Assembly (NCBI RefSeq): GCF_005281615.1
Contig: NZ_SZZM01000004.1
Location: 310,001 to 374,000, forward strand
Length of the DNA: 64,000 bases
From: Rhodoligotrophos defluvii
Lineage (GTDB): Bacteria > Pseudomonadota > Alphaproteobacteria > Rhizobiales > Im1
Direction: 5' to 3'
In this document: positions 1-64,000 of the stretch, piece by piece
How the letters are laid out: every line of letters starts with the position of its first letter
How positions within the stretch are numbered: position 1 is the stretch's first letter
Program-made: the position numbers and the translations under genes
The notes under the pieces: model-generated
Databases searched by the model: none
What the model saw: the letters and a program-made list of their open reading frames with translations, nothing else
Told to the model about the DNA's origin: nothing

Positions 1-236
1 ATGCGTCCGGCCAGTTGGTCGAAAGCCGAGTGAATGGCCCGCGCCTTGGCGGCTTCGGTGCCATACAGCGCCTCCGGCCTGCGCGTGAAGTTCGGGGGCT
101 GCCGGCGATAGATCTGTCCGCCGCTGTAGCGCCCCTCATCGATCACGGTCGGCCGCAGGCCCGCCGCAACCAGAGCCTCAGCCGCGCGTGTGCCAGCGGG
201 ACCCGCGCCCACGATGACTATGCGGGGATCGGCCAC
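1..236 (-). CDS. FAD/NAD-dependent oxidoreductase, opine/HCN oxidase-like large subunit (5' part only)
   Basis: Only the N-terminal 78 or so residues lie in the window; the gene runs off the left edge. The reading frame opens with GTG at 236 and shows a Rossmann dinucleotide motif, VIVGAGPAG, within the first 15 residues, then IDEG at the end of the second beta strand and GGQIYRR, which is typical of the OoxA/HcnB/sarcosine-oxidase-alpha type of flavoprotein. It overlaps the end of the upstream 2Fe-2S gene by 19 nt, so the two are probably translationally coupled subunits of one amine, opine or glycine-type dehydrogenase. A third, DadA-like subunit would be expected just outside the window. 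Substrate cannot be told from this fragment. Confidence 0.8.
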   Translation of the reverse strand, partial: MADPRIVIVGAGPAGTRAAEALVAAGLRPTVIDEGRYSGGQIYRRQPPNFTRRPEALYGTEAAKARAIHSAFDQLAGR

Positions 237-565
237 AGTCCCTCCGGCGCTGTCGTGCAGATCTCCATGCCCTCGGCGACGGGCACCGAGCACGAGCGCA
301 ACCGCTCGCCCTCCCTGGTCCAGACCCAGCAGTCCTGGCAGGCGCCCATGAAGCAGAAGCCGGCGCGCTTGCCGTCGCCGAAATCGGAAAGCCGCGCGAA
401 GCCGATATTCAGCATGAGCACGGTGAGCAGCATGTCGCCCTCCAGAGCCTGAACTTCGGCGCCGTCGATGATCAGCCTGACCGGTCTTCGATTCTGTTCG
501 GCAAGGCGCAAGAACCTGGCTTCCATACCGGCTGCTCGTTGAAGGAAGGGGTCGGTATTCTGCAT
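218..565 (-). CDS. (2Fe-2S)-binding small subunit, opine oxidase/HcnA-like
   Basis: This 115-residue protein has a plant-type ferredoxin-like cysteine set: C71-x4-C76-x2-C79-x12-C92. Its length and the RLIIDGAEV start of the fold match the small 2Fe-2S subunits of opine oxidases, hydrogen cyanide synthase (HcnA) and the N-terminal domain of sarcosine oxidase alpha. It would pass electrons from the partner flavoprotein encoded immediately downstream, whose start it overlaps. It is divergent from a LysR gene with a palindrome in the shared promoter, so that regulator probably controls it. Substrate unknown. Confidence 0.8.
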   Translation of the reverse strand: MQNTDPFLQRAAGMEARFLRLAEQNRRPVRLIIDGAEVQALEGDMLLTVLMLNIGFARLSDFGDGKRAGFCFMGACQDCWVWTREGERLRSCSVPVAEGMEICTTAPEGLWPIPA

Positions 566-615
566 GCTTGCATGCCCGCGCTTGCCCTGGCCAATCGCAT
601 TTCATGCCTTGTATG

Positions 616-628
616 TAACCTCGGGTTA
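616..628. promoter_or_regulatory. Candidate LysR operator (T-N11-A palindrome)
   Basis: TAACC-TCG-GGTTA is a perfect 5-bp inverted repeat of exactly T-N11-A form, the signature of LysR-family binding sites. It lies about 50 nt from the start of the 2Fe-2S gene on one side and about 50 nt from the LysR start on the other, which is where a shared operator is expected. Binding itself is inference. Confidence 0.5.
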
Positions 629-677
629 TGGGAAGTCTTGGCCCAGATGAGATGACGTGATCTGCGGATCCCAGGAT

Positions 678-1550
678 ATGAATGCCCGCCAGCTTGAAGT
701 CTTCCGCGCCATAATGCGCGACGGCTCCGCCACCGCTGCCGCCAATTCCCTCTCCGTGTCGCAGCCGGCGGTCAGCAAGGTGCTGCATCATCTGGAGAGC
801 CAGCTCGGATACAAGCTGTTCGAGCGTATCGGCGGCCGCCTCATCCCCACCATGGAAGCGCATCTGCTCTACGAGGATGCGGACCGCGTATTTCGCGAAA
901 TCGAGGTTCTGAAGAACCTCGCCATGACCATAGGGGAGCGCAAGATCGGCCTGCTCCGGATCGGGGCGAGCCCGCCGGTGACCTATTCCGTCATTGCCTC
1001 GGCGCTGCTGAAGTTCCGCCGGAAATATGAGACGGTGAAGATCCAGCTGCACACCTTGCCGAAGCGCGAAATCACCGAGCAGCTGCTCATCGGCGATATC
1101 GACATGGCCGTGACGCTCTCGACGATCCAGGCGCCCACCGTGCGCACTGAGGTGCTCGCGCCGGTCAGGATCATGGCTGTCATGCGCGAGGACGATCCGC
1201 TGGCTGAGAAAGACGAGATCACGCCCCTGGATCTGGCCGGCAGGCACCTGATCTCCTATAGCTCGGTCGCGGAAATAACGCCGGCGCTGGACGATGCCTT
1301 CCAGCAGTGCGGCACCGTGCGCGACGTCTCGATTCAAATATCGTCGTCGATCGGGGCCGTGCCGCTGGTCAGCGCCGGCTTGGGCATTGCGGTCGTGGAT
1401 GGCCTGGTCGCCTGGCACAATTTCCAGGGGCTCGTGGCGCGGCCCTTCGTGCCGATCGTGACCATGAACATGGCGGTCTCGACCAACAGCGCGCGCCCGC
1501 TCTCGCGCTTCTTCAAGCCGTTCCTGAACTGCCTGCGCGAGTTGCTCTGA
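678..1550 (+). CDS. LysR-family transcriptional regulator (OccR/NocR-like)
   Basis: N-terminal winged helix-turn-helix (MNARQLEVF, then SATAAANSLSVSQPAVSKVL, residues about 1-60) followed by a substrate-binding domain to the end; 290 residues, normal for the family. The N-terminus reads like the opine-responsive regulators OccR and NocR, which fits its divergent position next to opine-oxidase-like genes. I chose the ATG at 678 because the family begins at this point; an in-frame GTG at 657 would add seven residues and neither start has a strong ribosome binding site. It probably senses the substrate of the divergent oxidase and acts at the T-N11-A palindrome at 616-628. Confidence 0.88.
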   Translation: MNARQLEVFRAIMRDGSATAAANSLSVSQPAVSKVLHHLESQLGYKLFERIGGRLIPTMEAHLLYEDADRVFREIEVLKNLAMTIGERKIGLLRIGASPPVTYSVIASALLKFRRKYETVKIQLHTLPKREITEQLLIGDIDMAVTLSTIQAPTVRTEVLAPVRIMAVMREDDPLAEKDEITPLDLAGRHLISYSSVAEITPALDDAFQQCGTVRDVSIQISSSIGAVPLVSAGLGIAVVDGLVAWHNFQGLVARPFVPIVTMNMAVSTNSARPLSRFFKPFLNCLRELL

Positions 1551-1563
1551 TCAAGCGTTGCCG

Positions 1564-3027
1564 TCAGAGGTCGATGAGCACGCTCTTCTGCCGGCGGTTG
1601 GCTCTGTAGGCTTCCCGGCCGAGATCCTTGCCGATGCCGGATGACTTGTACCCGCCCGTCGGCAGGATATGGTCCCGGCTGCGGCCGTAGCGGTTCACCC
1701 ACACGGTGCCAGCCTCGATCCGCTTGGTCACACGCATGGCCCGCGACAGGTCCCGGGTGTAGACCCCGGCGGCCAAGCCATAGGTCGGGTGCCTGGCCAG
1801 CATCAGTGCTTCGTCCTCGCTGCGGAAGGTCTGCATGGTCAGCACCGGTCCGAAGATCTCCTCCGTCACGGCCGGCGAGTCTGCGCGAACTTCGCCCAGC
1901 AAGGTCGGCTGGTAGAAATAGCCGGAGCGATCGATCCGTGCGCCGCCCGCCATGACCTTCGCGCCTTGCGCCACTGATGCCTGGACGATCTCCGCGATGC
2001 GCGCGATCTGACGCTGCGAGATGATCGGTGGAAAACCCGTCTCGGCCTCCCAAGTGGCGCCGGGCCGGATTTCCGCCATCCGCCGCGCAATGGCGGCGGC
2101 CAGGGCTTCGGCTGCGCTCTCTTCCACCAACAGGCGCGAGCCGGCCACGCAGACCTGCCCGGCATTGGCGATGATGCCGCGGGTCACGCAGTCCGCCGCG
2201 AGATCCATGTCGGCATCGGCGAACACGATCTGCGGGCTCTTTCCGCCCAGCTCGAGCGTCATCGGCTTCACGCCGATGCGCGCCACATTGGCCATGATGG
2301 CCTGGCCTGCGCGGGTCGATCCGGTGAAGCTGATCTTGCCGATATCCGGATGGCCGGTGATCGCATTGCCCGTGGTGGGGCCGTCGCCCAGCACGATATT
2401 GATCAGCCCGGCAGGAAGCCCGGCGCGCTCTGCGAGCATGGCCAGATAGACGGTCGAAAACGGCGTCATTTCCGACGGCTTGAGCACGACGGCGTTGCCC
2501 GCCGCCAAAGCCGGCCCCAGCTTCCAACCGGCCATGGCGATGGGGAAGTTCCATGGCGTGATCGCGCCAACCACCCCATAGGGCTCGGTCAGGATCATGC
2601 CCATCTGGCTTTCCGCGGTGGGCACCAGGTCGCCGCCCTCCTTGTCGGCCATTTCGGCGAAGAACCGGATCTGTTCGGCCGTGATGGCCACGTCAGCCTC
2701 GATCGCTTGCGCAACCGGCCGGGTGGAGGCGACCGCCTCCAGCCGTGCGAGCGTCTCCGCCTCGGCCTCGATCAGATCGGCCCAGCGGTGCATGGCATTC
2801 ACCCGCTCGCGCGGCCGGCAGCTTGCCCAGCCGCTCGCTTTCAGTGCCGCAAGCGCCGTCTGCACCGCCTCGTCCACCAGGTTTTCATCGCCAATGGGAC
2901 AGTCGGCGAAAGCCACCCCGTCGCTCGGCCGGTACAAGGTGACGCCGCCGGTTGCGGGGCGATGGCGGCCGCCGATGTAGTGCCCGCTGGGGAGTGACAC
3001 GTCGGCGGGATCGAAGCTCAGGTCCAT
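1564..3027 (-). CDS. NAD(P)-dependent aldehyde dehydrogenase
   Basis: A full-length (487 aa) ALDH-superfamily protein. The catalytic set is present: N160 in PWNF, the cofactor-contacting K183 in KPSE, the general base E259 in LELGGKSP, and the nucleophile C293 in NAGQVC. It should oxidise an aldehyde to the acid with NAD or NADP in the cytoplasm. It is the last gene of a leftward run and starts 13 nt after the hydantoinase B gene, so it probably handles an aldehyde released by the pathway fed by the upstream ABC importer and HyuA/HyuB. The exact aldehyde (semialdehyde, aminoaldehyde or other) cannot be assigned. Confidence 0.9.
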   Translation of the reverse strand: MDLSFDPADVSLPSGHYIGGRHRPATGGVTLYRPSDGVAFADCPIGDENLVDEAVQTALAALKASGWASCRPRERVNAMHRWADLIEAEAETLARLEAVASTRPVAQAIEADVAITAEQIRFFAEMADKEGGDLVPTAESQMGMILTEPYGVVGAITPWNFPIAMAGWKLGPALAAGNAVVLKPSEMTPFSTVYLAMLAERAGLPAGLINIVLGDGPTTGNAITGHPDIGKISFTGSTRAGQAIMANVARIGVKPMTLELGGKSPQIVFADADMDLAADCVTRGIIANAGQVCVAGSRLLVEESAAEALAAAIARRMAEIRPGATWEAETGFPPIISQRQIARIAEIVQASVAQGAKVMAGGARIDRSGYFYQPTLLGEVRADSPAVTEEIFGPVLTMQTFRSEDEALMLARHPTYGLAAGVYTRDLSRAMRVTKRIEAGTVWVNRYGRSRDHILPTGGYKSSGIGKDLGREAYRANRRQKSVLIDL

Positions 3028-3040
3028 GCGGATATCCTCT

Positions 3041-5047
3041 TCAGCCGGCGCATCGCAAGTCCTGCCGCAGCTGCGGATAGGTCGCTCTCAGCTGGTCGAA
3101 GATCTCTTGGACCGAACGCGCCGTGCCGCGGGCTTCATCGGGCAGGGTCTCGACCGCGCGGAAAATCTCGTGCTTGATGAAGAAGCGCCACTCGACCGGC
3201 AGCGAGAACAGGATGTCCATCAGCGCGCTGTAGGCTTCCCCGGTCCAGACGGTCTCATAGGCGGTTCGCTGCGCGCCATAGTCGAAGAAGCCAGTACTCC
3301 GTCTCGCCTGCTCATCCTTCCGGCCGCGGCGCTCGGCGGCAGTCGCCGCTTCGTCCAGCTCGCCGTTCCGGAGCACCACGCCATAGTCGGACAATGCCGA
3401 GGCTTCCGAGACGAACCCCTTCTCCACATCGCGCAATACGCGCCAGGGCTCGCGCTCGAGCGGGCAGCCGCGGCCCCCGCCACCGGGCGAGAAGATGCGG
3501 AAGACATCGCCAGGCCCCGCCACCACGAAATCCTGGTTGCCCAGGGCGATCTCGCGCGGCGTGCCTGGGTTCAGCATGGAGCCAGAAGCCTTGCCGGCCT
3601 TGCCGCCGAGAATGCCCCAGGCGGAGAATCGCGACCGGTCCCGATTGCGGATGGTGATGCGCGTGTTCGGAGAGAACACCTTGAATTCCAGCACGGTGCC
3701 GAGGCCGCCGCGCCAGCGGCCCGCTCCGCCGGAATCGGGCGCGAGGCTGTAGCGGATGATCTCGACGGGAACCTCCGCCTCGTTGATCTCGACCGGGGTG
3801 TTCTTGAGATAGGCGCCGTCCGCGCCGGAGCCGTCGGTGCCGTCCCGGAAGGGCATGCCGCCGCCGCCGCCGACGATGGGGTCGATGGCGGCGATGACTC
3901 GGCGGCCGTCCCTGGGGTCGGTGGTCATCACATTGACGATGGAGCTGGACCCGGCCGGAGCCGCCGGCATGCGTTCCGGTATGGCTTGGGCGAAGGCACC
4001 GAAAATCAGGCTGCGCAGCCGGCCGCAGGTAAGGCTGCGCATGCCGACAGCGGCGGGAAAGCGGGGGTTCACCACGCTGCCATCCGGCAAGATGCAGGTG
4101 AACGGCCGCGTCATCCCCGAATTGACCATGATCTCGGGATTGAGGCTGTAGAGCACGTAGTAAACACCCACCAGCATCAGGGTGTGGCGCGGGTTGCCCC
4201 CGGTGGGCACGTTCAGCGATGAGGTGAGCTGCGGATCCGTGCCGGTGAAGTCGAGCACCGCCTCGTCGCCTTTGATGGTCAGCGCGAGGTTCAATCGCAC
4301 CGGATATCCGCCGACGGAGTCCTCGTCGCAGTAATCCGTAAACTGATAGGTGCCGTCGGGAACGGAGCGCAGGATGGCCCTGGTCTGCACCTCCGCGTAG
4401 TCCATCACCTCGTACATGGACCGTTTCACGCTCTCCACGCCCATCTTGGCGATCATTTCCTGTATCTTCCGCGCGCCCGTATTGAGCGCGCCGACAAAGG
4501 CCTTGAGATCGCCCCAGTTCATGTCCGGCTGGCGGACATTGAGCAGCATGGTCCCCAACAGCTCCTCGTTCAGCATGCCGGCCTTGTAGAGCTTCGAGGG
4601 CGCGAAGCGTATGCCTTCCTGATGCACCTCCGTATTGGCGCGCGACAGCGAAGCCGGGACCGAGCCACCCATATCCGTGTTGTGGATGTGGCCGACCGTG
4701 AAGCAGACGATCTCACCTTCGTGGAACACCGGCTTCCACATGTGGATGTCCGGCGTGTGGGTGCAGAGAAACCCGCTATAGGGGTCGTTGGTGAAGCAGA
4801 TGTCGCCGTCCTGGTAGCTCTCGACCATGCGGATCGCCGGACCATAATCCAGGCCCGGATACCACGTGGCGCCATAGTCCATCGGCACGGAGAAGGTCTT
4901 TCCCTCCGGCGTCACCAGGCCGATGGTGAAATCCTCCGTCTCCTTCACGAAGGTCGATTGTGCCGTCCGGTAAAGGGTATATGCCATGCTTTCCGAGGCG
5001 GCTCGGAAATGGTTGGCAACGATTTGCAGCGTGGCCTTGTCGGTCAT
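3041..5047 (-). CDS. hyuB: Hydantoinase B / 5-oxoprolinase beta-type subunit
   Basis: A 668-residue HyuB family protein, partner of HyuA, normally forming an ATP-dependent hydrolase that opens cyclic amides (N-methylhydantoin, 5-oxoproline, related compounds) or an acetone-carboxylase-like enzyme. I took the ATG at 5047 (MTDKATLQIV), the usual family start; the open frame extends 80 codons further but that part overlaps hyuA. Recognisable features are the NDPYSG segment, the FTGTDPQ segment, a glycine-rich GGGGGMPF loop and a C-terminal PGGGGRG loop. It begins 13 nt after hyuA and is followed by the aldehyde dehydrogenase. Confidence 0.9.
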   Translation of the reverse strand: MTDKATLQIVANHFRAASESMAYTLYRTAQSTFVKETEDFTIGLVTPEGKTFSVPMDYGATWYPGLDYGPAIRMVESYQDGDICFTNDPYSGFLCTHTPDIHMWKPVFHEGEIVCFTVGHIHNTDMGGSVPASLSRANTEVHQEGIRFAPSKLYKAGMLNEELLGTMLLNVRQPDMNWGDLKAFVGALNTGARKIQEMIAKMGVESVKRSMYEVMDYAEVQTRAILRSVPDGTYQFTDYCDEDSVGGYPVRLNLALTIKGDEAVLDFTGTDPQLTSSLNVPTGGNPRHTLMLVGVYYVLYSLNPEIMVNSGMTRPFTCILPDGSVVNPRFPAAVGMRSLTCGRLRSLIFGAFAQAIPERMPAAPAGSSSIVNVMTTDPRDGRRVIAAIDPIVGGGGGMPFRDGTDGSGADGAYLKNTPVEINEAEVPVEIIRYSLAPDSGGAGRWRGGLGTVLEFKVFSPNTRITIRNRDRSRFSAWGILGGKAGKASGSMLNPGTPREIALGNQDFVVAGPGDVFRIFSPGGGGRGCPLEREPWRVLRDVEKGFVSEASALSDYGVVLRNGELDEAATAAERRGRKDEQARRSTGFFDYGAQRTAYETVWTGEAYSALMDILFSLPVEWRFFIKHEIFRAVETLPDEARGTARSVQEIFDQLRATYPQLRQDLRCAG

Positions 5048-5060
5048 CTCGAGCTTTCTA

Positions 5061-7106
5061 TCAAGCCGCCATGCGGGACAAGAGAATGTTGCCGAAGGTG
5101 TCGACGCGCGCGTCGAAACCGGCGGGAATGCAGGAGGTGGTATCTGACTGCAGGATGATGGCCGGCCCTTTGAAACGCTGCCCCGGGCCGAGGTCATCCC
5201 GGCGGTAAAGGCCAGCCGTGACCACGGCGCCGTCGAGCATCGCTTCGACCTCACCGACAGGGACAGCTGGCCCGTCCGCCGCGGCAAGTTCGGTCAGATC
5301 GGGCTTGAGCCCTTCAGCCGTCGCGACCAGCCGCAGGTTCACCACATGGATTTCCGCGGCATCGTCGTGATAGGCATAGAGCTGCTCGTGCCGCGCGTGG
5401 AACGCAGCGCTGATCGCCACAAGATCGCCTGCTGCGATCCACGCCGCCTCGAGCGGCACTTCGATCTCGAAGGATTGCCCAGCATAGCGCATGTCGGCCG
5501 AAAGCAGATACTGGGCTTCACCGTGGAACTGCTGTTCATTCTGAAGCCAATTGTCGGCTTGCGCGCGAAGGGTTGCATAGCCGTCGGCAAGCTTGGGCAA
5601 GGTTTCCGCCGACAGTGACACATAGAGGCTCTGGATGAAGTCGTTGCGGATATCCGCGACGAGCCCGCCAAGCGCCGAGACGACACCGGGCCGCAGCGGT
5701 ATGAGCACTTTGGGGATGCCGAGCTCCCGTGCCAGCATGGGTGCGAGCATCGGTCCCGCGCCGCCAAAGGCCAGCATGGTGAACGCGCGCAGGTCGATGC
5801 CATGCCGCGCGACCAGCTTATTGATCTCCAGGAACATGCCCGAGATCGCGACATCGATGATCGCTTGAGCCGTGCGTTCGACCGTCCAGCCCAGCCGGTC
5901 GGCGAGTGCCCCGACCGCCTTGCGTGCCAGCGCGCGGTCGACGGAGATCGCGCCATAGGCGAGGCTCTCGTGTCCAATGAGGCCGCAGACCGCGAAGGCA
6001 TCGGTGATGGTCGCGCGCTCCCCGCCACGGCCGTAGCAAGCCGGCCCGGGGTTCGATCCCGCGCTTTCCGGGCCGACCTTCAGCACGCCGAAGTCGTCCA
6101 CCCACGCGATCGAGCCGCCGCCATCGCCGATGGAACTGACCGCGACGGCGGGAACGTGAAGCACGTGCTCGCCAATCTTCTCTCCCGTGGCGTATTGCGG
6201 CTGGCCGTCATTGATAACGGCCACGTCGGCGCTCGTGCCGCCGATGTCGATGGTGAGCACATGATCGATACCCGCCTTCTTGGCGATGAAGGCTGCGCCC
6301 ATCACCCCGGATGCCGTGCCGGATAGGAGCATGCTCACACAATTCGTCTTGCCCAGTTCGGCATTCATGATGCCGCCGTTGGACTTGGTGATGAGCGGTG
6401 CCGAGGGAACGCGATGTTCACGCAGTGCCTGCTGCAGGCGGGTGATGTAGTGCGCCACGCGCGGGTGGACATAGCCGTTGATCACCGCCGTGGTGGTGCG
6501 CTCGTATTCGCGGATGACCGGCCAGATCTCGGTCGAGGTGAAGACGAATAGCTCCGGTGCGAGGGCTTGGACGAGGCTCTTGGCCTCGCGTTCGTGCTGG
6601 TCGTTGCGGTAGGCATTGATGAAGGAGATGATGATCCCTTCGACGCCCCTGACCTTGGCCGCGCTCACGGCGGCCTCGATGCTGCCCCGGTCGAGCGGCC
6701 GGCTGACGGTGCCGTCCGACCGCATGCGCTCGGCAATGGGAAAGATCCTGTCGCGCGGAATAAGCGGGTCGGCGCGGAATGACATGAGGTTATAGGTTTC
6801 CGGCATGCGCAGCCGGGCCAGTTCCAGCACGTCGCAGAAGTTCTCGGTGGCGAACAGCGCCAGCTTCGCGCCGGTGCCCGTGATCACCGTGTTCACGCCG
6901 ACCGTGGTGCCGTGAATGAAATGCGAAATGGCGGATGGCTTCACGCCGATGCGCTCTTCGGCGAGCTTCAGGCCGGTCATCACCTCCGCGCCAGGATTAT
7001 CCGGAGTGGTCAGCACCTTGAAGGTGGACAGCGTCTTGGTCCCTTCCTCGAAGAAGCAGAAATCGATGAAGGTGCCGCCAATATCGACACCGACCCGGTA
7101 ACCCAT
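5061..7106 (-). CDS. hyuA: Hydantoinase A / 5-oxoprolinase alpha-type subunit
   Basis: 681 residues, HyuA family. The N-terminus carries the ASKHA-type phosphate loop VGVDIGGTFIDF (about residues 5-16), and the central domain shows a second phosphate motif, TIDIGGTSADVAV, as well as GDGGGSIAWVD. The enzyme would phosphorylate its cyclic amide substrate with ATP before ring opening with HyuB, encoded 13 nt downstream. A 210-nt gap separates it from the upstream ABC ATPase and holds a 9-bp inverted repeat (7242-7270), so it may have its own promoter as well as read-through from the transporter genes. The window carries a second, diverged HyuA at 59462-61534. Confidence 0.9.
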   Translation of the reverse strand: MGYRVGVDIGGTFIDFCFFEEGTKTLSTFKVLTTPDNPGAEVMTGLKLAEERIGVKPSAISHFIHGTTVGVNTVITGTGAKLALFATENFCDVLELARLRMPETYNLMSFRADPLIPRDRIFPIAERMRSDGTVSRPLDRGSIEAAVSAAKVRGVEGIIISFINAYRNDQHEREAKSLVQALAPELFVFTSTEIWPVIREYERTTTAVINGYVHPRVAHYITRLQQALREHRVPSAPLITKSNGGIMNAELGKTNCVSMLLSGTASGVMGAAFIAKKAGIDHVLTIDIGGTSADVAVINDGQPQYATGEKIGEHVLHVPAVAVSSIGDGGGSIAWVDDFGVLKVGPESAGSNPGPACYGRGGERATITDAFAVCGLIGHESLAYGAISVDRALARKAVGALADRLGWTVERTAQAIIDVAISGMFLEINKLVARHGIDLRAFTMLAFGGAGPMLAPMLARELGIPKVLIPLRPGVVSALGGLVADIRNDFIQSLYVSLSAETLPKLADGYATLRAQADNWLQNEQQFHGEAQYLLSADMRYAGQSFEIEVPLEAAWIAAGDLVAISAAFHARHEQLYAYHDDAAEIHVVNLRLVATAEGLKPDLTELAAADGPAVPVGEVEAMLDGAVVTAGLYRRDDLGPGQRFKGPAIILQSDTTSCIPAGFDARVDTFGNILLSRMAA

Positions 7107-7241
7107 TCAAGCTCTCCAGATTGAGAGATGGCACCGTGTGTTTATGGATGTGCCATCCAGGTCTCGGCGTAATCGGACCGATGCGGTCCGCTCGCCCAAG
7201 GAACACCCAAAATGGGGGAAATCGTCCAATTCCATGATATT

Positions 7242-7270
7242 GCGTCCATATAGCCATAAGCTATGGACGC
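7242..7270. promoter_or_regulatory. Inverted repeat upstream of hyuA (candidate operator)
   Basis: GCGTCCATA and TATGGACGC form perfect 9-bp arms around an 11-nt spacer, and the pairing continues with GC/GC inside. It sits in the 210-nt gap after the ABC ATPase gene and about 136-164 nt upstream of hyuA. There is no U-rich tract after it in the minus direction, so an operator is more likely than an intrinsic terminator. Confidence 0.4.
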
Positions 7271-7316
7271 TGACGGAACACGACTCCTGCCAGCACCACC
7301 GACGGCCAGGTTTATC

Positions 7317-8420
7317 TCAGATGTCCGCTTTCGCTTCGGGATTGCGGGGCACCACCACCGTGTCCTGCACGTGAAGCTTCAGGCGCACGGTCGCTCCAGC
7401 CTGGGGAAGAGACCGGGCATTATAGGAATGGCTGGGCAGCCGGAAGTTGATGCTCGTCCCGCCCTCCAGCCGCACCGCGCCTTTCAGGCTTTCGCCCTGG
7501 AACACGAGATCGGTCACGACACCCGAAAGATAGTTGCTGCCCGGCTCGTCCTCGGCGCCGCACGGCAGAATCGTTTCAGCCTGCAGTGCAAGGAAAAGCT
7601 CCTCGCCCGCAGGCACCTCGCGCGGCGTCTGCAGCGTGAACGGCCCCAAGGCGACCTGCCGGGAGCCGACCCGCCGGGTGGGAACCAGGGTCGACTCGCC
7701 CACGAAGCCCGCAACGAAATGGTCCACGGGAGAGGAGTAAAGCGCGCGCGGCGTGTCGATCTGCACGATCCGGCCGGCATGCATCACCGCAACCCGATCG
7801 GACATGGTCAGGGCCTCGCGCTGGTCGTGGGTCACATAGATGATCGTCGCGCCGAGCTGACTGTGAAGCTTGCGCAATTCCAGCTGCATGCTCTCCCGCA
7901 GGTTCTTGTCCAGGGCCGAGAGCGGCTCGTCCATCAGGATGAGGCGCGGCTCGAACACGATGGCCCGCGCCAAGGCGACGCGCTGCTTCTGGCCGCCCGA
8001 AAGCTTGCTGACGGGGCGGTCGCCATAGCCGCTCAGCTCCACCGTCGCCAAGGCGCGGTTCACTTTCGCCGCGCACTCCGCCGCCGAAACCTTGCGTGCG
8101 CGTAAGGGAAAGGCGATGTTCTCCGCCACCGTCAGATGCGGGAAGAGCGCATAGTTCTGGAACACCACGCCGATGTCCCGCTTCTGCGGCGGCAACAGCG
8201 TTACGTCCGCATCGCCGAAGAACACATGTCCCGAGGTTGGCCGGATGAAGCCGCCGACGATCTGCAGCAGCGTCGTCTTGCCCGAGCCGGACGGGCCCAA
8301 TATCGACACGAACTCGCCCGCGGCAATGTCGAGGGATACGTCCCGCAAGGCGTAGAATTGGTGGTAGGCCTTGGACAGGTTCTGCACCCGGGCCGGAACA
8401 AAGCGGGATATCGCTCGCAT
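7317..8420 (-). CDS. ABC importer ATPase, spermidine/putrescine (PotA) type
   Basis: 367 residues from the ATG at 8420 (a TTG at 8432 would add four). Walker [10 protein letters not shown] at about 42-50, signature LSGGQ at 140-144, Walker B ILMDEP at 161-166, and a C-terminal TOBE-like regulatory region after about residue 240. Family and gene order (binding protein, two permeases, ATPase) match the polyamine/opine/iron subclass of importers. It energises uptake of the compound bound by the periplasmic protein encoded at 10336-11376. Confidence 0.92.
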   Translation of the reverse strand: MRAISRFVPARVQNLSKAYHQFYALRDVSLDIAAGEFVSILGPSGSGKTTLLQIVGGFIRPTSGHVFFGDADVTLLPPQKRDIGVVFQNYALFPHLTVAENIAFPLRARKVSAAECAAKVNRALATVELSGYGDRPVSKLSGGQKQRVALARAIVFEPRLILMDEPLSALDKNLRESMQLELRKLHSQLGATIIYVTHDQREALTMSDRVAVMHAGRIVQIDTPRALYSSPVDHFVAGFVGESTLVPTRRVGSRQVALGPFTLQTPREVPAGEELFLALQAETILPCGAEDEPGSNYLSGVVTDLVFQGESLKGAVRLEGGTSINFRLPSHSYNARSLPQAGATVRLKLHVQDTVVVPRNPEAKADI

Positions 8421-8500
8421 ATGCGCTACCAAAGTTTGGAGTTGGCCTTATCAGGAGCCTGAACCTTGCCTCGCTCCTGCAACGACTGGGACGACCAGCT

Positions 8501-9286
8501 TCACTGCATTTGTGATTTCCTGCCCCGCATCCCAAACAGGATGACGAGCGAGAACGAGATGGCGATCAGCACCGAGCTGATGGCGGCAATGGTCGGGTCG
8601 ATCTCGTTTCTCAGGCTCATGAACATGCGTCGTGGCAGGGTCTGGTTCTCCCCGCCGGCGATGAAGATCGACACCACCGTTTCATCCAGCGCTCCGATGA
8701 AGGCGAACAGCGCGCCCGTGATGATCGACGGCTTGATCTGCGGCAGGGTCACCTTCATGAACGCCTCGAAACGGTTCACCCCGAGGCTGCGCGCCACGTC
8801 TTCCTGGCTCATGTCGAAGGACCGCAGCCCGGCCAGCACCGCAATGAACACATAGGGCAGGTTCATCATGGTATAGGCGCACACCAGCCCTGTTTTGGTG
8901 GCGACGAGACCCACCTGCGCATAGACCATGTAGATGCCGGCGGCGAGAATGATGACCGGCACCATCACCGGCGTGAGCAGCCACAGCTGCAGCAGCCGCA
9001 CCAGCTTGGACGACGAGACGTTTGCCGCATAAGCGGCCGCCGTTCCGATCGGCACGGCAAACACCGTGGCCAAAGTGGCCAGCAGCACGCTCGTGCGGGT
9101 CGCGTCCATCCAGTCGCGATCGCCGAAATAGGCCTCATACCAGCGCAGCGAGAAACTCGGCGGCGGAAAGGTGAGAAAGCGCGACCCCGAGAAGGACATG
9201 ATCACCACGATCACGATCGGCAGGATCAGGAAAGCGAGGATCGCGACCGTCGTTGTCCAGAGCAGGGGGCGAGACCAGGTCTGCAT
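8501..9286 (-). CDS. ABC importer permease, PotC type
   Basis: 261 residues from the ATG at 9286 (MQTWSRPLLW); the longer open frame upstream only shadows the other permease. Six hydrophobic segments are visible, starting with residues about 10-32 (ILAFLILPIVIVVI), and the EAA coupling loop is seen in ARSLGVNRFEAFMKVTLPQIKP. It forms the transmembrane channel with the product of 9298-10173. Start lies 11 nt after the stop of the previous permease, so the two are co-translated in one operon. Confidence 0.9.
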   Translation of the reverse strand: MQTWSRPLLWTTTVAILAFLILPIVIVVIMSFSGSRFLTFPPPSFSLRWYEAYFGDRDWMDATRTSVLLATLATVFAVPIGTAAAYAANVSSSKLVRLLQLWLLTPVMVPVIILAAGIYMVYAQVGLVATKTGLVCAYTMMNLPYVFIAVLAGLRSFDMSQEDVARSLGVNRFEAFMKVTLPQIKPSIITGALFAFIGALDETVVSIFIAGGENQTLPRRMFMSLRNEIDPTIAAISSVLIAISFSLVILFGMRGRKSQMQ

Positions 9287-9297
9287 GCCGGCAGTCC

Positions 9298-10173
9298 CTA
9301 GCGCATGCCGACGATCTTCTCGACCGGCAGGATGCGATCCACCAGCCAGAAGATCACGAACACGATGAGCAGCAGGATCATCGCGACGGCACTCGCCGCG
9401 CCGAACTGCAGGTAGAGCTCGATATTGCGCTGAACGAGCGAGGATACCAGGATGGTCTTGCCGCCGCCCAGCAGTTCCGGCGTGAGGTAGAAGCCGAGAG
9501 AAAGAATGAAGACCAGCACGCTGCCGGCGAACATGCCGGGAAGGGAGAGCGGCAGCAGAACCCGCCTGAACACGTACCAGGGGCTGCCCCCCAGGCTCGA
9601 GCCGGCCTGCAGCAGGTCCTGCGGTATTTTGCTGATGGCGGCATAGAGCGGGAACACCATGAAGGGCAGCATCACGTGCACCATGCCGATCAGGACGGCA
9701 AAGGTATTGTGCGACAGCGACAGCGGGGCATCGATGATGCCTGCACTCATCAGCAGACTGTTGACGATGCCGCGGCGCTGCAGCACCACCAGCCAAGCAT
9801 AGGTCCGCACCAGCACGCTCGTCCAGAACGGCAGCATCACCAGCGCGAGGATCAGCGTCGACCAGCCGCGGGGCGCGATGGCCGCCGCATAGGCCAGCGG
9901 AAAGCCCAGCAGGATGCACAGCACGGTAACCGCGACGCTGATCTCGAGCGTGTCGTAATAGGTCCGCCAATAGATCGGCTCGTCGAAAATGCGGGCGTAA
10001 TGTTCAAGGGTGAGGTGCCCGCCTTCTTGAAACGACTGGATCGCGAGAATGAGCAGCGGCACGCCGAGAAAGAGAACCACAAGCATCACCGCGGGCATGA
10101 ACAGCATCAGGTAGATGCGCTGTTCCTTCCTTTCTTCCCGGGCAATGGCCTGCTCGATCGGAAGATCTGACAT
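9298..10173 (-). CDS. ABC importer permease, PotB type
   Basis: 291 residues from the ATG at 10173 (MSDLPIEQAI), which has GGAAGAA about 8 nt upstream; the open frame extends 32 codons further without support. N-terminal hydrophobic segment IYLMLFMPAVMLVVLF, several further membrane spans, and the coupling loop around AGSSLGGSPWYVFRRVLLPLSLP. It pairs with the PotC-type permease 11 nt downstream. Confidence 0.9.
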   Translation of the reverse strand: MSDLPIEQAIAREERKEQRIYLMLFMPAVMLVVLFLGVPLLILAIQSFQEGGHLTLEHYARIFDEPIYWRTYYDTLEISVAVTVLCILLGFPLAYAAAIAPRGWSTLILALVMLPFWTSVLVRTYAWLVVLQRRGIVNSLLMSAGIIDAPLSLSHNTFAVLIGMVHVMLPFMVFPLYAAISKIPQDLLQAGSSLGGSPWYVFRRVLLPLSLPGMFAGSVLVFILSLGFYLTPELLGGGKTILVSSLVQRNIELYLQFGAASAVAMILLLIVFVIFWLVDRILPVEKIVGMR

Positions 10174-10335
10174 GCTGACAGTTCTTCCTGCCTCATGCGG
10201 CGTCGCGAGCGTGTAATTCTGCTGCTGCACAATGTCCCCTAATTGTCTGCTTGCACGGCCGAGGTGCATTATCGCGGCATCGGCAGCACCCGTCCACCTT
10301 GCGGGGCCGAGCGCTGCCGGGGGAGCGTGCCGGTT

Positions 10336-11376
10336 TTACTTCTGCATGAATTCGAGCCAGCGCTTCTCCGCATTCGCCCCGGCTTCCGATGCCCACCACG
10401 CCGCATTCAGCGGCACTTGGACCTTAAGGTTCTCCGGCGCTGTCGTCAGCCGCGCCAGTCGCTTCGGCTCCACATGCTGCGCGAACGCCGTGTTGAGCGG
10501 GCCGGTCAGGTAGTCGGTTGCCCAGCCTGCCTGTCCTTTGGGATCGAGCAGCGCGTTGATGAATTTCATCGCCGCATCCTTGTGCTGCGTCCCTTTCAGC
10601 ACGGCCAGGCACGTATATTCCATGATCGCCTGGTTCCGGGTGAATTTGGCAGCCGCGCCCTCTTGTATGGCCGTATCCGCGCGGCCGTCCCACAGGGGCA
10701 GCATGTCCACTTCCCCGTCGAACAGCAGCTGCGTGGTTTCGGCGCCGGAGGTCCACCACACATTGATATGCGGCTTGATTTCCTCGAGCTTCTTGTACGC
10801 TCGGTCCACATCCAGCGGATAAAGGTCCTCAGGCGCGACGCCGTCTGCCAGCAAAGCAATCTCCAGCGTCGGGCGCGCATAGTTGCGCAGGGCCCGCCGG
10901 CCAGGGAACTTCTCCACATCCCAGAAATCGGCCCAGGTCTTCGGACCGTTATCGCCGTAGGTGTCGGTGTTATAGGCCAAAACGGTCGCATAGGCCGAGA
11001 GCCCCACCGAGTATTCATCCTTGAACTGCTCGGGCACCGAGGCGGCGTTCGGAATTTCCGAATAGTCCAGCGGCTCGAGCAGGCCTTCCTGCTGGCCGCG
11101 CGCGCAATATCCGGCGGAGAAGTCGACCACGTCCCAGGTCGGCTTGCCCGACAGCACCTGCGCCTTGAGAACGGGGTAGCGGTCGGCATTGGGATCGGGA
11201 ACGACCCGGATGCCCAGCTTCTGCTCGGCTGGTCCGATCAGGGTCTTCTTCATCACGTCCAGAATGTTGCCGCCGTCGGTCGCGTAAGTCACCGTTTCCT
11301 GGGCGACCGCTGGAGAAAACAATGCGGCGGCAAGCACAAGGCTCAGCCCCATCACACGCGAAAAAGCAGGTTTCAT
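10336..11376 (-). CDS. Periplasmic substrate-binding protein of PotD type
   Basis: 346 residues from the ATG at 11376, preceded by AGGGGA at good spacing. A clear signal peptide (MKPAFSRVMG, then a hydrophobic core ending at AVAQ) directs it to the periplasm. The mature part follows the extracellular solute-binding family 1 fold (polyamine, opine, thiamine type), with the paired aromatic and acidic segments expected in the ligand cleft, such as NVWWTSGAET and LPLWDGRAD. It delivers an amine or similar compound to the permease pair downstream; a 162-nt gap separates them. Confidence 0.9.
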   Translation of the reverse strand: MKPAFSRVMGLSLVLAAALFSPAVAQETVTYATDGGNILDVMKKTLIGPAEQKLGIRVVPDPNADRYPVLKAQVLSGKPTWDVVDFSAGYCARGQQEGLLEPLDYSEIPNAASVPEQFKDEYSVGLSAYATVLAYNTDTYGDNGPKTWADFWDVEKFPGRRALRNYARPTLEIALLADGVAPEDLYPLDVDRAYKKLEEIKPHINVWWTSGAETTQLLFDGEVDMLPLWDGRADTAIQEGAAAKFTRNQAIMEYTCLAVLKGTQHKDAAMKFINALLDPKGQAGWATDYLTGPLNTAFAQHVEPKRLARLTTAPENLKVQVPLNAAWWASEAGANAEKRWLEFMQK

Positions 11377-11516
11377 CGGCTCGATCCCCTCTGTTCTGTG
11401 GCGTTTTTCGGTGAATAGTGCCCTGGGGCGACATGCCTGAACCAATGAAAATTGCTGTGGACTCTATAACACCGCCTCATGGCCGGCCCGGAAGCGGGCG
11501 CGTCTGCTTTACTTAC

Positions 11517-12185
11517 TCACAACCCCACGAGCGCCGGCAGGCCGCCGATATCGGAAATGATGTCGGTTGCGTATTCGGGCGCGATCGGCTCGAACCCGCG
11601 TGCAACGTGAACGCGGCGGCCGAACTTGAGATCGCGGGCCGATTGCAGGTCGTACCGGTAGCTGGCCGAGACGTGCATGATCTCGGAGGGATCGCAGCTC
11701 AGCTTGTCCAGCATGTACTCGAATGCGCGGAACCGCGGCTTGTAGGCGCCGGCGTCTTCCGCCGTGAACACCGCGTGGAATGGCGCGCCCAGCTTCTCCA
11801 CGTTCTGGTGGATTTGAGCATTGGAGGCGTTGGACAGGATAACCAGAGGGAATGCTCTGCCGACGCGTCCCAGAGGCTCGGGCACGTCGTCCCAAGGTCC
11901 CCAGCTGGGCACGGTCTCATAGATCTTCGTCGCGTCCTCGGGCCGATAGTCGATCTTCCAAAGCCTGCAAGTCCGCTCGAGCGCAGAGGCAATCACCTCC
12001 GCATAAGGCTTCCAGGCGCCCATCACCTCGTCCAGCCGATAGGCTGCGAAATCGCGCGAGAACGCGGGGCTCTGTTCATGCGGAATGCGCCCTTTGCTGA
12101 CCATGTCGGCCATGTCGCCCATGCGGAATCGCGTGAGCGTGCCATAGCAGTCAAAGGTTATGTATTTGGGGCGAAACACGCTCAT
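11517..12185 (-). CDS. HAD-superfamily hydrolase, haloacid dehalogenase type II-like
   Basis: 222 residues from the ATG at 12185, with GAGGAA upstream. Motif I is FDCYGTL (nucleophile Asp), motif II is LSNAS, the conserved lysine sits in AGAYKPR, and motif IV has the form VSASYRYD, close to the SSNxWD version of L-2-haloacid dehalogenases rather than the GDS of phosphatases. It could be a dehalogenase or a phosphatase of small molecules. It lies between the Lrp regulator and the ABC binding protein in the same direction. An 8-bp inverted repeat (12241-12277) lies upstream. Confidence 0.82.
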   Translation of the reverse strand: MSVFRPKYITFDCYGTLTRFRMGDMADMVSKGRIPHEQSPAFSRDFAAYRLDEVMGAWKPYAEVIASALERTCRLWKIDYRPEDATKIYETVPSWGPWDDVPEPLGRVGRAFPLVILSNASNAQIHQNVEKLGAPFHAVFTAEDAGAYKPRFRAFEYMLDKLSCDPSEIMHVSASYRYDLQSARDLKFGRRVHVARGFEPIAPEYATDIISDIGGLPALVGL

Positions 12186-12240
12186 GGGAGTTCCTCGCAC
12201 TGTTGATGAGGGAAAGGGTCAACCATCGGGTATGCACGTT

Positions 12241-12277
12241 ATATTCGGTGGCTAAGGCCCAATTTCGTGCCGAATAT
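12241..12277. promoter_or_regulatory. ATATTCGG/CCGAATAT inverted repeat upstream of the HAD gene
   Basis: ATATTCGG (12241-12248) and CCGAATAT (12270-12277) are perfect 8-bp inverted arms 21 nt apart, 56-92 nt upstream of the HAD start and just after the Lrp gene. The same AATATTC core recurs at 13022-13029 on the other side of the Lrp gene, which suggests a site for that regulator. Confidence 0.4.
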
Positions 12278-12322
12278 GGCCGCCCGAACAGCAGGAAACG
12301 CTGGCCCGGGCGTCTTTGCCGC

Positions 12323-12814
12323 TCAATCGGCCTCGCCGAATAGAGCGTTGATCGGATAGTAGCTCTTCACGACAGGTGACTTGATCACCACGTAGCTGAA
12401 GTATTTCTCAATGCCGAGGTTGCGCTGCAGAAGGCCCTCGATCGTCTCCTGGTAATGCGCAATGCCGCGGGTGACGAATTTCAGGAGATAATCGTAGCCG
12501 CCACTGACCAGGTGGCATTCCATGATCTCGTCGAGACTGCGCGCGGCCGCCTCGAACCGCGCGAAATCACCCTGCTTGTGATCCGACAAGGTGACCTCGG
12601 TGAACACCAGGACCACGTCCCCCAGCTTCGCCATGTTGATCGCCGCGCCGTAGCCGGAGATATAGCCCGCTTTCTCCAGTCGCCGCACCCGCATCAGGCA
12701 TGGGCTGGGCGACAGCCCCACGATGCCGGCAAGCTCGACATTGGTCATTCGGCCATTCTTCTGCAGTTCGCAAAGGATCTTCAGATCGATCCGGTCAAGT
12801 TTCGCCAGCCGCAA
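12323..12814 (-). CDS. Lrp/AsnC-family transcriptional regulator
   Basis: AsnC-type helix-turn-helix (KLDRIDLKILCELQKNGR, then NVELAGIVGLSPSPCLMRVRRLEKAG) followed by an Lrp ligand-binding domain ending in SYYPINALFGEAD. The family begins near LRLAKLDRIDL, so I chose the TTG at 12814, which has GAGAAGG about 9 nt upstream; that gives 163 residues. The open frame continues 92 codons upstream but this extra part lies in the promoter region of the divergent oxidase and looks non-coding. It probably senses an amino acid or amine and controls the divergent oxidase and/or the HAD and transporter genes. Confidence 0.85.
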   Translation of the reverse strand: MRLAKLDRIDLKILCELQKNGRMTNVELAGIVGLSPSPCLMRVRRLEKAGYISGYGAAINMAKLGDVVLVFTEVTLSDHKQGDFARFEAAARSLDEIMECHLVSGGYDYLLKFVTRGIAHYQETIEGLLQRNLGIEKYFSYVVIKSPVVKSYYPINALFGEAD

Positions 12815-13021
12815 TGTCAGAAGCCCTTCTCGGGCTCTCCCCGAAGGAAGAGCGACGCCCCGTTCCGGAACGAATCCACCGCAGCCCGGCGCCATATTCC
12901 AATTCCCAGAGCGGCAGGTCACATAACCCGCCGTAGCGGATAGCCCGGCTGAACCGCAAACTGTTTCGGCTTGGATCGGCAATACGCAATTCTGTGCTCG
13001 AGCTGACCCGACAAACATATT

Positions 13022-13029
13022 GAATATTC
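13022..13029. promoter_or_regulatory. GAATATTC palindrome in the Lrp/oxidase divergent promoter
   Basis: GAATATTC is a perfect 8-bp palindrome inside ATTGAATATTCGAT, 76 nt upstream of the amine oxidase ATG. It shares the AATATTC core with the inverted repeat at 12241-12277. The 290-nt region 12815-13104 otherwise shows no convincing gene. Confidence 0.35.
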
Positions 13030-13104
13030 GATCCATCCGGTCATCTGATAGGGCCAACGGATGCGATCCGCGCGACGCGGCTGCTGTCAACCAGGATTCT
13101 CTAC

Positions 13105-14385
13105 ATGAAGACCGTCCCCTATTGGCTGGATACCCGGCCCGATTTCCGCTCCGCTTGCGTGGAGCCGCTGCCGGACAAGGCCGACGTCGTGGTGATTGGC
13201 GGCGGATTCACCGGCCTGTCCTGCGCACTGGCAACAGCCAAACGCGGCGCCGGCGTGGTGCTCCTGGAAGCCGATGTGGTGGCGGCCGCTGCGTCCGGTC
13301 GCAATGGCGGACAGTGCAACACCGGCTTCGCGCATGATTACCGGCAGGCGCGCGACCTGCTCGGGCCGGACAAGGCGCGCGAGATTTTCCAGTCCTATAA
13401 TGCGGCTGTCGATACGGTGGAGCGCATCGTGCGCGAGGAGGGCATCGATTGCGCGTTTCGGCGTGTGGGCAAGCTGAAGCTCGCGGTCTCTCCGGCCGCT
13501 TTCGATGATTTCCGGCGGTCGGTCGATCTCATCAACCGCGAAGCCGACCCCGAGGTCTACGCCGTGGCCAAGGCCGATCTGCACACCGAGGTCGGCTCCG
13601 ACCGGTTTCACGGCGGGATCATCTATCCCCGAAGCGCCATGCTCCATGTCGGGAAGTTCGGGGTCGGGCTCGCGGAAGCCGCTGCGCGAGCGGGTGCCCG
13701 CCTGTATGAACACACACCCGTCGTCCAACTCGAGCGCATCGCGGGCAGCCGCTATCGCGTGACCACACCACGCGGCAGCATGGAAGCCGGACAGGTGGTG
13801 ATCGCCACGGGCATTTCCCGGCAAGGGCCGTTCTTCTATTTCCGCCGCCGCATCGTGCCGGTGGGCAGCTTCGTGATCGCAACCGAACCCCTGGATCAGT
13901 CCACCGTCGATCGTCTCATTCCCAAGCATCGGACCGTGGCGGTCGCCCGCAACCTAGGCAATTACTACCGCATCTCGCCGGATAACCGGCTGATCTTCGG
14001 CGGCCGCGCCCAGTTTGCGGTTTCAAGTCCGCGGGTCGATCTGCGGAGCGGCCGGATTCTCGCTGGGCAGATGCGCGAGATCTACCCCAAGCTGCGCGAC
14101 GTGCGGCTCGACTACTGCTGGGGCGGCATGATCGAGGTGACCCGCGACCGCTTCGCGAGAGCGGGAGAATACAAGGGCATGTATTATTCGCTTGGCTATA
14201 GCGGCAGCGGTGTCCAGGCAGCCACCCACATGGGCACGATCCTGGCCCGAATGCTCGAAGGCGATGCCTCGGCCAACCCATACCGCGATCTGAGCTGGCC
14301 GCCTATCCCCGGGCATTTTGGTCCGCCCTGGTTCCTGCCCTTCGTCGGTGCCTATTACAAAGTGAAGGACAGGCTGGCCGCGTGA
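13105..14385 (+). CDS. FAD-dependent amine oxidase, gamma-glutamylputrescine oxidase (PuuB/OrdL)-like
   Basis: 426 residues, DAO-type flavoprotein. The FAD-binding motif VVVIGGGFTGLSCAL lies at about residues 28-42, preceded by the WLDTRPDF segment typical of the PuuB/OrdL group, and followed by ASGRNGGQCNTGF, where this group contacts the flavin. The C-terminus shows YSLGYSGSGVQAAT. The enzyme would oxidatively deaminate an amine or N-substituted amino acid. It is divergent from an Lrp regulator and overlaps a GNAT acetyltransferase gene by 4 nt, so the pair may act on the same amine. Substrate is not determined. Confidence 0.88.
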   Translation: MKTVPYWLDTRPDFRSACVEPLPDKADVVVIGGGFTGLSCALATAKRGAGVVLLEADVVAAAASGRNGGQCNTGFAHDYRQARDLLGPDKAREIFQSYNAAVDTVERIVREEGIDCAFRRVGKLKLAVSPAAFDDFRRSVDLINREADPEVYAVAKADLHTEVGSDRFHGGIIYPRSAMLHVGKFGVGLAEAAARAGARLYEHTPVVQLERIAGSRYRVTTPRGSMEAGQVVIATGISRQGPFFYFRRRIVPVGSFVIATEPLDQSTVDRLIPKHRTVAVARNLGNYYRISPDNRLIFGGRAQFAVSSPRVDLRSGRILAGQMREIYPKLRDVRLDYCWGGMIEVTRDRFARAGEYKGMYYSLGYSGSGVQAATHMGTILARMLEGDASANPYRDLSWPPIPGHFGPPWFLPFVGAYYKVKDRLAA

Positions 14386-14834
14386 TACCCGATCCGCCTC
14401 CGCAGGAATGGCACAAGGATGGCTATTGCCTCAGCACCGACCGCCGCCGGTTGGACCTCGCGATCATTCTGAAATTCCTGGCCGAGGACTCCTACTGGGG
14501 GCAAGGCATGACGCTGCCGCTTCTGGAGCGTGCCCTGCAAGGCTCCCTCCCCATGGGCATCTATGCGCGCGACGGCTCCATGGCGGGGTTCGGGCGTGTC
14601 GTTACGGATTATGCGGTGTTCGCCTATCTTCGCGACGTCTTCGTTCTCCCGGATCACCGCGGCAAGGGCCTCGCCACCTGGCTGGCCGTCGCCATTCGCG
14701 ACCATCCGGCGCTCGCGACCGTCAGCACCTGGCTGCTCGCCACCAAGGATGCGCAGACGGTTTACCAGCGGGCAGGCTACCAGCCGGTGCCACATCCGGA
14801 ATACTACATGATCATCCGCAAGCCACTGGCATAG
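14382..14834 (+). CDS. GNAT-family N-acetyltransferase
   Basis: 150 residues starting at a GTG that overlaps the stop of the amine oxidase gene (GTGA). The acetyl-CoA binding motif is VLPDHRGKGLATWL, followed by the family C-terminal segment with AQTVYQRAGYQPV. It transfers an acetyl group from acetyl-CoA to a small amine or similar acceptor in the cytoplasm. Tight coupling to the oxidase suggests acetylation of the same amine or of its product. It ends 8 nt from the converging hydrolase gene. Confidence 0.88.
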   Translation: MIPDPPPQEWHKDGYCLSTDRRRLDLAIILKFLAEDSYWGQGMTLPLLERALQGSLPMGIYARDGSMAGFGRVVTDYAVFAYLRDVFVLPDHRGKGLATWLAVAIRDHPALATVSTWLLATKDAQTVYQRAGYQPVPHPEYYMIIRKPLA

Positions 14835-14842
14835 ATGCGAAA

Positions 14843-15478
14843 TCACGGCGCAGCGATGCGCTCGACCCAAGCCCTCACCGCTCGCGCCATCGTCCTCATG
14901 TGGTCGGCTGCGGAATAGCCGGAGATGCTTCTGCGCGGCCTCAAGTCGTGGTCGCCATCCTCGAGCCATAGCAGCTCGATCCGGTTCGACAGCTTATAGG
15001 CGCCAACCTCCTCATACGTGCCGAATTCATCGCGCGTGCCCTGGACGATCAGGGCAGGGGTCTCGAGGGCCAGGAGATGGGCGGTCCGCAACTGTGCTGG
15101 TTTTCCGGGCGGGTGAAAGGGATAGCCGAGGCAGAGCAGGCCCGCGATTTTCCCCTGGCCATAGAGCTCGTCGGCCACCATGGACGCGACGCGGCCGCCC
15201 ATCGATTTCCCGCCGATGATCAAGGGGCCCGGCGCGCCGAGCGCCTCGGCGGCGGCAACATATTCGGGCATCAGGCTCTCAGCGCGTGGCGGCGGCTTTC
15301 GCTGCCCCTGGCGGCGCGCGGCCATATAGCCGAACTCGAACCGCGCCACCCGCAAGCCTTCATCCGCCAGCGCCTTGGCGACGGCAGTCATCGAGGCCGA
15401 GTCCATCGGCGCTCCTGCCCCATGTGCAAGGAGCAGCGTCGCTGCGCCATGTACAGGACCGTCGAGCAGAAATCTCAC
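14843..15478 (-). CDS. Alpha/beta hydrolase, KANSL3/TEX30-like small family
   Basis: 211 residues from a GTG. N-terminal LLLAHGAGAPMDS oxyanion loop, nucleophile in GGKSMGGRVASM, acidic residue in QGTRDEFG and the catalytic histidine in EDGDHDLRP, so the triad is complete. This compact family is widespread in alphaproteobacteria and largely uncharacterised; it is probably a cytoplasmic esterase or amidase-type hydrolase. It follows minE in the same direction after 107 nt and may be read from the min promoter. Confidence 0.82.
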   Translation of the reverse strand: MRFLLDGPVHGAATLLLAHGAGAPMDSASMTAVAKALADEGLRVARFEFGYMAARRQGQRKPPPRAESLMPEYVAAAEALGAPGPLIIGGKSMGGRVASMVADELYGQGKIAGLLCLGYPFHPPGKPAQLRTAHLLALETPALIVQGTRDEFGTYEEVGAYKLSNRIELLWLEDGDHDLRPRRSISGYSAADHMRTMARAVRAWVERIAAP

Positions 15479-15585
15479 GAGAACAACCGCCTGAACCGCC
15501 CCGAAGCACCCGCCAAAATGGACAAGCGCCGCACGCCCCCGGCTGCCCGGCTGCCGCGGCGGTGCCGCCTCTCATCATTCGCCAC

Positions 15586-15855
15586 CTAGAGGGCGACCAC
15601 AGCCATCGCGGCTGCATTGGGGATCTGGATATCGATTTCCAGCGTCGATACCTTTTCTCCACGGTCCATGGTCACCTGCACATTGTCATGGTCGACCTGG
15701 ACGTGCTTGGTGATCACGGCCATGATCTCCTTGTGCAGCACGGCAATCAGGTCGGGCTGGTCTCTGTTGCTGCGTTCGTAAGCGAGCAGCAGCTGCAGGC
15801 GCTCGCGGGCCACGGGCGCGCTGTCACGGCGCTTGAAGAGGTTCCACAGGTTCAT
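15586..15855 (-). CDS. minE: Cell division topological specificity factor MinE
   Basis: 89 residues, the usual length. The N-terminus [10 protein letters not shown] is the membrane-targeting amphipathic segment, residues about 15-30 ([13 protein letters not shown]) form the MinD-contacting helix, and the rest is the topological specificity domain. MinE stimulates the MinD ATPase and so drives pole-to-pole oscillation that keeps the division site at mid-cell. Its ATG overlaps the minD stop by 4 nt. Confidence 0.97.
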
Positions 15856-16667
15856 GCTGCCCTCCTTCCCAGGAGACGGCCGAGGAAGCCCTTCTTCTCC
15901 AGCGGCAGGACGAGCGGCAGGTCCTCGCCTTCAAGCCGTCTTGCAGCATCGAGATAGGCGCATGCGGCCGGATTGTTTGGCTCGCTGAGGGTCACCGGCG
16001 AGCCGATATTGGAGGCCCGGAGCACCCCTTGGCTTTCCGGAACGATCCCCAAGAGGGGCGTGGACAGGATCTCGACGATATCCTCTATTCGGAGCATTTC
16101 GCCCCGCGTCGCCCGCCCGGCGTCATAGCGCGTGACGAGGACGTGCTTGCCGACGCTCTCTCCGCGCTCGGCCTTCAAGGTCTTGGCGTCCAGCAGGCCG
16201 ATGATGCGGTCGGAATCCCGCACGGAGCTCACTTCCGGGTTCGTCACGATCACTGCCTCGTCGGCGAAGCGCATCGCCAGCTGGGCGCCGCGCTCTATGC
16301 CCGCCGGGCTGTCGCAGAAGACGTAGTCGAACACTTCGCGCAGGCTGCCGATCACATCGGCGACGCCCTCCTCGGTGAGCGCGTCCTTGTCGCGTGTTTG
16401 CGAGGCGGGGAGCAGGAACAGTGTGTCCACCCGTTTGTCGCGGATCAGCGCCTGAGAGAGCTTCGCCACGCCCTGGATGACGTTGACGAGATCGAACACC
16501 ACCCGCCGCTCGGCGCCCATGACCAGGTCGAGATTGCGCAGACCGATGTCGAAGTCGATGAGGGCAACTCTCTTCCCGTTCTGCGCCAGGGCCGCGCCGA
16601 GTGCGGCAGTGGAGGTGGTCTTGCCGACGCCTCCCTTGCCGGATGTGACTACAACGACTTTGCCCAT
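15852..16667 (-). CDS. minD: Septum site-determining ATPase MinD
   Basis: 271 residues. Deviant Walker [10 protein letters not shown] at about residues 10-18, switch I/II region [14 protein letters not shown], and a C-terminal amphipathic membrane-targeting sequence ending FLGRLLGRR. It binds the membrane with ATP and recruits MinC and MinE. A strong GGAGG lies 6 nt before the ATG. minC ends 19 nt upstream and minE overlaps downstream. Confidence 0.98.
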
Positions 16668-16686
16668 ATCCGTGCCTCCAATCTTG

Positions 16687-17415
16687 TTACGTGAGCGGGG
16701 CGACCCAAATCACGCCGTTCTCGAGAAAGGCTTGTACCGGTCTGCCGCGCGAGGATGAATCCATGTCTTCCGCCGTGCGGTACCAGCCGTCCACCGCCAG
16801 AAGCTCGGCTTCATTCTTCAGGCAGAAGATGCGCGCCTCCGCATTTCCCGTCGCACCGGCGAAGGCGCATCCCCGCAGCGCGCCATAGACGTGAATGGAT
16901 CCCCCTGCGATGATCTCGGATCCGGAGCTGACCGAGCCGAGGATGATCACATCCCCATGAGGATGAAACACCGATTGCCCCGATCGGACGGGTGACTTGA
17001 TGAGCAGGGAACGCGCATCTTGGCGTTCTTCCGGTCTGGCAGGCGAGGCAGCCTTTCCGTTCTGCGCGGGCTGCACGTCCAGCCCGCCGAGGCTCGCTTC
17101 CTTCGCCCCGGTGAGCAGCGGAGGCAGGTCGGGCCCCAGGCCATCCAGGCCGTAGGCCTCGATCGCATAGATCCGGATCCCGCGCTCCGCGAGTTCAGAG
17201 ATCAGACCTTCGATCTCGCTGACATTCGCCGGCTTCAGGACGTTCAGATCGAGCACCACCGGGCGGCGGGTAAAGAAGCCCGGAGAGTTCTCGGTCCAGC
17301 GATCCAGCCCTCGCAGCCACTCCGTCAGAGGAGGCTCTGGCGTGAGTGCGAAGGCGACGAACGAGCGCGCTCGAAAGCGTATGGATTTCTTCTGGACGGG
17401 CGTGGCGCAATTCAC
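16687..17415 (-). CDS. minC: Septum site-determining protein MinC
   Basis: 242 residues from a GTG with AAGGA about 9 nt upstream. N-terminal MinC_N domain (to about residue 110), a low-complexity linker, then the C-terminal beta-helix domain seen in HPHGDVIILGSVSSGSEIIAGGSIHVYGALRG and FCLKNEAELLAVDGWY. It inhibits FtsZ ring assembly away from mid-cell when recruited by MinD. First gene of the minCDE operon; two TTAACCA half-sites precede it. Confidence 0.96.
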   Translation of the reverse strand: MNCATPVQKKSIRFRARSFVAFALTPEPPLTEWLRGLDRWTENSPGFFTRRPVVLDLNVLKPANVSEIEGLISELAERGIRIYAIEAYGLDGLGPDLPPLLTGAKEASLGGLDVQPAQNGKAASPARPEERQDARSLLIKSPVRSGQSVFHPHGDVIILGSVSSGSEIIAGGSIHVYGALRGCAFAGATGNAEARIFCLKNEAELLAVDGWYRTAEDMDSSSRGRPVQAFLENGVIWVAPLT

Positions 17416-17435
17416 AGAGGCGAATCCTTACTGAC

Positions 17436-17463
17436 TGGTTAAAGCTAGGCTCGCCTTGGTTAA
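17436..17463 (-). promoter_or_regulatory. Paired TTAACCA half-sites upstream of minC (candidate CtrA sites)
   Basis: On the minus strand TTAACCA occurs at 17463-17457 and again at 17442-17436, exactly 21 bp (two helical turns) apart, starting 21 nt upstream of the minC start in an AT-rich stretch. TTAACC is the CtrA half-site of alphaproteobacteria, and CtrA control of minCDE is known in Sinorhizobium. Binding here is inferred. Confidence 0.45.
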
Positions 17464-17494
17464 TTAAAGGTAAACTAGCCGCGGAGTGCAGGTC

Positions 17495-18673
17495 TCAGTA
17501 GACGTGCTCCTCGATCCGCCGGTTCTCGGCAATCCGTTCGAACGCGAACGGGGTGAGATCGATCGAGCGACAATCGCCGTAGGTAATCAGCTCGCTGACG
17601 CCTGCTCCGGCTGCAGGCGAGTGCATCATGCCGTGGCCGCTGAATCCGGTGGCGAGGATGAGGTTCGTCACCTCGGGGTGGCGCCCGATGACGGCACTGT
17701 GGTCGAAAGTGTTGTACTCGTACAGGCCCGCCCACGCCCGCAACAGTCTAAGCTGCTCGAAACCGGGCACGCGGTGGGCGAGCGCCGGCCAGATGAGTTC
17801 GTCGAATAGATCGTAGTCCACATCGAGCCCGAAATCGTCCGGCGCGTTGTCGCGCGGAGGCGTGATCCCGCAGATATAGAGATGGCCCTCGGGCCGGACG
17901 ACGGTGCCGCTCGTGTCGAAGATGAACGGACAGCTCGCAATCTCGGCCGGGGTCTCGAACACGAAGATGCAGCGCTTTCTGGGCACCACGGGCAGGTCGA
18001 TGCCTGCCATCCGCGCGATGCCGCCGCTCCAGGCGCCGGCTGCATTCACGACGATCCCGGTCGCGAGCCGGCCTCCACTGGCCAGTTGAACCGCGCCGAT
18101 ATGGCCCGGAGCCGCCATGTCCAGCCCGACAACCGTATCCGCGATGTATTCCACGCCTTGCGCCCGCGCCTTCCGCCTGAACGCCTGCAGCAGGGCAGGG
18201 CCGTCGAACCAGCCTTCCTTTTCCGGACCATATGAGCCTATGCCGAGATCCTCCGTATTCAGCCAGGGGTAGCGCTGGCCGAGTTCTGCCGGGCTGAGCA
18301 GTTCGGCATCGAAGCCGCACGCTTTCTGCACCGCGTTCCGGCTCTCGAAGATGGCGACATCTTCTTTTCCGCCCAGGATCAGGTATCCGGGCTCTCTCAG
18401 GCCGATATCCGCCTCATAGCCGTCCACGCTGAGGCGCTCCTTGACCTGGCGCAGAAACGCGATGCTGTAGGCGGACATCTCGATATTGGGTCTTGTTCCG
18501 AACTGCTGCCGGATCGCGCTTGTGGACAGCGACGACGACGAGGCCGTGTAATAGGGATCGCGCTCCACCACAGCCACCTTGCCGCCGAAATCCGCATTGG
18601 CGGACAGGAAATACGCGACCGCGCTGCCAATGACCCCCCCACCGACAATCACGACGTCATAGGCTGGCTGCAT
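17495..18673 (-). CDS. FAD-dependent oxidoreductase, DadA/sarcosine oxidase beta-like
   Basis: 392 residues from the ATG at 18673 (MQPAYDVVIVGGG); an earlier ATG would add 25 residues of no family resemblance. FAD motif VVIVGGGVIGSAVAYFL at about residues 7-23, then TSASSSSL-like flavin loop (YTASSSSLSTSAIRQQF), and the DAO-family C-terminus NLILATGFSGHGMMHSPAAG. The overall pattern is that of sarcosine/dimethylglycine oxidase beta subunits and FOXRED1-like proteins. It would oxidise an N-methyl or secondary amino acid. It stands alone between minC and the phosphopantetheinyl transferase gene. Confidence 0.87.
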   Translation of the reverse strand: MQPAYDVVIVGGGVIGSAVAYFLSANADFGGKVAVVERDPYYTASSSSLSTSAIRQQFGTRPNIEMSAYSIAFLRQVKERLSVDGYEADIGLREPGYLILGGKEDVAIFESRNAVQKACGFDAELLSPAELGQRYPWLNTEDLGIGSYGPEKEGWFDGPALLQAFRRKARAQGVEYIADTVVGLDMAAPGHIGAVQLASGGRLATGIVVNAAGAWSGGIARMAGIDLPVVPRKRCIFVFETPAEIASCPFIFDTSGTVVRPEGHLYICGITPPRDNAPDDFGLDVDYDLFDELIWPALAHRVPGFEQLRLLRAWAGLYEYNTFDHSAVIGRHPEVTNLILATGFSGHGMMHSPAAGAGVSELITYGDCRSIDLTPFAFERIAENRRIEEHVY

Positions 18674-18790
18674 GGTGAATTCCACGTCACAGGACTGAAG
18701 GCCAAGCATCCGATCCATTGCCTGGCGAGGATGCATCGCCTCAGACATACGGAGTGCGGAATGAAGTGTCCAGCCGGTACTCTGGGCGGG

Positions 18791-19492
18791 TCAGAGAAGG
18801 GGAACGAACCAGCCGGGCCGGTGCAGCGACACGCGAATGTCCGGGTTCTCGCACACCAGCGCGGCAATGTGATCCAACGAAGGTTGGTATTCGTGCCATG
18901 CGAGCCGCGCGCAGCCCTGGGGGCCGGAGACCTGCAGCGTGCGGTCCGCACAGGGGCTGCAATCGATCTGATCCAGGGCGTCCACGAGGCCGGTGCCGAG
19001 CATTTTCAGGAAGGCCTCCTTCCGGGTCCAGGCACGGAAGAATGCCAGCAGCCTCTCGTTTCCCGCCGACGCGTCGATGAGTGCCCGCTCCCTGGTGCTG
19101 AAACAGCGCCCGATCATGCTGTCGAGATCAGCAACGTCCCGCACCCGCTCGACATCGATGCCGACCGACCCCGCTCGGGAAAGGGCGAGAACGACATGGC
19201 CGCCCGAATGCGACACGCTGAAGCTCAGCTGGGGCATGTCCGGCAATACCGGCTTTCCCCCATCGGTCGTGTGCAGATGAATGTCTCCCGGAGCCCGATC
19301 GAGATATCGCCCGAGAAGCTGTCTCAGCATGGCGCGGCCGATGACGAACCGCGCCCGATCCTCGGCCCGGCGAAAGCGCTCGGCTCTCGCCTGCTCGTCA
19401 TCGGTCAGCAAGCCGAGCAGCGGCTCAACACCAATGCAAGTGGTCTCGAACTGCCAGAGATGCGCGTCGCGCCCGTCCAGCCTCGAGGTCAT
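18791..19492 (-). CDS. 4'-phosphopantetheinyl transferase, Sfp type
   Basis: 233 residues from an ATG overlapping the upstream ABC ATPase stop (ATGA). Motifs in order: SVSHSGG (about 92-98), the magnesium site GIDVE (111-115) and WTRKEAFLK (155-163), with a C-terminal lobe to residue 233, so it is the two-lobe Sfp/Gsp class used for polyketide and peptide synthases rather than AcpS. It moves the 4'-phosphopantetheine arm of CoA onto the serine of carrier proteins. Being the last gene of the operon with the giant synthase, its natural target is almost certainly the ACP at residue S2120 of that synthase. Confidence 0.93.
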   Translation of the reverse strand: MTSRLDGRDAHLWQFETTCIGVEPLLGLLTDDEQARAERFRRAEDRARFVIGRAMLRQLLGRYLDRAPGDIHLHTTDGGKPVLPDMPQLSFSVSHSGGHVVLALSRAGSVGIDVERVRDVADLDSMIGRCFSTRERALIDASAGNERLLAFFRAWTRKEAFLKMLGTGLVDALDQIDCSPCADRTLQVSGPQGCARLAWHEYQPSLDHIAALVCENPDIRVSLHRPGWFVPLL

Positions 19493-20259
19493 CGGAGGCT
19501 TCTCAATGGCGGTTGCGGCGGCAGAGGGATGTCGCGCGCATACCCACCGCGGGGATAGATCCAGGCATCGATCCGTCCGTCGCTCATCTCGACCACCCGA
19601 TCGAACAGGTCGATCCAGCGCGGGTCGTGGGTGATGACGCAGACCGCCACGCCGCGGTGGTCGGCAAGCTCCCGGAACTGTCGCATGACGTGACGGCCGA
19701 GATGGCCGTCCAGCGCGGCGGTCGGCTCGTCCGCAAGAAGCAGGACGGGGTCGTTGGCAAGCGCGCGGGCGATGGAGACCCGCTGCTGCTCGCCGCCGGA
19801 GAGCTGCGAGGGGTAGTTGTCGCATCGGTGGCCAATCCCGAGCTGATCGAGCAGCTCCACGGCCTCGCGCCGGGAGTTGCGCGAGCGCGCGCTGATCTCT
19901 AGGGCCACCTGCACGTTTTCCGCCGCCGTCAGAAAGGGAATGAGATTGGCCTTCTGGAAGACATAGCCGAAATGCGAGCGGCGAAACTCCCGCAACGTGT
20001 TGGGCTTTGTCCCGGGATCAGCGATCACCTGGCCGGCGAACAGAACCTCGCCGCGCGTGGGCGGCTCCAGAAGCCCCGCGATCATCAGGAACGTCGTCTT
20101 GCCCGAGCCGCTCGGCCCCATGATGCCCGTAAGCTCGCCCGCGCGCAGATCGAGGCTGAGGTCCGCCAATGCAATGACTTCCTGGTCCCCGCTCTTGTAA
20201 ATCTTCTGCGCGCCGCGAACCTCGATCACCGTCTCGCCGGGCTGAAAGCTCGTCGTCAT
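19489..20259 (-). CDS. ABC exporter ATPase, DevA/LolD-like
   Basis: 256 residues from the ATG at 20259, which overlaps the permease stop by 4 nt. Walker [10 protein letters not shown] at about 48-56, Q-loop in [12 protein letters not shown], signature LSGGEQQR, Walker [15 protein letters not shown]-loop CVITHD. Sequence type is that of MacB/LolD/DevA ATPases, which power mechanotransmission permeases of FtsX type. It energises the DevC-like permease encoded upstream. Likely role: moving the lipid-like product of the adjacent polyketide synthase through the envelope. Confidence 0.92.
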
Positions 20260-21401
20260 GACAGCACCTCCTGCGCCCTCACCACGAGCGCGCGGCGGAT
20301 GGCGAACCAGCTGGCAACCAGTGTGATGGCCAGGAGCACGGCGCCGATGCCGGCAAGGTCGGGCACCTCGAGGAGCACGGTTCTCGGAAAGTGCGGATAT
20401 ACGGTGACCGACAGCGCGATGGCCAGAGCAAAGCCGGCGCCGGCGATGATCATCGCCTGCTGAACGATCATTCCAACGATCGTTCGGTCTCTGGCGCCGA
20501 TCAGTTTCAGCAGCGCGATATGCGGAATTTTTTCCAGCGTCATGGTGTAGATGGTGAGGGCCACCACGCTGCCGGACACGAGCAGCGTCATCGCCGTGAA
20601 GGCCAGGATTTGGACCCGCAGCCGCCACAGCCGCCCGTCCAGCAGCAGCGACTGCTGGTCCGCCCGGGTGAGCACCGAGACGTCACCCCACCGCTCGATC
20701 CGCTCCTTTATGGATTCCGGGTCGATGCCGGGGCGAGCCTCCACGATGACCGCACCGATGCTGCCGGCCTGGCTGTAGCCGGTGCGGTTCAAGGCGGATG
20801 CGACGCGGTTCAGCAAAATCGCCTCGCTCGGCAGCACCCGGTTGATGGCTTGCGCATCCGGTATGGTGACGAAAAACATGCCGTCGCCCGCCATGTCCAC
20901 CTGGCCGACCGAAATGCCGACCACGGTGTAGTCGTCGCGGCCAAGGCGAATCACATCGCCCATCTGCAGGCCGGTGGACTGGTCGGCGATGGCCTCGTAG
21001 CGGCTGGAGTAGAAATACCGGCCGGCGATCAGCGGAATCCAGCTACCGGTGTCCTTGGGGAAATCGATGCCGGTGACGGCAAGCCGCAGGGGCTTCCCGT
21101 TGAACGAATATTGCTGATTGTACTGGATGAACCGGCGCACGGACTTGACCCCCGGAACCCCTTCCACGCGGCGATCCAGCGTTGCCGAGACGGCCGATGT
21201 CTCCGCGAAAGGACCGCCGCGGCCGCCTTCCACCACCCACAGGTCGGCGCCGATATCGTTGATGATCAGGAGCGCCTCATAGACGATGCCGCGATAGAGG
21301 CCGATCATGCCCATGGTGGCGCCGAGCAGCATGCCGACGCCGAGCGCCGTCAGGATGAAGCGCACAGGGCTGAACCGCAGGTCTTTCGCCGCAAGGTTCA
21401 C
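20256..21401 (-). CDS. ABC exporter permease, DevC/FtsX-like
   Basis: 381 residues from a GTG overlapping the HlyD gene stop (GTGA). One N-terminal membrane segment (ILTALGVGMLLGATMGMIGL), a large periplasmic domain of about 230 residues, then three C-terminal segments (around ILAFTAMTLLVSGSVVALTIY, IVQQAMIIAGAGFALAIAL and IGAVLLAITLVASWF): the topology of MacB/DevC mechanotransmission permeases. The closest functional model is DevC of cyanobacterial DevBCA, which exports heterocyst glycolipids. Coupled translation with the HlyD and ATPase genes supports one complex. Confidence 0.9.
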   Translation of the reverse strand: MNLAAKDLRFSPVRFILTALGVGMLLGATMGMIGLYRGIVYEALLIINDIGADLWVVEGGRGGPFAETSAVSATLDRRVEGVPGVKSVRRFIQYNQQYSFNGKPLRLAVTGIDFPKDTGSWIPLIAGRYFYSSRYEAIADQSTGLQMGDVIRLGRDDYTVVGISVGQVDMAGDGMFFVTIPDAQAINRVLPSEAILLNRVASALNRTGYSQAGSIGAVIVEARPGIDPESIKERIERWGDVSVLTRADQQSLLLDGRLWRLRVQILAFTAMTLLVSGSVVALTIYTMTLEKIPHIALLKLIGARDRTIVGMIVQQAMIIAGAGFALAIALSVTVYPHFPRTVLLEVPDLAGIGAVLLAITLVASWFAIRRALVVRAQEVLS

Positions 21402-22633
21402 TGCGTCTTCCTGCTCGGTGAAACAGGCTCGTAAGGATACCGGCCTTCGGGATCGAGCACGGCATCGCCTTCACTGAGGCCGTGGGTGATCTGCACGTCC
21501 GTTCCGCTGAGATAGCCGAGCGTGACCGGCGTCCAGACGGCGCGCCCGTCTCGGTCGACCCACACCCCGGCGCGGTTGTCCCGCCGCGTGATGTAATTTT
21601 GCGGGACGGCGATGGCTGTCGTGGTCGATGCGCCGAGGACGGTGACATGGGTGCGCTGGCCCATGGCCCAATTCCGGGGCAGTTCCTTCAGGGTTATATC
21701 GACGGTGAACTCCCGGGTCTCTTGGTCGACTTGGCGGCTGAGGCGCAACACCTTGCCCTCGAAAGTGCGGCCTGGCTCCGACGCGAAGGTCACCCGGGCA
21801 TCCTGACCAGGCTTTATGCCGCCCATGGCGGATTCGTCGAAGCGCGCGGAAACGATGATCGTGGCCGGGTCGACGATCTGCATCAGCGCGGCGCCGGGCA
21901 TCAGCAGGTCGCCCACATTGCGCTCCCGAAACACGACGACCCCGTTTAGGGGCGAGCGGATGGTGGCTTCCGCCAGCCGTGCCTCCAGCACCTTCACATT
22001 GGCGGCGGCCGCAGCGGCCTCCGCCTGCGCTCGCTGCACGCTGGTCCCGGCCCGGACCAGATCCGCCTCGGCCTCCTTGTAGGCCGCCTCGACCACGGAA
22101 AATTCCGCTTCCGACACCGTTTTGGATTTCAGCAGCGGCAGCCGCCGGTCGTAGTCGCGTTTCGCCTTGTCGAAGGAGATGCTCGCCCGGTCCCGCGTGC
22201 TCTCCGCCTCCGCCACCGCCCGCAGCGTCGATTCCGCCGTGGCCTTGGCCGCCGCCAGCTCGTTCTCGAGATCGGTGGATTCGAGCGTCGCCAGCACCTG
22301 GCCTGTGGTGACCCTGTCGTTGCGGTCGGCATTGATCGCCGTGAGAAAGCCTTGAATCCGGGCGGTGATCGTCACCCGGTTGATCGCATCGAGAAGCCCG
22401 GGGCCGGTCATCTCCAGGCCCATCATGCGCTGATGCACCACATGGGCATCAACCGAGGTTGGAACGAGGTACCAGCCGGCGAGCAGCCCTGTCCCGGAGC
22501 AGGCCACCAGCAGCATGGCTGCGACGCGGAAGAACCCCTTCGGCAGGCGTTCCCTGTATGAACGCGGCTCGATGCGCGCCCGCCCGCTGAGCCTGTCCTG
22601 CGCCGGGCGGAAGTGTTCTGGTGGTTTCAGCAC
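21398..22633 (-). CDS. Membrane fusion protein, HlyD family, DevB-like
   Basis: 411 residues from a GTG 3 nt after the synthase stop. A single N-terminal membrane anchor (AAMLLVACSGTGLLAGWYL, about residues 37-55), a biotinyl-lipoyl-like half (GFLTAINADRNDRVTTGQVLATLES), a long alpha-helical coiled-coil hairpin rich in Ala, Glu and Arg (about 115-225), the second lipoyl half (SPLNGVVVFRERNVGDLL), then beta-barrel. It would bridge the DevC-like permease to an outer membrane TolC-type channel, which is not encoded in the window. DevB of cyanobacteria is the functional model. Confidence 0.9.
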   Translation of the reverse strand: MLKPPEHFRPAQDRLSGRARIEPRSYRERLPKGFFRVAAMLLVACSGTGLLAGWYLVPTSVDAHVVHQRMMGLEMTGPGLLDAINRVTITARIQGFLTAINADRNDRVTTGQVLATLESTDLENELAAAKATAESTLRAVAEAESTRDRASISFDKAKRDYDRRLPLLKSKTVSEAEFSVVEAAYKEAEADLVRAGTSVQRAQAEAAAAAANVKVLEARLAEATIRSPLNGVVVFRERNVGDLLMPGAALMQIVDPATIIVSARFDESAMGGIKPGQDARVTFASEPGRTFEGKVLRLSRQVDQETREFTVDITLKELPRNWAMGQRTHVTVLGASTTTAIAVPQNYITRRDNRAGVWVDRDGRAVWTPVTLGYLSGTDVQITHGLSEGDAVLDPEGRYPYEPVSPSRKTQ

Positions 22634-22636
22634 CGC

Positions 22637-25600
22637 TCAGCTCGTCTCGCTCGTTGCGACGATCGGCCCAATCGCATCTCCTTCCAGGCCCATTCGATCG
22701 AGGATCTCGGCAAAGATCGCGGAGGCTTCGGCCTGCGTGAAGGATAGCCGGTCATAGCCGAAACGATAGCTCAGTCCATCCGCGCCTTGGAAGCTTCTGA
22801 TGTCCACCTCGTACATCGTGTGGGAGCGGATGTGCGCCGGTCCCACATTCGAGACCTTCACGATGCCGAAGTCGATCTCGCCCGTGCCGCCAAGCCGTTG
22901 CAGCGGCGAACTGGAGGCGCCCTTTGCCCACCGCTCCACCGTCTGCATGCCGGCATTGTACCGGGCCATATAGGAGCCGCCGGCGATGATCTCGTCGCCA
23001 AGCGTGCCACCCAGCATGCCCAGGAACGACATGTGCTCGAGCGAGCGATCGAGCTGTGTCCTCATCTCGGCGGCCAGCTGATCCGTCGAGGGTGTGGTGC
23101 GCACGGCGGCCCGCACCAGGGCAAGATCCGCCGCGAAGCCGACGAAGTTTGCCATCCGCCGGTCCGTGCGCATCGCAATGGGCACCGACATCATGATCTC
23201 GTCTACGCCACCCTTCCTGGCCAAGACCTGGGCGGCGGCCGCGATCAGCAAGCTGCTTTCGGTGATGCCAGCGGCACGCACGCGATCCTGCAGCCGCTGC
23301 TGGCCAAACGGCGTGGTCACGGCGACGAGCTCGCCGGCCTCGCCGCTGCGGATGTGATCCACATTGGCGGGGAGCCCTCGCGCCGTGCGGCCCAGATGGG
23401 GCAAAGGCGGCATCGGCGCCGCATAGAGCTGGCGCAGATAGGCTTCCGCGGCTCGCCGGCCTTCCGGCATGGAGGCCGGATCATAGAGCGGTATCGCTGC
23501 TTCCGTACCCAGCTCGACGGGCGGCAGGACCATGCCCACGAACGCCGCGATCATCTCCTCGACGATGAGGCCGAGCGACCAGCCGTCCACCACCGTATGA
23601 TGGGCCGCGATATGGATGATGTCGCTATCCCGCCGGCGCAAGACCATCAGCTGAAACAGCGGGTCTCGGAACGGATCGATGATCCTCTCGCCGAGGGCGT
23701 AAAGGCGCGCATCGAGTGCCGCCTCATCCGCATCGCTGAGATCCTCGACCACGATCGGAATGCGCGGTGCCGTATCGATTAACGCTCGGAAGCGGTCGCC
23801 ATCGACTTCGAAGCGGGTTCTCAGAGACTCATGGCGCCCGACGACCGTGTCGTAAGCACGGCCGAGGCGCGCTATGTCGATTCGCGGCCGCACGCGAATG
23901 GCTCGCCCGAGACACCAGAATGAAGCATATGACGTGCTGATGTCGGGCTTGAGCAGTGTGCGCAGCAGCCACGCCTGTTTCGAGGACACGCGGACCTCGC
24001 GCGCTCCGGCGCGCATCGCGGATCTCTCGCCGGCGGTCTTGGCTTGCACCGGCACAGGCTCCGACTGAAGGCGACTCGGCCGCTGCGGCACCGTCCAGTG
24101 GACGGGCTCGGCGGCAGGTCCGGCTTGCTCGGCGCCCCGCAATGCCGCCAGCTCATCGACCATCCGGCCAAGCAGCACCTCTGCGAAGGCCCGGTCCACC
24201 ACGTCGAGATCGACCGTGAGGGCGAGATGGTGGCCGCCCTCGACCGGCACCACGTCCAGCCGGATTTCATTGGACGGCTCGCTGAGCTGATCGAGAAGCG
24301 CGTCCACCCTATCGCTTCCCCGGTCATGGCGATGGAGCATGGCAAAGCCGATCTGCCGCAGATGGATGTTGCCCGCGCGCAGTTTGCTTTCCAGCGCCGC
24401 TTCTATGTCAGCGGTATCAAAGCGCCTGTGGCTCAGCCCCAGCTTCAACGCATGTGAGATCCTGCGCAGAACGTCGCCAGGCTGGTCCGGCAGGTTGTGC
24501 ACCACCACCGGAAAGCTGTCGGCCACGGGTCCGACGACACCGGGCGGCAGGCCGCGGCGCGCAGGGTCATGCCGTTCGACGAGCACGGATTCCGTGCCCG
24601 TGGCATGGGCAAGGCTGCGCACGAAAGCGGACAGGAATATTGCTTCCTCCTCGTGCCCGTTCACCGCCGCGCCTGCGGGATGCTTGACCAGAACGGTTGC
24701 CCGGCCGGCTGGACCTCGGTTCATGCCGAGGCCGGCTGGCGCTGCCGCCCGCCCACGATGGGGCATGGTCAAAAGCTGCGGCGCATCGTCGAGGATTGCC
24801 GACCAGAAGGAGAGGTGCCGTATTGTCTCGGGGCTGCCCTCGCCCGACCGGCTCATGGTCGCGTAATGGACGAAGCCGGGCCCCTCCGCTGCCGCATGAC
24901 CCTGCACCATGTCGGCAATCGCCTGCAGGGCCAGCATGGGGGAGATCGCATCCGCCACCGCTCGCTGCGCCTTGGCCACGAGTGTGTTTCGGCAATCCCC
25001 ATCGGTGCACAGACCGAAGCGCCACAGCGCCCCTTCCTGGCCCGGCGCTTCGAGACCCTCCGGGCTGGCCACAATCTCCAAGGCAGGCGGTGCAGCAAGC
25101 TCGATGCTGAGCCGGCCGTCCAGCTGCCGCTTGCCCACGAGCCGCAAGGCATCCTGCTGCCTGGCAAGCTCGGACAAAGCCGCCGCCACCGCGGCCGTTT
25201 CCACCGTCGCGTCCAGCGCAAGCTCCGACACGCGGATTTCCGCCGCCGCGAGGGGGGAGGTCATCGGCAGACCGGGCCTGTTGAGCTCCGCGAGCTGCCG
25301 CGCCAGGGGCTGGAAGGCCGCCTCATCGGCCACGATCTCCCCACCTTCCGCGCAAGCGCGCGCTTCCGCTGCGGCACGAGTGGCCAGCACCGCCTCGAAC
25401 GCATTCGCCACCACCACCGACAGCCCCGCGACCGTGGGCGTCTGCAGGAATTTGGCCACGGGAATGTTGATGTCGATCTGCGCCTCGATCCGGTTCTTGA
25501 GCTCGAACGACGAGAGACTGTCGAGGCCAAGCTCGCTGAGCTTCCGGTCGGCAGGAATCTCCGCCGGCTTGACCTTCAACACCTTGGCCACTTCCGTGCG

Positions 25601-28600
25601 GATGAGATCGGCCAGCATGCCCTCCCATCCGCTGCGGGGCGCGGTGACCAGTTCCGCCTGGAACCGCGAATTGCCCGCGGCACGGCGCGCAAACAGCAGC
25701 TTCAAGCGCGGGTTGGCGGGCGCGCCAGCCACCGTGCGTGCAACCTTCGCCCAGTCGACGGCTGCGTAGGCCACGTTCTCCCGAGCGTTCCGCAGCGCAT
25801 AGGCCAGGGATTGCGCCGCCTGGTCATGCGGCACCAGCCTGATGCCCGTGCTTTCAAGATAGTTGGTCAGCGCCTCAGAGCGCGAGACGAAGCCGCTGCC
25901 GCCGATGGCGCCCCAGGCGATGGACACGCCGGGCAAGCCGCGGCTGCGCTGGAAGGTGGCAATGGCATTGAGCACCGAATTGGCCGCGGTGTAATTGCCC
26001 TGACCGGACGAGCCGATCACCTGCGCGATGGAGGAGAAGCTCGCGAAGAAATCCAGCGAAAGACCTTCGGCCAGCACGGCGCGGTGGAGGTTCCAGGCAC
26101 CGGCCACTTTGGGGCGGATCACGCGCTCGATCTGGCCGCGGTCCAGCTGCGGCAGGAAGCCATCCTCGATCACCGCGGCGCCATGGATGATGCCGCGCAG
26201 CGGCCGGTTCCCGCGCGCATATTCGGCGACAACGGCATGCACCGCCGCGGGGTCGGCAACGTCGAGCGCCAGGGGCACCACCTCGGTGCCGCGCGCCCGG
26301 ATCGCCTCGATGACGGGCTGGGCCTCGGCATCGACCTCACCCTTGCGGCCGGCCAGCAGCAGGCGCCCGGCGCCTTGCCGGCTCATCCAATCGGCAACCG
26401 ATACGCCGAAGCCGCGCAGGCCGCCGGTGACGAGATAGCTGGCATGGGGCGACAGTCGGAAGGGCCTTGCGAGATCCAGGTCCACATCGATCCGCGGCTC
26501 GTCGAAGGTGATGACGACCTTGCCGATATGCTGCCCCTTGGCCAGCAGGCCCAGGGCCTCCGCGGCGCGGGAAGCCGGGAAGACCGTGGACGGAATAGGC
26601 CTGTAGGCGCCACTCATGATCTTGTCGGAGATCTCGTCGAGCAGCTTGCGCAGGAGGTCCGGCCGTTCGCCGCTCAGGGTCGAGAGGTCGATGACGGAAT
26701 AGGAGTTGTTGTAATAGAGTGACTTGAGCCCCACGGGCTTGTCCTGGGCGAGGTCGCGCTTGCCGATCTCGACGAAGCGGCCAAAGGGCGCCAGGCATTC
26801 CAGTCCCTTGTCGATGCCAGCGCCGGAGAGCGCGTTCAGCACCACGTCCACACCGCGGCCATGGGTGGCCTCCCGAACCTCGCCGGCGAATTCGAGGGCT
26901 CGGGAATTCATGACATGCGTGATGTTGAGATCGCGCAGATAGGCGCGCTTCTGGTCGCTTCCGGCGGTGGCCAGGATTTCCGCGCCGATGTTGCGGGCCA
27001 CCTGGATCGCCGCGAGCCCCACCCCGCCGGTGGCGAGGTGGATGAGCACGCGCTCGCCCTGCCGCAGCCGGCCGATCCAATCCAGCGCGTAATGGGCCGT
27101 CATGAATCCCACAGGCATCGTGGCAGCGGAAACGAGGTCCACGTCTTCCGGCACCGGCATGAGCGCTGCCGCGGGCACGATGGCGTAGCGCCGCATCAGG
27201 CCCTTGCCCATGCCCATCACCCGGGTGCCGACCGCAAGCCCTTCAACGCCTGCGCCCACCGCGTGCACCGTTCCGGCGAATTCGAGGCCGAGGTTGCGCC
27301 ACCAGGCGTCCTCGCCCTCGAGCTCATCGGGCAGGATGCTGGTCGCCGCCATCACGTCGCGGAAATTGAGCCCGACGGCGGCAACGGCCACCACCACTTC
27401 GCCCGGCTTCGGCTCGGGCGTCGCAGCCTCGCGCACGACGACATTATCGATCACCCCCGGCGCCGACATGGTGACCATGTAGTTCGACGGGTCTTGCCGT
27501 GTGTCTATGGTCCGCCTGGCCGGGGTCAGGGCTTGAGGTTCGCGCCGCTCAACCCGACCGACAAAGGCCTGTCCGCCGCGCAGCACGATCTCGATCTCCG
27601 GGCCGGACCCAAGGATGATGCCGGCGAGATCGGGGCTCGCCAGCGCTTGCGTATCCACATCGATCTGCCGAACGTCGAATTCCGGGCATTCATTGGCAAC
27701 CGTTCTGGTCAGGCCGACGAGAGCGCTGCTGACCACGCCGGCAATCGGCATAGGCCCGTCCACGGGGACGCGCTGGGCGTGCCTGGTGAGCACCACGACC
27801 CGGGGCCGGTGTGACGCCGAGCGCAGCCGGTCGAGTGCCTGGCCCAAGGTGACCAGCGCGGTGGTTACCGTCTCGACCGCGCCCACCACTCCCGATGTAT
27901 CGGTCGTTTCGCCGATGTCATCGGTGGGAACGGCTCCGGCGGCGAAAATGATGCCGGCCAGCGGCCGATCCTCTTCGCTCTTCTGCTCGATCAACGCGGC
28001 GACGCTGGCGAGGTCCATGGCCTGGAACCGGTCGATCCCGACCTTCTCGACAATGGCGCCGAGATCGGTAAGCCCGCCAACAAGGGGAACGAGATCGGAA
28101 TGCTCATCCGCAACCAGCAGCCAGCGCTTCGGCGCCCCCGGCTGCAGGGGGCTGGTCAACCGGCCCAGCCCGCCCTCGGCCGGCTCGAAGATCTCTTCGA
28201 GGAACCCGGCCTCGGAGCCAGCCGTGCCGCCCGCATGCTGTGAGCTGCCCAAGGCCTTGGTGGTGAAGCCCTCGATCGTCAGATAGGGCGTTCCGTCCAT
28301 CCCATAGACCCGGTAGTCACCGGCAAAATCCTTGCGAAATGCCGTGAAGGTGGTGACGATTTCCGACGGCAACCGGTCGGCCACCAGGATCTTGCGGGCG
28401 CCGATCGGCAGCTTCAGCTTGTAGCGATGCTCGTTGCCGGCGACGTCCTCCAGGGGCTTGCCCGGCTCCCAAATCCCGGCGTCCATGTCGTCGATGGCGA
28501 TGCCGGACTGCAGAACGCTGTCGAGCAGGCCGGGGAACGCGACGAACCCGGTGGCGGGCACGTTCTCGCCGACCGCCATTCGGCACATGGCCGTGTCTTC

Positions 28601-31600
28601 GTCCGCAATCCACAGCTTGTCGATATTGCGGAAGGTGGGGCCGTAATCCAGGCCGTGGCGGCTGGTCAGCTCATAGAAGTCGGTGCGCGAGATCGCCGGC
28701 TCTTGCCACAGCAGCCCGAGATCCAGCGGGCGAGGCCGAAGCTTGAAGTCATGGCGCCAGCCATAGGCCTCCGACCGCAGCCGCCAGCCGTCGTCGCTGT
28801 CCCGCTGCAGACTGTAGATGCGGATGCGGCTGGTGGCCGGATCGATGCTGGTGCGCAGCAGCACCGTGTCATCTGCGCCGAGCGACAGCGCCTCCAGGAA
28901 GCGGATGTCGCGGATTTCCACCGGCCCCGGCCCGTGCAGCTCGCGCAGGGCCGCCACCATCATCTCCACATAGGCCACCGCCGGCACCAGGCAGTCGCCG
29001 CTGACGCGGTGATCGCCGAAATATTTGTGGCTCTTGAGGCTGATCTCGTTGGACCAGGCGGGCTCGGGTCCGGCTTCCCGCTGCCCGAGCAGCGGATGGG
29101 CACTGCCGGCAAACAGAATCTGACGCGCCTCGAGCGGCAGATAGTCGAAGCGCTCCTTGGCCCAAGGGTAGGCCGGGAAGGGCTTGCCCTCCTCGCCCTG
29201 CTGCGGGGCAAGCACCGACCAGTTCATGGGCACGCCCACCACATGCAAATTGGCCGCGGCCTTGCTCATGGTCATGAAATCATCGTCGCCGCGCATGAGC
29301 GAGCCGACGGCCGCAACGCTCTTGCCCCGCTCCTGGGAAATGCCGCGGATGAGCGGCGTCAGGGTGTGGTGCGGCCCGATTTCGAGGAAGGTGTCAATGC
29401 CGAGGTCGAGGCAGAAGTCGATGGCCTTCTTGAAGGCGACCGGCTCGCGAAGATTGCGCCACCAATAATCCAGGTCGAACTTGCTGTGCAGCCGGCCGGT
29501 CACCGTCGAGACCACCGGATGGGAGGGCGCCTGCCACTCGATGCTGCCCACAGCCGCGCGGAACGCTGCCTCGCAATCGTCGAGGTGCTCGCTGTGCCAG
29601 CCGAAATCCATGGTCAGCCTGCGCGCCAGCGCGTCGGGATAGAGGCGGTTAACCTCCTTCAGCACCGCGATGACGCTTGGCTCCATGCCGGAGATGGTCT
29701 GCGCGGTTGGTCCGTTGAAGGCGGCGATCACAGCCGATCCATCCGCCGGCAGCAGCGGTTCGAGCTGCTCCAGGGTGAGGCCGATGACGGCCATCGCGCC
29801 GCGCCGCTCGCTATTGTGGGGAATCTGGCCGCGCGCATGGATGATGCGCGCCGCCGTCTCCATGGAGATGGCCCCGGTGATATAGGAGGTCGCCACCTCG
29901 CCGAAGCTGTGGCCAATGAACAGCTCCGGCACCAGCCCACGGGCCATCCACAAGTCGGCCAGGGCGATCTGATTGGCAAAGATCGAGGCCTGCGTCACAT
30001 CCGCATCATTGATGCGCGTCTTGTCCTCGTCGCGCAGCATCTCCTCGATCACCGACCAGCCGGCAATCGGACGCAGCACCGCGTCAAAGGCCTCGACCGT
30101 CTGCCGATAGCGCGGCTCCTTCTCTAGGAGGTCGCGGCTCATGGCCCACCATTGTCCGCCCTGGCCGGAGAAGGCGAAGGCCAGGCGCCGGGTGGTCTTG
30201 GCTTGTCCGGTGATGATCGCCGTGCTGGCGGAAGAGGCGGTGCTGATGGCATCGCCTCCGCGTGACAAGGCCAGCAAGCCGTCCCTCATCTGGCTCTTGT
30301 CGTCCTGGTTGATGAGCACGGCGCGCTCGGCCAGATGATCCCGATGGCGCGCCAGGTGGCCGGCCATCGCGCCAACCGGCCACTCGGCCAGCACCCCGTT
30401 GTCGACCGACCGGGCAAGCTCGTTGGCCCATGCGGAGAGCATTGGTTTCGATGCCGCGGACACCGGCACCATCAGCGGCCAGGGACTTGCCGGCTTTGCC
30501 GCCGCCGTCACGTGCAGCATGGCCTGCCGGGCCGCATCGCCCCAGCTTTCGATCATGACCGAGGCGTTGGTGCCGCCGAACCCGAAGGAGTTGATGGCGG
30601 CCAGTCGCTTCCCGTGTGCCTCCGGGAAGGGCAGCGCCTCCTGCGGCACGCGAATGCCCAGCGCATCGAAGGGGATCTGCGGGTTGGGCTTTTCGAAATT
30701 GCGGTTGGGGAGGACGATGCCGTTGCGGACCGACAGAAGCACCTTGATCAGGCTGGCAATGCCTGAGGCGGATTCCAGATGGCCGAGATTGGGCTTCACC
30801 GACCCCACGAAAATCGGATCATCGATCCGCTCCCGGCCGAAAACCTTGCCGATCGAATGGGCTTCGATCGGATCGCCTACCGGCGTGCCCGTGCCATGGG
30901 CCTCGATATAGCCCACGTCTCGTGGATCCGTCCCGGACCGTTCGACCAGGTCAAAGAGCATGGCGGTCTGGGCGGCCTGGCTTGGCGCCGTCAGGGTGGG
31001 CGTGCGGCCGTCCTGGTTCACGCTTGACCCGCGGATGACGCCATAGATACGGTCCTGGTCGGCCAGAGCGCGCGCCAGCGGCTTCAGCAGCACCATGCCG
31101 CAGCCTTCGCCGCGCACGAAGCCATTGGCCCGCGCATCGAAGGTGTAGATCTCGCCGGTCAGCGACAGCATGTTCGCCTTGGTGAAGGCAATGAACACAC
31201 CGGGATCGAGCATGCAGTTCACGCCGCCGGCGAGCGCCAGGTCGCAGGTGCCCATGCTCAGGTGCCGGACGGCCTGGTCGACCGCCACGAGCGCGGAGGA
31301 GCAGGCCGTGTCGACGGCCATGCTCGGCCCGGTCAGGTCGAAGCGGTGGGAGATGCGGTTGGCGGCGATGGACATGGCCGCGCCGGTGCCGGCAAAAATG
31401 TCGGAGTGGTTGCGCCGGTATTTCTGGCTGTAGCCGAAGTCGGTCGTCGAGATGCCGACGAACACGCCGGTGCGTAGCCGCTGCGCATCGCGTATGGTGG
31501 TCCCGCCATCCTGCAGAGCCTCATAGGCAACCTGCAGCAGCAACCGCTGCTGGGGATCCATGGCCGCGGTCTCGCGTGGCGACAGGTCGAAAAATGTCGG

Positions 31601-31876
31601 GTCGAAACTGAAGACGTCGTCGAGAAAACCGCCCCAACGGGAACGGGTTTTTCCGATCGCATCAGGATTTTCATCGTAAAACGCATCGATGTTCCAGCGA
31701 TCGCGCGGGATTTCGACAACACCAGTTCTTTTTTCAAGTAAAAAGGGCCAGTAGTTGTCCGCGTTGTTCACTGATCCAGGAAACCGGCAGCCAACGCCAA
31801 TTACAGCAACTGGAACAGTCCTCCCCTCGATTTCAGAACGCGAAATCTGATGATCGAGCTGGTCGATCTTGTTCAT
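22637..31876 (-). CDS. Single-module fully reducing type I polyketide synthase with two C-terminal condensation-type domains
   Basis: 3079 residues from the ATG at 31876 (GGGGTGG upstream; a GTG at 31885 would add three). Domains, approximate residues: KS 19-445 (C192 in DTACSS, H327 in EAHGTG, H366 in NLGH); AT 566-850 (S657 in GHSFGE; specificity segment FGWH, unlike the HAFH of malonyl or YASH of methylmalonyl types); DH 926-1210 (HxxxGxxxxP with H956, D1119 in DxxxQ); pseudo-KR 1247-1447; ER 1473-1792 (TGGVGLAAIQVA); KR 1812-2057 (TGGLRGFG, S1948/S1949, Y1962); ACP 2085-2165 (S2120 in GLDS); a degenerate condensation-like domain 2195-2585 without HHxxxDG; an intact condensation domain 2627-3067 (AHHTVVDGWS, H2759/H2760, D2764). 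All reducing activities are present, so a saturated chain is expected, with possible iterative use. No thioesterase or methyltransferase is seen. LovB-like fungal synthases also end in a condensation domain. Exporter and phosphopantetheinyl transferase genes follow. Product unknown. Confidence 0.93.
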   Translation of the reverse strand: MNKIDQLDHQISRSEIEGRTVPVAVIGVGCRFPGSVNNADNYWPFLLEKRTGVVEIPRDRWNIDAFYDENPDAIGKTRSRWGGFLDDVFSFDPTFFDLSPRETAAMDPQQRLLLQVAYEALQDGGTTIRDAQRLRTGVFVGISTTDFGYSQKYRRNHSDIFAGTGAAMSIAANRISHRFDLTGPSMAVDTACSSALVAVDQAVRHLSMGTCDLALAGGVNCMLDPGVFIAFTKANMLSLTGEIYTFDARANGFVRGEGCGMVLLKPLARALADQDRIYGVIRGSSVNQDGRTPTLTAPSQAAQTAMLFDLVERSGTDPRDVGYIEAHGTGTPVGDPIEAHSIGKVFGRERIDDPIFVGSVKPNLGHLESASGIASLIKVLLSVRNGIVLPNRNFEKPNPQIPFDALGIRVPQEALPFPEAHGKRLAAINSFGFGGTNASVMIESWGDAARQAMLHVTAAAKPASPWPLMVPVSAASKPMLSAWANELARSVDNGVLAEWPVGAMAGHLARHRDHLAERAVLINQDDKSQMRDGLLALSRGGDAISTASSASTAIITGQAKTTRRLAFAFSGQGGQWWAMSRDLLEKEPRYRQTVEAFDAVLRPIAGWSVIEEMLRDEDKTRINDADVTQASIFANQIALADLWMARGLVPELFIGHSFGEVATSYITGAISMETAARIIHARGQIPHNSERRGAMAVIGLTLEQLEPLLPADGSAVIAAFNGPTAQTISGMEPSVIAVLKEVNRLYPDALARRLTMDFGWHSEHLDDCEAAFRAAVGSIEWQAPSHPVVSTVTGRLHSKFDLDYWWRNLREPVAFKKAIDFCLDLGIDTFLEIGPHHTLTPLIRGISQERGKSVAAVGSLMRGDDDFMTMSKAAANLHVVGVPMNWSVLAPQQGEEGKPFPAYPWAKERFDYLPLEARQILFAGSAHPLLGQREAGPEPAWSNEISLKSHKYFGDHRVSGDCLVPAVAYVEMMVAALRELHGPGPVEIRDIRFLEALSLGADDTVLLRTSIDPATSRIRIYSLQRDSDDGWRLRSEAYGWRHDFKLRPRPLDLGLLWQEPAISRTDFYELTSRHGLDYGPTFRNIDKLWIADEDTAMCRMAVGENVPATGFVAFPGLLDSVLQSGIAIDDMDAGIWEPGKPLEDVAGNEHRYKLKLPIGARKILVADRLPSEIVTTFTAFRKDFAGDYRVYGMDGTPYLTIEGFTTKALGSSQHAGGTAGSEAGFLEEIFEPAEGGLGRLTSPLQPGAPKRWLLVADEHSDLVPLVGGLTDLGAIVEKVGIDRFQAMDLASVAALIEQKSEEDRPLAGIIFAAGAVPTDDIGETTDTSGVVGAVETVTTALVTLGQALDRLRSASHRPRVVVLTRHAQRVPVDGPMPIAGVVSSALVGLTRTVANECPEFDVRQIDVDTQALASPDLAGIILGSGPEIEIVLRGGQAFVGRVERREPQALTPARRTIDTRQDPSNYMVTMSAPGVIDNVVVREAATPEPKPGEVVVAVAAVGLNFRDVMAATSILPDELEGEDAWWRNLGLEFAGTVHAVGAGVEGLAVGTRVMGMGKGLMRRYAIVPAAALMPVPEDVDLVSAATMPVGFMTAHYALDWIGRLRQGERVLIHLATGGVGLAAIQVARNIGAEILATAGSDQKRAYLRDLNITHVMNSRALEFAGEVREATHGRGVDVVLNALSGAGIDKGLECLAPFGRFVEIGKRDLAQDKPVGLKSLYYNNSYSVIDLSTLSGERPDLLRKLLDEISDKIMSGAYRPIPSTVFPASRAAEALGLLAKGQHIGKVVITFDEPRIDVDLDLARPFRLSPHASYLVTGGLRGFGVSVADWMSRQGAGRLLLAGRKGEVDAEAQPVIEAIRARGTEVVPLALDVADPAAVHAVVAEYARGNRPLRGIIHGAAVIEDGFLPQLDRGQIERVIRPKVAGAWNLHRAVLAEGLSLDFFASFSSIAQVIGSSGQGNYTAANSVLNAIATFQRSRGLPGVSIAWGAIGGSGFVSRSEALTNYLESTGIRLVPHDQAAQSLAYALRNARENVAYAAVDWAKVARTVAGAPANPRLKLLFARRAAGNSRFQAELVTAPRSGWEGMLADLIRTEVAKVLKVKPAEIPADRKLSELGLDSLSSFELKNRIEAQIDINIPVAKFLQTPTVAGLSVVVANAFEAVLATRAAAEARACAEGGEIVADEAAFQPLARQLAELNRPGLPMTSPLAAAEIRVSELALDATVETAAVAAALSELARQQDALRLVGKRQLDGRLSIELAAPPALEIVASPEGLEAPGQEGALWRFGLCTDGDCRNTLVAKAQRAVADAISPMLALQAIADMVQGHAAAEGPGFVHYATMSRSGEGSPETIRHLSFWSAILDDAPQLLTMPHRGRAAAPAGLGMNRGPAGRATVLVKHPAGAAVNGHEEEAIFLSAFVRSLAHATGTESVLVERHDPARRGLPPGVVGPVADSFPVVVHNLPDQPGDVLRRISHALKLGLSHRRFDTADIEAALESKLRAGNIHLRQIGFAMLHRHDRGSDRVDALLDQLSEPSNEIRLDVVPVEGGHHLALTVDLDVVDRAFAEVLLGRMVDELAALRGAEQAGPAAEPVHWTVPQRPSRLQSEPVPVQAKTAGERSAMRAGAREVRVSSKQAWLLRTLLKPDISTSYASFWCLGRAIRVRPRIDIARLGRAYDTVVGRHESLRTRFEVDGDRFRALIDTAPRIPIVVEDLSDADEAALDARLYALGERIIDPFRDPLFQLMVLRRRDSDIIHIAAHHTVVDGWSLGLIVEEMIAAFVGMVLPPVELGTEAAIPLYDPASMPEGRRAAEAYLRQLYAAPMPPLPHLGRTARGLPANVDHIRSGEAGELVAVTTPFGQQRLQDRVRAAGITESSLLIAAAAQVLARKGGVDEIMMSVPIAMRTDRRMANFVGFAADLALVRAAVRTTPSTDQLAAEMRTQLDRSLEHMSFLGMLGGTLGDEIIAGGSYMARYNAGMQTVERWAKGASSSPLQRLGGTGEIDFGIVKVSNVGPAHIRSHTMYEVDIRSFQGADGLSYRFGYDRLSFTQAEASAIFAEILDRMGLEGDAIGPIVATSETS

Positions 31877-32274
31877 CGGAGCCACCCCGCTCTTTTACTT
31901 ACCCCTCTTACTCGACCATATCGCACTCCTACGGTACGCGCGAATCGATTCCTCTGTACCGGCATCATCTGAATACGAAAGGAAAATAAGAACGGCCAAG
32001 GCCGTCGCTCAAGCTAAGCAGTACCGGTCTGCCGAGGTGCCGGTTCGTGCACTGAGCGAGGCGGCTCCGATCTTCCGCGAGAATGATTGCAGCGCGACGA
32101 CGCCGCGGGATTGCGCACCGCGCCCGCGGCTTGCTTCGGCCACCGTGCTCCTAATCGGGCCGACAGTTTCGCTTTGCGCGATCGATCTCCTCGGCCATGC
32201 TGTAGTATTCACACGGACGGGCGGCGGGGAGCCGACGCGGCCTGCGCTCCACCCATGCCAAAGGGGAAGCTGCT
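31877..32274. other. Intergenic region: divergent promoters of the polyketide operon and the Ldh-family gene
   Basis: Nearly 400 nt without a credible gene; the short frames here lack ribosome sites and family resemblance. It must hold the leftward promoter of the synthase operon and the rightward one of the dehydrogenase (AGGGGAAG precedes that ATG). Visible structures are CGGTAC (31932-31937) with GTACCG (31956-31961), and a short palindrome ACGGCC-AA-GGCCGT near 31992-32005. No consensus -35/-10 pair stood out. Confidence 0.5.
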
Positions 32275-33339
32275 ATGCGCATAACGGTAGATCGCCTGCG
32301 CGGCATTTATGAAAGCTTTGCGCGCGGCCATGGCGCCGGTGCCGAGGAAGCGGCCATTTTTGCGGAGGGCCTGTTGCGGGCGGACCTTCGCGGCCACCAC
32401 ACCCAGGGTATTGGGCTGCTTCCCTATTTCGACCAGCTGTTCAGCGCCGAGGTCATGCGCTTCGGCCAGCCCCTGACGGTCGAGCGTGAATCGCCGGCCA
32501 CCGTATTGCTCGATGGACATGGGGGCGTCGGCCATGTCATCGGCGTGCGCGCCATGGACATGGCGATCGACAAGGCCGCAAGCTCGGGCATCGGCTTGGC
32601 AACCGTCCGTCGCTCCGGCGATTGCGGCATGGCCTCGAACTACGCCATTCGCGCGATGGAGCGCGGAATGATCGGCATTTCCATGAGCACCGGTCCGCTG
32701 CTTGTCGCGCCGTGGGGCGGCCGCGATGCCTATTTCTGCACCAATCCCCTGGCAATCGCGGTGCCGGCCGGCAAGCATGATCCGATCGTGATCGACATGG
32801 CGACCAGCGCCTATTCCATGGGCAAGGTCGTGCTGACCGCCCGCGACGGCCAGCACCTCGGCGAGAAGGGGGTCGTCGACCAGAATGGGATCTACACGGA
32901 CGACCCCGCCCGGGTGATCCTCGACGTCATGGACCGGGAATCCCGCATGTCCGGCGCTCTCATTCCGGCCGGACCGAAGGGCTTCGGCATGCTGCTGCTG
33001 GTCGACATTCTGTCCGCGCTTCTGAGTGGCGAGCGTGACTGGCAGGAGGAGCGCCCGGCGGATCCGAGCGGCCGTGCGGCCTATTACGCCCAGACCTTCA
33101 TCGCCATTTCCATCGAGCATTTCCAGGACCCTGACGCCTTTGCCGCGGCCGCCGACCGGATGATCGAGACCCTCATTCGGTCGCGGCCGGCGCAGGGGTT
33201 CAGCGCCGTTCGCCTGCCCGGCGGTGGCGCCGCCGACACCGAACGGGAATACCGCGCCAACGGGATCAATCTGCGCGACGAGGAATGGGCGATGGTCGAG
33301 CAGCTCGCAAGCCGGCGCGGGATCGCTCTCGATGTCTAG
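32275..33339 (+). CDS. Ldh-family (malate/L-lactate/ureidoglycolate type) NAD(P)-dependent dehydrogenase
   Basis: 354 residues, LDH2/MDHG fold (not the Rossmann type). Characteristic segments are the ADLRGHHTQGI region near residue 40, VRRSGDCGMASNYAI near 115, NPLAIAVPAG and the IDMATSAYSMGKV loop, and PAGPKGFGMLLLVDIL. It reduces or oxidises a 2-oxo/2-hydroxy acid, or a cyclic imine such as piperideine-2-carboxylate, with NAD(P)H. Ureohydrolase and peptidase genes follow. Its stop codon TAG is the first three bases of a palindromic repeat (33337-33377). Confidence 0.87.
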   Translation: MRITVDRLRGIYESFARGHGAGAEEAAIFAEGLLRADLRGHHTQGIGLLPYFDQLFSAEVMRFGQPLTVERESPATVLLDGHGGVGHVIGVRAMDMAIDKAASSGIGLATVRRSGDCGMASNYAIRAMERGMIGISMSTGPLLVAPWGGRDAYFCTNPLAIAVPAGKHDPIVIDMATSAYSMGKVVLTARDGQHLGEKGVVDQNGIYTDDPARVILDVMDRESRMSGALIPAGPKGFGMLLLVDILSALLSGERDWQEERPADPSGRAAYYAQTFIAISIEHFQDPDAFAAAADRMIETLIRSRPAQGFSAVRLPGGGAADTEREYRANGINLRDEEWAMVEQLASRRGIALDV

Positions 33340-33377
33340 AGCGCTTTCGCTTTTCCCTGAACCCGCGAAACCGCTCT
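33337..33377. repeat. Palindromic repeat element overlapping a stop codon
   Basis: TAGAGCGCTTTCGC (33337-33350) and GCGAAACCGCTCTA (33364-33377) are 14-nt inverted arms with one mismatch and a 13-nt loop. Its first three bases are the stop codon of the dehydrogenase gene and it sits just before the ureohydrolase start. It resembles the TAGAGCG...CGCTCTA palindromes common in Hyphomicrobiales genomes, and a related one lies at 38956-38996. Confidence 0.75.
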
Positions 33378-33422
33378 AACTCTTCGCTTGGTTCCCCAAA
33401 ATTCCAGCCAAAGGCCGCCCCT

Positions 33423-34376
33423 ATGCCCAACAATCCCAGCCTTGATGCTCTTTTCGGATCGAAGGATGCGAACACGTTCCTCGGCATCGAGGCCTGCGCC
33501 GATCTGAACGCCCTGAGCGCGCCCATCGCGATCATCGGCGCGCCCTGCGCGAGCCCATATGCGGCGGTCGGAGCCTATTGCCGAAATGGGCCCGACGCGC
33601 TTCGGGCTGCGGCAGCGCCCCTTGCGGCAAACCGGTCGCATTACGACTTCGACAGCGGCGGGCCGTTGTTTCCAAGCGGTGCGGTTGCGGCGGTCGATTG
33701 CGGAAACCTGCCGTTCGATGAGAAGGATGCCGCGGGGAATCGCGAGATCATCCGCAATGCGATCTCCACCATCCGTCGACGCGGCGCGGTGCCGATCGTG
33801 CTGGGTGGGGACGACTCCATCCCCATTCCCGTTTTGGAGGCGCTGGGCGACGGCAAGACCTACACCATCCTCCAGATCGATGCCCATATCGACTGGCGCG
33901 ACGAACATATGGGCGAGCGGCACGGGCTGTCGTCGACCATGCGGCGGGCGTCGGAGATGCCGCACATCGAAAGGATCATACAGGTCGGCGCGCGGGGCAT
34001 CGGCTCGGCGCGGGCCCAGGACGTACAAGACGCGCTGGACTGGGGCGTGCACTTCGTCACCGCCTATCAGCTTCACCAGCAAGGTCCTGAAGCAGCGCTT
34101 GCGCAGATCCCGGCGGGTGCCGACATCGTCATCTCGATTGATGCCGACGCCATGGATCCCGCCATCGTGCCCAGCGTCATCGGCCGTTCCCCGGGCGGGC
34201 TCAGCTATTACCAGATGGTCGAGCTCATCAAAGGGGCCGGCGAGCGCGGCCGCATCGCAGCGGTGAACTTCGTCGAGTTCATGCCGGAGCGCGACATAGA
34301 TGGCCTCGGTGCGCTCAATTGCGCGCGGGTGATCATGACCATCATGGGCGTTCTCGCCCGGCAGATCTCGCGATAG
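33423..34376 (+). CDS. Ureohydrolase (agmatinase/arginase family) with Asp in place of the first metal His
   Basis: 317 residues from the ATG at 33423 (an in-frame start further upstream would place the repeat element in the gene). Motifs: GGDDS at 128-132, DAHIDWRD at 153-160, and SIDADAMDPAIVPS from 238. Five of the six Mn ligands of agmatinase are kept, but the usual GGDH histidine is D131. Members hydrolyse guanidino compounds (agmatine, guanidinobutyrate, guanidinopropionate and others) to urea and an amine. An Asp could still bind metal, so activity is plausible, but substrate should not be assumed to be agmatine. Confidence 0.85.
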   Translation: MPNNPSLDALFGSKDANTFLGIEACADLNALSAPIAIIGAPCASPYAAVGAYCRNGPDALRAAAAPLAANRSHYDFDSGGPLFPSGAVAAVDCGNLPFDEKDAAGNREIIRNAISTIRRRGAVPIVLGGDDSIPIPVLEALGDGKTYTILQIDAHIDWRDEHMGERHGLSSTMRRASEMPHIERIIQVGARGIGSARAQDVQDALDWGVHFVTAYQLHQQGPEAALAQIPAGADIVISIDADAMDPAIVPSVIGRSPGGLSYYQMVELIKGAGERGRIAAVNFVEFMPERDIDGLGALNCARVIMTIMGVLARQISR

Positions 34377-34410
34377 CGCGAAGCCTGGATCGCCCGGGCG
34401 CCCGCAAACG

Positions 34411-35667
34411 TCACGCCCACTCGCCCTGCCGGAACACGGGCACGCGGCTGCCGTCGGCACGAATACCGTCGATATCGATGGCGTTCGAGCCGATCATCCA
34501 GTCGATATGGATGAGGCTCTTGTTGCCGCCCTGCGCGGTAATCTCCCCCGGCTGCAGCTTGTCGCCGCCGACGAAACACTTGGAATAGCACTGGCCGAGC
34601 GCCACGTGGCACGAGGCGTTCTCGTCGAACAGCGTGTTGAAGAAGAGGATGCCGCTCTTCGAGATCGGCGAGGAATGCGGCACCAGGGCCACCTCGCCGA
34701 GACGGCGTGCGCCTTCGTCCGTGTCCAGCACCTTGTTCAGCACCTCCTCGCCGCGTGCCGCCCTGGCCTCGACAATGCGGCCCGCTTCGAACCGCACCGC
34801 GATCTGGTCGATCAGCGTGCCCTGGTAGGAGAGGGGCTTTGTACTCGCCACATACCCGTCCACCCTCAACGCGTGTGGGGTCGTGAACACCTCCTCGGTC
34901 GGAATATTCGGATTGCAGACGATGCCGTTGTTCGCGGTGGAGGCGCCGCCCTGCCACTGATGCCCGTCGGCCAGGCCGACGGTCAGGTCTGTACCCGGCC
35001 CGGTGAAGTGAAGCGCCTGGAAGCGCTCCCCGTTGAGCCATTCCGTGCGGCGGTGCAGCGCCGCGTTGTGGGCGGCCCATGCCGAGATCGGGTCTTCCCC
35101 ATCCACCCGCGACGCCGAGAAGATCGCGTCCGCCAGCTTGGCCACCGCCACGCTCTCCTCATCGTCCGGAAAAACTTGCCTTGCCCAGGACGCACCGGGA
35201 TAAGCCACGATGTTCCAGTTGATGTCGAACCCGGCAATTTTTTCGAGGGCCGGCTGGTAGGCGACCGAGTTGGCCTTGTTGGCGCGCGAGACCTTCGCCG
35301 GGTCCTCGCCGGAGAGAAGCATCGGGTTGTCGCCGACAACGGCCAGCCGAGCTGTGTTTGCCGAAAACGCCTTGGCCATGCCCTCATAGAGCCAAGCCGG
35401 CGCGCGGTCGAAGCTTACGTCCCCGGCTAAGCGGAACCGGCTGAGGGTAATCTCCTCGTCCGACAGAATCGGGGTGACGAGCCCCGCGCCCGCCTCATAG
35501 GCGTGCCTGGCGATGCGGCGCACCAAAGGCAGTGCCACAACCGGTGCCGTAAGCAGCAGGTCCTGGCCCGGCTGCAACCTCAGTCCGACCTTGATGGCCA
35601 CCTCGGCGAGCCGGTCGAGCTTCACCGGATCGATGATAGCTGCGGTGTTCTGGGGATAGCTGGTCAT
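34411..35667 (-). CDS. Aminopeptidase, M29 (thermophilic metalloprotease) family
   Basis: 418 residues from the ATG at 35667 (MTSYPQNTAA), the size of AmpS/aminopeptidase T. Typical segments: GTDLTVGLADGHQW, CNPNIPTEEVFTTPHALRVDG with metal-binding Glu, HSSPIS, FNTLFDENASCHVALGQ with the acidic/His ligands, and HIDWMIGS near the end. It is a cytoplasmic dimetal aminopeptidase that would trim peptides. The M24 peptidase gene lies 96 nt upstream in the same direction, suggesting a peptide-degradation unit. Confidence 0.92.
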   Translation of the reverse strand: MTSYPQNTAAIIDPVKLDRLAEVAIKVGLRLQPGQDLLLTAPVVALPLVRRIARHAYEAGAGLVTPILSDEEITLSRFRLAGDVSFDRAPAWLYEGMAKAFSANTARLAVVGDNPMLLSGEDPAKVSRANKANSVAYQPALEKIAGFDINWNIVAYPGASWARQVFPDDEESVAVAKLADAIFSASRVDGEDPISAWAAHNAALHRRTEWLNGERFQALHFTGPGTDLTVGLADGHQWQGGASTANNGIVCNPNIPTEEVFTTPHALRVDGYVASTKPLSYQGTLIDQIAVRFEAGRIVEARAARGEEVLNKVLDTDEGARRLGEVALVPHSSPISKSGILFFNTLFDENASCHVALGQCYSKCFVGGDKLQPGEITAQGGNKSLIHIDWMIGSNAIDIDGIRADGSRVPVFRQGEWA

Positions 35668-35763
35668 TGCGTGCAAACCCGCGAATGCTGTTTCCTCGAC
35701 CTGGTGTTTGCGCGGCCGAGGACAAAGCGGCAAGTCACAAATTGCGCGGCGCCTGTTCAGGCC

Positions 35764-36939
35764 TCAGCGGATGACCGGCATTTCGCGCGGCGCCCGCTTG
35801 GTCAGCAGCCGCGCGCCATCCTTGGTTATGGCAACGTTCTCCTCGTGCACGATCATCTTGCCGGGCGCATATTCCATTCCCGGCTCGATGGTCAGCACCA
35901 TGTTCTCCACGATCACGGTGCCGTCGCCGGGGCGGTGCGAGGGTGGCTCGGTGAGCTGAAGCCCGAGCCCATGGCCGAGGCGGCCCACATTGTTGCCGAT
36001 GGGGCCAGCCTCCTCGATGATCTTGCCCATGGCGCGCCAGACATCGTCCGTGGTTGCGCCCGGAACGGCCGCGCCGATACCCGCCTCGGTCGCCAGCCAC
36101 ATGGCCTCGTGAGCGCGTGCCGCCTCGCTCGAAATCCTGCCGATCGCGTAGTTGCGGTCGAAATCGCAGAAATAGCCGTCGAAGGTCGAGCCGGTATCGA
36201 TGAACAGGATGTCGCCTTCTTCCGGTATGCGGTCATGGGGGCCGCAGACGATCTGCGGAACGCCACCGGGCCCCGATATGGCCGGCATGAACGGGGTCGA
36301 ATCCGCCCCCCGGCGCGCGATGTCGATGCGCAGCTTCCTCGTGGCCTCCCGCTCGCTCTCGCCGATGGAGAGCTGGCTGGGCAGCGCCTCGTAGGCCTCG
36401 CTGGCGATGGTGCAGATGAAATGGATGTGCTCGATCTCGGCCGCGGTCTTGACCATGCGGATTTCCCAGAGCGCCGGGGAGCCGTCAGCGATCTCCAGGC
36501 GCATGCTGTCGCGCAGGCGGAGGAAGTCGACAACCGGCATTCTGAGCGACATTTCGCGACCCAGCTCGGCGCCGACCCGGCCGAACCGTCTGGGCAGCCC
36601 TTCGAGTGCCGATCGCAAGAGCGAAAGGCCGTCATCCTCAGGCACCGGGGCTGGCCAGGTGCGAATGTCGTCCACCCAGGTCAATGCCATCTCCGGCGCG
36701 CCGATTTCCGGAATGACCGCAATAGGCTTGCCCTCGCGCGGAACCACCACGAACCACGGCCGGGTCGGGCTTTCCCAGAATTGTGAGTCGAAACCGGTGA
36801 AATAGCGGATGTTGGGAGGGGCCGTCACAAAGAGCGCATCGAGCTCATGCCGGTGCATGATCTGTTGGGCACGGGCGAGGCGCTGCTCGAACTCCGCAGG
36901 TGTGAATCCGCGCTTCGGCATCCGGCTGGCTGCAATCAT
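35764..36939 (-). CDS. M24-family metallopeptidase (Xaa-Pro peptidase-like) with complete metal site
   Basis: 391 residues from the ATG at 36939, with AGAGGAG upstream. N-terminal creatinase-type domain then the pita-bread catalytic domain. All five metal ligands are visible: Asp in FIDTGS, Asp in CDFDR, His in GHGLGLQ, Glu in IEPGMEY and Glu in HEENVAIT. It likely removes N-terminal residues next to proline or cleaves a related amide. It lies between the ammonia-lyase and the M29 aminopeptidase, same direction, so dipeptide or amino-acid derivative breakdown is the probable theme. Confidence 0.9.
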   Translation of the reverse strand: MIAASRMPKRGFTPAEFEQRLARAQQIMHRHELDALFVTAPPNIRYFTGFDSQFWESPTRPWFVVVPREGKPIAVIPEIGAPEMALTWVDDIRTWPAPVPEDDGLSLLRSALEGLPRRFGRVGAELGREMSLRMPVVDFLRLRDSMRLEIADGSPALWEIRMVKTAAEIEHIHFICTIASEAYEALPSQLSIGESEREATRKLRIDIARRGADSTPFMPAISGPGGVPQIVCGPHDRIPEEGDILFIDTGSTFDGYFCDFDRNYAIGRISSEAARAHEAMWLATEAGIGAAVPGATTDDVWRAMGKIIEEAGPIGNNVGRLGHGLGLQLTEPPSHRPGDGTVIVENMVLTIEPGMEYAPGKMIVHEENVAITKDGARLLTKRAPREMPVIR

Positions 36940-36971
36940 GACTGCTCCTCTGCCCGTTCGATGATTCCTTG

Positions 36972-38186
36972 TCACGAGGCCGCGAAGCGGCGGCGCGCGG
37001 CGATCTCCTCCGGCGGCCGGCCAACGATGCGAGCATAAGACGCTGGATCGCTTGCCGTCTCGGTATTGATCAGCAGCACACGGCTGTCGGGGCCGAGCAC
37101 GAGGGCAGCGCGCAACGCGGGATCGGCGGCCGCAGCGAGAAACCCAGCGAGGCCGGCCGCTCCGCTCTCGCCGGCAACGATGGGCTCGCCATCGCTGCGA
37201 AAGGCCAACCGCCGCACCGCATCCTTCGCATGGTCCTCGCTCACTGTCATGAAGCCGTGGGCAACCTTCTCGAGGATGCGCCAGGCAATCAGCGAAGGGG
37301 TATAACATTCGAGCATGGCCATCACCGTTGGCTCGGTGGCCGGAATGCTCGTGAGCCGTCCAAGCCCCGCGCTGCGATAGAGGCAGGCGGCGCGCTCCGG
37401 CTCCACGATGACGGCTTTGCAGCGGCCGGGTCCGAGCCGATCCGCGAGATAGCCGGCGACGCCGCTGGCAAAACCTCCGACGCCCGCCTGCAGGAAAACA
37501 TGCGTCGGCGGGCCAAAGCCCATGTCGGCGCTCTGCTCGAGCACTTCTTCGGCCAGCACCGTATAGCCTTGGCAGACCAGCCCCGGGATCTCCTCATAGC
37601 CCGGCCAGGACGTGTCGGAGACCAGGAGCCACCCGCGCTCGCGGCTGACGCGTTCAGCCTCGTTGACCGAGTCATCATACGTCCCGTCGACGCGGACGAT
37701 CTCGTCGGCGCCGATGGAGTCGGCGCGCGCTTGCGTCACGCCGGCATGAACGAAGATCACCGATCTGCAGCCCACGAGGCGTGCCCCGGCGGCCACCGAC
37801 TTCCCGTGATTGCCGTCGGTCGCGCAGCACACGGTCACCGTGCGCGCGAAGGCGCGCGCCGCAGGGGAGAGCAGCTCGGCAATACCGACCTCCCGCCCGA
37901 GCTGCTGCTGCAGCATCTGCCTGACCAGGGTCATCACCGCATAGGCGCCACCCAGAGCCTTGAAGCTTCCGAGTCCAAGCCGCCGCCCTTCGTCCTTGAT
38001 GAGGACGCTGTCCACACCGGCCTCTGCCGCGATGTCTGGCAGCGGAACGAGCGGCGTGGGGGTCACCTCACCCCATAACGCCAGAAAGGGGCGCACTCTC
38101 TGGGGCGCCGCCTCGCCGACCCACGCTCTCTCCGCATCGGACAGAGTCTGCTTGAACCGCGGCAGTGCGTTCGAAACGAAAGCCAT
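36972..38186 (-). CDS. dpaL: Diaminopropionate ammonia-lyase
   Basis: 404 residues from the ATG at 38186, with GAGGGA upstream; the open frame continues upstream into the divergent promoter and regulator gene, which is not coding for this protein. PLP fold type II: the cofactor lysine is K76 in GLGSFKALGG, followed by CCATDGNHGKSVA and the glycine loop QAGVGGFASGVAG. DpaL converts 2,3-diaminopropionate to pyruvate and two ammonia; related enzymes act on D- or L-serine and threonine. A divergent Lrp/AsnC regulator adjoins it, as is common for this enzyme. Confidence 0.88.
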   Translation of the reverse strand: MAFVSNALPRFKQTLSDAERAWVGEAAPQRVRPFLALWGEVTPTPLVPLPDIAAEAGVDSVLIKDEGRRLGLGSFKALGGAYAVMTLVRQMLQQQLGREVGIAELLSPAARAFARTVTVCCATDGNHGKSVAAGARLVGCRSVIFVHAGVTQARADSIGADEIVRVDGTYDDSVNEAERVSRERGWLLVSDTSWPGYEEIPGLVCQGYTVLAEEVLEQSADMGFGPPTHVFLQAGVGGFASGVAGYLADRLGPGRCKAVIVEPERAACLYRSAGLGRLTSIPATEPTVMAMLECYTPSLIAWRILEKVAHGFMTVSEDHAKDAVRRLAFRSDGEPIVAGESGAAGLAGFLAAAADPALRAALVLGPDSRVLLINTETASDPASYARIVGRPPEEIAARRRFAAS

Positions 38187-38306
38187 GCATTCCCTCGCTG
38201 TTGGGCGAGAGACTATTTCGGTTATGGCTTTATTTGTATGCTCTTTCTGCCCCTTGGCCGCACTAAACTTGCAACACTGGACAGCCGAAGGAGAAAACCG
38301 TTCGCC

Positions 38307-38798
38307 ATGCCGCGGCAGCCTGACGTCCCGCCCGATGAATTCGATCTGAAAATCCTGCGATTGATGCAGCTGGACAATCTCACGCCGCAGCGGGAAATCG
38401 CCGAGCGTGTCGGCCTCTCGGCCCCGGCCGTCGCGAGGCGCCTGCAGCGGCTGCGCAAGACCGGCATCATCAAGAGCGACGTTTCGGTCATAGACCAGGC
38501 TGCGGTCGGCCGGCCGCTCACCATCATCGTCCAAATTGCCGCCGAGAGCGAACGGCTCGACCTGATCGACGAGATGAAGGCCAGGTTCGCGCGCTGCCCC
38601 CAGGTCCAGCAGTGCTATTATGTCACCGGCGAGACCGACTTCATCCTGATCATGAATGTCAGGGACATGGCGGAATACACCGAGCTCACGCGCGTCCTGT
38701 TCTTCGAGGGCGGCAACGTGAAGAGCTTTCGCACATGCGTGGCCATGCAAAGCGTGAAGGCCAACGGACCGGTGCCGCTGCCGCCGGTCGGGAGCTGA
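38307..38798 (+). CDS. Lrp/AsnC-family transcriptional regulator
   Basis: 163 residues from the ATG at 38307, with GAAGGAGAAA about 10 nt upstream; an earlier in-frame start at 38238 has no ribosome site. AsnC helix-turn-helix (FDLKILRLMQLDN, then REIAERVGLSAPAVARRLQRLRKTG) and Lrp effector domain with the VTGETDFILIM strand. It is divergent from the diaminopropionate ammonia-lyase and very probably regulates it in response to an amino acid. Confidence 0.92.
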   Translation: MPRQPDVPPDEFDLKILRLMQLDNLTPQREIAERVGLSAPAVARRLQRLRKTGIIKSDVSVIDQAAVGRPLTIIVQIAAESERLDLIDEMKARFARCPQVQQCYYVTGETDFILIMNVRDMAEYTELTRVLFFEGGNVKSFRTCVAMQSVKANGPVPLPPVGS

Positions 38799-38832
38799 AC
38801 GGCTATATTGCGACGCCCGGCTGCGTCGCTAA

Positions 38833-38958
38833 AGCATTTTCGAGCGAAGTGGATACCGGTTCGCGTGAAGAAAATGCGACCAGGCAAAAAACTAGAGCAT
38901 TTTCGAGCGAAGTGGATACCGGTTCGCGTGAAGAAAATGCGACCAGGCAAAAAACTAG
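38833..38958. repeat. Exact 63-bp tandem duplication of a palindromic repeat element
   Basis: Two copies, 38833-38895 and 38896-38958, are identical over 63 nt. Each starts with AGCATTTTC, contains the core AGTGGATACCGGTT and then GAAAATGC, so each can fold through GCATTTTC/GAAAATGC arms. The same core occurs in a related element at 63341-63354. They lie between two convergent genes and may help end transcription from both sides. Confidence 0.9.
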
Positions 38959-38996
38959 AATGCTTCCGCGATTCGAAGAAGAGCGGAAGCGTTCTA
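38956..38996. repeat. Palindromic repeat (hairpin) next to the tandem elements
   Basis: TAGAATGCTTCCGC (38956-38969) and GCGGAAGCGTTCTA (38983-38996) form 14-nt arms with one mismatch and a 13-nt loop, the same geometry as the repeat at 33337-33377. It directly abuts the 63-bp tandem copies and ends just before the stop codon of the converging small gene. Confidence 0.75.
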
Positions 38997-39002
38997 GACG
39001 CC

Positions 39003-39311
39003 TTATTGGCGGTGGATGTCGACGGCGCCGCAGGATCGGAATGTCTGCTCGACCGGCCCCACAAGCTTCTCCTGATCGAGCTCGGTCGCGATCCGGATCA
39101 AGCCTCTGAGCGCCGTGGCGCGATCCTTGTCCGGGTCGGGGCCGCCCCGCTCGGCTTCGATGATGTTGAAATCCTCCCCGGCGGTGTTCTCTCGGTCGGC
39201 CGCGGTCACGGCGACATCGCGCCGGTTGATCCCGTGCTCTTGCACCAGGTGCTCGACCGCCAGCTCCGCGTCCTCGCGCGTCCGAAATGTTCCGATGATC
39301 GTTCTGCCCAT
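39003..39311 (-). CDS. Small uncharacterised protein, possibly YflT-like stress protein
   Basis: 102 residues from the ATG at 39311. It opens with IIGTFRTREDAELAVEHLVQEHGI, a beta strand and helix pattern seen in general-stress (YflT/GS17M-like) domains, then AVTAADRENTAGEDFNIIEAE and a charged tail. No catalytic motif or membrane segment is visible. I do not recognise a precise function; the stress-domain resemblance is by pattern only. It stands alone between the repeat cluster and the second ureohydrolase gene. Confidence 0.7.
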   Translation of the reverse strand: MGRTIIGTFRTREDAELAVEHLVQEHGINRRDVAVTAADRENTAGEDFNIIEAERGGPDPDKDRATALRGLIRIATELDQEKLVGPVEQTFRSCGAVDIHRQ

Positions 39312-39380
39312 GGCCAACTCCGTCGCTACGGAGAGGTAATGACCGTGCGCGGCTCAGGTTCCGGAGCTTGGCGGTTATCG

Positions 39381-40328
39381 TCAGCGGGCGTGCGCCTGGC
39401 CCTGGGCGGCATGAAACAGGAACTCGCGCATGCACGACGCCGCCAGGAAGGCGGTCATGCCGGTCGGGTCGTGCGGCGGGCTCACCGTATTGACGTCATA
39501 GGCGACGATCTTGAGGCCCTTCAGCGCACGGATGAGTGACAGGCCCTCGTAAGCCGTGAGGCCGCCCCAGGTCGGCGTGCACACGCCGGGCGCGCAGCTC
39601 GGGTCGAAAATGTCCATGTCGAAGCAGAGATAGACCGGCCGTCCGGCGAGGGTATCGTGGATTTCGGCCAGCACGTCCTCCATGCCACGCTTGCGCATGA
39701 GGTGGTCGGGAATGACCCGGTAGCCCAGCGCGCTGGCATGGGACCAGGCATTCTGCAGATAGGTCGGCCCGCGCGTGCCCACGTGGAAGGAATGGGCTGT
39801 CTGCACCAAGCCTTCCTCGGCGGCGCGGGCGAACGTGGTGGCCGTGCTGTAGCGAATGCGGTCGATGCCGTCCTCCGGATAGGTGTCCGTGTGCGCATCG
39901 ATATGCAGCACCACCAGATCCGGATAGCGCCGGTGCAGAGCCCGCAGCTGCGGCAGGGTCACGGCGCCGTCGCCGCCCATGGTCACGGGGATGACGCCGT
40001 GGCCGACGATCTCCCCCACCATCTGCTCGATCGCCTCGAACGACTCCCGCACTGACGACGGAAACACCTGCACATTGCCGTAATCCACCGCGCCGAGCGT
40101 GGCGATCGGGTCGAAGTCCTGATCCGGCAGCTCGTAGGCGCGCACCAGCGCCGACTGCTCGCGAATGGCAGAAGGCCCGAAGCGCGAGCCGATCCGGGCC
40201 GGATGCGTGCCGCTGTCATAGGGGATGCCGAGAATGGCCACCTTGGCACGGCTCAGGTCGCGCGACAGGGGCGCGCCCATGAAGCTCTGCAGGCCGAACC
40301 GCGTCGCACTGTCCTGGCTTACGCTCAT
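39381..40328 (-). CDS. Ureohydrolase (agmatinase/arginase family) with Gly in place of the first metal His
   Basis: 315 residues. Motifs: MGGDGAV at 117-123, HIDAHTD at 142-148, and FDMDIFDPSCAPG from 236, so the Asp/His ligands D144, H146, D148, D237 and D239 are kept, but the histidine of GGDH is G121. With one ligand missing, one Mn site may be weakened or rebuilt, and the substrate may differ from agmatine. It is the last gene of a long leftward run with a ketopantoate-reductase-like enzyme and an ABC binding protein just upstream. Confidence 0.85.
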   Translation of the reverse strand: MSVSQDSATRFGLQSFMGAPLSRDLSRAKVAILGIPYDSGTHPARIGSRFGPSAIREQSALVRAYELPDQDFDPIATLGAVDYGNVQVFPSSVRESFEAIEQMVGEIVGHGVIPVTMGGDGAVTLPQLRALHRRYPDLVVLHIDAHTDTYPEDGIDRIRYSTATTFARAAEEGLVQTAHSFHVGTRGPTYLQNAWSHASALGYRVIPDHLMRKRGMEDVLAEIHDTLAGRPVYLCFDMDIFDPSCAPGVCTPTWGGLTAYEGLSLIRALKGLKIVAYDVNTVSPPHDPTGMTAFLAASCMREFLFHAAQGQAHAR

Positions 40329-40352
40329 GGCATTTTCCTCCCCTTCGGCCGG

Positions 40353-41318
40353 TCAGGCGAGCCGGAGCACCTTGGCCTTCTGCCTGATCAGACCCAGAAT
40401 GACATCGATCGACGGCGTCGCCATCCCGACATCGCGGGCGAGCGCCGCCACCGCACCGATAATGGCATCGATCTCCAGCCGCCGGCCAGCCTCTAGATCC
40501 TGCAGCATGGAGGTGCGGAACGCGCCCGCCAGCGCCGCCTTGGCCAGCCGCTCTTCGACGGTCATATCGAAGCGCACGCCGGTCTGCTCCGCCACCGCCC
40601 GCGCCTCGGACATCATGGCGATGACCAGCGGCCGCGTTTCGGGGCTGAGAATGATCTCGTCCATCGCCGCACCGGTCAGGGCGCTGATCGGGTTGAACGC
40701 CAGGTTGCCCCACAGCTTGGTCCAGACCTCCTTGCGGATGTCGGCCGTGACGCGTGCATCAATACCCGCATCGGCCATGGCGGCAGCAAGCCGCTTGAGC
40801 GCAGCGTCCTGCCGGCCGTCGGGCCGGCCCAGGATGAAGGTGCTGTCGCTCACGTGATGGGCTTCACCAAGGCCGGTATTGCGCACATTGGCATAGGTCA
40901 CGCAGCCGATGGTGTTATCCCGCGGCACCGCGACGGCCAGCCGCCCGCCCGGATCGAGCATTTCGCCGACCGACGAACCCTCTCCGGCGAAATACCACCA
41001 GGGCAGCCCGTTCTGCACGAACACCACCTGGGTGCCGGCTCGTACCAAAAGCTCGAGTATTTCGGCCGTTTCCGGCACCGAATAGCCCTTCACCGTCACC
41101 AGCACATAGTCCTGTAGCCCAAGCGCCTCCGTGCGCTCGGCCACACCGGGCCGCTGATGGATCGGGTGGCCATCGGCGCTGGAGAGCACGATGCCCTTGT
41201 CGCGAATGGCGGCTGCCCGTTCGCCGCGCGCCACCACCGCGATCTCGTGCCCGAGCCGCCCAAGCCGGGCGGCCAGGAACACGCCGATCGCGCCCGCGCC
41301 GATGATGCAGATCTTCAT
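40353..41318 (-). CDS. Ketopantoate reductase-like (2-dehydropantoate 2-reductase family) oxidoreductase
   Basis: 321 residues. N-terminal Rossmann motif CIIGAGAIGVFLAARLG for NADPH, the family lysine in VWTKLWGNLAFNP near residue 195, and the all-helical C-terminal domain ending in IDVILGLIRQKAKVL. PanE makes pantoate in CoA biosynthesis, but its place in a catabolic run with a ureohydrolase and an ABC binding protein suggests it reduces or oxidises another 2-oxo/2-hydroxy acid. Spacing to neighbours is about 20 nt on both sides. Confidence 0.85.
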   Translation of the reverse strand: MKICIIGAGAIGVFLAARLGRLGHEIAVVARGERAAAIRDKGIVLSSADGHPIHQRPGVAERTEALGLQDYVLVTVKGYSVPETAEILELLVRAGTQVVFVQNGLPWWYFAGEGSSVGEMLDPGGRLAVAVPRDNTIGCVTYANVRNTGLGEAHHVSDSTFILGRPDGRQDAALKRLAAAMADAGIDARVTADIRKEVWTKLWGNLAFNPISALTGAAMDEIILSPETRPLVIAMMSEARAVAEQTGVRFDMTVEERLAKAALAGAFRTSMLQDLEAGRRLEIDAIIGAVAALARDVGMATPSIDVILGLIRQKAKVLRLA

Positions 41319-41339
41319 GCTGACAACGCTTCAGCCGGC

Positions 41340-42326
41340 CTATTGCTGCGGCAGGTAGTCATTGGTGAAGATCGCCTCTGGCTTCACCTTCGGGTCAAGG
41401 GCGCCACCCTTCTGCATCACATCCTGCATGCCCGCCCAATCCTCCGCCACCATCACGCCCATGGGCTTGTCCTTGGTGTTCTTGGTGGTGAGGCCGGGCA
41501 AGGAAGCCTGCCACTGCACCAGCAGCACATCGCGGTTGCGGTCCTGCTGCGGCATGCGCTTGATGATCGCGTCGACCGCTTCCTCCGGGTTGGCCTTGGC
41601 CATTTCCAGCGCCTTGATGGTCGCCCGCAGGAAGCCGCGCACCGCCTCCGGCTTCTCCTTCAGGAAGACATTGTTGGCCACGATTCCCTGCGCCATGAGG
41701 CTCACGCCAAAATCCGAATACAGAAAATGGGTGGTCTTCATGCCGAGCTTTTCGATCTGCGCCGGCTGCACGTTGATATTGCCGGGAATCGCGTCAGCCC
41801 GCCGCTGCAGCAGCAGCGTGTTCTTCGCGCCGGTCGCCGGGCTCAGGATGTTCACCTTCTTGATGTCGCCGCCATCGGCCGCCATGAGCGATGGGAAGGC
41901 GATGCCGCTCGACTCCGATGGCGCATAGGCGATGATCTTGCCTTCCAGCTCCCTCGGCCGGTTGATCGGCGCATCCGCCGGCGAGATCACGCCCAGCATG
42001 TCGCTGACGATGCGCATGACCGCCGTGACCGGCAGTCCCTGCTCGACGCTGAACAGCAAGGTGGAAAAGTCGATGAGCGCCAGCTGGTCCTGGCCTTGCG
42101 CCAGCTGCTGCACCACCGTGGCAGAGCCCTGGCCCTCGCTGATGGTGACGTCCAGCCCCTCGTCCTTGTAGAGGCCCTTCTCCAGCGCCAGAAAGAACGG
42201 GGCGTGTACGCCGTAAATGGTCCAGTCAAGCCTGAAGCTGATTTTCTCGTCTGCCCGGGCCGCGCCCGAAGCCACCATGGCCAACAGACAGGCCAGGGAT
42301 GTGAGACGCATCAGTCTGCGTAACAT
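41340..42326 (-). CDS. ABC substrate-binding protein, NMT1/TauA/SsuA type
   Basis: 328 residues from the ATG at 42326 (MLRRLMRLTS), with GGGGAG upstream; a typical signal peptide ends at SGAARA. Mature start EKISFRLDWTIYGVHAPFFLALEKGLYKDEGLDV is the standard NMT1/THI5-like fold for pyrimidine, taurine, sulfonate or aromatic ligands. Its permease and ATPase are almost certainly those at 47204-47983 and 46396-47202, from which it is separated by three other genes in the same direction. Ligand not determined. Confidence 0.9.
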   Translation of the reverse strand: MLRRLMRLTSLACLLAMVASGAARADEKISFRLDWTIYGVHAPFFLALEKGLYKDEGLDVTISEGQGSATVVQQLAQGQDQLALIDFSTLLFSVEQGLPVTAVMRIVSDMLGVISPADAPINRPRELEGKIIAYAPSESSGIAFPSLMAADGGDIKKVNILSPATGAKNTLLLQRRADAIPGNINVQPAQIEKLGMKTTHFLYSDFGVSLMAQGIVANNVFLKEKPEAVRGFLRATIKALEMAKANPEEAVDAIIKRMPQQDRNRDVLLVQWQASLPGLTTKNTKDKPMGVMVAEDWAGMQDVMQKGGALDPKVKPEAIFTNDYLPQQ

Positions 42327-42546
42327 GGTCACCGCTCCCCAATTGCTCACCCTCGAGATTTTCATCACCTTCGGGGCTAGCCCCGTCCCGCAGCTGCCCT
42401 GTGCCGCTTCTGTCTGCCTGGCACGCGATGCGATTTCTTGTTCTGCACGCAACTGTTCTATGGCGGCTGCGAAACGATTATTGAATCTGGGTACTGTGAC
42501 GTCCAATGACTTTGATTACCGAATCCATGAGTTCCAGGTTATGGCT

Positions 42547-43482
42547 TCACGATGAGATCTCATCATGATCGAGCTGCAGCTGGGCTGCGAAGCCGTTCAT
42601 GGTGAGCCGGAACTCCTCCAGGAAGCGATGCGCCAGCTGCGACGCCGGCCGGTAGATCGACTGTATACAGAAGATGCGCAGCGGAATCCGTGGACGGAAC
42701 GTCCGCATGACCAGTCCCTGCTCCGGATCGCCCAGCATGATGGTGGGATCGATCAGCGCCACGCCGATGCCCCTGGCGGCCATGGCCTTGGCCACCGACG
42801 AGGTATTGGTCTCGAACCGGTCCCTCGGCACCAGTCCCTCCCGCAGGAAGGCCTCGCGCACGAGCTGGCTCGGCGGCGTATTCTGCTCCCAGAGGATGAC
42901 GGGATGGCTTTCGAGAAGCTGGGGCGTCAGCACCGCATTCTCCGCCAGCGGATGGTCTTTATGCAGCACGCCCACCACTTCGAGCTCGGCCACCAGCTCC
43001 GCGGTGAGTGATTTGTCCGGGCCGGGATGGTTGTACATGAAGCCGAGATCCACCTGGTGCAGCCCCACCTGGTTGATCATGTTGGCCGAGTTCTCCGACA
43101 TCAGCAGCGTGCGGATATGAGGCCTTTCCCGCGCGAAATCGGCCAGGCAGCTGGCCACCACCGAGCTTGCCAGCGATGGAATGGCCGAGATGGCCACCGT
43201 CCCGGCCTGGCTCGAGCGCAGGCCGTCCATCCCGTCATTCAGCGCTTCCAGCTGCACGAACAGGCGCTCGACCTCGATCAGCAGCCGCGAGGCGTCTCCG
43301 CTTGGATAGAGCCGGCCGCGCACTCGCCGGAACAGGCGCACGCCCAAGCTGCTCTCCAGGCTCGCGATCATCTTGCTCACCGCCGGCTGCGTCACGTTCA
43401 GCTGGCGGGCCGCCTCCGTCACGTTCTGCGTCTGCATCAGAATGCGGAACATGTGCAGCTGGCGAAGGTTGGGAAGGCGCAT
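42547..43482 (-). CDS. LysR-family transcriptional regulator
   Basis: 311 residues from the ATG at 43482 (MRLPNLRQLHMF), with GGAG about 11 nt upstream; earlier starts would add a basic tail not seen in the family. Helix-turn-helix NVTEAARQLNVTQPAVSKMIASLE at about residues 20-43, then the effector domain. It lies inside the leftward run between the MFS gene and the binding protein gene, so it probably regulates that run. Effector unknown. Confidence 0.9.
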   Translation of the reverse strand: MRLPNLRQLHMFRILMQTQNVTEAARQLNVTQPAVSKMIASLESSLGVRLFRRVRGRLYPSGDASRLLIEVERLFVQLEALNDGMDGLRSSQAGTVAISAIPSLASSVVASCLADFARERPHIRTLLMSENSANMINQVGLHQVDLGFMYNHPGPDKSLTAELVAELEVVGVLHKDHPLAENAVLTPQLLESHPVILWEQNTPPSQLVREAFLREGLVPRDRFETNTSSVAKAMAARGIGVALIDPTIMLGDPEQGLVMRTFRPRIPLRIFCIQSIYRPASQLAHRFLEEFRLTMNGFAAQLQLDHDEISS

Positions 43483-43555
43483 GGGCTGGGTGCTCCTGCC
43501 GGAAACCGTGCCGCGCCAGAGTGTCATGGCCGCAAGTTTAGTCAAACGGCCTTGA

Positions 43556-44788
43556 TCACGCCCCGGCGCGCCGGGCCGGCATCAGCACCAGAGCCGCGCC
43601 GAGCAGATAAACCGCGCCGATGCTCAGGAAGATGGCCGCGAACTGCCCATGGTCGTAGAGCAGGCCGAACACCAGCGGGGCGATGATGCCGCCGATGCTG
43701 AGCCCGGTGCTGACGATGGCGAAGGCGCGTCCATAGGTGCCCGGCGCGGTCACCGACCGCACGATGAGATCGCGCGAGGGCAGCACCACGCCGTTGAGCA
43801 GGCCGGCCGCTGCGGCCAAACCCAGCACCATGATCGGCCCAAGCGGAACCACGCCGCCGGCCAGCAGCAACACCCCGGCACCGATCAGTCCGAGCGCCGC
43901 GACCAGGTTATGGCGAGGGGTGCGCCCCGCGATCATGCCGCCGAGGAGAATGCCCACCGCCATAGCCAGGAGGTAGGCGGAGAGGGCGAGATTGACAAAA
44001 TCCAGGCTCAGATCGTGCAGCGCGTGCCATGTCAGCGCGCCATAGGTTTGCACGCCCGTTCCGGCCAGCGCCAGCAGCACCCAGATCAGGGTATTGCGCA
44101 GGATCTCCGGCGAGGCCAGCAGGGCAAGGGACGATTTCTGCTCCCCCTTGTCCCGCCCGCCGGCCGGCTGGCTCGCCACGCCGGGATGGGAAGCAGGCGA
44201 CTTCAGCCAGCGCTGCTGCACCAGCAGGAGCAGGGCGACCGCATAGCCAAGCGCTGCGGACACCCACATGGCCGCCTGCCAGCCATAGCCATAGGCGATG
44301 AAGGCCAGGCTGGCCGGCGCCGCGGCCGAGCCGATGAAGCCTGAAAAGGTGTGTATGGAAAAGGCCGTGCTGACCCGCCGCGGCGAGACCCTTTCCGAAA
44401 GAATGGCATAATCCGCCGGGTGGTAGATGGCATTCGCGGCGCCGGCTGCCGCAAAAGCCAGGACGAACACCCCGTAGACCGGCACCAGGGCCGTCAGCGC
44501 GAATCCGGTCGCGCCCAAGATAAGGGCGCCGATCAGCAGCTTCACCCGGTCCATCCGGTCGGCCAGCACGCCCGCCGGCGTCTGCAGAACGGTGGTGACC
44601 AGGTTGAGCACCGAAACCAGCAGCGCGAGCTCCGTATAGCCGATGCCCAGGTCTCTGTTGATGAAGGGCATCAGCGGCGGCAGCACCAGCAGGTAGAAAT
44701 GGCTGATGAAATGGGCGGCGCTGACATTCGCGGTGACGCGCCAGTCAGCGGCGCTTCGGCCGGGCAGGCGGCTGGTGGCTTGGTCCAT
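43556..44788 (-). CDS. Major facilitator superfamily transporter
   Basis: 410 residues from the ATG at 44788, with GAAGGA upstream. Twelve hydrophobic segments with a cytoplasmic loop in the middle (near residues 190-215, rich in polar residues) and the motif A-like GVLADRMDRVK between segments 2 and 3. It resembles FSR/CynX-like exporters and anion transporters. Direction of transport and substrate cannot be read from the sequence; the context suggests export or uptake of a catabolic intermediate. Confidence 0.88.
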   Translation of the reverse strand: MDQATSRLPGRSAADWRVTANVSAAHFISHFYLLVLPPLMPFINRDLGIGYTELALLVSVLNLVTTVLQTPAGVLADRMDRVKLLIGALILGATGFALTALVPVYGVFVLAFAAAGAANAIYHPADYAILSERVSPRRVSTAFSIHTFSGFIGSAAAPASLAFIAYGYGWQAAMWVSAALGYAVALLLLVQQRWLKSPASHPGVASQPAGGRDKGEQKSSLALLASPEILRNTLIWVLLALAGTGVQTYGALTWHALHDLSLDFVNLALSAYLLAMAVGILLGGMIAGRTPRHNLVAALGLIGAGVLLLAGGVVPLGPIMVLGLAAAAGLLNGVVLPSRDLIVRSVTAPGTYGRAFAIVSTGLSIGGIIAPLVFGLLYDHGQFAAIFLSIGAVYLLGAALVLMPARRAGA

Positions 44789-44802
44789 ATTGGTCCTTCG
44801 GC

Positions 44803-46392
44803 TTACACCGCCACGGCATAGCACTCCCGGCGCGGATCGGCACCCCCCATGAGCAGCCCGTCAGCCATGCGCCTTATGGCATTGACACCGCCCATCAGCC
44901 GCGACCAGCCATCCACCCGCTGCACGGTCCAGCCCGCATTCTCCAGCAGCGGGGTCCACGCCTCGGGGCAGCGGGCCTCCAGCAGCACCACCTTGCCCTG
45001 GTCGTGGCGGATGCGCGGCCATTCGACTGCGGACTGAATGTCGAGCCCCTGCTCGAAGTGCCGCCGCATCACCTGCAACAGCGACTGCGGCTGGCCGTGG
45101 TCGCCCGGCGTCGCGATCGCCAGCTCCAGCCCGTAGGGGCCGGTGACCAGCGCCGGGCTCAATGTATGGAACGGCCGATAGCCACCCTTCAGGCCGCGCA
45201 CCGGATCATCGTCCAGCCGCTCCAATATGGCGCGGTTGTGCAGCACCATGCCGTGCTGCACGCAGGCAATGCACGATCCGAACGCCTCGAACAGCGACTG
45301 CACCCAGGAGACGGCATTCCCCGCGCTGTCCACCGCCACCAGGGTGGAGGTGTCGCCGCCGCCCGAGATCGCCACCGGCTCCAGCGCGCTCTTGCGCAGC
45401 GCGGTCAGGAATCGCGGCTTCAGCACGTCCGGCGGCAGGGTCACGCGCCGCGGGTCGGCGCAATAGGCATCGCGGATGCGGAAGGCGGTGCATTTGCGCG
45501 CAAGGTGGGCCGCGGGATCAAGCAGCGGATCCTCGTCCCCGCTCGGCTGGTCGTCCTCCAGCTCCGCAAGGCCGAGCATGGCCAAGAGCGCGATACCTTG
45601 CGAATTGGGCGGCGCCACATGCACCCGGCGGCCGCGCCAGTCGATCGCAAGCGGCGCATCGAACAGGGTCTCGTGCTCTGCAAGGTCCGATGCATCGAGA
45701 AGCACGCCTTGTGCCCGCGCTTCCGCCAGCCAGGCATTGGCGAGCGGGCCTTCATAGAAGGCGCGCCAGCCGTGCTGGGCGATGCACCGCAGCATTTCCG
45801 CCACCGCGGGCTGCTTCAGCCGGGCGCCGAGCTCGGCCGTTCCCGGCCGGCCATAGAGGGTCACCAGGTTGGGAAAGGCGGCCGCCAGCTCCGCGTAATC
45901 CGGACCGTTGAAGAAGCCGGCACCTGTCCTGTCCAGCGGCACGCCGTCTTCGGCAAGCGCAATCGCCGGCGCCAGCACCTCGGCCAGCGACCTGGTGCCG
46001 AACCGTTCGAGCGATTCCGCCCAGGCGGCCACCACGCCCGGCACCGACACGCCCAAGGGTCCGCGCCGCGGCAGGGCGGAAAGCCCGCGCGCCCGCATGG
46101 CCTCGGCCGTGGCCGCCTTGGCGGTCTTGCCCGAGCCGTTGATGGCGGTCACCCCCGCCTTGGCATCGAACCACAGGGCGATCGCGTCGCCGCCGAGCCC
46201 GTTCATGAACGGGATGGCCACCGCCAGAGTTGCCGCCGCTGCGACAGCGGCATCCATGGCATTCCCGCCGGCCCGCAACATGGCCGCGCCGGCCTCCGCC
46301 GCCCGCGGGTGGCCCGCCACCACCATGCCGCGCTCGCTCATCACGATCGGCCGGTGGGCCTGAAGCGATGCCTTGGGCTCATTTGCATGCAT
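44803..46392 (-). CDS. Gamma-glutamyltransferase-like Ntn hydrolase, cytoplasmic type
   Basis: 529 residues. The GGT fold is clear: AGGNAMDAAVAAA near residue 41, FNGLGGD-like FMNGLGGDAIALWF, and the autoprocessing site GGGDTSTLVAVDSAG, where T348 would become the N-terminal nucleophile of the small subunit. No signal peptide is visible, so it stays in the cytoplasm, unlike periplasmic Ggt; a gamma-glutamyl or other amide hydrolase role in catabolism is more likely than glutathione salvage. It sits 3 nt after the ABC ATPase gene. Confidence 0.87.
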   Translation of the reverse strand: MHANEPKASLQAHRPIVMSERGMVVAGHPRAAEAGAAMLRAGGNAMDAAVAAAATLAVAIPFMNGLGGDAIALWFDAKAGVTAINGSGKTAKAATAEAMRARGLSALPRRGPLGVSVPGVVAAWAESLERFGTRSLAEVLAPAIALAEDGVPLDRTGAGFFNGPDYAELAAAFPNLVTLYGRPGTAELGARLKQPAVAEMLRCIAQHGWRAFYEGPLANAWLAEARAQGVLLDASDLAEHETLFDAPLAIDWRGRRVHVAPPNSQGIALLAMLGLAELEDDQPSGDEDPLLDPAAHLARKCTAFRIRDAYCADPRRVTLPPDVLKPRFLTALRKSALEPVAISGGGDTSTLVAVDSAGNAVSWVQSLFEAFGSCIACVQHGMVLHNRAILERLDDDPVRGLKGGYRPFHTLSPALVTGPYGLELAIATPGDHGQPQSLLQVMRRHFEQGLDIQSAVEWPRIRHDQGKVVLLEARCPEAWTPLLENAGWTVQRVDGWSRLMGGVNAIRRMADGLLMGGADPRRECYAVAV

Positions 46393-46395
46393 GAC

Positions 46396-47202
46396 CTACT
46401 CCACGAAGCTCGCCGCGTTCATCAGGCTGCGCACCCGTTCGGACGCACGGTAGAACACCGGATCGCGCATCACCGAAAAGTCGCGCGGCCGCGGCAGGGG
46501 AACCGGCACGATCTCCTGTATCCGCCCCGGTCGTGGCGTCATCACCACCACCCGGTCGGCCAGCAGCACCGCCTCGGTGATGCTGTGGGTGATCAGCAGC
46601 ACCGTCTTGGGCGATTGCATCCAGATGCGCTGCAGCTCGAGGTTCATCTGCTCGCGGGTGAGCGCATCCAGCGCGCCGAACGGCTCGTCCATCAGCAAGA
46701 GCGAGGGCGAGGTCACCAGGGCCCGGCAAAGCGCTACCCGCTGCTGCATGCCACCTGAAAGCTCGTAGGGCTTCTTGTCCTCGAACCCGCTGAGGCCCAC
46801 CAGGGTGAGCAGCTCGTCCACATGGGCGCGCTGCTCGGCCGATCCGGTCTGGATGTCCAGCGGCAGCTCCACGTTCCGCCGCACGCTGCGCCACGGCAGC
46901 AGCACCGGCGTCTGGAACGCGATTCCGGTGCCGGGCCCGGGTCCCTTCACCGGTTCGCCGCCCACCAGGATCTCGCCGGACGTGGCGGGCAGCAGCCCCG
47001 CCACCAGCCGCAGCAAGGTGGACTTGCCGCAGCCGGATGCGCCGACCACCGCCACGAACTCGCCGGGCGCGATGTCGAGGCTGATGCCGGACAGGGCCTC
47101 GATAGTGCCGGTCCGCGTTTCGAAGCGCTTGCCCACGTCACGCAGGCTGATGGATTGCGACGGATCGAAGCTCGCGTCTCGGCTCGGCTGCGGGCTCAGC
47201 AT
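46396..47202 (-). CDS. ABC importer ATPase, TauB/SsuB type
   Basis: 268 residues. Walker A GASGCGKST near residue 55, signature LSGGMQQR, Walker B LLLMDEPFGALD, H-loop LITHS. Family: nitrate/sulfonate/taurine importers. It starts 1 nt after the permease stop. With the permease and the distant NMT1-type binding protein (41340-42326) it should form a complete importer. Confidence 0.92.
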   Translation of the reverse strand: MLSPQPSRDASFDPSQSISLRDVGKRFETRTGTIEALSGISLDIAPGEFVAVVGASGCGKSTLLRLVAGLLPATSGEILVGGEPVKGPGPGTGIAFQTPVLLPWRSVRRNVELPLDIQTGSAEQRAHVDELLTLVGLSGFEDKKPYELSGGMQQRVALCRALVTSPSLLLMDEPFGALDALTREQMNLELQRIWMQSPKTVLLITHSITEAVLLADRVVVMTPRPGRIQEIVPVPLPRPRDFSVMRDPVFYRASERVRSLMNAASFVE

Positions 47203-47203
47203 C

Positions 47204-47983
47204 TCAGGATGCCCCCGCGCCGCTATGCAGCCGCACCACGCTGTGCCAGGGGATGACCGCCTTCTCCAACAGCTCGATCGCGTAATAGACCACCACGCCG
47301 ATCACCATCAGAGCCGCCAGCACCGCGAACAGCAGCGTCGTGTCCAGGCTGGCATTCGCCTGGAGCAGCAGATAGCCGAGCCCCGCGGATGCCCCCACCC
47401 ATTCGGCGATGACTGCGCCGACCACGGCGAAGGCCACCGAGACCTTCATGCCGGCAAAGATGTTGGGCAGCGACAGCGGCAGCCGGAAATACCAGAAGGT
47501 CTGCAGCCGGCTCGCCCGCAGCGCCTGGGCCAGCTCCAGCACCTCCCGCTCCACCGAGCGCAGTCCCACCGTGGTGGAAATCACGATGGGAAAGAACGCC
47601 ACCAGGAAGGTCACCACCAGCTTGGGGAACAGCCCCAGCCCGAACCACACCACGATGAGCGGCGCCAGCGCCACCTTCGGGAAGGTCTGGCTCAGGATCA
47701 GCCACGGCATCACCGCTTGCTCCAGCGTGCGCCAGGCCACCAGCATGATCGACAGGGGAATGCCGATCGCCACCGAAAGCAGGAAGCCGCCGAGGGTGAC
47801 ATAGGTCGTGATCCAGCTGTGATGCAGCAGGAAGGAGAAATCCTCGACGATCCGTTGCAGGACCGCGCCGGGCAGGGGCAGGAGATAGGGCGGAATGTCG
47901 AAGATCTCGACCGCCGCATACCAGGCGGCGATCATGATCACGAGCGCGAGGCCGGGGTAGAGCCCTGGAATCTGCCGCTTCAT
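47204..47983 (-). CDS. ABC importer permease, TauC/SsuC type
   Basis: 259 residues with about six membrane spans, beginning with LYPGLALVIMIAAWYAAVEIF, and the coupling loop ELAQALRASRLQTFWYFRLPLSLP. It forms the channel for the importer energised by the adjacent ATPase. The gene starts 1 nt after the racemase stop, so translation is coupled. Confidence 0.92.
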   Translation of the reverse strand: MKRQIPGLYPGLALVIMIAAWYAAVEIFDIPPYLLPLPGAVLQRIVEDFSFLLHHSWITTYVTLGGFLLSVAIGIPLSIMLVAWRTLEQAVMPWLILSQTFPKVALAPLIVVWFGLGLFPKLVVTFLVAFFPIVISTTVGLRSVEREVLELAQALRASRLQTFWYFRLPLSLPNIFAGMKVSVAFAVVGAVIAEWVGASAGLGYLLLQANASLDTTLLFAVLAALMVIGVVVYYAIELLEKAVIPWHSVVRLHSGAGAS

Positions 47984-47984
47984 C

Positions 47985-48755
47985 TCAGGTCAGCCCGGAA
48001 AAGGGGCGTCGGGCGCAGGCGTCGTGCACCATCGTCACCAGATGGGTGAAATCGAACACGGGGAGGCCGGTCGCGTCCTGCACCGCCGCCGCGTAGGGCG
48101 GCAGCAGCGAGCATTCCAGCAGGATGGCGCCCACCTCGGGATTGCGCTCCACCATGTGCCGCGCCACTACGACCACCTCCGCCTCGGCCAGCTCGAAATC
48201 CAGCCACGGCCGGTCGTCCCAGGCGGTGGCCGCGAATTCCGGACAGTTCTCGACCCCCACGATCACCACCGGGTCGGTAATGCCCGCCGCACGCAGGTGA
48301 TTGTCGGTGAGGCTTGCCGCTTCCGCCGTGACGATGCCCAGGCGCTGCGAACGCTTCAGCATGCGGGAGATCATCGGCGCCAGCATCAGCGACGACGCGA
48401 ACACCGGCACATCCACCGCCTCGCAGAGATGTTTCTGGAACAGCGCGGCAAACCCGCAGGAGGTGGTGATCGCCCGGCAGCCTTGCGCCACCAGGCTGCG
48501 CGCCCCATCGAGCCAGGGGCCGATCGCCTCGCGGAATTCCGCGCTGTCCGGGTCCATGGCCCCGAGCTCGCGAACCGTGCGGCTGCCGGAGAAGCCTTTC
48601 ACCACGTGGTGAAGCACGGGGAACGGGAAGCTGGCGGCATTGCCGATAGCCCCCGGCGGCCGCGGAAAGTGGCCTTCGATCAGCAATATGCCGATCCTGT
48701 GTCCGTAGATGTTATGGCCGCCGCGCAGCACGCGGCGGAGCGCCGGTGCGGTCAT
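47985..48755 (-). CDS. Aspartate/glutamate/hydantoin racemase superfamily protein
   Basis: 256 residues. The two catalytic cysteines of the family are visible, in AITTSCGFAAL (first half) and ILLECSLLPPYA (second half), each with the expected flanking residues. Such enzymes interconvert amino acid or hydantoin enantiomers, or isomerise maleate-like acids. It is encoded between a creatinase-like M24 protein and an ABC permease; hydantoin or amino acid derivative racemisation before hydrolysis is a reasonable inference. Substrate unproven. Confidence 0.85.
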   Translation of the reverse strand: MTAPALRRVLRGGHNIYGHRIGILLIEGHFPRPPGAIGNAASFPFPVLHHVVKGFSGSRTVRELGAMDPDSAEFREAIGPWLDGARSLVAQGCRAITTSCGFAALFQKHLCEAVDVPVFASSLMLAPMISRMLKRSQRLGIVTAEAASLTDNHLRAAGITDPVVIVGVENCPEFAATAWDDRPWLDFELAEAEVVVVARHMVERNPEVGAILLECSLLPPYAAAVQDATGLPVFDFTHLVTMVHDACARRPFSGLT

Positions 48756-48761
48756 GGCTCA

Positions 48762-49934
48762 TCACGCCTTGTATGTCAGCACTCTGGGATAGTCCGCAAA
48801 GCACTCGGCTCCGTTCTCGGTGACGGCGAAACTCTCCGAGATCACCAGTCCATAGTTTTCCATCCATATGGCCGGGATGCAATGGAAGGTCATGTTTTGC
48901 TCCAGCACCGTGCGGTCGCCGGCCCGCAGGCTTGCGGTGAGTTCGCCCCAGGTCGGCGGGTAGCCGATGCCCACGGGATAGCCGATGCGGCTGTCCTTCT
49001 CGATGCCATGGCGCGCGGTCACCGCCTTCCACGCGGCCGCAAGCTCCTCGCACGCGACGCCGGGCTTCACCTTGTCCAGCACCGCCTGCAGGCCCTCGGC
49101 GATCACCTTGGCCACCTCCTGCATCTCCTGGGTGGGCGTGCCGAGATAGATGCAGCGCGACAGGGGCGAGTGATAGCGGTGCCTGATGCCGCCCAGCTCG
49201 ATATAGAAGATCTCGCCCTTGGCCAGCGGCGCGTCCGTCCAGGAAAGGTGGGGCGCCGCGCAGTACTCGCCCACCATGGCGTTTGGCGGCTTGCAGGGAA
49301 ACGTGCCGCCGAACTCCGGCAGGCCGGCGGTGGTGACCCGGTAGACCTCGGCCATCACGTCGCACTGGCGCACACCCGGCTCGGCCTTGTCATAGGCGGC
49401 CTGCTGGGCGGCAGCGGCGATCTTGCCGGCCTGGCGCATGAACTCGAGCTCGCGCTCCGACTTCACCATCCGGCACCAATTGACCAGCAGGAACGCATCC
49501 ACGAAGCGCGCATTGGGCAGGTCGCGCTTCAGGATCGCGTCCCACTTGGCCGTATAGTAGTAGTCGTCGGTCTCCACCCCGATCGTGCCCTTGTCCCAGC
49601 CGCGCCGCTTGAGCTCTTCGGCCACGAACTCGATCGGGTGCCGCTCGGTCGAGGCGACATAGTAATCGGGATAGGGAACGACGTTCTCTTCCGCGAGGAA
49701 GGCGGTGAACTTCGCGCCCACCGCGTCCATCTTGCGGCCGATCCACACCGGCTCTTCCTGTTTGAGGCTCACCGCCACCATTTGCGGCGTATAGAACGAC
49801 CACCCGTCATAGCCGGTGAGCCAGAATTGGTTGGCGGGCGATGCCACCAGCAGCAGGTCGATACCGCGCTTGGTCATCTCCGCTTTTGCGCGCGCAATGC
49901 GCGCCAGGAACTCGCTGCGCTCGAACAGAATCAT
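48762..49934 (-). CDS. M24-family, metal-independent type (creatinase/ectoine hydrolase DoeA-like)
   Basis: 390 residues from the ATG at 49934, with GGGAAGAGG upstream. The N-terminal domain contains FWLTGYDGWSFY, EPVWIGRKMDAVGA and VASTERHP, segments I associate with ectoine hydrolases (DoeA/EutD). In the catalytic domain most M24 metal ligands are absent: FYIELGG replaces the first Asp, HSPLSR the second, GYPVGIGYPP the GHG histidine; only the last Glu in SESFAVTENG remains. That matches metal-free pita-bread hydrolases such as creatinase. No doeB/eutE-like deacetylase is adjacent, so the substrate could be another cyclic amidine or amide. Confidence 0.78.
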   Translation of the reverse strand: MILFERSEFLARIARAKAEMTKRGIDLLLVASPANQFWLTGYDGWSFYTPQMVAVSLKQEEPVWIGRKMDAVGAKFTAFLAEENVVPYPDYYVASTERHPIEFVAEELKRRGWDKGTIGVETDDYYYTAKWDAILKRDLPNARFVDAFLLVNWCRMVKSERELEFMRQAGKIAAAAQQAAYDKAEPGVRQCDVMAEVYRVTTAGLPEFGGTFPCKPPNAMVGEYCAAPHLSWTDAPLAKGEIFYIELGGIRHRYHSPLSRCIYLGTPTQEMQEVAKVIAEGLQAVLDKVKPGVACEELAAAWKAVTARHGIEKDSRIGYPVGIGYPPTWGELTASLRAGDRTVLEQNMTFHCIPAIWMENYGLVISESFAVTENGAECFADYPRVLTYKA

Positions 49935-50022
49935 GCAGGACCTCTTCCCCAGCCTTGTCGGCTTTTGCACAGCAGCATCGCCCGGGCCGGGCCAGAAGTC
50001 TAATGACATGTAGACCGCAAAC

Positions 50023-50042
50023 CCATAACGCAAAGGTTATGG
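50023..50042. promoter_or_regulatory. CCATAAC-N6-GTTATGG inverted repeat in the AraC/M24 divergent promoter
   Basis: CCATAAC (50023-50029) and GTTATGG (50036-50042) are perfect 7-bp inverted arms with a 6-nt spacer, 89 nt upstream of the M24 start and about 88 nt upstream of the AraC start. A shared operator is the likeliest reading. Confidence 0.5.
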
Positions 50043-50130
50043 CAGTGAGCGGGCCATCCCGCATTCTCGCCATGGACGCGGGCCTCTGGGTGAGGCATCG
50101 TGACGGCCTGATTGAGAGCGCGACAACGGA

Positions 50131-50880
50131 ATGGGCAATATCCGCTACGACTATACAGGCGATGGCCGGCTGCTCGAGGGCGCAGACTGGATCGGTCTCC
50201 GCCCCCATGGCCTCGAGCCGCATTATCACGCGGAGGTGCAGGCCTCCATCGTCTGGCGTGGCGAACGTGAGTACCGCATCGGCGATCGGAGGCTGCGGCT
50301 GCGCCCGGGCCAGGTGCTGGTCGTACCGCCCTGGCGAGCGCACCACGCCCTGCCATCCATGCGCGGCGATATACGGTCGACCGAATTCTACATAGCGGGT
50401 TCCACGCTGTCGGCCGAGACCGCCGGGTGGCTCAACCAATTCGGCTATGTGGTCCTGGAGCGGCCCGATCTCGTTGACCTGTCGCCGGTCGAGGCCGCCG
50501 GTCTCCTCACCGAGCACCTGGCTGCGGCGCCTGATGCCGTGATCTTCGATGCCGCGCCGGCTCAGCTGCCGAACGGCACCGGCCGGCTGTCCCAAGCAGT
50601 GGCCCGGCACGACCAGATTGCCGATGCCGCGCAGGCGCTGGGGTTCAGCCGCGAAGGCTTCATCCGTGCTTTCGCCAGGAGCTTCGGCCTGACCCCCCAT
50701 GCCTACAAGGTCAATCTCAGGCTGAACGAAGCCCGCCAGCTGCTCAGGCAGGGCGAGGCGATCGCGGACGTCGCCTACGCCACCGGCTTCAGTGATCAGA
50801 GCCATTTCGGCCGCATGTTCCTGCGCTTCTTCGGGGCCACGCCTGGCCAATTCCGCGCCGCTCATGCGGCCGCCTGCTGA
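50131..50880 (+). CDS. AraC-family transcriptional regulator
   Basis: 249 residues. N-terminal cupin sensor domain (HYHAEVQASIVWRGEREYRIG, then RPGQVLVVPPWRAHHAL) and C-terminal double helix-turn-helix (QIADAAQALGFSREGFIRAFARSFG, then RLNEARQLLRQGEAIADVAYATGFSDQSHFGRMF). It is divergent from the long leftward catabolic run starting with the creatinase-like gene and probably controls it through the palindrome at 50023-50042. Confidence 0.93.
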   Translation: MGNIRYDYTGDGRLLEGADWIGLRPHGLEPHYHAEVQASIVWRGEREYRIGDRRLRLRPGQVLVVPPWRAHHALPSMRGDIRSTEFYIAGSTLSAETAGWLNQFGYVVLERPDLVDLSPVEAAGLLTEHLAAAPDAVIFDAAPAQLPNGTGRLSQAVARHDQIADAAQALGFSREGFIRAFARSFGLTPHAYKVNLRLNEARQLLRQGEAIADVAYATGFSDQSHFGRMFLRFFGATPGQFRAAHAAAC

Positions 50881-50914
50881 CAAGTCACTTTCCTTCTAGA
50901 GCGGGGCGCCCCGT

Positions 50915-50933
50915 CCGTGGTTGAAGGCCACGG
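50915..50933 (+). promoter_or_regulatory. Hairpin overlapping the ribosome binding site of the TauE-like gene
   Basis: CCGTGG (50915-50920) pairs with CCACGG (50928-50933) around a 7-nt loop, and the last bases of the stem overlap CGGGAGG, the ribosome site of the next gene (50931-50937). A second palindrome, CGGGGC-GCCCCG (50902-50913), precedes it. The first may end the AraC transcript; the second could limit translation of the exporter. Confidence 0.35.
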
Positions 50934-50942
50934 GAGGTGCCC

Positions 50943-51701
50943 ATGACGCTCTTGGAAATGGCTCTGCTGGCTGTCGCTGGCTTCGCTGCCGGCATACTGA
51001 ACGCGGTGGCCGGCGGTGGAACCATCTTCACCTTCTCCGCTCTCCTCGCCGTCGGGATGCCGCCGGTTGCGGCCAATGCGACCAGCGCCACCGCGGTCGT
51101 GCTCGGCTCGGTGGCGTCGGCTGTGGCTTACCGCCGCGAGATCATCCTGGCCCTGCGGCGGCTGCTTCCGCTCTGTGCCGTCTCGATCCTCGGCGGCGGC
51201 ACCGGCGCTGCGCTCCTGCTCTGGTCCGGTGACCAGGTGTTTCGCGCGCTGGTGCCGTGGCTGCTGCTGTTCGCGACCCTGCTGTTCGCGGCGGCACCCT
51301 ATATCCAGCGCGCGTTGAAGCCTGCAGCCCCTTCGCGGCATCGCCGGGGCGACCTGCCGCTCGCCATGCTCGTGCAAGGGCTGGTGGCGATCTATGGCGG
51401 CTATTTCGGGGCCGGCATGGGCGTCATGATGCTGGCCTCCCTGGCCCTGACCGAAACCGGTGGCTATCACGCCGCCAACGCCGCGAAGAACCTGCTGGCC
51501 ATCGTGCTGCAGGTCATGGCCGTGGTGGTGTTCCTGTTCTCCGGCGTGGTCGATCTGGAGCTCAGCCTGATCATTGCCATTTCCAGCATCATCGGCGGCT
51601 GGGTGGGTGTTGTCGCGGCGCGACGCATACCCCAGGCCGTGATGCGCCACCTGGTCATCGTCTGCGGTCTTGCTCTCGCCCTGTGGTATTTTGTGCGTTG
51701 A
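50943..51701 (+). CDS. TauE/SafE-family membrane exporter
   Basis: 252 residues from the ATG at 50943, with CGGGAGG 5 nt upstream. Eight hydrophobic segments and the two family repeats: GFAAGILNAVAGGGTIFTF near the start and GGYFGAGMGVMMLASLALT in the middle. The family exports sulfite, sulfoacetate, or other organic anions across the inner membrane. No sulfonate-degradation gene is adjacent, so the anion is unknown. Confidence 0.9.
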   Translation: MTLLEMALLAVAGFAAGILNAVAGGGTIFTFSALLAVGMPPVAANATSATAVVLGSVASAVAYRREIILALRRLLPLCAVSILGGGTGAALLLWSGDQVFRALVPWLLLFATLLFAAAPYIQRALKPAAPSRHRRGDLPLAMLVQGLVAIYGGYFGAGMGVMMLASLALTETGGYHAANAAKNLLAIVLQVMAVVVFLFSGVVDLELSLIIAISSIIGGWVGVVAARRIPQAVMRHLVIVCGLALALWYFVR

Positions 51702-51760
51702 TGCCGGGTTGCGGGCCGGCTCGCGCATCAGCGGATCACCACGAACATCGGGAGAAACAC

Positions 51761-52183
51761 ATGCGGCCAAGTGTCAAAGTCATCACGCTGGCGGTCGATG
51801 ACCTCGAGCGCTCGCTGCGCTTCTACAGGGACGGACTGGGCCTGCCCACCCAAGGAATCATCGGCCAGGAATATGACCATGGCTCCGTCGTGTTCTTCAA
51901 CCTGCAGGGCGGCCTCATCCTGGCCCTCTATCCCGCGGCGTTTCTGGCCGAGGATGCCAAGGTGACACCCACCAGGTCTCGCGTGGGCGCCGTATCGATC
52001 GGCCATATCGTCCGCTCCAAAGCCGAGGTCGGCGCGATCATCGAGGCCGCCAGCCGCGCGGGCGCCATCATCACCGATTTGCCGAAGGACCGGTTCTGGG
52101 GCGGCTATTCCGGCTATTTCCAGGACCCGGACGGGCACCTCTGGGAGATCACGTGGCACCCGGAGCTGAGCGCGCAGGAATAG
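51761..52183 (+). CDS. VOC-family (glyoxalase/bleomycin resistance fold) protein
   Basis: 140 residues from the ATG at 51761, with GGGAGAAA upstream. Two beta-alpha-beta-beta-beta modules: VKVITLAVDDLERSLRFYRDGLGL and the second with GYFQDPDGHLWEITWHP, whose terminal Glu is a usual metal ligand. Members are glyoxalases, dioxygenases or binding proteins. Nothing fixes the substrate. Confidence 0.88.
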   Translation: MRPSVKVITLAVDDLERSLRFYRDGLGLPTQGIIGQEYDHGSVVFFNLQGGLILALYPAAFLAEDAKVTPTRSRVGAVSIGHIVRSKAEVGAIIEAASRAGAIITDLPKDRFWGGYSGYFQDPDGHLWEITWHPELSAQE

Positions 52184-52268
52184 CGCCGCCCGGCCGTCAA
52201 AGCCTATTGCTCTGACAGGTCGGCCGTGTTACGCGTTAAAGAACAAATCATGAACCAAGGGGCTCGCC

Positions 52269-52679
52269 ATGACGGAAAATCCCAGCATCATGTCGCACGT
52301 TTCCATCGGCACCAATGACTTCGAGAAGGCAGTGGCCTTTTATGACGCGGTGCTGGCAACAGTGGGCGCGCGCCGGGTTATGGAGCATGACGGCGCGGTG
52401 GCATACGGGAAGCATTTCCCGGAATTCTGGGTGCAGCGGCCAATCGACGGCCGGCCGGCCGTCGTCGGCAATGGCACCCATTTCGGCTTCTTCGCCAAGT
52501 CGAAAGCAGAGGTGGACGCCTTCTATGCAGCGGCAATCGGCGCCGGAGCGGCCCCCGACGGCGCGCCGGGCCCCCGGCCTGATTACGGCGAGCCCTATTA
52601 CGGCTGCTTCGTGCGGGACCTTGATGGCCACAAGATCGAGGCGGCGTTCTGGGACCAGGAGCTGGCGGCGGCGCGGTGA
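52269..52679 (+). CDS. VOC-family (glyoxalase-like) protein
   Basis: 136 residues. N-terminal module IMSHVSIGTNDFEKAVAFYDAVLATVGA and C-terminal module with YYGCFVRDLDGHKIEAAFWD, the expected VOC pattern including the terminal Glu. It follows the first VOC gene after 85 nt in the same direction but belongs to a different subgroup (lactoylglutathione lyase-like). A hairpin at 52697-52718 follows the stop. Confidence 0.9.
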   Translation: MTENPSIMSHVSIGTNDFEKAVAFYDAVLATVGARRVMEHDGAVAYGKHFPEFWVQRPIDGRPAVVGNGTHFGFFAKSKAEVDAFYAAAIGAGAAPDGAPGPRPDYGEPYYGCFVRDLDGHKIEAAFWDQELAAAR

Positions 52680-52696
52680 AGACCGGCCGCTAGCGG

Positions 52697-52718
52697 CTTG
52701 CTCGATGCTGGGAGCAAG
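52697..52718. terminator. Hairpin between convergent VOC genes (bidirectional terminator candidate)
   Basis: CTTGCTC (52697-52703) and GAGCAAG (52712-52718) form a 7-bp stem with an 8-nt loop, directly preceded by the palindrome GCCGCTAGCGGC (52686-52697). It fills the 51-nt gap between two converging genes. There is no long U tract, so termination efficiency is uncertain. Confidence 0.45.
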
Positions 52719-52730
52719 AGCCGGCGGCGC

Positions 52731-53126
52731 TTAGCGCAGGTTGAGCTGCCATGACACGCCGTAGCGATCGTTGACCCACGTGAACTGGCGGCTGAACCCG
52801 TAATCGGCCAGGGGCATGAGCACCGCTCCCCCTTCGCCGAGGCTCGATGACAGCCGGCTGATCTCGTCCTCGGAGTCACACTCGATGAACAGTGAAAAGG
52901 CCGGGGTGAAGCTGAAAGCGTGCTTAACGGGGCTGTCGATGCACATGATGCTCTGGTCCGCTATCGAGAATACGGCAGTCATGATCGAGCCCTCGGGACC
53001 GGCCTCGCCAGGTCCATAACGCACGATATCGACAATGTGAGCGTTCGGGAAAAGCGAGACATAGAAATTCATCGCGGCTTCGGCATCGCCTTGAAACATC
53101 AGAAAGGGTCGAACGCTCGCAACCAT
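52731..53126 (-). CDS. VOC-family protein, PhnB/3-demethylubiquinone methyltransferase-like fold
   Basis: 131 residues from the ATG at 53126, which has GGAG 9 nt upstream; a second ATG at 53141 would add five residues. The pattern VRPFLMFQGDAEAAMNFYVSLFPNA and the ending FTWVNDRYGVSWQLNL are those of the PhnB-like VOC subfamily, whose members are often of unknown role despite the methyltransferase label. Single leftward gene between the two VOC genes and the signalling operon. Confidence 0.87.
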   Translation of the reverse strand: MVASVRPFLMFQGDAEAAMNFYVSLFPNAHIVDIVRYGPGEAGPEGSIMTAVFSIADQSIMCIDSPVKHAFSFTPAFSLFIECDSEDEISRLSSSLGEGGAVLMPLADYGFSRQFTWVNDRYGVSWQLNLR

Positions 53127-53370
53127 AACGAAGGTCTCCATTCGTGAAGAAAGATGCCAGGCACGGTCCGTGCGGGCAAATGCGCGGCCGGTGAAAGTCA
53201 TTGTTCCGAGCTGCCGCCGGCCCAGGTGCCGACATTGCGCAGCACGCAACCTCTCACCACCCTATCCACCGCTTAAATTTGCCGGTCAAGTATCCCCTGG
53301 TATTGCCTTGTGAGTTCATCACGGTCATCTTATGGTACTTCCGCTTGGAAGCAGCGAAAGCATAGCTCCA

Positions 53371-53898
53371 ATGAGCAACAATACTGCCGTGCGCAAAGCG
53401 GCCGTGGACCTCGACCGCGACCTTTTTCTTCGCGCCTTGTTGCGGGAACTCTCGGGAACCCTGCAAGACGTGGTCGGCCTCGATGAGGCCTCGGGCTATG
53501 TCAGCGTGGTTGGCGGCGCCATCGGCGAGCAAATTGACACGTCCTATCGCCACGCATTGCAGGTCGAAAAGCTGAGCCGCAAGCAGGTTGCCGAGGTGCT
53601 GGTCGATCTCAAGCGGCGCATTGAAGGCGATTTCTACATCATCGAGGAGCGCGAGGACCGCATTGTCCTCGGCAACAGGGCCTGTCCGTTCGGCAAGTTC
53701 GTCGAGGGCCGCCCCTCTCTCTGCATGATGACCTCGAACGTGTTCGGCTCCATCGCCGCCCGCAATCTCGGCTATGCCCGGGTCGAGATCGAGGAGTCGA
53801 TCGCCCAGGGTCATCCCGGGTGCCGCATCGTCGTCCACCTCAAGCCTGTGCAGGATCCCGAACCGGATGCTCGCGAGTATTTCGGGCCGACAGCTTGA
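53371..53898 (+). CDS. MetOD1 (methanogen output domain 1)-like sensory protein
   Basis: 175 residues from the ATG at 53371. The first 100 residues are mainly helical ([22 protein letters not shown]); the second part has [19 protein letters not shown] and [15 protein letters not shown], giving cysteines 105, 118 and 151 beside H148. This is the pattern I associate with the MetOD1 domain, found in predicted signalling proteins of archaea and bacteria; the cysteines could bind a metal or an iron-sulfur cluster. Its stop shares one base with the start of a histidine kinase gene, so it is probably an input or co-sensor for that kinase. Confidence 0.7.
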
Positions 53899-54941
53899 TG
53901 GTCTCGGACGACGCTCTCGCGATCCTGAATGCCTTGAGCGAGCCGGCTCTGCTCCTTGATCCGCAGGGGGTGATCCTGGGGGCGAACCGGGCGGCCAGGC
54001 GTCTGCTCGGCAATCAGCTCATGGGATTGCCACTCGCGGATCTCATCACCAGCCCTCCGGATGCGTTCGAGCAGTATCTGCGAAGATGCTCCGCGACGAG
54101 CGGCGCGCTGCCTGGCGCCCTGTCGGCCCGCCGGAGCGACGGAACCGACCTTCGGCTGCGTGCCTATGGCGCCCGGCTCGCGGCTTTCCCGAGCGCCCGC
54201 CCGGTCGTCATGCTGCGCCTGCTGCCCGCCGATACCGATGCGTTCTCCGTATTGGCCCGCAAGATCCGCGACCTCAATCTCGAGATCAGCCGGCACCGCC
54301 AAACCCAGGCAGCCCTCGAAGAAGCCCTGCACCAGAACGAGACGCTGCTGCGGGAGCTTCAGCATCGGGTGAAGAACAACATGCAGATGCTGCTGGGCCT
54401 GTTCGCCGCAGCCCAGCGCGAGACGGATTACGAGGAGGTGAGGGACTTTCTCGAAGACGTGGCCCATCGGCTGATGGCGGTGGTCACCGCGCAGCAGCTC
54501 ATGTACCGGTCTCACCATCTGCATGCGATCGAGGCGGCGGCCTTCGTGCGCGATCTGTGCGGGGCGATCGGCAAGACGCTCCCGCGGCAGGTGCGCATGG
54601 AGGTCACCGCGTTCGACGGCCTGCTGCCCAACGATGTCGTCTTTCCGTTGGCGCTCATCCTGAATGAGCTCTTGACCAACGCGCACAAGCATGGTTGGCA
54701 GAATGCCGACAGCCGAATTCAAGTCGATCTGCAGCGGAACGGGGCCGATTGCACGCTCATTGTACAGGACGACGGACCGGGGATCCCTCCACAAGCCAAG
54801 GAGCGGCGCTCGTCAGGCCTGGGCCTGGTGCGGGGACTCTGCAGGCAGATCGGTGGCTCGTTCACGATTGAGAACGCGGGAGGTACGCGCTGCCTCGTGC
54901 GCTTTTCAGCAGCAGGAGGCGTGAACCCAGAGAAAGGCTGA
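53898..54941 (+). CDS. Cytoplasmic PAS-domain histidine kinase, HWE/HisKA_2 type
   Basis: 347 residues from the ATG at 53898, sharing one base with the previous stop. N-terminal PAS-like domain (ILNALSEPALLLDPQGVILGANRAARRLL, to about residue 110), coiled linker, then the H-box LQHRVKNNMQML with phosphorylated H156, N-box LILNELLTNAHKHGW (N261), G-boxes DDGPGIP and SSGLGLVRGL. No membrane segment, so it senses a cytoplasmic signal. The cognate response regulator follows after 6 nt. Confidence 0.9.
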   Translation: MVSDDALAILNALSEPALLLDPQGVILGANRAARRLLGNQLMGLPLADLITSPPDAFEQYLRRCSATSGALPGALSARRSDGTDLRLRAYGARLAAFPSARPVVMLRLLPADTDAFSVLARKIRDLNLEISRHRQTQAALEEALHQNETLLRELQHRVKNNMQMLLGLFAAAQRETDYEEVRDFLEDVAHRLMAVVTAQQLMYRSHHLHAIEAAAFVRDLCGAIGKTLPRQVRMEVTAFDGLLPNDVVFPLALILNELLTNAHKHGWQNADSRIQVDLQRNGADCTLIVQDDGPGIPPQAKERRSSGLGLVRGLCRQIGGSFTIENAGGTRCLVRFSAAGGVNPEKG

Positions 54942-54947
54942 TCGACA

Positions 54948-55406
54948 ATGCAGATCGTGTCATCAGACGAGGGCAAGCGAAGTCCCCCGGGGCCGGCGGC
55001 TCAGGTTCCGTTCAGCCAGCTGAACGTCCCTCACGACGTCCGGGTGCTGATCGTCGAGGACGAGTGGCTCGTGTCGCTCGACCTGGAAGCGGCGTTCCAG
55101 CAGGCAGGCTACCAGGTGGTCGGCATCGCCACCAGCTGTGACGAGGCGATCGAGATCGCGGCCAGGGTGCGGCCGCATGTGGCCACCATGGACATTCGCT
55201 TGCGTGGCGCGCGCGACGGCGTCGACGCCGCCAACGAGCTCTACCGGCGCTTCGGCATAAGATGCCTGTTCGCTTCGGCCTATTCTGAAGCGGCCACGAT
55301 GCAGCGCGTGGCGGCGCGACCGCTTGGCTGGCTGCAGAAGCCGTTCATGGCGGCCCAGGTTGTCTCCACCCTGACCGCGGCTTTGCGCCGGCTCCAGGGT
55401 CATTGA
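54948..55406 (+). CDS. Single-domain response regulator
   Basis: 152 residues: a 30-residue lead, then a receiver domain with acidic pair E37-D38 in VEDE, phosphoacceptor D82 in TMDIRL, switch segment SAYSE and K131 in LQKPF. No output domain is present, so it acts by protein contact, as is common for receivers paired with HWE kinases (stress signalling, c-di-GMP or PhyR-type networks). Third gene of the signalling operon. Confidence 0.92.
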   Translation: MQIVSSDEGKRSPPGPAAQVPFSQLNVPHDVRVLIVEDEWLVSLDLEAAFQQAGYQVVGIATSCDEAIEIAARVRPHVATMDIRLRGARDGVDAANELYRRFGIRCLFASAYSEAATMQRVAARPLGWLQKPFMAAQVVSTLTAALRRLQGH

Positions 55407-55442
55407 TCCGCGGATGCTCGTCGTGCGCCCCTGCCGATGCAG

Positions 55443-56321
55443 TCATGAGCGGATCACGGCGAGGGCCACGCCCGCGAGGGTGAGGATCAGCGCGATTATC
55501 TCGCGCGCGCCCAGAGGTTCGCCGATCAGCAACGCGGCCGAGATGATCCCGATGATGGGCACCAGCAGCGTGCCGGTGGCGGCGGCGCCCGGCGGCAAGG
55601 CCCGCAAGGTGGCGAACCAGCTCAGGTAGCAAAGCCCCATCGGAACCAGCGCCATGTAGCCGACCGCCAGCCACGTCGAGAGGCTGGCCCCGGTGAGATC
55701 GGGCTGCTCGATGAGCAAGCCCAGCAGGGTCATCGGCACGCAGGCGAGCCCCACCTGCCAAGCCGTGAGCGCGATAGGCGGCAGACGAATGGGCCGCTTG
55801 GCCGTGACCGCCCCCAGGGCGAAGGAAATTGCGGCCGCCAGCGCCCACGAGATGCCGCCCACCTTGCCGGCACCCAAGGAGATGCCCTTGTCCGAGAAGA
55901 GCACGACAATGCCGGCCATGGCCATCGCCAGCGCAACGAACCCGCGCATGCTCGGCAAGGTGCCGAGCAGTGGCCAGGCGAGCAGCGTCGCCCAGATGGG
56001 CACGGTATAGACGATCAGCGCAGATTCGGCGACGGTCAGCGACATCATCGAGAGTGTGGCAAAGCCCATCCAGCCGAACACGTTGAGCGCGGAGGCTATG
56101 CCCAAGCGCCGCCAGTCGCCAGGCGGAACCTTGAGGCTTTCGCCGCGGCCAACCGCGATGAGCGCGAGGAGAACGGCCGCCGCGAGGCCGCTGCTGCCGC
56201 GCGCGAACAGCGGTGGCAGCTCCCGCAGGATCACCTTGATCAGCGGCCAGTTGAGTCCCCACCCCACCGCGGTGACAAGCAGATAGGCGAGGCCGAGACG
56301 GGAACGGGGCGAGTGGGGCAT
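55443..56321 (-). CDS. EamA/DMT-superfamily transporter
   Basis: 292 residues with ten hydrophobic segments in two EamA repeats (first starting at LAYLLVTAVGWGLNWPLIKVIL, second at GISWALAAAISFALGAV). Members export amino acids or other metabolites. It converges on the response regulator gene with a 36-nt gap and lies downstream of the TRAP genes; an 8-bp inverted repeat (56332-56358) precedes its start. Confidence 0.9.
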   Translation of the reverse strand: MPHSPRSRLGLAYLLVTAVGWGLNWPLIKVILRELPPLFARGSSGLAAAVLLALIAVGRGESLKVPPGDWRRLGIASALNVFGWMGFATLSMMSLTVAESALIVYTVPIWATLLAWPLLGTLPSMRGFVALAMAMAGIVVLFSDKGISLGAGKVGGISWALAAAISFALGAVTAKRPIRLPPIALTAWQVGLACVPMTLLGLLIEQPDLTGASLSTWLAVGYMALVPMGLCYLSWFATLRALPPGAAATGTLLVPIIGIISAALLIGEPLGAREIIALILTLAGVALAVIRS

Positions 56322-56331
56322 GCGCCTGCAT

Positions 56332-56358
56332 GGATTGACAGCCTGGCCGGGTCAATCC
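56332..56358. promoter_or_regulatory. GGATTGAC/GTCAATCC inverted repeat between TRAP and EamA genes
   Basis: Perfect 8-bp arms, 56332-56339 and 56351-56358, with an 11-nt spacer. It begins 11 nt upstream of the EamA start and lies about 46-72 nt after the TRAP large permease stop. No U tract follows on the minus strand; it could be an operator or a weak terminator. Confidence 0.35.
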
Positions 56359-56403
56359 CGTGCGGCCGCGGAGGGCCTATGCGAAAACCGCAGAGCTTGT
56401 GAT

Positions 56404-57690
56404 CTAGCTTCTGACCTGCGCCGGCAGCCACAGCGCGATCTCGGGAAACGCCAGCAGCAGCCCGATCAGCGCGAACATGCTGAGAACGAACACGAGGGAG
56501 CCGGCCATGACGTCTTGAATGCTGCCCTGCTTGCGGATCGCCTGCACCACATAGAGGTTGATGCCGACCGGCGGTGTGATCAGCGCCACCTCCAGGAGCA
56601 GGATCATCACGATGCCGAACCATAGCGGGTCATAGCCGAGGCTCACCACGATCGGCACCACCAGCGGGGTCATGGTCACCAGCATTGAGAGCGTCTCGAG
56701 GAAGCAGCCGAGCAGCACGAAGAACCCGATGATCACCAGCATGGTCGCGGCCGGCGACAAGCCCAACCCCGTAACGAACCCCGTCAGCTGCTGCGAGAGC
56801 CCGATCGCCGAGAGCACGAAATTGAGGAAATAGGAGGCGAGCACGATCAGCATGATCATGGCCGTGGCCTTCATCGCCCCGAGAAAGGCGTCATGCAGCA
56901 GCGCCATGCTCAGCCTGCCGTTCCACCAGGCAAGGACAACGGCGAAGACCAGCCCCAGGGAAGCCGCCTCGGTCGGCGTGGCGATGCCGGCGTAAATGGA
57001 GCCGACCACCACCAGGAACAGCAATAGCACCGGCACCAGGTCGATCAGGCTGGCAAATCTCTGTCGCCACGTGGCGGTGACGGGCTTGCCGTCATAGCCG
57101 GGCCTGATCGCGCAGACGATTACCACGATCAGCGAGAACAGCAGCGCCAGCACCAGCCCCGGCACCATCCCCGCGAGATAGAGCTTGGGGATCGAGGTGT
57201 TGGTGATCATCCCATAGATGATGAGATGGATCGATGGGGGAATGAGAATGCCCAGCGTGCCGCCGGCCGCGAGGCTGCCCAGGAACAGCCGCTCGTTATA
57301 GCCGCGCTTGAGGATTTCCGGCAGCGCCACGGTGCCGATGGTCGCCGCGGTCGCCACGCTGGAGCCGGATGTCGCCGAGAACAAGGCGCTCGCGCCGATA
57401 TTGGCATGCAGCAGCCCGCCCGGCAGGCGGTTGAGCCACAGGGCAACCGCGCCATACATTCGTTCCGCGACGCCGGCACGCAGCAGGATCTCGCCCAGCA
57501 GCACGAAGAGCGGCACGCTGGTCAGGGTGAATTCGTTCGAGACCTTCCACAGGATTTCCGAGGCCGCATAATAGAGGGGCAGCGGCGAGTAGGCATAGCC
57601 GAGCGTGAGCGCCGCCATCATCAGCGCCGCCGCGATGGGAATGCTCAAGCCGATGAGCACGGCCAGCAGCAGCGAGGCATTGCCCAGCAT
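56404..57690 (-). CDS. TRAP transporter large permease, DctM family
   Basis: 428 residues with about twelve membrane spans. Family segments: SVPLFVLLGEILLRAGVAERMYG, SATSGSSVATAATIGTVALPEILKRGYN, and the C-terminal TPPVGINLYVV. It is the main transport subunit, moving a carboxylate or similar solute with sodium. It begins 1 nt after the small permease stop. The partner binding protein is 58330-59373. Confidence 0.95.
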   Translation of the reverse strand: MLGNASLLLAVLIGLSIPIAAALMMAALTLGYAYSPLPLYYAASEILWKVSNEFTLTSVPLFVLLGEILLRAGVAERMYGAVALWLNRLPGGLLHANIGASALFSATSGSSVATAATIGTVALPEILKRGYNERLFLGSLAAGGTLGILIPPSIHLIIYGMITNTSIPKLYLAGMVPGLVLALLFSLIVVIVCAIRPGYDGKPVTATWRQRFASLIDLVPVLLLFLVVVGSIYAGIATPTEAASLGLVFAVVLAWWNGRLSMALLHDAFLGAMKATAMIMLIVLASYFLNFVLSAIGLSQQLTGFVTGLGLSPAATMLVIIGFFVLLGCFLETLSMLVTMTPLVVPIVVSLGYDPLWFGIVMILLLEVALITPPVGINLYVVQAIRKQGSIQDVMAGSLVFVLSMFALIGLLLAFPEIALWLPAQVRS

Positions 57691-57691
57691 G

Positions 57692-58330
57692 TCAGGTCGC
57701 CCCGCTGGACGGCTTCACCGCATCTTCCGCTTCCTCGGTGGGGGTGAGCACGCCCAGCTGCCGGTTCACCTGCCCGAAGTCCGCGCGTCCGAGCTCGAGC
57801 AGCGCGCGCAGGCCGGACAGCGCCAGCGCGATCAGGAACACCAGGAAGCCGGCCAGCCAGGCAAGTTGCGGGATGATCAGCGGCACGTGCAGTGACGACG
57901 CCGAGCGCGAGGCGCGCGCCCATGAGCCCGACACCACGATCCACCCGCTGAAGATCAGGAAGGCCGCCAGCAAGAGAAGCGCCACAAGCGCTACGACATC
58001 GAGAATGGCGCGCAGCGGCAGGGGAAAGCGATGGTAGAGGAAGTCGATACGCACATGGCTGCGGGCGTAGAATGCCTCCGCCAGCGACCAGGAAATGCCG
58101 ATGGCGAAGAGATAGCCGGCAATCTCGTCCACCCCGCCCAGATTGCGCCCGACGAGATAGCGGGACAGCACGTCGACCGCCACCATGACGCCGATCAGCA
58201 TCACCCCCCAGCCACCCGCGATCAGCATCAGTCGGGCGATCCGGCGCCAAAAGCCATCGGCCCTGTCGATCAGGGCCGCGAATGCGCCGCTTCTTCGCGT
58301 ATTCGGCTCCATTCGCGGTCCAGGCGGCAC
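57692..58330 (-). CDS. TRAP transporter small permease, DctQ family
   Basis: 212 residues from a GTG that shares one base with the stop of the binding protein gene; an ATG at 58312 would remove six residues. Four membrane spans, starting with LMLIAGGWGVMLIGVMVAVDVLSRYL, and the conserved WSLAEAFYARSHVRID loop. It supports the large permease in forming the transporter. The C-terminal tail after about residue 185 is polar and cytoplasmic. Confidence 0.93.
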   Translation of the reverse strand: MPPGPRMEPNTRRSGAFAALIDRADGFWRRIARLMLIAGGWGVMLIGVMVAVDVLSRYLVGRNLGGVDEIAGYLFAIGISWSLAEAFYARSHVRIDFLYHRFPLPLRAILDVVALVALLLLAAFLIFSGWIVVSGSWARASRSASSLHVPLIIPQLAWLAGFLVFLIALALSGLRALLELGRADFGQVNRQLGVLTPTEEAEDAVKPSSGAT

Positions 58331-59373
58331 TATTTGCTCGCAGTCATGCCGGTAACCTTGCCGACGGTCTCGTTCCAGCGCTGCACGCAGGCTTCATCGC
58401 ATCGGGCCGCCCATTTCTTGAGCACCACCTCCTGCAGGATCCGCCGCCGCTCCTGGTCATCGACCTCCGATGGCGCCACGTAGGTCATGGAGGCCGCGGG
58501 CCCATAAGGGCATTCGGCGCGTCCCGTATTGCAGTCGATGCCCGCCTTGTCGTCCGTGGCGGTCAGCGCCCAGAGGTCGTTCTCCAGGGTGGTCACCGCC
58601 TTGCCGATGGCCGCGCGCTGGCCTTCCGGCAACGCTTCCCACTTCGCCTTGTTGGCGGCGATCAGGGTGAGGCCCCAGCCGAACCGCATGCCATAGAGGT
58701 GCTTGGTCACCTCCGGCCACTTGAAGGAATAGCCGGTGAGGGTGCCGGTAATCCCGCAATCCACCACCCCGCGCTGCAGGGCCGGCACCACCTCCGCCAA
58801 CGGAATGCTCACGCCCACCGCGCCGGCCGCCTCGACGAACTCGTTCATGCTGGCGCCATAGAAGCGGATCTTGCGGCCCTTGATGTCAGCCAGGCTGTTC
58901 ACCGGCTCCCGGCAATAGAGGATCTGGCTCGGATTGGGGTAGACGCCGAGCAGGATCAGCCCGTGCTTCTTCTCCAGGCTCTCCGCCATGACCGGGCGAT
59001 ACGCCTCCAGCGCCTTGCGGCCCGTATCCACGTCCTGGATCAGGGTGGCGAGCTCGAGGCCCTCGATCACCGGGTCGTCCGCCACCGAATAGCCCACCAC
59101 GATATGGCCGATGTCGAACACGCCCAGCGTGGCAAGCCGCAACAGCTCCACCCCGGAAAGGCCGAGCTCGGAATAGGAGGTCACCGTGGCCGTCACCTCG
59201 CCATTGGTCATCTCTTTCAGCTTTTCCGACCAGAACGGCTTCTCCAGCCGCTCATAGGCGTTCAGATTGGACCAGGGCGCCACCACCTTGAGCTCCGTCT
59301 GCGCATCGGCCGCGGTGCTGAACAGGGCCGCCAGACCGAAAGCGGCCGCGCCCACCAAGTTACGGATCGTCAT
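58330..59373 (-). CDS. TRAP transporter periplasmic binding protein, DctP family
   Basis: 347 residues with a signal peptide ending at AADA. The mature protein follows the DctP fold (TELKVVAPWSNLNAYERLEKPF, then KGRKIRFYGASMNEFVEAAGAVGVSIP, where the usual ligand-binding Arg lies). Two C-terminal Cys pairs (CNTGRAEC, and CDEAC) are unusual and might form disulfides. Downstream of hyuA in the same direction, so it probably imports the compound opened by HyuA/HyuB or a related acid. Confidence 0.93.
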   Translation of the reverse strand: MTIRNLVGAAAFGLAALFSTAADAQTELKVVAPWSNLNAYERLEKPFWSEKLKEMTNGEVTATVTSYSELGLSGVELLRLATLGVFDIGHIVVGYSVADDPVIEGLELATLIQDVDTGRKALEAYRPVMAESLEKKHGLILLGVYPNPSQILYCREPVNSLADIKGRKIRFYGASMNEFVEAAGAVGVSIPLAEVVPALQRGVVDCGITGTLTGYSFKWPEVTKHLYGMRFGWGLTLIAANKAKWEALPEGQRAAIGKAVTTLENDLWALTATDDKAGIDCNTGRAECPYGPAASMTYVAPSEVDDQERRRILQEVVLKKWAARCDEACVQRWNETVGKVTGMTASK

Positions 59374-59461
59374 GTCCTCACCCCATCTGTGATCCGGCCA
59401 CGATGGAAGCCCTTAGGCCCGCCCGTCAATTATCCTCTTCATATTCCATTATATCTCTCGG

Positions 59462-61534
59462 CTATGGTTCTGATCCCTTGCGGGCGCGCAAGGTGATGTC
59501 GAGCCAGCCGAACCCGTTCACGTCGGCCTTGTCGTCGGTGCTGAGCACCACCGTCGTGGTCTCCGCCTCGATGATGGCGGGGCCGGTGATGGTGTGGCCC
59601 GGCGCGAGCGTGTCGAGATCATAGACCGGAACCTCGCGCCAGCTGCCGAAGAAAGCCTGGCGCGAGCGCGCAGGCTTGGCCGGCCCGGTTGCCGGCGCCG
59701 CCCTCTGCACCCCGAGGCTGGCAGGCACTTCGCCCACCGCTGCCACGCGGGCATTGACCAGCACCACCTCCTGGCCGGGCGATGAATAGGTGTAGAGCTC
59801 CTCGTGGCGCTTGTGGAACCGCTCGATCACCGCGTCCATCAGCCCGGGATCGGAGAGGTCCAGCCCGTCGAGGCTCACATCCACCTCGAAGATCTGCTCG
59901 CCATAGCGCATCTCGGCCGAGCGCTCGATATGGATCGGCCCCTTGAACCACGAGCCCAGCCGCCGCATGGCCTCCTGCTCCAGCTCGCCGAAGATCTCGC
60001 GGAGCTTGCCGCTGTCCAGCACGGCCGTATCGCCGATATGGCTGCGGGTCACCTCATAGCGCAGGTCGCTCGCCAGCATGCCCCAGGCCGACAGCACCGA
60101 GGCGACCGTCGGCACCACCACCCGCGTCATCTCCATCTCGCGGGCCACTTCCACCGCGTGCAGGCCGGCCGCGCCGCCGAAGCTCAGGAGGGTGAAGCGG
60201 CGCGGGTCCACACCGCGGCGCAGGGTCATCAGGCGGATGCCGTCGGCCATCTTGAGGTTGATCAGCCGGAAGATGCCGGCCGCGGTCTCGTCCCGGCTCA
60301 GGCCCAGCTTGGCCGCCAGCCGGTCCACTGCGGCCTCCGCAGCGGCACGGTCGAGCTTGCGCCGGCCGCCCAGGAAATTGTCGGGATCGAGATAGCCGAG
60401 CAGCAGATTGGCGTCCGTCACCGCTGGTTCCGTTCCGCCATTGCTGTAGCAGGCCGGCCCGGGCACTGCCCCCGCGCTTTCCGGCCCCACATGGAACGTG
60501 CCGCCATCGTCGACCCGGGCGAGCGAGCCGCCGCCCGCGCCGATGCTGATGATGTCCAAGCTGCGCAGGGCGATGCGCTGGCCGGCAAGACCCCGCTCCG
60601 AGGACAGGGCGATCTGCCCGTCCGCGATCAGCGAGATGTCGGTGCTGGTGCCGCCCATGTCGAACGGGATGAGATTGCCTTGCCCGATGAGCTCGGCGCA
60701 GCGGCGCGCGCCGGCAATGCCGCCCGCAGGACCCGAGAGAACCGTGCCGGCCGCGAGGCGCGCGGCCTCCTCCACCGGCGCGATCCCGCCATGAGACAGG
60801 ATGATGAACAGCGAGCCCTCGAAGCCGTGCTCGGCGAGCCGTCGCTCCAGATTGCCCAGATATTTGCGCACCGCCGGCCCCACATAGGCATTCACCACCG
60901 TGGTGCACACCCGCTCGTATTCCTTGATCTGCGGCAGCACGTCGCTCGACAGCGAGACATAGGCGTCCGGCATCTCGCGCGCGAGCACCTGCAGCGTGCG
61001 CTGCTCGTGCGCCGGGTTGCGATAGGCATGGAAATAGCACACCGCGACCGAGGTCACCTTCTCCTGCTTCAGCCGCGCGATCTCGCGGTCAAGGGATGCT
61101 TCGTCCAGCGGGATGAGCACCCGGCCGTCGAAGGCCATGCGCTCGCGCACCCCCCGCCGCAGGTTGCGCGGCACCAGCGGCTCCGGCGCCGGCAGCAGCA
61201 GGTTGTAGCGCTCATCCTTAAGCCCCTCGCGCATTTCGATGACGTCCCGATGGCCCTCGGTGGTGAGCAGGCCCACTTTGGCGCCTTTGCGCTCGAGCAA
61301 GGCGTTGGTGGCCACCGTCGTGCCGTGCACGATCCGGTCGGTGGCGCCGAGCAGGGCGGCGAGATCCATGCCCAGCCGGGCGGCGAGGTCGGTCAGCCCC
61401 GCAATGACGCCGATCGATTGGTCCTCCGGCGTGGAGGGCGACTTGGTGAAGGTTGTGACGCCTTGGTCATCGATGGCCACCAGGTCCGTGAAGGTGCCGC
61501 CGACATCGATGCCGACGCGAAACGTCTGGGTCAT
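59462..61534 (-). CDS. hyuA: Hydantoinase A / 5-oxoprolinase alpha-type subunit (second copy)
   Basis: 690 residues. Phosphate loop VGIDVGGTFTDLVAIDDQG at about 6-24, DRIVHGTTVATNALLERKGAKVGLLTT, second phosphate segment IPFDMGGTSTDISLI and GAGGGSLARVD. It differs clearly from the copy at 5061-7106 and is closer to the N-methylhydantoinase/acetophenone-carboxylase-like group. With HyuB upstream it would hydrolyse a cyclic amide with ATP. The 81-nt gap to hyuB carries two GTCTAGAC palindromes. Confidence 0.92.
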   Translation of the reverse strand: MTQTFRVGIDVGGTFTDLVAIDDQGVTTFTKSPSTPEDQSIGVIAGLTDLAARLGMDLAALLGATDRIVHGTTVATNALLERKGAKVGLLTTEGHRDVIEMREGLKDERYNLLLPAPEPLVPRNLRRGVRERMAFDGRVLIPLDEASLDREIARLKQEKVTSVAVCYFHAYRNPAHEQRTLQVLAREMPDAYVSLSSDVLPQIKEYERVCTTVVNAYVGPAVRKYLGNLERRLAEHGFEGSLFIILSHGGIAPVEEAARLAAGTVLSGPAGGIAGARRCAELIGQGNLIPFDMGGTSTDISLIADGQIALSSERGLAGQRIALRSLDIISIGAGGGSLARVDDGGTFHVGPESAGAVPGPACYSNGGTEPAVTDANLLLGYLDPDNFLGGRRKLDRAAAEAAVDRLAAKLGLSRDETAAGIFRLINLKMADGIRLMTLRRGVDPRRFTLLSFGGAAGLHAVEVAREMEMTRVVVPTVASVLSAWGMLASDLRYEVTRSHIGDTAVLDSGKLREIFGELEQEAMRRLGSWFKGPIHIERSAEMRYGEQIFEVDVSLDGLDLSDPGLMDAVIERFHKRHEELYTYSSPGQEVVLVNARVAAVGEVPASLGVQRAAPATGPAKPARSRQAFFGSWREVPVYDLDTLAPGHTITGPAIIEAETTTVVLSTDDKADVNGFGWLDITLRARKGSEP

Positions 61535-61615
61535 GGGTCGCCTGTCCAGGGTAGGAGCTCGTGAGAAGGGTGCCGAAAAGGTGTAAGGGCTGGGTTCAGG
61601 GTCTAGACGGGGGGT

Positions 61616-63253
61616 CTAGACCATTTCCCGCTCGCGGTCGCGCTTGCGCGCGTCCGGGCTGCGCCTGGCCGGATCGCCCCAGCCGCCGCCACCGCCCGAG
61701 TTGATGTCCAAGAGGTCGCCCGCATTGATCTCGATGCCGTATTCCTTGGTCTTCAGATCCCGCACCGAGCCGTTCGAGATGAGCCGATAATGATGCGGCA
61801 GCCCGTCCTTGCCGCCCAGCATGCCGGCCGCGCCATGCCGGATGCCTTCGCCCGCGGTATGAGCATAGGCGGGCACCTCCACCCTCAGTCGCATGCTGGC
61901 GCCCAGCCCGCCGCGATACTGGCCATCGCCGCCCGACCCTGGTCGGAACTCATGCGACTCGAACAAGAGCGGGAAGCGCGCTTCCGCCCCCTCGATGCTG
62001 CCGAACTTGATGCCGCCGGCCGAATGCCACTCGCCGGCGGTCGACCAGCCGTCGCCCTTGGGCGAGGCGCCGCCGCCCGGGCGCGCATGGAACATGTGCC
62101 AGATGAACCGCTTGCCGTTGCGCGGATTGTCGCCGGTGATCGAGATGCGGAACCGCCGTCCCCAGCCGCCCATGGCCCGGTCCGGACAGGCCGGTGCCAG
62201 CGCCTTCACGATCGCCTCGACGATCTCGTTGGACGGGTGGGTGGTGGACAGGGTGACCGGAGCGTTGTTCTCCGCCCACACGACCGTGCCCGGCTTGGCC
62301 TTTACCTTCAGAATCCTGAAAACGCCGTCATTCTTCGGGATGTCCGGATCGATGAGATAGGCAAACGCCATGGCCACCGCCGCTTGCGTGTTGGCATGGG
62401 ACGAATTGGCGAAGCTGTTCGACTGCGGATCGCTGTCGGTCAAGTCGATCTCGAGATCGCTGCCCGTCTTGGTCACCTTCGCCGCAATGCGGATATTCTC
62501 GCGGCCCCGGCCGTCGTCGTCCAGGAAGGCCTCGCCGTAATAGACGCCGTCCTTCCAGCTCTCGACAATGGCGCGGGCGCGGCGCTCGGCCCCATCGAGA
62601 ATGGCTTCCACCGCGTCCACCGTCACCTCGGCGCCCACCTCGTCGAACAGCTTCTTCAGCCGCCGCTCGCCTAAGTGGGCGGCCCCGATCATGGCGTCGA
62701 GGTCGCCACGGAAGTCGCGGGGAAAACGGACATTGAGGATGATGGTGTCCATCACGTCGTCCCGGAGCTTGCCCGCCTCGTAGAGCTTGAGCGGCGGGAT
62801 GCGGATGCCCTCCTGCCAGATCTCCGTGGCGGCGGGGTTGTAGGCGCCGTGGGTCGCCCCGCCGATATCGCCCATATGCGCCCGCGCGATGGTCCAGAAC
62901 AGGCGCTTGTCACCCGCATAGACCGGCACGAACACGGTCACGTCCGGCAGGTGGTTGCCGCCACCCGCATAGGGGTCGTTGACGATGATCACGTCGCCGG
63001 GCTGGATGCGGCCGGCGAATTTCTCCTCGATGGCCCGTGCCGCCCAGGGCAGGGCGCCCACATGCACCGGTATGTGGTCGGCCTGCGCGATCAGCCGGCA
63101 CTGCGCATCGCAGATCGCCATGGAGAAGTCGCGGCTCGCATTCAGGATCTGCGAATAGGACGTGCGCAGCATCGCCTCGCCCATCTCCTCGACGATGGAG
63201 CTCAAGCGATGCTGGATCACCGACCTGGTGATGGGATCAATCGAATTGGCCAC
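61616..63253 (-). CDS. hyuB: Hydantoinase B / 5-oxoprolinase beta-type subunit (second copy)
   Basis: 545 residues from the GTG at 63253, which has GGGGAG 8 nt upstream; a longer frame would run into the palindromic repeat at 63325-63420 and is rejected. Family segments: DPITRSVIQHRLSSIVEEMGEAMLRTSYS, VNDPYAGGGNHLPDV, ARAHMGDIGGATHG, LTDSDPQ, and the C-terminal NSGGGGGWGDP. Shorter than the copy at 3041-5047 (668 aa). First gene of the run hyuB-hyuA-TRAP; a LysR gene and a T-N11-A palindrome lie upstream. Confidence 0.92.
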   Translation of the reverse strand: MANSIDPITRSVIQHRLSSIVEEMGEAMLRTSYSQILNASRDFSMAICDAQCRLIAQADHIPVHVGALPWAARAIEEKFAGRIQPGDVIIVNDPYAGGGNHLPDVTVFVPVYAGDKRLFWTIARAHMGDIGGATHGAYNPAATEIWQEGIRIPPLKLYEAGKLRDDVMDTIILNVRFPRDFRGDLDAMIGAAHLGERRLKKLFDEVGAEVTVDAVEAILDGAERRARAIVESWKDGVYYGEAFLDDDGRGRENIRIAAKVTKTGSDLEIDLTDSDPQSNSFANSSHANTQAAVAMAFAYLIDPDIPKNDGVFRILKVKAKPGTVVWAENNAPVTLSTTHPSNEIVEAIVKALAPACPDRAMGGWGRRFRISITGDNPRNGKRFIWHMFHARPGGGASPKGDGWSTAGEWHSAGGIKFGSIEGAEARFPLLFESHEFRPGSGGDGQYRGGLGASMRLRVEVPAYAHTAGEGIRHGAAGMLGGKDGLPHHYRLISNGSVRDLKTKEYGIEINAGDLLDINSGGGGGWGDPARRSPDARKRDREREMV

Positions 63254-63324
63254 AGGTGAACTCCCCAAGACAAGGCGCGGCGCGCAGGGTGCCCGGTCTG
63301 CGCCATGACTGCAACGTGACGCTA

Positions 63325-63373
63325 GAGCATGATCCCGAAAAGTGGATACCGGTTTTCTGAAAAGATCATGCTC
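63325..63373. repeat. Palindromic repeat element with AGTGGATACCGGTT core
   Basis: GAGCATGATC (63325-63334) and GATCATGCTC (63364-63373) are perfect 10-bp inverted arms; the core AGTGGATACCGGTT (63341-63354) is identical to that of the tandem elements at 38833-38958. It lies upstream of hyuB, within 72-120 nt of its start, so it is transcribed in the leader or sits in the promoter. Confidence 0.85.
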
Positions 63374-63388
63374 AAGCAAAGGTTAGAG

Positions 63389-63420
63389 CGGGATGACGAC
63401 TCGAAGATAAGTCATCCTGC
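63389..63420. repeat. Second hairpin adjoining the repeat element
   Basis: GCGGGATGAC (63389-63398) and GTCATCCTGC (63411-63420) form 10-bp arms with one mismatch and a 12-nt loop, immediately beside the AGTGGATACCGGTT element. The composite of two adjacent hairpins mirrors the layout at 38833-38996. Confidence 0.6.
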
Positions 63421-63439
63421 GATGGGCCGGCGCTGCCGT

Positions 63440-63462
63440 CCAATATTGGTTCCGTATCGGAA
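63440..63462. promoter_or_regulatory. Candidate LysR operator upstream of hyuB
   Basis: TTCCG-TAT-CGGAA (63450-63462) is a perfect T-N11-A palindrome and directly abuts another palindrome, CCAATATTGG (63440-63449). They lie between the LysR gene and hyuB, 187-209 nt upstream of the hyuB start, fitting control of the hyuB-hyuA-TRAP operon by that regulator. Confidence 0.5.
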
Positions 63463-63508
63463 TATATGCGGCGCCTGCGGCAGGCAAGCCGCGCGAAAGC
63501 CCACCGCC

Positions 63509-64000
63509 TCACACCGGCTCACGGCGGCCGGCGCCGTGCGGGGCCTCATCCTCGGCACGGCCTTCGATCAAAGGCGCAAGGCGCACGTCGTCCACCGCTG
63601 CGAGCAGCTCCTCGATCAGCGGCTCGGCTTTGTCCCGCGGCCACACCGCATAGAGCTCGACCAGCGGGCTGTCATCCAGCAGCGGCTTGAACACCACGTC
63701 CTCATAGGCGAGCCGGCGGGCCGAGCGCGGCACCAGCGCCATGCCGAGCCCGCTCGCCACCAGGCATAGCATGGTGGTCATCTGGTGCGCCTCCTGGATC
63801 TTCCCCGGCGAATATCCGCCCGATTGGCAGAGGTGCATGATCAACTCGCGGAAGCCCGGTGCTTCTTCCGTATCGAAGATCACCAGCGGCGTCCCGTTCA
63901 GGGCCGCAAGCTGCAGGGCAGCCTCTTGGGCGAGCGGGTGCGATGCCGGCAGCGCCACCACGAACGGCTCCTGGTGGACCAGGCGGATGCTCAGGTGCTC
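63509..64000 (-). CDS. LysR-family transcriptional regulator (C-terminal part only)
   Basis: About 163 residues of the effector-binding domain; the gene runs off the right edge, so the helix-turn-helix is not seen. The frame is open to base 64000. Recognisable segments are FVVALPASHPLAQ, then MTTMLCLVASGLGMALVPRSARRL, the family pattern of the second lobe. It probably controls the hyuB-hyuA-TRAP run on its downstream side. Confidence 0.85.
   Translation of the reverse strand, partial: EHLSIRLVHQEPFVVALPASHPLAQEAALQLAALNGTPLVIFDTEEAPGFRELIMHLCQSGGYSPGKIQEAHQMTTMLCLVASGLGMALVPRSARRLAYEDVVFKPLLDDSPLVELYAVWPRDKAEPLIEELLAAVDDVRLAPLIEGRAEDEAPHGAGRREPV

Follow-up and report, generated by a model that had tools for sequence, protein, structure and literature searches.

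Organization of the locus

The window analysed here is a 64,000-nucleotide stretch of contig NZ_SZZM01000004.1 of Rhodoligotrophos defluvii, and at its positions 18791..31876 five minus-strand genes code for a polyketide synthase, an HlyD adaptor, a permease, an ATPase, and an Sfp-type phosphopantetheinyl transferase (PPTase), as detailed in Table 1. The junctions consist of one 3-base gap between the synthase and HlyD genes, followed by three 4-base overlaps. The original prediction of a co-directional five-gene unit at this place is confirmed, and the order of four of the genes occurs again in 10 relatives, beyond chance. The synthase starts at an ATG (31876), the residue at which the alignment of the G002 synthase also starts, and ends with the stop at 22637; an alternative upstream GTG at 31885 would yield a protein of 3082 aa. 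The program-listed ORFs of the last two genes are over-extended (379 aa listed versus 256 aa for the ATPase, 344 aa versus 233 aa for the PPTase). An FAD oxidoreductase gene located 42 bases downstream was considered as a sixth member and excluded from the unit because none of the G002, G052, and G027 ORFs selected for comparison is its homologue. No FAAL or acyl-CoA ligase was found among the five genes, and, as anticipated, a Pfam scan of 38 window ORFs detected neither a thioesterase nor a glycosyltransferase; the full list of ORFs of >=150 aa runs to 128, with many frames overlapping one another.

Table 1. Genes and synthase domains of the locus (window coordinates)
Feature	Position	Strand	Basis
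Type I polyketide synthase, KS-AT-DH-ER-KR-ACP-C1-C2, 3079 aa	22637..31876	-	ORF, Pfam, MAS as best solved relative
Ketosynthase (KS) domain (DTACSS, EAHGTGT, NLGHLE)	30536..31816	-	Pfam, motifs
Acyltransferase (AT) domain (GHSFGE, FGWHS)	29216..30193	-	Pfam, motifs
Dehydratase (DH) domain (HRVSGDCLVP, DSVLQ)	28241..29104	-	Pfam, motifs
Enoyl reductase (ER) domain	26501..27448	-	Pfam ADH_N + ADH_zinc_N
Ketoreductase (KR) domain	25886..26452	-	Pfam KR, 194.8 bits
Acyl carrier protein (ACP) domain (GLDSL)	25391..25633	-	Pfam, motif
C1 condensation-type domain, HHxxxDG replaced by QRAVADA	24026..25318	-	Profile, alignment
C2 condensation domain, HHTVVDG at 23602-23582, putative chain-release acyltransferase	22676..23968	-	Pfam, motif
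HlyD/MacA-type membrane fusion protein, 411 aa	21398..22633	-	Pfam; RND_mfp 174 bits, cut-off 95
MacB/FtsX-type ABC permease, 381 aa, 4 hydrophobic segments	20256..21401	-	Pfam MacB_PCD + FtsX; hydropathy
ABC exporter ATPase, DevA/MacB/LolD group, 256 aa	19489..20259	-	Pfam, NCBIfam
Sfp-type 4'-phosphopantetheinyl transferase, 233 aa	18791..19492	-	Pfam ACPS 65.3 bits, cut-off 25

The synthase and its closest families

The KS, AT, DH, ER, KR, and ACP domains and one Condensation domain of the synthase pass the Pfam cut-offs, and neither a methyltransferase nor an adenylation domain was found in the protein with Pfam. The best solved-structure relative of the whole synthase is MAS (942 bits, matched over positions 2-1100 and 1313-2110), the next one scores 705 bits, and LovB reaches 548 bits. 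The Pks2 model is matched at positions 2-2069 of 2086, in the KS-AT-DH-ER-KR-ACP order, at 1159.9 bits versus an equivalog cut-off of 2400. With profile models, the KS alone scores 510 bits for PKS_plus_SDR, 488 for Pks13, and 421 for Pks2 versus 230 for PfaA; hence, of the comparison with known synthases originally called for, the outcome is a MAS/Pks2-like and not a PUFA-like enzyme, and by sequence the window synthase is closest to the mycobacterial MAS/Pks2 proteins. The extender specificity of AT domains is read from HAFHS and YASHS motifs, and the AT of the window synthase matches neither rule.

The predicted tandem of condensation domains stands as an architecture, but C1 is devoid of the catalytic HHxxxDG motif that C2 retains. 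Specifically, C1 alone scores 20.3 bits versus the Pfam Condensation cut-off of 30.6, the 11-row C1 profile matches NRPS condensation domains at 2e-14, and, in the C1 alignment, AHRAAAD is read in 6 of the 10 rows besides the window; from its sequence, C1 is a C-type domain with a degenerate active site and is probably non-catalytic. Of 11 window-type synthases, 10 keep the C2 motif (residue 2762 in the window protein) unaltered, and the remaining one reads YHTVFDG. Searches with the C1 profile retrieved 12 of 385 genomes of the class at 1e-8 and 13 of 398 genomes of the phylum at 1e-15, the window genome included in both. Among nine stretches inspected from the newly retrieved genomes, G494 and G925 joined the synthase clade, and G633 is an outgroup PKS-NRPS hybrid; G550, G649, G818, G173, and G888, with genes of NRPS or hybrid appearance, were set aside, and G027 was already known.

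The affinity of C2 leaves room for a product of another kind, namely a small secreted metabolite (a lipo-amide, a signal, or an antimicrobial), with the MacB-like pump devoted to efflux and self-protection instead of envelope-lipid export. The C2 profile is nearer to NRPS condensation domains (Txo2, 1.9e-22) than to PapA5 (dimycocerosyl transferase 8s6l, 5.4e-5), and in the outgroup G633 a C-A-T portion is fused to a related reducing module. Moreover, MacB with MacA and TolC expels antibiotics, as stated in PMC5985334. Conversely, no adenylation domain was found in the window synthase, no tailoring enzyme of the unit appears among the scanned neighbours, and the family model that leads over the whole length is that of a lipid synthase. 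Two relatives also encode MMPL and LolA-like proteins, which are typical of lipid traffic, and altogether a secreted metabolite appears unlikely, though worth keeping in view.

The exporter and the PPTase

The exporter has the composition of MacAB-type pumps, with an adaptor above the RND_mfp cut-off, a permease with MacB_PCD and FtsX, and an ABC ATPase, the last two being separate proteins. The adaptor-permease-ATPase order is that of devBCA in the window and in 10 relatives, and DevA is the leading NCBIfam model of the ATPase. Nevertheless, an assignment to DevBCA proper fails: the scores fall below the curated cut-offs (TIGR02982, TIGR01185, TIGR02971) for DevA (205.2 of 295.8 bits), DevC (43.2 of 290.35), and DevB (35 of 129), and, because of this, the exporter is, at the sequence level, DevBCA-like in gene order and not a DevBCA member. 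The same data bear on a heterocyst-glycolipid-like origin, in which alphaproteobacteria would have acquired DevBCA with an HglE-type synthase to form a glycolipid layer. The gene order and the leading models, DevA and, for the PPTase, HetI (133 bits, cut-off 370), speak for it, whereas the failure to reach any of the DevA, DevB, DevC, and HetI cut-offs, the low PfaA score of the KS, and the absence of a glycosyltransferase among the scanned ORFs make it very improbable.

Starting from the permease, 8 of 10 named loci with >=65% permease identity adjoin a PKS, and the contigs of the other 2 end too early. PKS matches occur at none of 41 lower-identity named exporter loci, several of which lie on short contigs, and PKS domains in none of the 20 order-level exporter stretches examined. 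Because the inspected homologues below 65% permease identity stand without a PKS, the exporter fails as a PKS marker. In an FtsX tree of 41 rows, which draws on 20 of the order-level loci and on 10 of the 41 named loci of lower identity, the 11 PKS-linked permeases form one clade (100/100) requiring one change, a value as low being reached in 0 of 500 shuffles, a result favoured by near-copies. Most members of the MacB-like exporter family found here stand without a PKS. As for an outer-membrane partner, the window genome holds a single 503-aa frame, unlinked to the locus, that OEP (TolC-family) matches twice.

The PPTase adjoins the synthase in 6 of the 11 window-type loci (the window and 10 relatives), and in the other 5, all from Xanthobacter, no PPTase lies in the stretch read. 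As its location moves (downstream, upstream, or elsewhere), the PPTase is not a fixed operon member. Two ACPS-family genes were found in the window genome, among them the PPTase of the unit; two each occur in G000 and G002, and one in the congener G001, where neither the C1-C2 tail nor the permease finds a match.

Conservation and phylogeny

In the window and 10 relatives (a congener, Xanthobacter, and Mesorhizobium-type bacteria), the synthase, HlyD, FtsX, and ATPase genes follow one another identically and in the same direction; the synthases of the relatives are 48-71% identical to that of the window over the aligned parts. The expected recurrence of the gene order thus holds for four genes but not for the mobile PPTase, and the invariant unit is the synthase plus the three-part exporter. 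Of the 17 synthases in a wider clade, 14 adjoin an exporter, which follows one of three designs: tripartite MacAB-like, double-FtsX, or MMPL plus LolA-like. Sets of the last design include free-standing condensation proteins and, in one case, a sulfotransferase. No exporter was seen in the stretches inspected from G201, G290, and G494. The four- or five-gene unit is rare in the order: a long C1-C2-type match with this exporter occurs at least in G000, G002, and G052 among 397 genomes, a lower bound because few candidates per genome were scored.

A WcbR/RkpA-type synthase producing a lipid anchor for the capsule would share the mono-modular core of the window protein, and the synthase of Caballeronia L164, with capsule-type neighbours in a locus that we take to be wcb-like, is placed immediately outside the clade by the KS tree (29 rows, one KS per protein, matches <=380 residues dropped). 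In contrast, capsule genes are absent from the flanking ORFs scanned, and a KS+AT+ER+KR tree (20 rows, later 21, restricted to proteins with all four domains) splits the 17-row clade from Caballeronia, Thioclava, Deinococcus, and G633 at 100/100. The trees are without HglE, RkpA, PfaA, LovB, and MAS rows and include one wcb-like row; within that frame, the window synthase lies outside the WcbR/RkpA type, and a capsule anchor is the slimmest of the prospects considered.

Proposed function

The retention of synthase and pump in related bacteria suggests that a lipid-like product is made and exported. The favoured reading, with a rough probability of 0.55, is that the unit makes and exports one such product through an iterative synthase, release by C2, and a dedicated pump. 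By family, the Sfp-type PPTase would activate the ACP. The synthase, whose domains and order resemble those of mycobacterial MAS/Pks2, would then act iteratively, extending an acyl starter with KR-DH-ER reduction into a long, mostly saturated chain. C2, through its HHxxxDG motif, may release the ACP-bound chain onto an acceptor with a hydroxyl or amine group, and C1, conserved yet without the catalytic histidine, could serve as a docking or gating domain. Lastly, HlyD, the MacB/FtsX permease, and the ATPase would, by homology, form a tripartite pump that, with the TolC-family protein of the genome, may carry the product as far as the outer membrane or out of the cell, a substrate assignment based on linkage. 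The product would be a lipid, with the envelope as a possible destination.

The tight coupling of the five genes counts for this reading. The permease-first result and the single permease clade, the four-gene order in 10 relatives with exporters beside 14 of 17 wider-clade synthases, MAS as the best solved relative, and the second ACPS-family gene of G000 and G002 compared with the single one of G001 likewise favour it. Against it count the similar exporters without a PKS, the missing FAAL or acyl-CoA ligase, the Xanthobacter loci lacking the PPTase, the exporter-less G201, G290, and G494, and the rarity of the unit. Of the undescribed lipid originally attributed to five genes, the dedicated unit kept elsewhere endures, but its invariant part has four; no description of this synthase-exporter-PPTase set was found in the titles and abstract starts of the papers that searches of open-licence literature listed.

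A tentative extension, with odds short of even, is that the unit represents an alphaproteobacterial counterpart of mycobacterial PDIM/sulfolipid biosynthesis, with a MAS-type lineage, acyl transfer by condensation domains, and interchangeable dedicated exporters, giving an unrecognised surface-lipid class in Xanthobacter, Mesorhizobium, Sulfitobacter, and kin. If the favoured reading is right, a compact four- or five-gene unit gives rise to an exported polyketide lipid in bacteria that can be cultured, such as Xanthobacter; the unit would be a simple model coupling chain synthesis, condensation-domain release, and trans-envelope export, and a substrate would be given to one branch of the large MacB-like exporter family.

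Comparison with known systems

DevBCA with Hgl synthases likewise combines a PKS-type lipid synthase with an adaptor, an FtsX-type permease, and an ATPase encoded in B-C-A order; the window differs in its scores below the Dev cut-offs, in a KS that is not PUFA-like, and in having synthase and exporter in one operon. PMC8064123 describes devBCA as needed for exporting heterocyst glycolipids and refers to a route that depends on TolC. The swf and wcb/rkp mono-modular PKSs, according to PMC3908369, are likewise one-module KS-AT-DH-ER-KR-ACP proteins expected to produce acyl chains (the swf product is unknown), SwfB contains a sulphotransferase domain, and SwfA has HATGT and an altered DPQQR, unlike the HGTGT and DPQQR of the window. 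Capsule and swfBC genes are not seen in the window, which adds C1-C2, the pump, and the PPTase. Fungal LovB-type highly reducing PKSs share a terminal condensation domain (the C2 profile matches LovB at 1.2e-12), but LovB trails MAS over the whole protein, and the window synthase has two C-type domains and no detected methyltransferase domain.

A further parallel is offered by MAS/Pks2 with PapA and MmpL (PDIM, sulfolipid-1), where PapA acyltransferases belong to the lipid synthesis. The likeness extends to the domain order over most of the length and to a dedicated exporter, and one relative of the window synthase has MMPL, LolA-like, and sulfotransferase genes. In mycobacteria, synthesis is coupled to export through PpsE-MmpL7, according to PMC1238737. 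Unlike these systems, the window synthase scores below the Pks2 cut-off, has GHSFGE/FGWHS as AT motifs, and stands in a unit with no FAAL found, its release domains are fused as C1-C2, and its pump is a tripartite ABC exporter instead of MmpL.

Gene unit and surroundings

The five co-oriented genes of the original prediction are present on the minus strand (see the table), and one 3-base gap and three 4-base overlaps between them suggest translational coupling. As had also been proposed, the unit is devoid of thioesterase and glycosyltransferase genes, neither being seen among the 38 window ORFs scanned. Its G+C content resembles that of the flanks, which carry an FAD oxidoreductase and MinC/MinD on one side and, on the opposite side, malate/lactate dehydrogenase and arginase-family genes followed by peptidase and amino-acid genes. 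The FAD-dependent oxidoreductase starts 42 bases past the PPTase gene and has no homologue among the compared ORFs of the congener G002 and the sampled genomes G052 and G027. In the window genome (5.49 Mb), which its relatives place most probably in the Hyphomicrobiales, the TolC family is represented by one frame, unlinked to the unit.

Locations of the gene unit, neighboring window regions, and comparison loci
Feature	Location	Strand	Content
Five-gene unit	window:31876 -> 18791	minus	synthase (3079 aa), HlyD-type adaptor, MacB_PCD/FtsX permease, ABC ATPase, Sfp-type PPTase
FAD-dependent oxidoreductase	window:17495-18748	same as PPTase	
Peptide/amino-acid gene-rich region	window:34411-61534		M29 and M24 peptidases, arginase family, gamma-glutamyltranspeptidase, hydantoinase/oxoprolinase, ABC uptake parts, DctM transporter
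Sulfitobacter dubius plasmid	L163:2699-24787		synthase with MMPL and LolA-like genes
G925 locus	L201:3973-18753		synthase, free condensation protein, sulfotransferase, MMPL, LolA-like protein
Deinococcus plasmid	L165:8089-17381		annotated PPTase, mono-modular PKS, 288-aa condensation-type protein without HHxxxDG, in a row
G633 locus	L191:1001-12955		similar reducing module that continues into C-A-T, making a PKS-NRPS hybrid, PPTase adjoining

Domains of the synthase

Pfam detects KS, AT, DH, ER, KR, ACP, and one condensation domain in the window synthase, whose motifs are DTACSS, EAHGTGT, and NLGHLE (KS), GHSFGE (AT), HRVSGDCLVP and DSVLQ (DH), and GLDSL (ACP); all 11 window-type synthases share FGWHS as their second AT motif. 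Genome-wide, the only match to dehydratase family PF21089 is the window synthase itself. The best match among solved structures is mycocerosic acid synthase (942 bits; next 705; LovB 548), and the top NCBIfam model is Pks2, at 1160 bits far below its cut-off of 2400. With the KS alone, the leading models are PKS_plus_SDR (510), Pks13 (488), and Pks2 (421), with PfaA at 230.

The tail had been read as two successive condensation domains, which holds for C2, a domain that passes Pfam and carries HHTVVDG, while C1 is condensation-type only by profile and has lost the active-site motif. Specifically, C1 alone scores 20.3 bits against Condensation, under the cut-off, and an 11-row C1 profile matches NRPS condensation domains, such as that of PvdL, at 2e-14. 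Its active site reads AQRAVADA in the window and AHRAAAD in 6 of the 10 other rows, with arginine in the place of the catalytic histidine in 9/9 rows of the tail alignment. The HHxxxDG motif of C2 is kept in 10/11 window-type synthases, Xanthobacter oligotrophicus having YHTVFDG, and the C2 profile matches, best first, NRPS C domains (1.9e-22), LovB (1.2e-12), and dimycocerosyl transferase (5.4e-5).

Conservation of the synthase-exporter order

A permease-based scan of named genomes yielded 51 loci, 10 of which (Xanthobacter, Mesorhizobium, and one Hyphomicrobiales MAG) have permease identity of at least 65%. A PKS adjoins the permease in eight of these, the other two contigs ending too soon; no PKS match was found at the remaining 41 loci (0/41), several on short contigs. 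The eight loci and the window, together with G002 and G052, found via the synthase tail, make up the 11 window-type loci. The expected recurrence of the five-gene order is borne out for KS, C2, HlyD, FtsX, and ATPase, which keep order and orientation in 11/11, but not for the PPTase, whose place varies. The Sfp-type gene lies downstream of the other genes in the window and G002, upstream of the synthase in three Mesorhizobium-type loci and G052, and after the ATPase in a Xanthobacter MAG contig (L050); five Xanthobacter loci lack it over the stretches read. In Xanthobacter G397, a second ACPS-family gene is located on a contig that carries other PKSs. Genes of the ACPS family number two in the window genome, two in G002, and one in the congener G001.

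Among 397 sampled genomes of the order, the window-type form occurs only in the window genome, G002, and G052, a lower bound; G001 has no match to the synthase tail or permease. Loci L052-L093 except L066 (Planctomycetes, Verrucomicrobia, and others) encode permeases 33-59% identical to that of the window over the best segment, mostly adjoined by HlyD and ATPase genes, with no PKS match.

The permeases linked to a PKS, 11 of the 41 rows in the permease tree, form one clade (100/100), next to 14 same-order permeases with no PKS in their stretches. PKS linkage requires one change on this tree, against a shuffled mean of 9.7 and with 0/500 shuffles as low, a result favored by near-copies. A KS tree of 29 rows likewise places the 11 window-type synthases in one clade at 100/100. 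When KS, AT, ER, and KR are combined in a tree of 21 rows, these synthases group with G027, Sulfitobacter, G925, G201, G290, and G494 in a 17-row clade. Caballeronia, Thioclava, Deinococcus, and G633 are separated from this clade at 100/100, and branching among the groups within it is weak.

The wider clade

Exporters are adjacent in 14/17 synthases of this wider clade and PPTase-type genes in 10/17, three of which (G201, G290, and G494) rest on our own profile (1e-18, 4e-16, and 2e-25) and fall below the Pfam cut-off. In G027, an ATPase, a 786-aa double-FtsX permease, only 25% alike to that of the window, and HlyD lie upstream of a synthase that stops after C1 and is followed by an alpha/beta hydrolase and a PPTase. 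The Sulfitobacter synthase also stops after C1; it is accompanied by an MMPL transporter, a LolA-like protein, and, upstream, two free condensation proteins with HHxxxDG. On the Sulfitobacter dubius plasmid, an IS256 transposase separates these two proteins, and a Mur-ligase-family protein is also encoded upstream. G925 shows a like arrangement, and its MMPL and LolA-like proteins are 44% and 48% identical, respectively, to those of Sulfitobacter.

G494 has a degenerate C1, an intact C2, and the PPTase-like gene next. In G201 and G290, this gene lies directly 3' of the synthase, and no exporter is found in the stretches read; C2 still aligns and has lost the catalytic histidine (FEGVADG and FELVADG), so chain release may differ there. 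Outside the clade, the G633 hybrid may hint at the origin of the C domains.

Proposed product and relation to known pathways

Beyond the observed gene content, order, motifs, conservation, and tree positions, the synthase would iterate with reduction, C2 would release the chain, and the product would leave through the pump and TolC. The strongest argument for an exported acylated molecule, which we infer as the product, is that this synthase lineage is repeatedly paired with differing export machinery and that the fused C2 is swapped for free condensation proteins. On sequence grounds, the molecule may be either a lipid of the envelope or a small amide that is secreted. No described pathway with the window gene set was found in the open-licence papers searched; within the wider clade, the gene set of G925 much resembles the components of a sulfolipid pathway.
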